Assembly (NCBI GenBank): GCA_938045315.1
Contig: CALINM010000045.1
Coordinates: forward strand, 1-9,161
Length of the DNA: 9,161 nucleotides
From: an uncultured bacterium
GTDB lineage: Bacteria; CALINM01
Reading direction: 5' to 3'
Numbering within the stretch: position 1 is the stretch's first letter; each line of letters starts with the position of its first letter. The notes under the pieces were generated by a model. It searched no databases. It was not told the origin of the DNA and worked only from the letters and a program-made list of their open reading frames with translations. The translations under genes and the position numbers were made by a program. Positions 1 to 9,161 of this stretch are shown here, piece after piece.

Positions 1-27
1 AACTTTTCAAAGCAACTTTATTTAGGC

Positions 28-56
28 TTTTATTAATAAAAAAAATAACATATAAT
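28..56 (+). promoter_or_regulatory. Probable sigma-70-type promoter for the operon
   Basis: A perfect TATAAT -10 hexamer sits at 51-56, about 30 bases before the first start codon. The -35 region is poor: the best candidate is TTTTAT at 28-33 with a 17-base spacer. Transcription would begin near 62-63, just ahead of the ribosome binding site at 72-76. The region is very AT-rich, so chance matches are possible, but this is the only gap in the window placed to hold an operon promoter. Confidence 0.5.
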
Positions 57-71
57 CAAATAATAAATTTT

Positions 72-76
72 AGGAG
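72..76 (+). promoter_or_regulatory. Ribosome binding site of the DksA-like gene
   Basis: AGGAG lies 8 bases upstream of the ATG at 85, a normal Shine-Dalgarno spacing, and supports that start. Confidence 0.8.
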
Positions 77-84
77 TACGTATT

Positions 85-444
85 ATGACAAAAGAGCAAT
101 TAGAACAAATAAAAAAGATATTAAATGATTGGAAAAATGAAATCATAGAATCACAAAAAAAAGCTGTTCAAGAAATGGCTAAAGAAGGTGAAGAGTTGAT
201 GTTCCCTGATCCAACAGATAGAGCCACATATGAAGAAGATAGAGCAAGATTATTAAAAATAAAAGACAGAGAATTAAAATTATTGCACAAAATAGAAGAC
301 ACCCTAAAAAGAATTGATGCTGGGGAATACGGAATATGTAAAGAATGCGGTTCAGAAATTCCTTTTGAAAGATTACTTGCAAGACCTGTTACTGATCTTT
401 GTATAGAATGCAAAACTGAACAGGAAGAAAAAGAGAAAGAATGA
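85..444 (+). CDS. dksA: DksA/TraR-family RNA polymerase-binding transcription factor
   Basis: The protein has 119 residues. Proteins of this family bind in the secondary channel of RNA polymerase and, often with ppGpp, adjust initiation at rRNA, tRNA and biosynthetic promoters. Residues 1-80 are charged and helical, as expected for the coiled coil. The tip carries the functional DxxDxA motif (Asp42, Asp45, Ala47). A four-cysteine zinc finger follows (Cys85, Cys88, Cys106, Cys109; spacing C-x2-C-x17-C-x2-C), then a short acidic tail. The protein is about 30 residues shorter at the N-terminus than E. coli DksA (151 aa), which is usual for family members outside gammaproteobacteria. With both tip Asp residues and all four Cys present it should be active rather than a degenerate relative. 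It is first in the transcription unit, and its stop overlaps the next start (ATGA, 441-444). The symbol is by family; it could be a second DksA paralogue. Confidence 0.9.
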   Translation: MTKEQLEQIKKILNDWKNEIIESQKKAVQEMAKEGEELMFPDPTDRATYEEDRARLLKIKDRELKLLHKIEDTLKRIDAGEYGICKECGSEIPFERLLARPVTDLCIECKTEQEEKEKE

Positions 445-1892
445 GAAAGACAAAGATAGTTGCTACCTTATCGTCTAAAATATCTTACTCAATACTTAGA
501 GAAATGGCAAAAATTTTTGATTGTGCAAGAATAAATCTATCTCACGGGACATTTGATGATTATAAGTATATTGTAGATTCTATACGACAAATAGAAAAAC
601 AAGTTAATAAATATATACCAATCCTTTTTGATTTATCGGGTCCAAAGATAAGAGTTACTTCCATTAATAATGTTGATTCAGTTAACAGGGGTGATAAAAT
701 AATCCTTTCAAAAGAACCCACTGATCGGGGTATAATGATTAATTTCCCAGAAATTATTGATCATTTAAAAGAAGGCCATAGGATTTACATAGATGATGGT
801 AAAATAAGATTCAAAGTTAAAGAAATAAAAAGAGGCTTTGTTATATTAGAGTGCCTCACAAAGGGCATTATAAGTTTAAAAAAAGGAGTAAATTTCCCCG
901 ATACAAAATTACCCCTCCCCTCTTTAACAGAAAAAGACATCGATGACATAAAAATAATAAAAGAATTAGATGGTGATTTTGTTGCTCTGTCTTTTGTAAG
1001 GCATAAAAATGATATCCTCGAACTACGGGAAGAGCTACAAAAAAATGATCTTAATATACCTATAATAGCTAAGATCGAGAGGCCCGAAGCAATTCCAATT
1101 TTAAATGAAATTATTGATGTATCCGACGGGATAATGGTAGCAAGGGGTGATTTGGGGGTAGAATTATCTCTTGAAAAAGTACCAATAATTCAGAAGAAAA
1201 TAATTGAATTATGCAGAGAAAAGGGAAAACCTGTAATTGTGGCAACACAAATTTTAGAAACAATGGTAGATAAACCTGAACCTACAAGAGCAGAGGTTTC
1301 TGATATTGCTAATGCCATTTTTGATGGGTGTGATGCCCTTATGCTTTCTGGCGAAACAGCCTATGGACAATATCCAATAGAATCACTTAAAGTGCTCGAT
1401 TCTGTTTCAAAAGAAACTGAACTTCATTTAAAAGAACAAAAAATAATCTCCATTGAAGATTACCATTTTCTAAAGGGTGATCCCACATCAGCAATTGCCT
1501 TTTCTGCTGTAAATACAGCTTTAAATTTAAATGCTAAAGCAATCGTTTGTTTTACTGTAAGTGGACATACCGCATCTTTAATATCAAAATTTAGACCCAA
1601 AAAAACAGTATATGCAGTATCTTATAAGATTTCCACTCTTCGCAAAGTATGTCTTTTTTATGGTGTACAGCCATTAAAGGTTAAAAAAAGTAGTAATACT
1701 GATGACTTGATGTATGAAATGGAAAAATCCATCTTAAAAAACTCAAAACTAAAAGAGAAAGATTTGATTATAATGACCATTGGAATACCAGTAGCTGAAG
1801 AGGGCAATACAAACATTTTAAAAATACATAACCTTGGTGGATACTTACCATATAAGGCTAAAAAATTGCTTAATAAAAAGATGAGGGTATAA
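441..1892 (+). CDS. pyk: Pyruvate kinase, probably K+-independent type
   Basis: This 483-residue protein converts phosphoenolpyruvate and ADP to pyruvate and ATP, the last step of glycolysis, in the cytoplasm. The N-terminal barrel strand (RKTKIVATL) and substrate loop (Arg30, Asn32, Ser34, His35) are present. The family signature contains catalytic Lys211 and metal ligand Glu213, followed by MVARGDLGVE (Asp237) and Thr269 in the ATQ motif. PTRAEVSDIANA and MLSGETA are intact, and the C-terminal domain has the usual SGHTA and GNTN motifs. The length is normal. Two points are unusual. The first loop lacks the common GPAS sequence and is about two residues short. Residues 64-72 read DLSGPKIRV instead of DTKGPEIRT, placing Lys69 where K+-dependent enzymes have Glu. 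The start overlaps the dksA stop by four bases and only a weak purine-rich site precedes it, so translation is probably coupled to dksA. Confidence 0.95.
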   Translation: MRKTKIVATLSSKISYSILREMAKIFDCARINLSHGTFDDYKYIVDSIRQIEKQVNKYIPILFDLSGPKIRVTSINNVDSVNRGDKIILSKEPTDRGIMINFPEIIDHLKEGHRIYIDDGKIRFKVKEIKRGFVILECLTKGIISLKKGVNFPDTKLPLPSLTEKDIDDIKIIKELDGDFVALSFVRHKNDILELREELQKNDLNIPIIAKIERPEAIPILNEIIDVSDGIMVARGDLGVELSLEKVPIIQKKIIELCREKGKPVIVATQILETMVDKPEPTRAEVSDIANAIFDGCDALMLSGETAYGQYPIESLKVLDSVSKETELHLKEQKIISIEDYHFLKGDPTSAIAFSAVNTALNLNAKAIVCFTVSGHTASLISKFRPKKTVYAVSYKISTLRKVCLFYGVQPLKVKKSSNTDDLMYEMEKSILKNSKLKEKDLIIMTIGIPVAEEGNTNILKIHNLGGYLPYKAKKLLNKKMRV

Positions 1893-1900
1893 TTGCCTTT

Positions 1901-1906
1901 AGGAGG
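1901..1906 (+). promoter_or_regulatory. Ribosome binding site that fixes the GalT-family start
   Basis: A perfect AGGAGG ends 6 bases before ATG 1913. An in-frame TTG at 1907 directly abuts the AGGAGG and leaves no spacer, so ATG 1913 is the start. Confidence 0.9.
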
Positions 1907-1912
1907 TTGTTT

Positions 1913-2905
1913 ATGCCAGAACTGAGAAAGGATCCCGTTGCAAATAGGTGGGTTATAATATCTTCTGAAAGAGCCCAGAGACCCCATACATTTGTAACCC
2001 CAAAAATTGAAAAGAAAGTCGGTTTTTGCCCCTTTGATTATGGAAATGAACATATAACTCCTAATGAAATATTGGCCATTAGACCTCCCGGATCACCAAA
2101 AAATGCACCCAATTGGACACTAAGAGTTGTACCTAATAAATTTCCCGCTTTGAGAATTGAAGGAGATCTTAATAGGGAGGGCGATGGGGTATATGATAAA
2201 ATGAATGGTATAGGGGCTCATGAAGTAATTATTGAAACTCCTAATCATGAAGAAACTCTTTCTACTATTGATATAAAAAGGTTTCGTGATGTTCTATGGG
2301 CATACAAGGAAAGAATGGTAGATTTAAAGCGGGATATTCGTTTCAAATATGTCCTTGTTTTTAAAAATCATGGTGAACAGGCTGGGGCTTCATTAAGCCA
2401 TTCACACTCACAGCTTATCGCTCTACCAATTGTCCCTAAAAGAGTTCTTGAAGAAATTGAAAGTTGTAGTAGATACTACAATTTTAAAGAACGCTGTTTA
2501 ATATGTGATATCACAAGACAGGAAATACAGCAAGGAGTGAGAGTTGTAGCTGAAAATAAAGATTTTTTAGCCTTTTGTCCTTATGCACCCAGATTTCCCT
2601 TCGAAATATGGTTGCTACCTAAAAGGCATGAGAGTTCTTACGAAAAAATGGACGATTCTCTTTTAGATAATCTGGCTAATATTTTCAAAATTATATTGCA
2701 AAGGCTCGATGTTGTTCTTGAAGAACCACCATATAATTTTGTGCTCCATACAGCACCGTTTACGGATATTCATAGTAACTATTATCACTGGCATTTTGAA
2801 ATTATACCCAAGTTAACAAAAGTAGCTGGATTCGAATGGGGCTCAGGATTTTATATAAACCCTACACCACCAGAAGAAGCAGCTAAATATTTAAGAGAAA
2901 TATAA
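1913..2905 (+). CDS. GalT-family (HIT superfamily) nucleotidylyltransferase, possibly ADP-glucose phosphorylase
   Basis: The protein has 330 residues and two HIT-like halves. The N-terminus (PELRKDPVANRWVI) and the LRVVPNKFPAL segment are typical of the GalT family. The catalytic motif is Ser-His163-Ser-His165-Ser-Gln167; His165 would carry the nucleotidyl intermediate. E. coli GalT has His-Pro-His here. From memory, HSH plus the downstream segments FPFEIWLLPK, PPYNF and GFxxGxGxYINP match Arabidopsis At5g18200, an enzyme first labelled GalT and then shown to move AMP from ADP-glucose to phosphate. One zinc site looks complete (Cys195, Cys198, with His239 and His292 or His294 as likely ligands). 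The other has Cys39 but Asp42 where the second Cys is expected. It lies 20 bases after pyk and 12 before the ADP-glucose-using glgA, with no galK or galE in view. UDP-galactose activity (galT) remains the alternative, so I give no symbol. Confidence 0.85.
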   Translation: MPELRKDPVANRWVIISSERAQRPHTFVTPKIEKKVGFCPFDYGNEHITPNEILAIRPPGSPKNAPNWTLRVVPNKFPALRIEGDLNREGDGVYDKMNGIGAHEVIIETPNHEETLSTIDIKRFRDVLWAYKERMVDLKRDIRFKYVLVFKNHGEQAGASLSHSHSQLIALPIVPKRVLEEIESCSRYYNFKERCLICDITRQEIQQGVRVVAENKDFLAFCPYAPRFPFEIWLLPKRHESSYEKMDDSLLDNLANIFKIILQRLDVVLEEPPYNFVLHTAPFTDIHSNYYHWHFEIIPKLTKVAGFEWGSGFYINPTPPEEAAKYLREI

Positions 2906-2906
2906 T

Positions 2907-2912
2907 GGGTGA
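2907..2912 (+). promoter_or_regulatory. Ribosome binding site that decides the glgA start
   Basis: GGGTGA pairs with the 3' part of the anti-Shine-Dalgarno sequence and ends 5 bases before ATG 2918. The alternative in-frame GTG at 2909 lies inside this site and has no good site of its own. Confidence 0.65.
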
Positions 2913-2917
2913 TTAAA

Positions 2918-4345
2918 ATGAAAATTCTTTTTGCCTCTTCGGAAGTATATCCTTTTTCAAAAACAGGAGGCTTAGCGGATGTGGCTGGATCTCTTCCTGT
3001 AGCATTACGTGCATTAAATACAGATATCTCAGTCATTACACCCTTATACAAATGTGTAAAAGACAAATTCTCAGTGAGCGATACGAATTTTTCATATAAT
3101 ATCCCCATTTCTTCAAAATTTGAAGTTGCAAAAATAAAAAAAATATATTTCAAAGAGGTACCAATTTTTTTTGTTGAAAATGATAATTATTTTTATCGTG
3201 ACGGTCTATATACTGATGGGACAAAAGATTATAATGATAATGCAGAACGATTTATCTTTTTTTCAAAAGTAATTGCTGAATTCAGTTTATCAAATAACTA
3301 TGATATTCTTCATTTAAATGACTGGCAAACAGCTATGGCAGCAGTTTTCCTCAAAAAAATTTATAACTGGAAAAGCAAAATTGTACTAACCATCCATAAT
3401 TTAGGATATCAAGGTGTTTTCTGGGCCTATGATATGCAATTAACAAATTTAAGCTGGGATTATTTTACACCTCAGCTTTTAGAATTTTGGGGCAACATTA
3501 ATTTTCTAAAAGGTGGCATTTATACTGCTGATGCGATTACTACAGTCAGTCCTCGTTATACGAAAGAAATATTAACTGATGAATTTGGATTTGGACTTAA
3601 TGGTGTATTAAAAGATGTAGAAAATAGATTATTTGGAATTTTAAATGGTATAGATTATGAGGAATGGTCTCCAGAGTTAGATAGATATATTGTTCAAAAT
3701 TATAATGAAAAAACAATTACTGAAGGAAAAAGAGTTTGTAAACAAGATCTGTTAAATTCATTTGAATTAACACCTGAGACAAAAAAACCGGTTTTCGGGA
3801 TAATCTCGAGACTTGTTGATCAGAAGGGATGGGATATTATTATCGATGCTTTAGAAAATATTTTGCAACTTGATGTGAAGATAGTAATTCTTGGATCGGG
3901 ACAAAGAGAATATGAAGAAAAACTAAAAACTATAAAAAACAAGTATAAAAACAGTTTAGGAGTTTACATAGGTTATGATAATGCTCTTGCTCATAAAATT
4001 GAAGCTGGCTCTGATTTTTTTATAATGCCATCAAAATATGAACCCTGTGGACTAAACCAGATGATAAGTTTTAAATATGGCACAATACCGATAGTTAACC
4101 CAGTAGGGGGTCTTTTTGATACTGTTTATGACATCGATGAGTCAAAAGATGGCAATGGGTTTAGAATGAAAAATTATTCAACAGAAGAACTTATAGAAGC
4201 GATTAAACGGGCAATAAAACTTTTTAAAGAACCTTTAAAACTTTATGGAGTTAGAAAAAAAATCATGAAATTAGATTTTTCTTGGACTTCTTCGGCCAAA
4301 AAATACATAGAACTTTACAGGAGACTTGTTATAGATGAATCTTGA
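2918..4345 (+). CDS. glgA: Glycogen (starch) synthase, ADP-glucose type, GT5 family
   Basis: This 475-residue enzyme adds glucose from ADP-glucose to the non-reducing end of an alpha-1,4-glucan, in the cytoplasm. The start at ATG 2918 gives the family's usual MKILF N-terminus. The ADP-glucose-binding motif KTGGLADV has Lys15. His160 lies in HNLGYQGVF. Arg298 and Lys303 in SRLVDQKGWD match the phosphate-binding Arg and Lys of E. coli GlgA. Glu375 in PSKYEPCGLNQ matches the catalytic Glu377 of E. coli. The length (E. coli 477) and the two-Rossmann-domain GT-B layout are normal, and all key residues are present. The gene follows the GalT-family gene by 12 bases and overlaps the histidine kinase gene by 11 bases. 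The ADP-glucose source (glgC) and branching enzyme (glgB) are not in this window, so they must be elsewhere. Confidence 0.95.
   Translation: MKILFASSEVYPFSKTGGLADVAGSLPVALRALNTDISVITPLYKCVKDKFSVSDTNFSYNIPISSKFEVAKIKKIYFKEVPIFFVENDNYFYRDGLYTDGTKDYNDNAERFIFFSKVIAEFSLSNNYDILHLNDWQTAMAAVFLKKIYNWKSKIVLTIHNLGYQGVFWAYDMQLTNLSWDYFTPQLLEFWGNINFLKGGIYTADAITTVSPRYTKEILTDEFGFGLNGVLKDVENRLFGILNGIDYEEWSPELDRYIVQNYNEKTITEGKRVCKQDLLNSFELTPETKKPVFGIISRLVDQKGWDIIIDALENILQLDVKIVILGSGQREYEEKLKTIKNKYKNSLGVYIGYDNALAHKIEAGSDFFIMPSKYEPCGLNQMISFKYGTIPIVNPVGGLFDTVYDIDESKDGNGFRMKNYSTEELIEAIKRAIKLFKEPLKLYGVRKKIMKLDFSWTSSAKKYIELYRRLVIDES
4319..4324 (+). promoter_or_regulatory. Ribosome binding site of the histidine kinase gene, inside glgA
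   Basis: AGGAGA lies 10 bases before ATG 4335, within the last codons of glgA. It supports a start that overlaps the glgA stop. Confidence 0.7.
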
Positions 4346-6581
4346 AATTATTACAAAATTTTTAAAAGAATTTCATAAAGATTATAGTTTGTCAAATAAG
4401 ATTCAAGCCCTATCAAACCTTTTTAGTTCTATAAACATTGAAATAGCTTATCTAATTATCAATAAAAAGCCCTTTGAAATTCATAGAATCAAAGATTCTA
4501 ACTCTAAACTACAGTTGAATAGTGCTGAAATCAATATTAGCAACCATGAAATTCAACTCCCTACAGGAGAGAATAGTATAACAATTTACAATAACCCAAT
4601 TAAAGATGAATATAATACTTATGGTTGGCTCTTGATTGGACCTTCTAAAATAGATTCTGAATTAGAAAAAATCATACAAGCTGAATTAACTTGTTTTTTA
4701 AAGCATACTATCAATCAAACATTTCTAAAAAAAGCACATCAATTAGAAACAATTTGCCTTCTATCTGAACGAGTTAGTAGTTTTTACGATTTAAAACACC
4801 TTCTTGATATAGTAACGGAGTATGTAACAAAAGCATTAAATGCCAAAGGCGCAGTTATAAGACTTGTTAATAAAAATAAACAATTATTAGAGGTAATGTC
4901 TGAATATGGTTTAGAGAACGTAAATATTAGGAGATATGGCATTAAACTAGGTGATGGCGTATCCGGAGAAGTCTGGAAATCAAAGATGCCAAAGCTTGTA
5001 ATACCAGATACAAAAGAATCAGAGCAGCTTTTAAGTTCAAAGTTACGAATTAAATCTTTAATTTGTGTTCCTTTAATATTTGAAAATGATGTCACAGGAA
5101 CCTTAAGTGTTTATGAAAAGCTATCTGAAAGACCTTTTGATGAGGAGGATAAAATCTTTTTAGAAGTTATAGCTGGACTTGTTTCTCCTCTCATTGCATA
5201 TACTGAAGCTTTAGAGAGGGAACAAAGTCTGAGAAAACAAATTTCAAAAAACCTGGAAAATTTACATATTATTACGGAAATTAACAAAATAATCATGCAG
5301 CCAAGAAAAATTGATGAATTGATATTCTTAATATTGACTGCTCTTACTTTTGGGAAAGATATTGGATTTAATAGAGCTGGGCTATTTATGTATAATGCTC
5401 AAACAGGTACATTTCAGGGAATGATCGGGGTTGGGTGTAACGATGAAACAGAAATTCAGATTTGGGAAAAACTCCCAGACATGACTACAAAAGAATGGCT
5501 TGAAATAATAGACAAAAATAAAATAAAAAATGAATCAACCTTTAATAATACAATTAAACAACTAAGATTTGATATAAGCGATTTTCCATTAATTATCCAA
5601 ATACTCCGATCCGGTTCTGTTTATGTATCTAAAAAAGATGAAAAAGATATTATAAAAGAAAAATTAAACATAGAAGAGTACGCAATTGTACCTTTATTGG
5701 GGAAGGAAGATTTATTGGGTATGCTATATGTGGACAACAAATTTACAAAAAAGCCCATTGATGAAAATTATATAAGTCTACTACAAACATTTGCATCTCA
5801 AGCAGCCCTTGCTATAGAGAATTCTAAATTATATAGTGAAATAACAAATACAAATGAGCTTCTAAAGACAGCGAAACAGGAATTAATAGTTAAAGAGAAG
5901 TTAGCAACTGTTGGAGAAATGCTAACTATATTAGCCCATGAGATTAGAAATCCTCTTACTGCAATTGGTGGCTTTGCAAATATAATCTCAAAAAAATCTG
6001 AAAACTTAACAATAAAAGAACTGGCAGAAAAAATTTATATTCACGCAAGTAAAATGGATGATATGTTCAAAGAATTTTTATTATTAGCCAAACACAGCAC
6101 TTTACAATATTCAATTAATGATCTAAACGAGATTGTAGTGGAATGCATTAAAAATTTTGATTATGTGGACTCTAAAAATATATCATTTATTTTTAATAGT
6201 AATGAGAGTCTAAAAGTTGATATTGATAAAAACATGATAAAGGTTGTTCTGAATAATCTTTTAAAAAATGCCATACAGGCGATGCCAAAGGGTGGTAAAA
6301 TTACAATAGAAACAAAGAAAGAAGATAGTTATGCTGTTTTAACCATTGAGGACGAAGGACATGGCATTCCAAGTGATGTTTTACCTAATATTTTTGACCC
6401 CTTTTACACAACTAAATTTAATGGATTTGGCATAGGATTATCTATAAGTTATAAAATTATAAAACAACATAATGGTATTATTTATGCAGAAAACAAAAAT
6501 GGTGGTGCTAAATTTACTGTAAAGTTACCACTTTCAATTAAAGAGGAGGTAAAAGATGAGCAAAAGAATTCTTATAGCTGA
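4335..6581 (+). CDS. Soluble sensor histidine kinase with tandem GAF domains
   Basis: The protein has 748 residues, with no signal peptide or membrane segment seen, so it should sense a cytoplasmic cue. Residues 1-125 look like a degenerate GAF-type fold ending in the strand YGWLLIG and a long helix; no family motif is visible. A clearer GAF domain spans about 136-290 and another about 309-500; the ligands are unknown. A linker helix leads to the dimerisation domain with phospho-acceptor His535 in AHEIRNPLTAI (HExxN type). The ATPase domain has the N box (Asn640, Asn641, Asn645), the G1 box DEGHGIP (Asp673), the F box FDPFYTTK and the G2 box GFGIGL from Gly697. All catalytic elements look intact, so an active kinase is expected. 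It overlaps glgA by 11 bases and the following receiver gene by 26 bases, which makes that receiver its likely partner. The receiver-GGDEF protein downstream is a second candidate target. Confidence 0.9.
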   Translation: MNLEIITKFLKEFHKDYSLSNKIQALSNLFSSINIEIAYLIINKKPFEIHRIKDSNSKLQLNSAEINISNHEIQLPTGENSITIYNNPIKDEYNTYGWLLIGPSKIDSELEKIIQAELTCFLKHTINQTFLKKAHQLETICLLSERVSSFYDLKHLLDIVTEYVTKALNAKGAVIRLVNKNKQLLEVMSEYGLENVNIRRYGIKLGDGVSGEVWKSKMPKLVIPDTKESEQLLSSKLRIKSLICVPLIFENDVTGTLSVYEKLSERPFDEEDKIFLEVIAGLVSPLIAYTEALEREQSLRKQISKNLENLHIITEINKIIMQPRKIDELIFLILTALTFGKDIGFNRAGLFMYNAQTGTFQGMIGVGCNDETEIQIWEKLPDMTTKEWLEIIDKNKIKNESTFNNTIKQLRFDISDFPLIIQILRSGSVYVSKKDEKDIIKEKLNIEEYAIVPLLGKEDLLGMLYVDNKFTKKPIDENYISLLQTFASQAALAIENSKLYSEITNTNELLKTAKQELIVKEKLATVGEMLTILAHEIRNPLTAIGGFANIISKKSENLTIKELAEKIYIHASKMDDMFKEFLLLAKHSTLQYSINDLNEIVVECIKNFDYVDSKNISFIFNSNESLKVDIDKNMIKVVLNNLLKNAIQAMPKGGKITIETKKEDSYAVLTIEDEGHGIPSDVLPNIFDPFYTTKFNGFGIGLSISYKIIKQHNGIIYAENKNGGAKFTVKLPLSIKEEVKDEQKNSYS
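6544..6549 (+). promoter_or_regulatory. Strong ribosome binding site of the receiver gene
   Basis: AGGAGG ends 6 bases before ATG 6556 and lies inside the 3' end of the kinase gene. The strong site suggests the small receiver is made in good amount relative to the kinase. Confidence 0.85.
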
Positions 6582-6918
6582 TGATGAAGAAAATATAAGA
6601 ACACTCTATAAAATTGAATTAGAAGAATCTGGCTATATAGTAGATTTAGCCAGTAATGGGAAAGAAGCAGTAGAAAAAGCAAAAGAAAAACTACCGGACC
6701 TTATAATACTTGACATAAAAATGCCAGTGATGGATGGCATCGAAGCTCTTCACATGATAAGACAGCTACCTAATGGAAAAGATGTTCCTATAATACTTTT
6801 CACTGCCTATGGTGAATATCAACAGGATTTTACAACATGGGCCTCTGATGCCTACATTATTAAAAGTCATGATATGACGGAACTTAAAACAAAGATAGAA
6901 GAACTCTTAAACAAGTAA
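6556..6918 (+). CDS. Single-domain response regulator (CheY/Spo0F-like receiver)
   Basis: The 120 residues form one receiver domain and nothing else. The acidic pair Asp9 and Asp10, phospho-acceptor Asp53 (in LIILDIKMP), Thr83 and Lys103 are all in place, so phosphorylation should work. There is no DNA-binding or enzymatic output domain. It must act by protein contact or as an intermediate in a phosphorelay. The usual Pro after the conserved Lys is Ser104 here (KSHD), and Trp95 precedes it in a TTWASDAYIIK segment. I believe this variant recurs in a subfamily of stand-alone receivers, though I cannot check it. The gene overlaps the kinase gene by 26 bases, so the two are probably a cognate pair. 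The receiver-GGDEF protein encoded one gene later could be a second member of the same pathway. Confidence 0.93.
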   Translation: MSKRILIADDEENIRTLYKIELEESGYIVDLASNGKEAVEKAKEKLPDLIILDIKMPVMDGIEALHMIRQLPNGKDVPIILFTAYGEYQQDFTTWASDAYIIKSHDMTELKTKIEELLNK

Positions 6919-6919
6919 T

Positions 6920-7894
6920 ATGTTTGAAAAACTTAAAATTGTTGAATTAGCAATGTACTTACCACTACCATATACTGGTGCTTTTTTTGCAAACTTTGGT
7001 GCTCATGTAATAAAAATAGAACATCCCGAAGGTGATCCTTTGAAAAAATTAGATTTAAAAATTTACCAGACACTTAACAAAAAAAAACAGGTAAAATATA
7101 TTGATATAAAAGATGATAAAAATAAAGCTTTGCTAATTGATATCTTAAAAGATGCTGATATCCTTTTGAATGGTTTCAAACCAAATTTTTTAAAGAGATA
7201 CAATCTTGATTATGAAGCAATAAATAATATAAATCCATCATTAATATATATTTCTCTTTATGCTTATGAAAAAAATACCCCCTTAGAAAATATTGCAGGA
7301 CATGATTTGAATTTTGTAAGTCTATCAGGTATAATTGGAAGTTCAAAAATTGCATTGAAACCTTTCAATTTTCAGATGGCAGATATGGCAGGAGCTTTGT
7401 GGTCAATTATTGGAAGCTTATATATGTTAGAAAAAAGAAGAAAAACAGGTAAAGGTGGGAAATTGGATTTATCACTATTTAGATCATCTCTTACCTTTTT
7501 TCCCTTCTTTTACTTTAGTGAAGAAAAAGGAGAAATTCAGAATGGTATTTTATATGGAGACTATGCTTGTTACGGTATTTATAAATGCAAGGATAGTAAA
7601 TATATAGCTGTAGGCAGTTTAGAACCCAAATTTTTTAAAAAATTATTCAAGCTTTTGAAAATAAATTTTGATGAGGACAAACTATACTCAAAAAGAGAAC
7701 AAAGATATTTAAAAAATTTACTTAAAGAAAAATTTGCAACTCAAACCCGAGATTATTGGACAGATTTTTTCAAGAATGAAGATATATGTATTACGCCTGT
7801 TCTGGAAAAGAACGAAACATTAAATTTATTGAAACATTGGTTAAAGGAAGAGAATATAGAAAATTTTTTACTATTCCCTTTCGAGGATAATTAA
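6920..7894 (+). CDS. CaiB/BaiF (family III) protein, alpha-methylacyl-CoA racemase-like
   Basis: The protein has 324 residues. The family includes CoA transferases and 2-methylacyl-CoA racemases. The N-terminal nucleotide-fold segment (KIVELAMYLPLPYTGAF, then FGAHVIKIEHPEGDP) is typical. The catalytic set of bacterial alpha-methylacyl-CoA racemase is recognisable: His128 in GHDLNF, Asp155 in ADMAGAL and Glu235 in AVGSLEPKFF. These would correspond to His126, Asp156 and Glu241 of the mycobacterial enzyme, as I recall its numbering. The His argues for racemase over CoA transferase, which needs only the Asp. At 324 residues it is shorter than the usual 360-400, mainly at the C-terminus, but I see no frameshift. 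It starts one base after the receiver stop without a clear Shine-Dalgarno site, so it is probably translationally coupled. Its place between two response regulator genes is unexplained. The substrate is unknown. Confidence 0.8.
   Translation: MFEKLKIVELAMYLPLPYTGAFFANFGAHVIKIEHPEGDPLKKLDLKIYQTLNKKKQVKYIDIKDDKNKALLIDILKDADILLNGFKPNFLKRYNLDYEAINNINPSLIYISLYAYEKNTPLENIAGHDLNFVSLSGIIGSSKIALKPFNFQMADMAGALWSIIGSLYMLEKRRKTGKGGKLDLSLFRSSLTFFPFFYFSEEKGEIQNGILYGDYACYGIYKCKDSKYIAVGSLEPKFFKKLFKLLKINFDEDKLYSKREQRYLKNLLKEKFATQTRDYWTDFFKNEDICITPVLEKNETLNLLKHWLKEENIENFLLFPFEDN
7883..7887 (+). promoter_or_regulatory. Ribosome binding site supporting a GTG start
   Basis: GAGGA lies 7 bases before GTG 7895. 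This supports a GTG start immediately after the stop codon of the preceding gene, where no ATG is available ahead of the receiver domain. Confidence 0.7.
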
Positions 7895-9161
7895 GTGAAA
7901 CCAAGAATTTTAATAGTAGATGATGATCGGCTTTTTTTAGAACAATGCACTGATATGCTTGTAGATTTGGATGTGGAATTATTAATTGCTTCAAGTGGTA
8001 AAGAGGCATTGGAAATAAGTACTGAAAAGAAGGTAGATCTTATTATCCTTGATCTGATACTTAAAGACATGAACGGTGAAGAAGTATTTGAGATAATCAA
8101 AAATAAGAATACAGACATAGACTTTATAATTCTAACAGGTTATGCAACTGTTGAATCGGTAATAAAGCTAATGAAAAAAGGTATTTTTGATTTTATAAAA
8201 AAACCTCTTATACCTGAAGAATTCAAATTTTCAATTTTAAAATGTCTCAGACAAAGAGAAATAATTAAAGAAAATAAAAAACTAAGAGAGTGTCTTTATT
8301 TATACGATTTAGCAAAAATTATCACCTCATCCTTAGAATTACCCAAAGTTTATGATAACATTCTAATAGCTCTGTCAAATTATTTGCCGGATAGCGGAAT
8401 AATAATATACAATGCAGATATTACAGATTACCTGGAAGTAAAGGCTTTCTCAGGATTTGACAGATATCAGATGATAGAACTTAAAGATAAATTACTTGAA
8501 TTTATAAGTACAAGTCTTTCAAATCTTAAAAACACAGAAATTTTGAGCTTTTCTATAGAAAAACTGAAAAATAACATTTCTTTAAAGTATAATAAATTCA
8601 CCATAATACCCTTTGAAAACATCTCAAAAAAAATTGGGTATATTTTTATTTTTACAGAAGATTTACCACTGGAAAAACAGGAAGGATTAAAATTCTTACA
8701 AAAACATATAAAATTGGGCATTGAAAATGCTCTAACATTTATAAATGCTCAAGAATTAGCCTATATAGATGACCTTACTAAAGCTTATAATATTAGATAT
8801 CTCTATGTTTCTCTCGAAAATGAACTAAAAAGGGCTGAAAGATTTGGAACAAATGTTTCAGTTTTATTTATAGACCTTGATTTTTTTAAAAAGGTAAATG
8901 ATCAATACGGACACTTAGTGGGAAGTAAGTTATTAATAGAGTTCACAAATGAGATAAAAAAGTGTGTAAGAGGCATAGATACCGTAATCAGATATGGAGG
9001 AGACGAATTCATAGTGATATGCACTGAAACAGATGTGGAATTAGCTAAAAAAGTTGCTGAAAGATTGAGGAAAAGGACAGAAGAATGCGAATTCTTGAAA
9101 AAAGATGGATATTCAATACATATAACCTGTTCGATCGGGATAGCAACTTATCCTATTCATG
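7895..9161 (+). CDS. Receiver / GAF-like / GGDEF nucleotide cyclase, candidate Hypr type; 3' end cut by window
   Basis: The frame is open from GTG 7895 to the window end, giving 422 residues without a stop. Residues 1-120 are a receiver with acidic residues Asp9-Asp11 and phospho-acceptor Asp53 (LIILDL), a TGYATVE segment with the conserved Thr, and FIKKPL with the conserved Lys. Residues about 135-285 look GAF-like but carry no clear motif. A GGDEF domain starts near 290. It has the metal Asp327, Lys332, Asn335, the active-site RYGGDEF (368-372) and an inhibitory RxxD site (Arg359, Asp362) five residues upstream. The window stops in the SIGIATYP strand, so perhaps 30-40 residues are missing. 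The Asp that normally recognises guanine in GHxxGD is Ser344, as in Hypr enzymes that make cyclic AMP-GMP. It may therefore be a cGAMP synthase rather than a plain diguanylate cyclase. It starts directly after the preceding stop and is probably controlled by phosphorylation. Confidence 0.9.
   Translation, partial: MKPRILIVDDDRLFLEQCTDMLVDLDVELLIASSGKEALEISTEKKVDLIILDLILKDMNGEEVFEIIKNKNTDIDFIILTGYATVESVIKLMKKGIFDFIKKPLIPEEFKFSILKCLRQREIIKENKKLRECLYLYDLAKIITSSLELPKVYDNILIALSNYLPDSGIIIYNADITDYLEVKAFSGFDRYQMIELKDKLLEFISTSLSNLKNTEILSFSIEKLKNNISLKYNKFTIIPFENISKKIGYIFIFTEDLPLEKQEGLKFLQKHIKLGIENALTFINAQELAYIDDLTKAYNIRYLYVSLENELKRAERFGTNVSVLFIDLDFFKKVNDQYGHLVGSKLLIEFTNEIKKCVRGIDTVIRYGGDEFIVICTETDVELAKKVAERLRKRTEECEFLKKDGYSIHITCSIGIATYPIH

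Follow-up and report, generated by a model that had tools for sequence, protein, structure and literature searches.

The window, a stretch of 9,161 nucleotides that constitutes an entire contig (G000:C45) of a 1.86 Mb genome in 244 contigs, opens with dksA and with three genes that we take from their sequences to be pyk, galT and glgA. These are followed by a histidine kinase, a stand-alone receiver, a CaiB-type CoA-transferase and a cyclase gene (Table 1). The cyclase reading frame (7895-9160, +) has a GTG start, is the last of the window, and is open at the contig end. The organism itself has the whole gene, and the split is an assembly break that leaves few residues unseen, because contig C153 of the same genome starts with the matching C-terminus (KTELIELADKAMYRGKELSRNIVCVAEKG, then the stop) and carries hisS and aspS after it. 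Another candidate for the lost C-terminus, L011, was rejected, being on the wrong contig. The stop codon of caiB abuts the start codon of the cyclase, so the two are probably co-translated. The CoA-transferase (324 residues) sits between two receiver-domain genes and nothing evident ties it to signalling. Within the genus and family of the window (three genomes: G000, that of the window, and its relatives G001 and G002) the gene order dksA-pyk-galT-glgA-kinase-receiver-caiB-cyclase-hisS-aspS is conserved, giving a mixed operon that joins genes for sugar metabolism, signalling, and tRNA charging. An Rfam scan of the window gave no match at gathering scores, only sub-threshold noise. Relatives of the cyclase were absent from the viral contigs searched, and a search of plasmids returned only distant GGDEF matches (<60% identity).

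Table 1. Position of the genes, domains, and active-site features of the window.
Feature	Position	Strand	Basis or remark
dksA, pyk, galT, glgA (upstream operon genes in conserved order)	85..4345	+	
Histidine kinase, GAF-GAF-HisKA-HATPase	4335..6581	+	Pfam; kept in G001 and G002
Stand-alone receiver, its gene overlapping that of the kinase	6556..6918	+	Pfam; kept in G001 and G002
CaiB-type CoA-transferase, family III	6920..7894	+	
REC-GAF-GGDEF protein (predicted GacA-type Hypr GGDEF)	7895..9161	+	422 residues in the window, ~454 in full
Receiver domain	7907..8224	+	Pfam PF00072, 80 bits
Linker domain of GAF fold, flanked by a signalling helix	8327..8764	+	AlphaFold2 of the segment; Foldseek/VIA-align
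GGDEF domain, predicted Hypr type	8759..9161	+	PF00990, 128 bits; fit to 6d9m; trees
Ile300, cross-dimer base-stacking position	8792..8794	+	Alignment with 6d9m
Ser344 (AGT), Hypr specificity residue	8924..8926	+	Ser348 of GmGacA, Asp344 of PleD
RxxD inhibitory site, R359-G-I-D362	8969..8980	+	
YGGDEF active-site loop	8993..9010	+	Asp370 needed for the Ser/GGDEF combination (PMC6456294)

The domain architecture is the REC-GAF-GGDEF of GacA orthologues. The receiver has Asp9, Asp10, Asp53 (GAT, 8051-8053), Thr81, and Lys103. Pfam recognises nothing in the middle segment, neither in this protein nor in the Geobacteraceae relatives of GacA. Folded alone with AlphaFold2, this segment is a GAF domain (pTM 0.80), and the best matches of the model among solved structures are GAF domains (Z 14-15, Foldseek/VIA-align). 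Across relatives it aligns at ~14-23% identity, and when profiles of three-member alignments were compared the probability was only 34.5%; the depositors of 6d9m label GmGacA as GAF domain-containing. The original prediction that the segment differs from that of GacA is thus correct for the sequence but not for the architecture, where a diverged GAF fold occupies the same place. A non-homologous GAF-like segment was ruled out by the fold, despite the ~20% sequence identity. The AlphaFold2 model (mean pLDDT 87) superimposes on the GGDEF domain of Geobacter metallireducens GacA (6d9m) with an rmsd of 0.8 Å over 135 residues (54% identity, Z 22.0). The same structure is the best PDB sequence match, with 142 bits against 128 for PleD, and the alignment bears out the expected equivalence of Ser344 with Asp344 of PleD.

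The active site can be read directly from the reading frame: D327 LDFFK332 KVN335 DQYG339 H L V G S344 ... R359 GID362 ... R366 YGGDEF372. As originally noted, Ser344 stands where GGDEF domains have the Asp that recognises guanine, while the rest of the domain is intact and retains Asp327, Lys332, Asn335, the GGDEF motif, and the RxxD inhibitory site. General decay, also discounted at the outset, is ruled out because these other residues are all intact and conserved. Three features associated with Hypr enzymes are present. First, such enzymes have Ser or Thr at the base-recognition site (PMC6456294), here Ser344, and their published motif is GHL(I/V/A/F)GS (PMC10333796). Second, they have GGDE(F/Y), never GGEE (PMC6456294), and the window has RYGGDEF, with Asp370. 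Third, the cross-dimer position is Arg in most diguanylate cyclases, and the Hypr enzymes that make mainly cGAMP lack this base-stacking Arg, with Tyr304 in its place in GmGacA (PMC6456294); the window has Ile300 there. Hence neither of the canonical features of diguanylate cyclases, Asp at the guanine site and the cross-dimer Arg, is found. One point against cGAMP synthesis is that Ile is not among the cross-dimer residues discussed in PMC6456294 (Tyr, Ser, Ala, Gln, and Arg). The altered base-recognition residue and the intact RxxD might also be expected of a catalytically poor or inactive domain that senses c-di-GMP by means of its I-site, but this is very improbable: the catalytic and metal residues are all intact, conservation across the family is strong, and Ser is active in combination with GGDEF, only the combination with GGEEF being dead (PMC6456294).

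The serine is unlikely to be there by chance, because Ser or Thr occupies the guanine-recognition position in 0.17% of GGDEF domains (PMC9140294), whereas 2 of the 12 GGDEF matches in the window's genome have Ser, and because orthologues with 80% and 56% identity have this Ser too. At the published rate, the chance of finding at least one Ser among 12 domains is 0.02, and that of at least two is 1.9e-4. The three features also go together in a comparison sample of 152 distinct GGDEF domains (31 with Ser/Thr, 115 with Asp). Every Ser/Thr domain has GGDE (31/31) and none the cross-dimer Arg (0/31), whereas Asp domains have GGEE in 45/115 cases and the Arg in 72/115. Fisher tests give p-values of 4e-6 for GGDE/GGEE and 2e-11 for Arg, both overstated because related sequences are not independent, and the former further biased, the latter less so, because part of the sample had been collected by means of a GGDE pattern.

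Two trees place the protein with GacA. When the three trait columns were masked in the domain tree, the Ser label required 2 changes, against 28 with shuffled labels, and the window grouped with GmGacA and Geobacteraceae proteins, even if many forks are weak. This confirms the expectation that the domain falls with GacA rather than among ordinary cyclases. In the full-length tree, where these columns were left unmasked, an 18-member clade (support 100/99) holds the window's family, the REC-GAF-GGDEF proteins of Geobacteraceae and Myxococcus, and others; support is weak for the window and Geobacter being closer to each other than to Myxococcus. The full-length proteins of relatives in Desulfuromonadales and Geobacteraceae align colinearly throughout, at 34-37% identity. 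A sporadic Ser in an ordinary cyclase is ruled out by the masked tree together with the full-length orthology. Gene order provides evidence of orthology that is independent of the active site. The gene hisS lies directly downstream of the cyclase in the window's genome (across the contig break) and in both relatives, and the same holds for L048 and L049 (Desulfuromonadales, Geobacteraceae) as well as for the genomes G319, G255, G119, and G059, the arrangement being found in Geobacteraceae MAGs and in other families; in L050 the cyclase is followed by aspS. The clade also has members without an adjoining hisS (L052, Myxococcus). Since the protein falls in the well-supported clade and shares the hisS order with its relatives and several Geobacteraceae genomes, the best interpretation is that of a GacA orthologue, and the linkage to hisS could serve as a simple marker of such orthologues.

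From the residues, the predicted fold, the orthology, and the gene order we infer that the gene very probably encodes a homodimeric REC-GAF-GGDEF Hypr enzyme that makes mainly 3',3'-cGAMP. The proposal of a cGAMP synthase, made initially from Ser344, is now strengthened by the GGDEF motif, the non-Arg residue, the tree, the full-length colinearity, and the hisS synteny. It is improbable, if conceivable, that c-di-GMP or a broad mixture is the main output of the enzyme and cGAMP only a minor product. Hypr enzymes do behave promiscuously when purified and assayed in vitro, the D-to-S mutant of GSU3350, a GGDEF-type cyclase, is still a pure diguanylate cyclase (PMC6456294), and two natural Hypr enzymes with the cross-dimer Arg make more c-di-GMP (PMC6456294). 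Yet the window's enzyme lacks this Arg and is a member of the native GacA clade, whose Geobacter and Myxococcus members make cGAMP. As a synthase of mainly cGAMP, the protein would bind one ATP or GTP in each half-site, with Ser344 hydrogen-bonding either purine and Asp370 holding the Mg-triphosphate at the right distance, while Ile300 would do away with the guanine-favouring cross-dimer Arg. The side product would be c-di-GMP, and the RxxD site should allow feedback inhibition. The receiver and the GAF domain might set the dimer geometry in answer to a kinase, perhaps that of the operon, and/or to a ligand.

Control by a phosphorelay, the other part of the original prediction, fares less clearly. 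The intact receiver residues and the histidine kinase in the operon speak for it, but the D52A variant of G. sulfurreducens GacA keeps normal cGAMP production (PMC6456294). Judged from the sequence, control of the cyclase by phosphorylation is plausible, since the receiver residues are present and kinase and receiver genes lie two to three genes upstream; operon position makes this kinase a candidate partner. A GacA-type protein from a Geobacter sp. MAG (L052, 8992-10428) has Glu at the phospho-acceptor position, which suggests that phosphorylation may be dispensable there.

The expectation of cGAMP-class riboswitches failed. Searches for GEMM-I found none in the genome of the window, nor in either relative, against 10 in each of three control genomes of Geobacteraceae/Desulfuromonadales; the genomes of the window's family being 84-92% complete, one riboswitch could escape, but hardly ten in all three. 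GEMM-II was found in none of the genomes searched, controls included. The lineage of the window thus lacks the riboswitch receptors of the GacA-cGAMP-GEMM-Ib pathway of Geobacter. This absence does not refute cGAMP synthesis, since one Myxococcus genome searched also has no GEMM-I match, yet GacA and GacB of M. xanthus make cGAMP in vitro, and the HD-GYP enzyme PmxA degrades it (PMC8844925). As no GEMM-I recognisable by Rfam is found in the lineage, cGAMP is probably read out by proteins. The genome has 3 PilZ matches (one below the family cut-off) and 7 HD-GYP matches, and such proteins could be part of a cGAMP network. The question is thereby sharpened to what reads cGAMP without a GEMM riboswitch, and GacA-bearing genomes without GEMM-I, such as that of the window and the one searched from Myxococcus, are a place to seek protein receptors of GGDEF-made cGAMP.

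The second Ser-bearing GGDEF protein of the genome (L047, G000:C138:9432-10487, minus strand) is a GAF-GGDEF protein of 351 residues with GHIYGS, RYGGDEF, and Thr at the cross-dimer position; relatives of it occur in G001, in G002, and across several further families. The window's lineage is isolated and poorly sampled: outside its own family, nothing is closer than domain level among the genomes compared. The chances seem to us evenly balanced that this lineage has a two-enzyme cGAMP network (REC-GAF-Hypr and a GAF-Hypr paralogue) with protein receptors, and a REC-Hypr gene that has stood beside hisS since before the split from Geobacteraceae or was transferred with it. In that case GacA would have begun to make cGAMP earlier, or would have moved more readily between lineages, than the published origin in ancestral deltaproteobacteria implies, because the REC-Hypr-hisS neighbourhood would either predate this split or have moved jointly. 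Other variants were seen along the way. Three REC-type GGDEF proteins of the Hypr branch carry Gly where Asp or Ser would stand, together with GGDE(F/Y) and a cross-dimer residue other than Arg: L200 (G278:C1:100389-101801, GHLLGG), L209 (G141:C8:45980-47380, GHLMGG), and L051 (3050-4558, GHLTGG). In Acidobacteria gp2 MAGs, L083, L101, and L116 have Ser GGDEF domains (NYR, GHL(V/T)GS, RYGGDEF) outside the main Hypr branch, possibly a second origin of the trait. Among the NCBIfam matches listed there is no Hypr-type model, so inventories of c-di-GMP enzymes miscount Hypr enzymes, and automatic annotation would label this cyclase a diguanylate cyclase.

Compared with known systems, the enzyme shares with PleD the GGDEF fold, the metal and phosphate residues, the I-site, and the receiver input, but PleD has Asp344, GGEEF, and the cross-dimer Arg where the window has Ser344, GGDEF, and Ile300. 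Bd0367 of Bdellovibrio has the same Ser specificity residue and an I-site (PMC9140294), whereas that paper mentions no GAF domain for it; Bdellovibrio-type Ser domains (L071 and L088, Bd0367 itself not being in the trees) form a branch neighbouring that of the window in the domain tree. Like the window's genome, Myxococcus xanthus has two Hypr paralogues, GacA and GacB (PMC8844925), and GEMM-I is missing from the sampled Myxococcus genome, but its locus shows no linkage to hisS. The closest counterpart is GacA of Geobacter (GSU1658 / Gmet_1914, PDB 6d9m), with which the protein shares REC-GAF-GGDEF, the Ser, GGDE(F/Y), the non-Arg residue, and RxxD, as well as the hisS that adjoins the gene in Geobacteraceae relatives. 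It differs from it by a cross-dimer residue that is Ile and not Tyr/His, by an acceptor Asp53 that is intact and accompanied by histidine kinase and receiver genes in the operon, by caiB instead of a ComEC-like gene upstream, and by a genome without GEMM-I. The type of enzyme is therefore already known, and what is new is the missing riboswitch, the second Hypr paralogue, and the lineage that hosts them.
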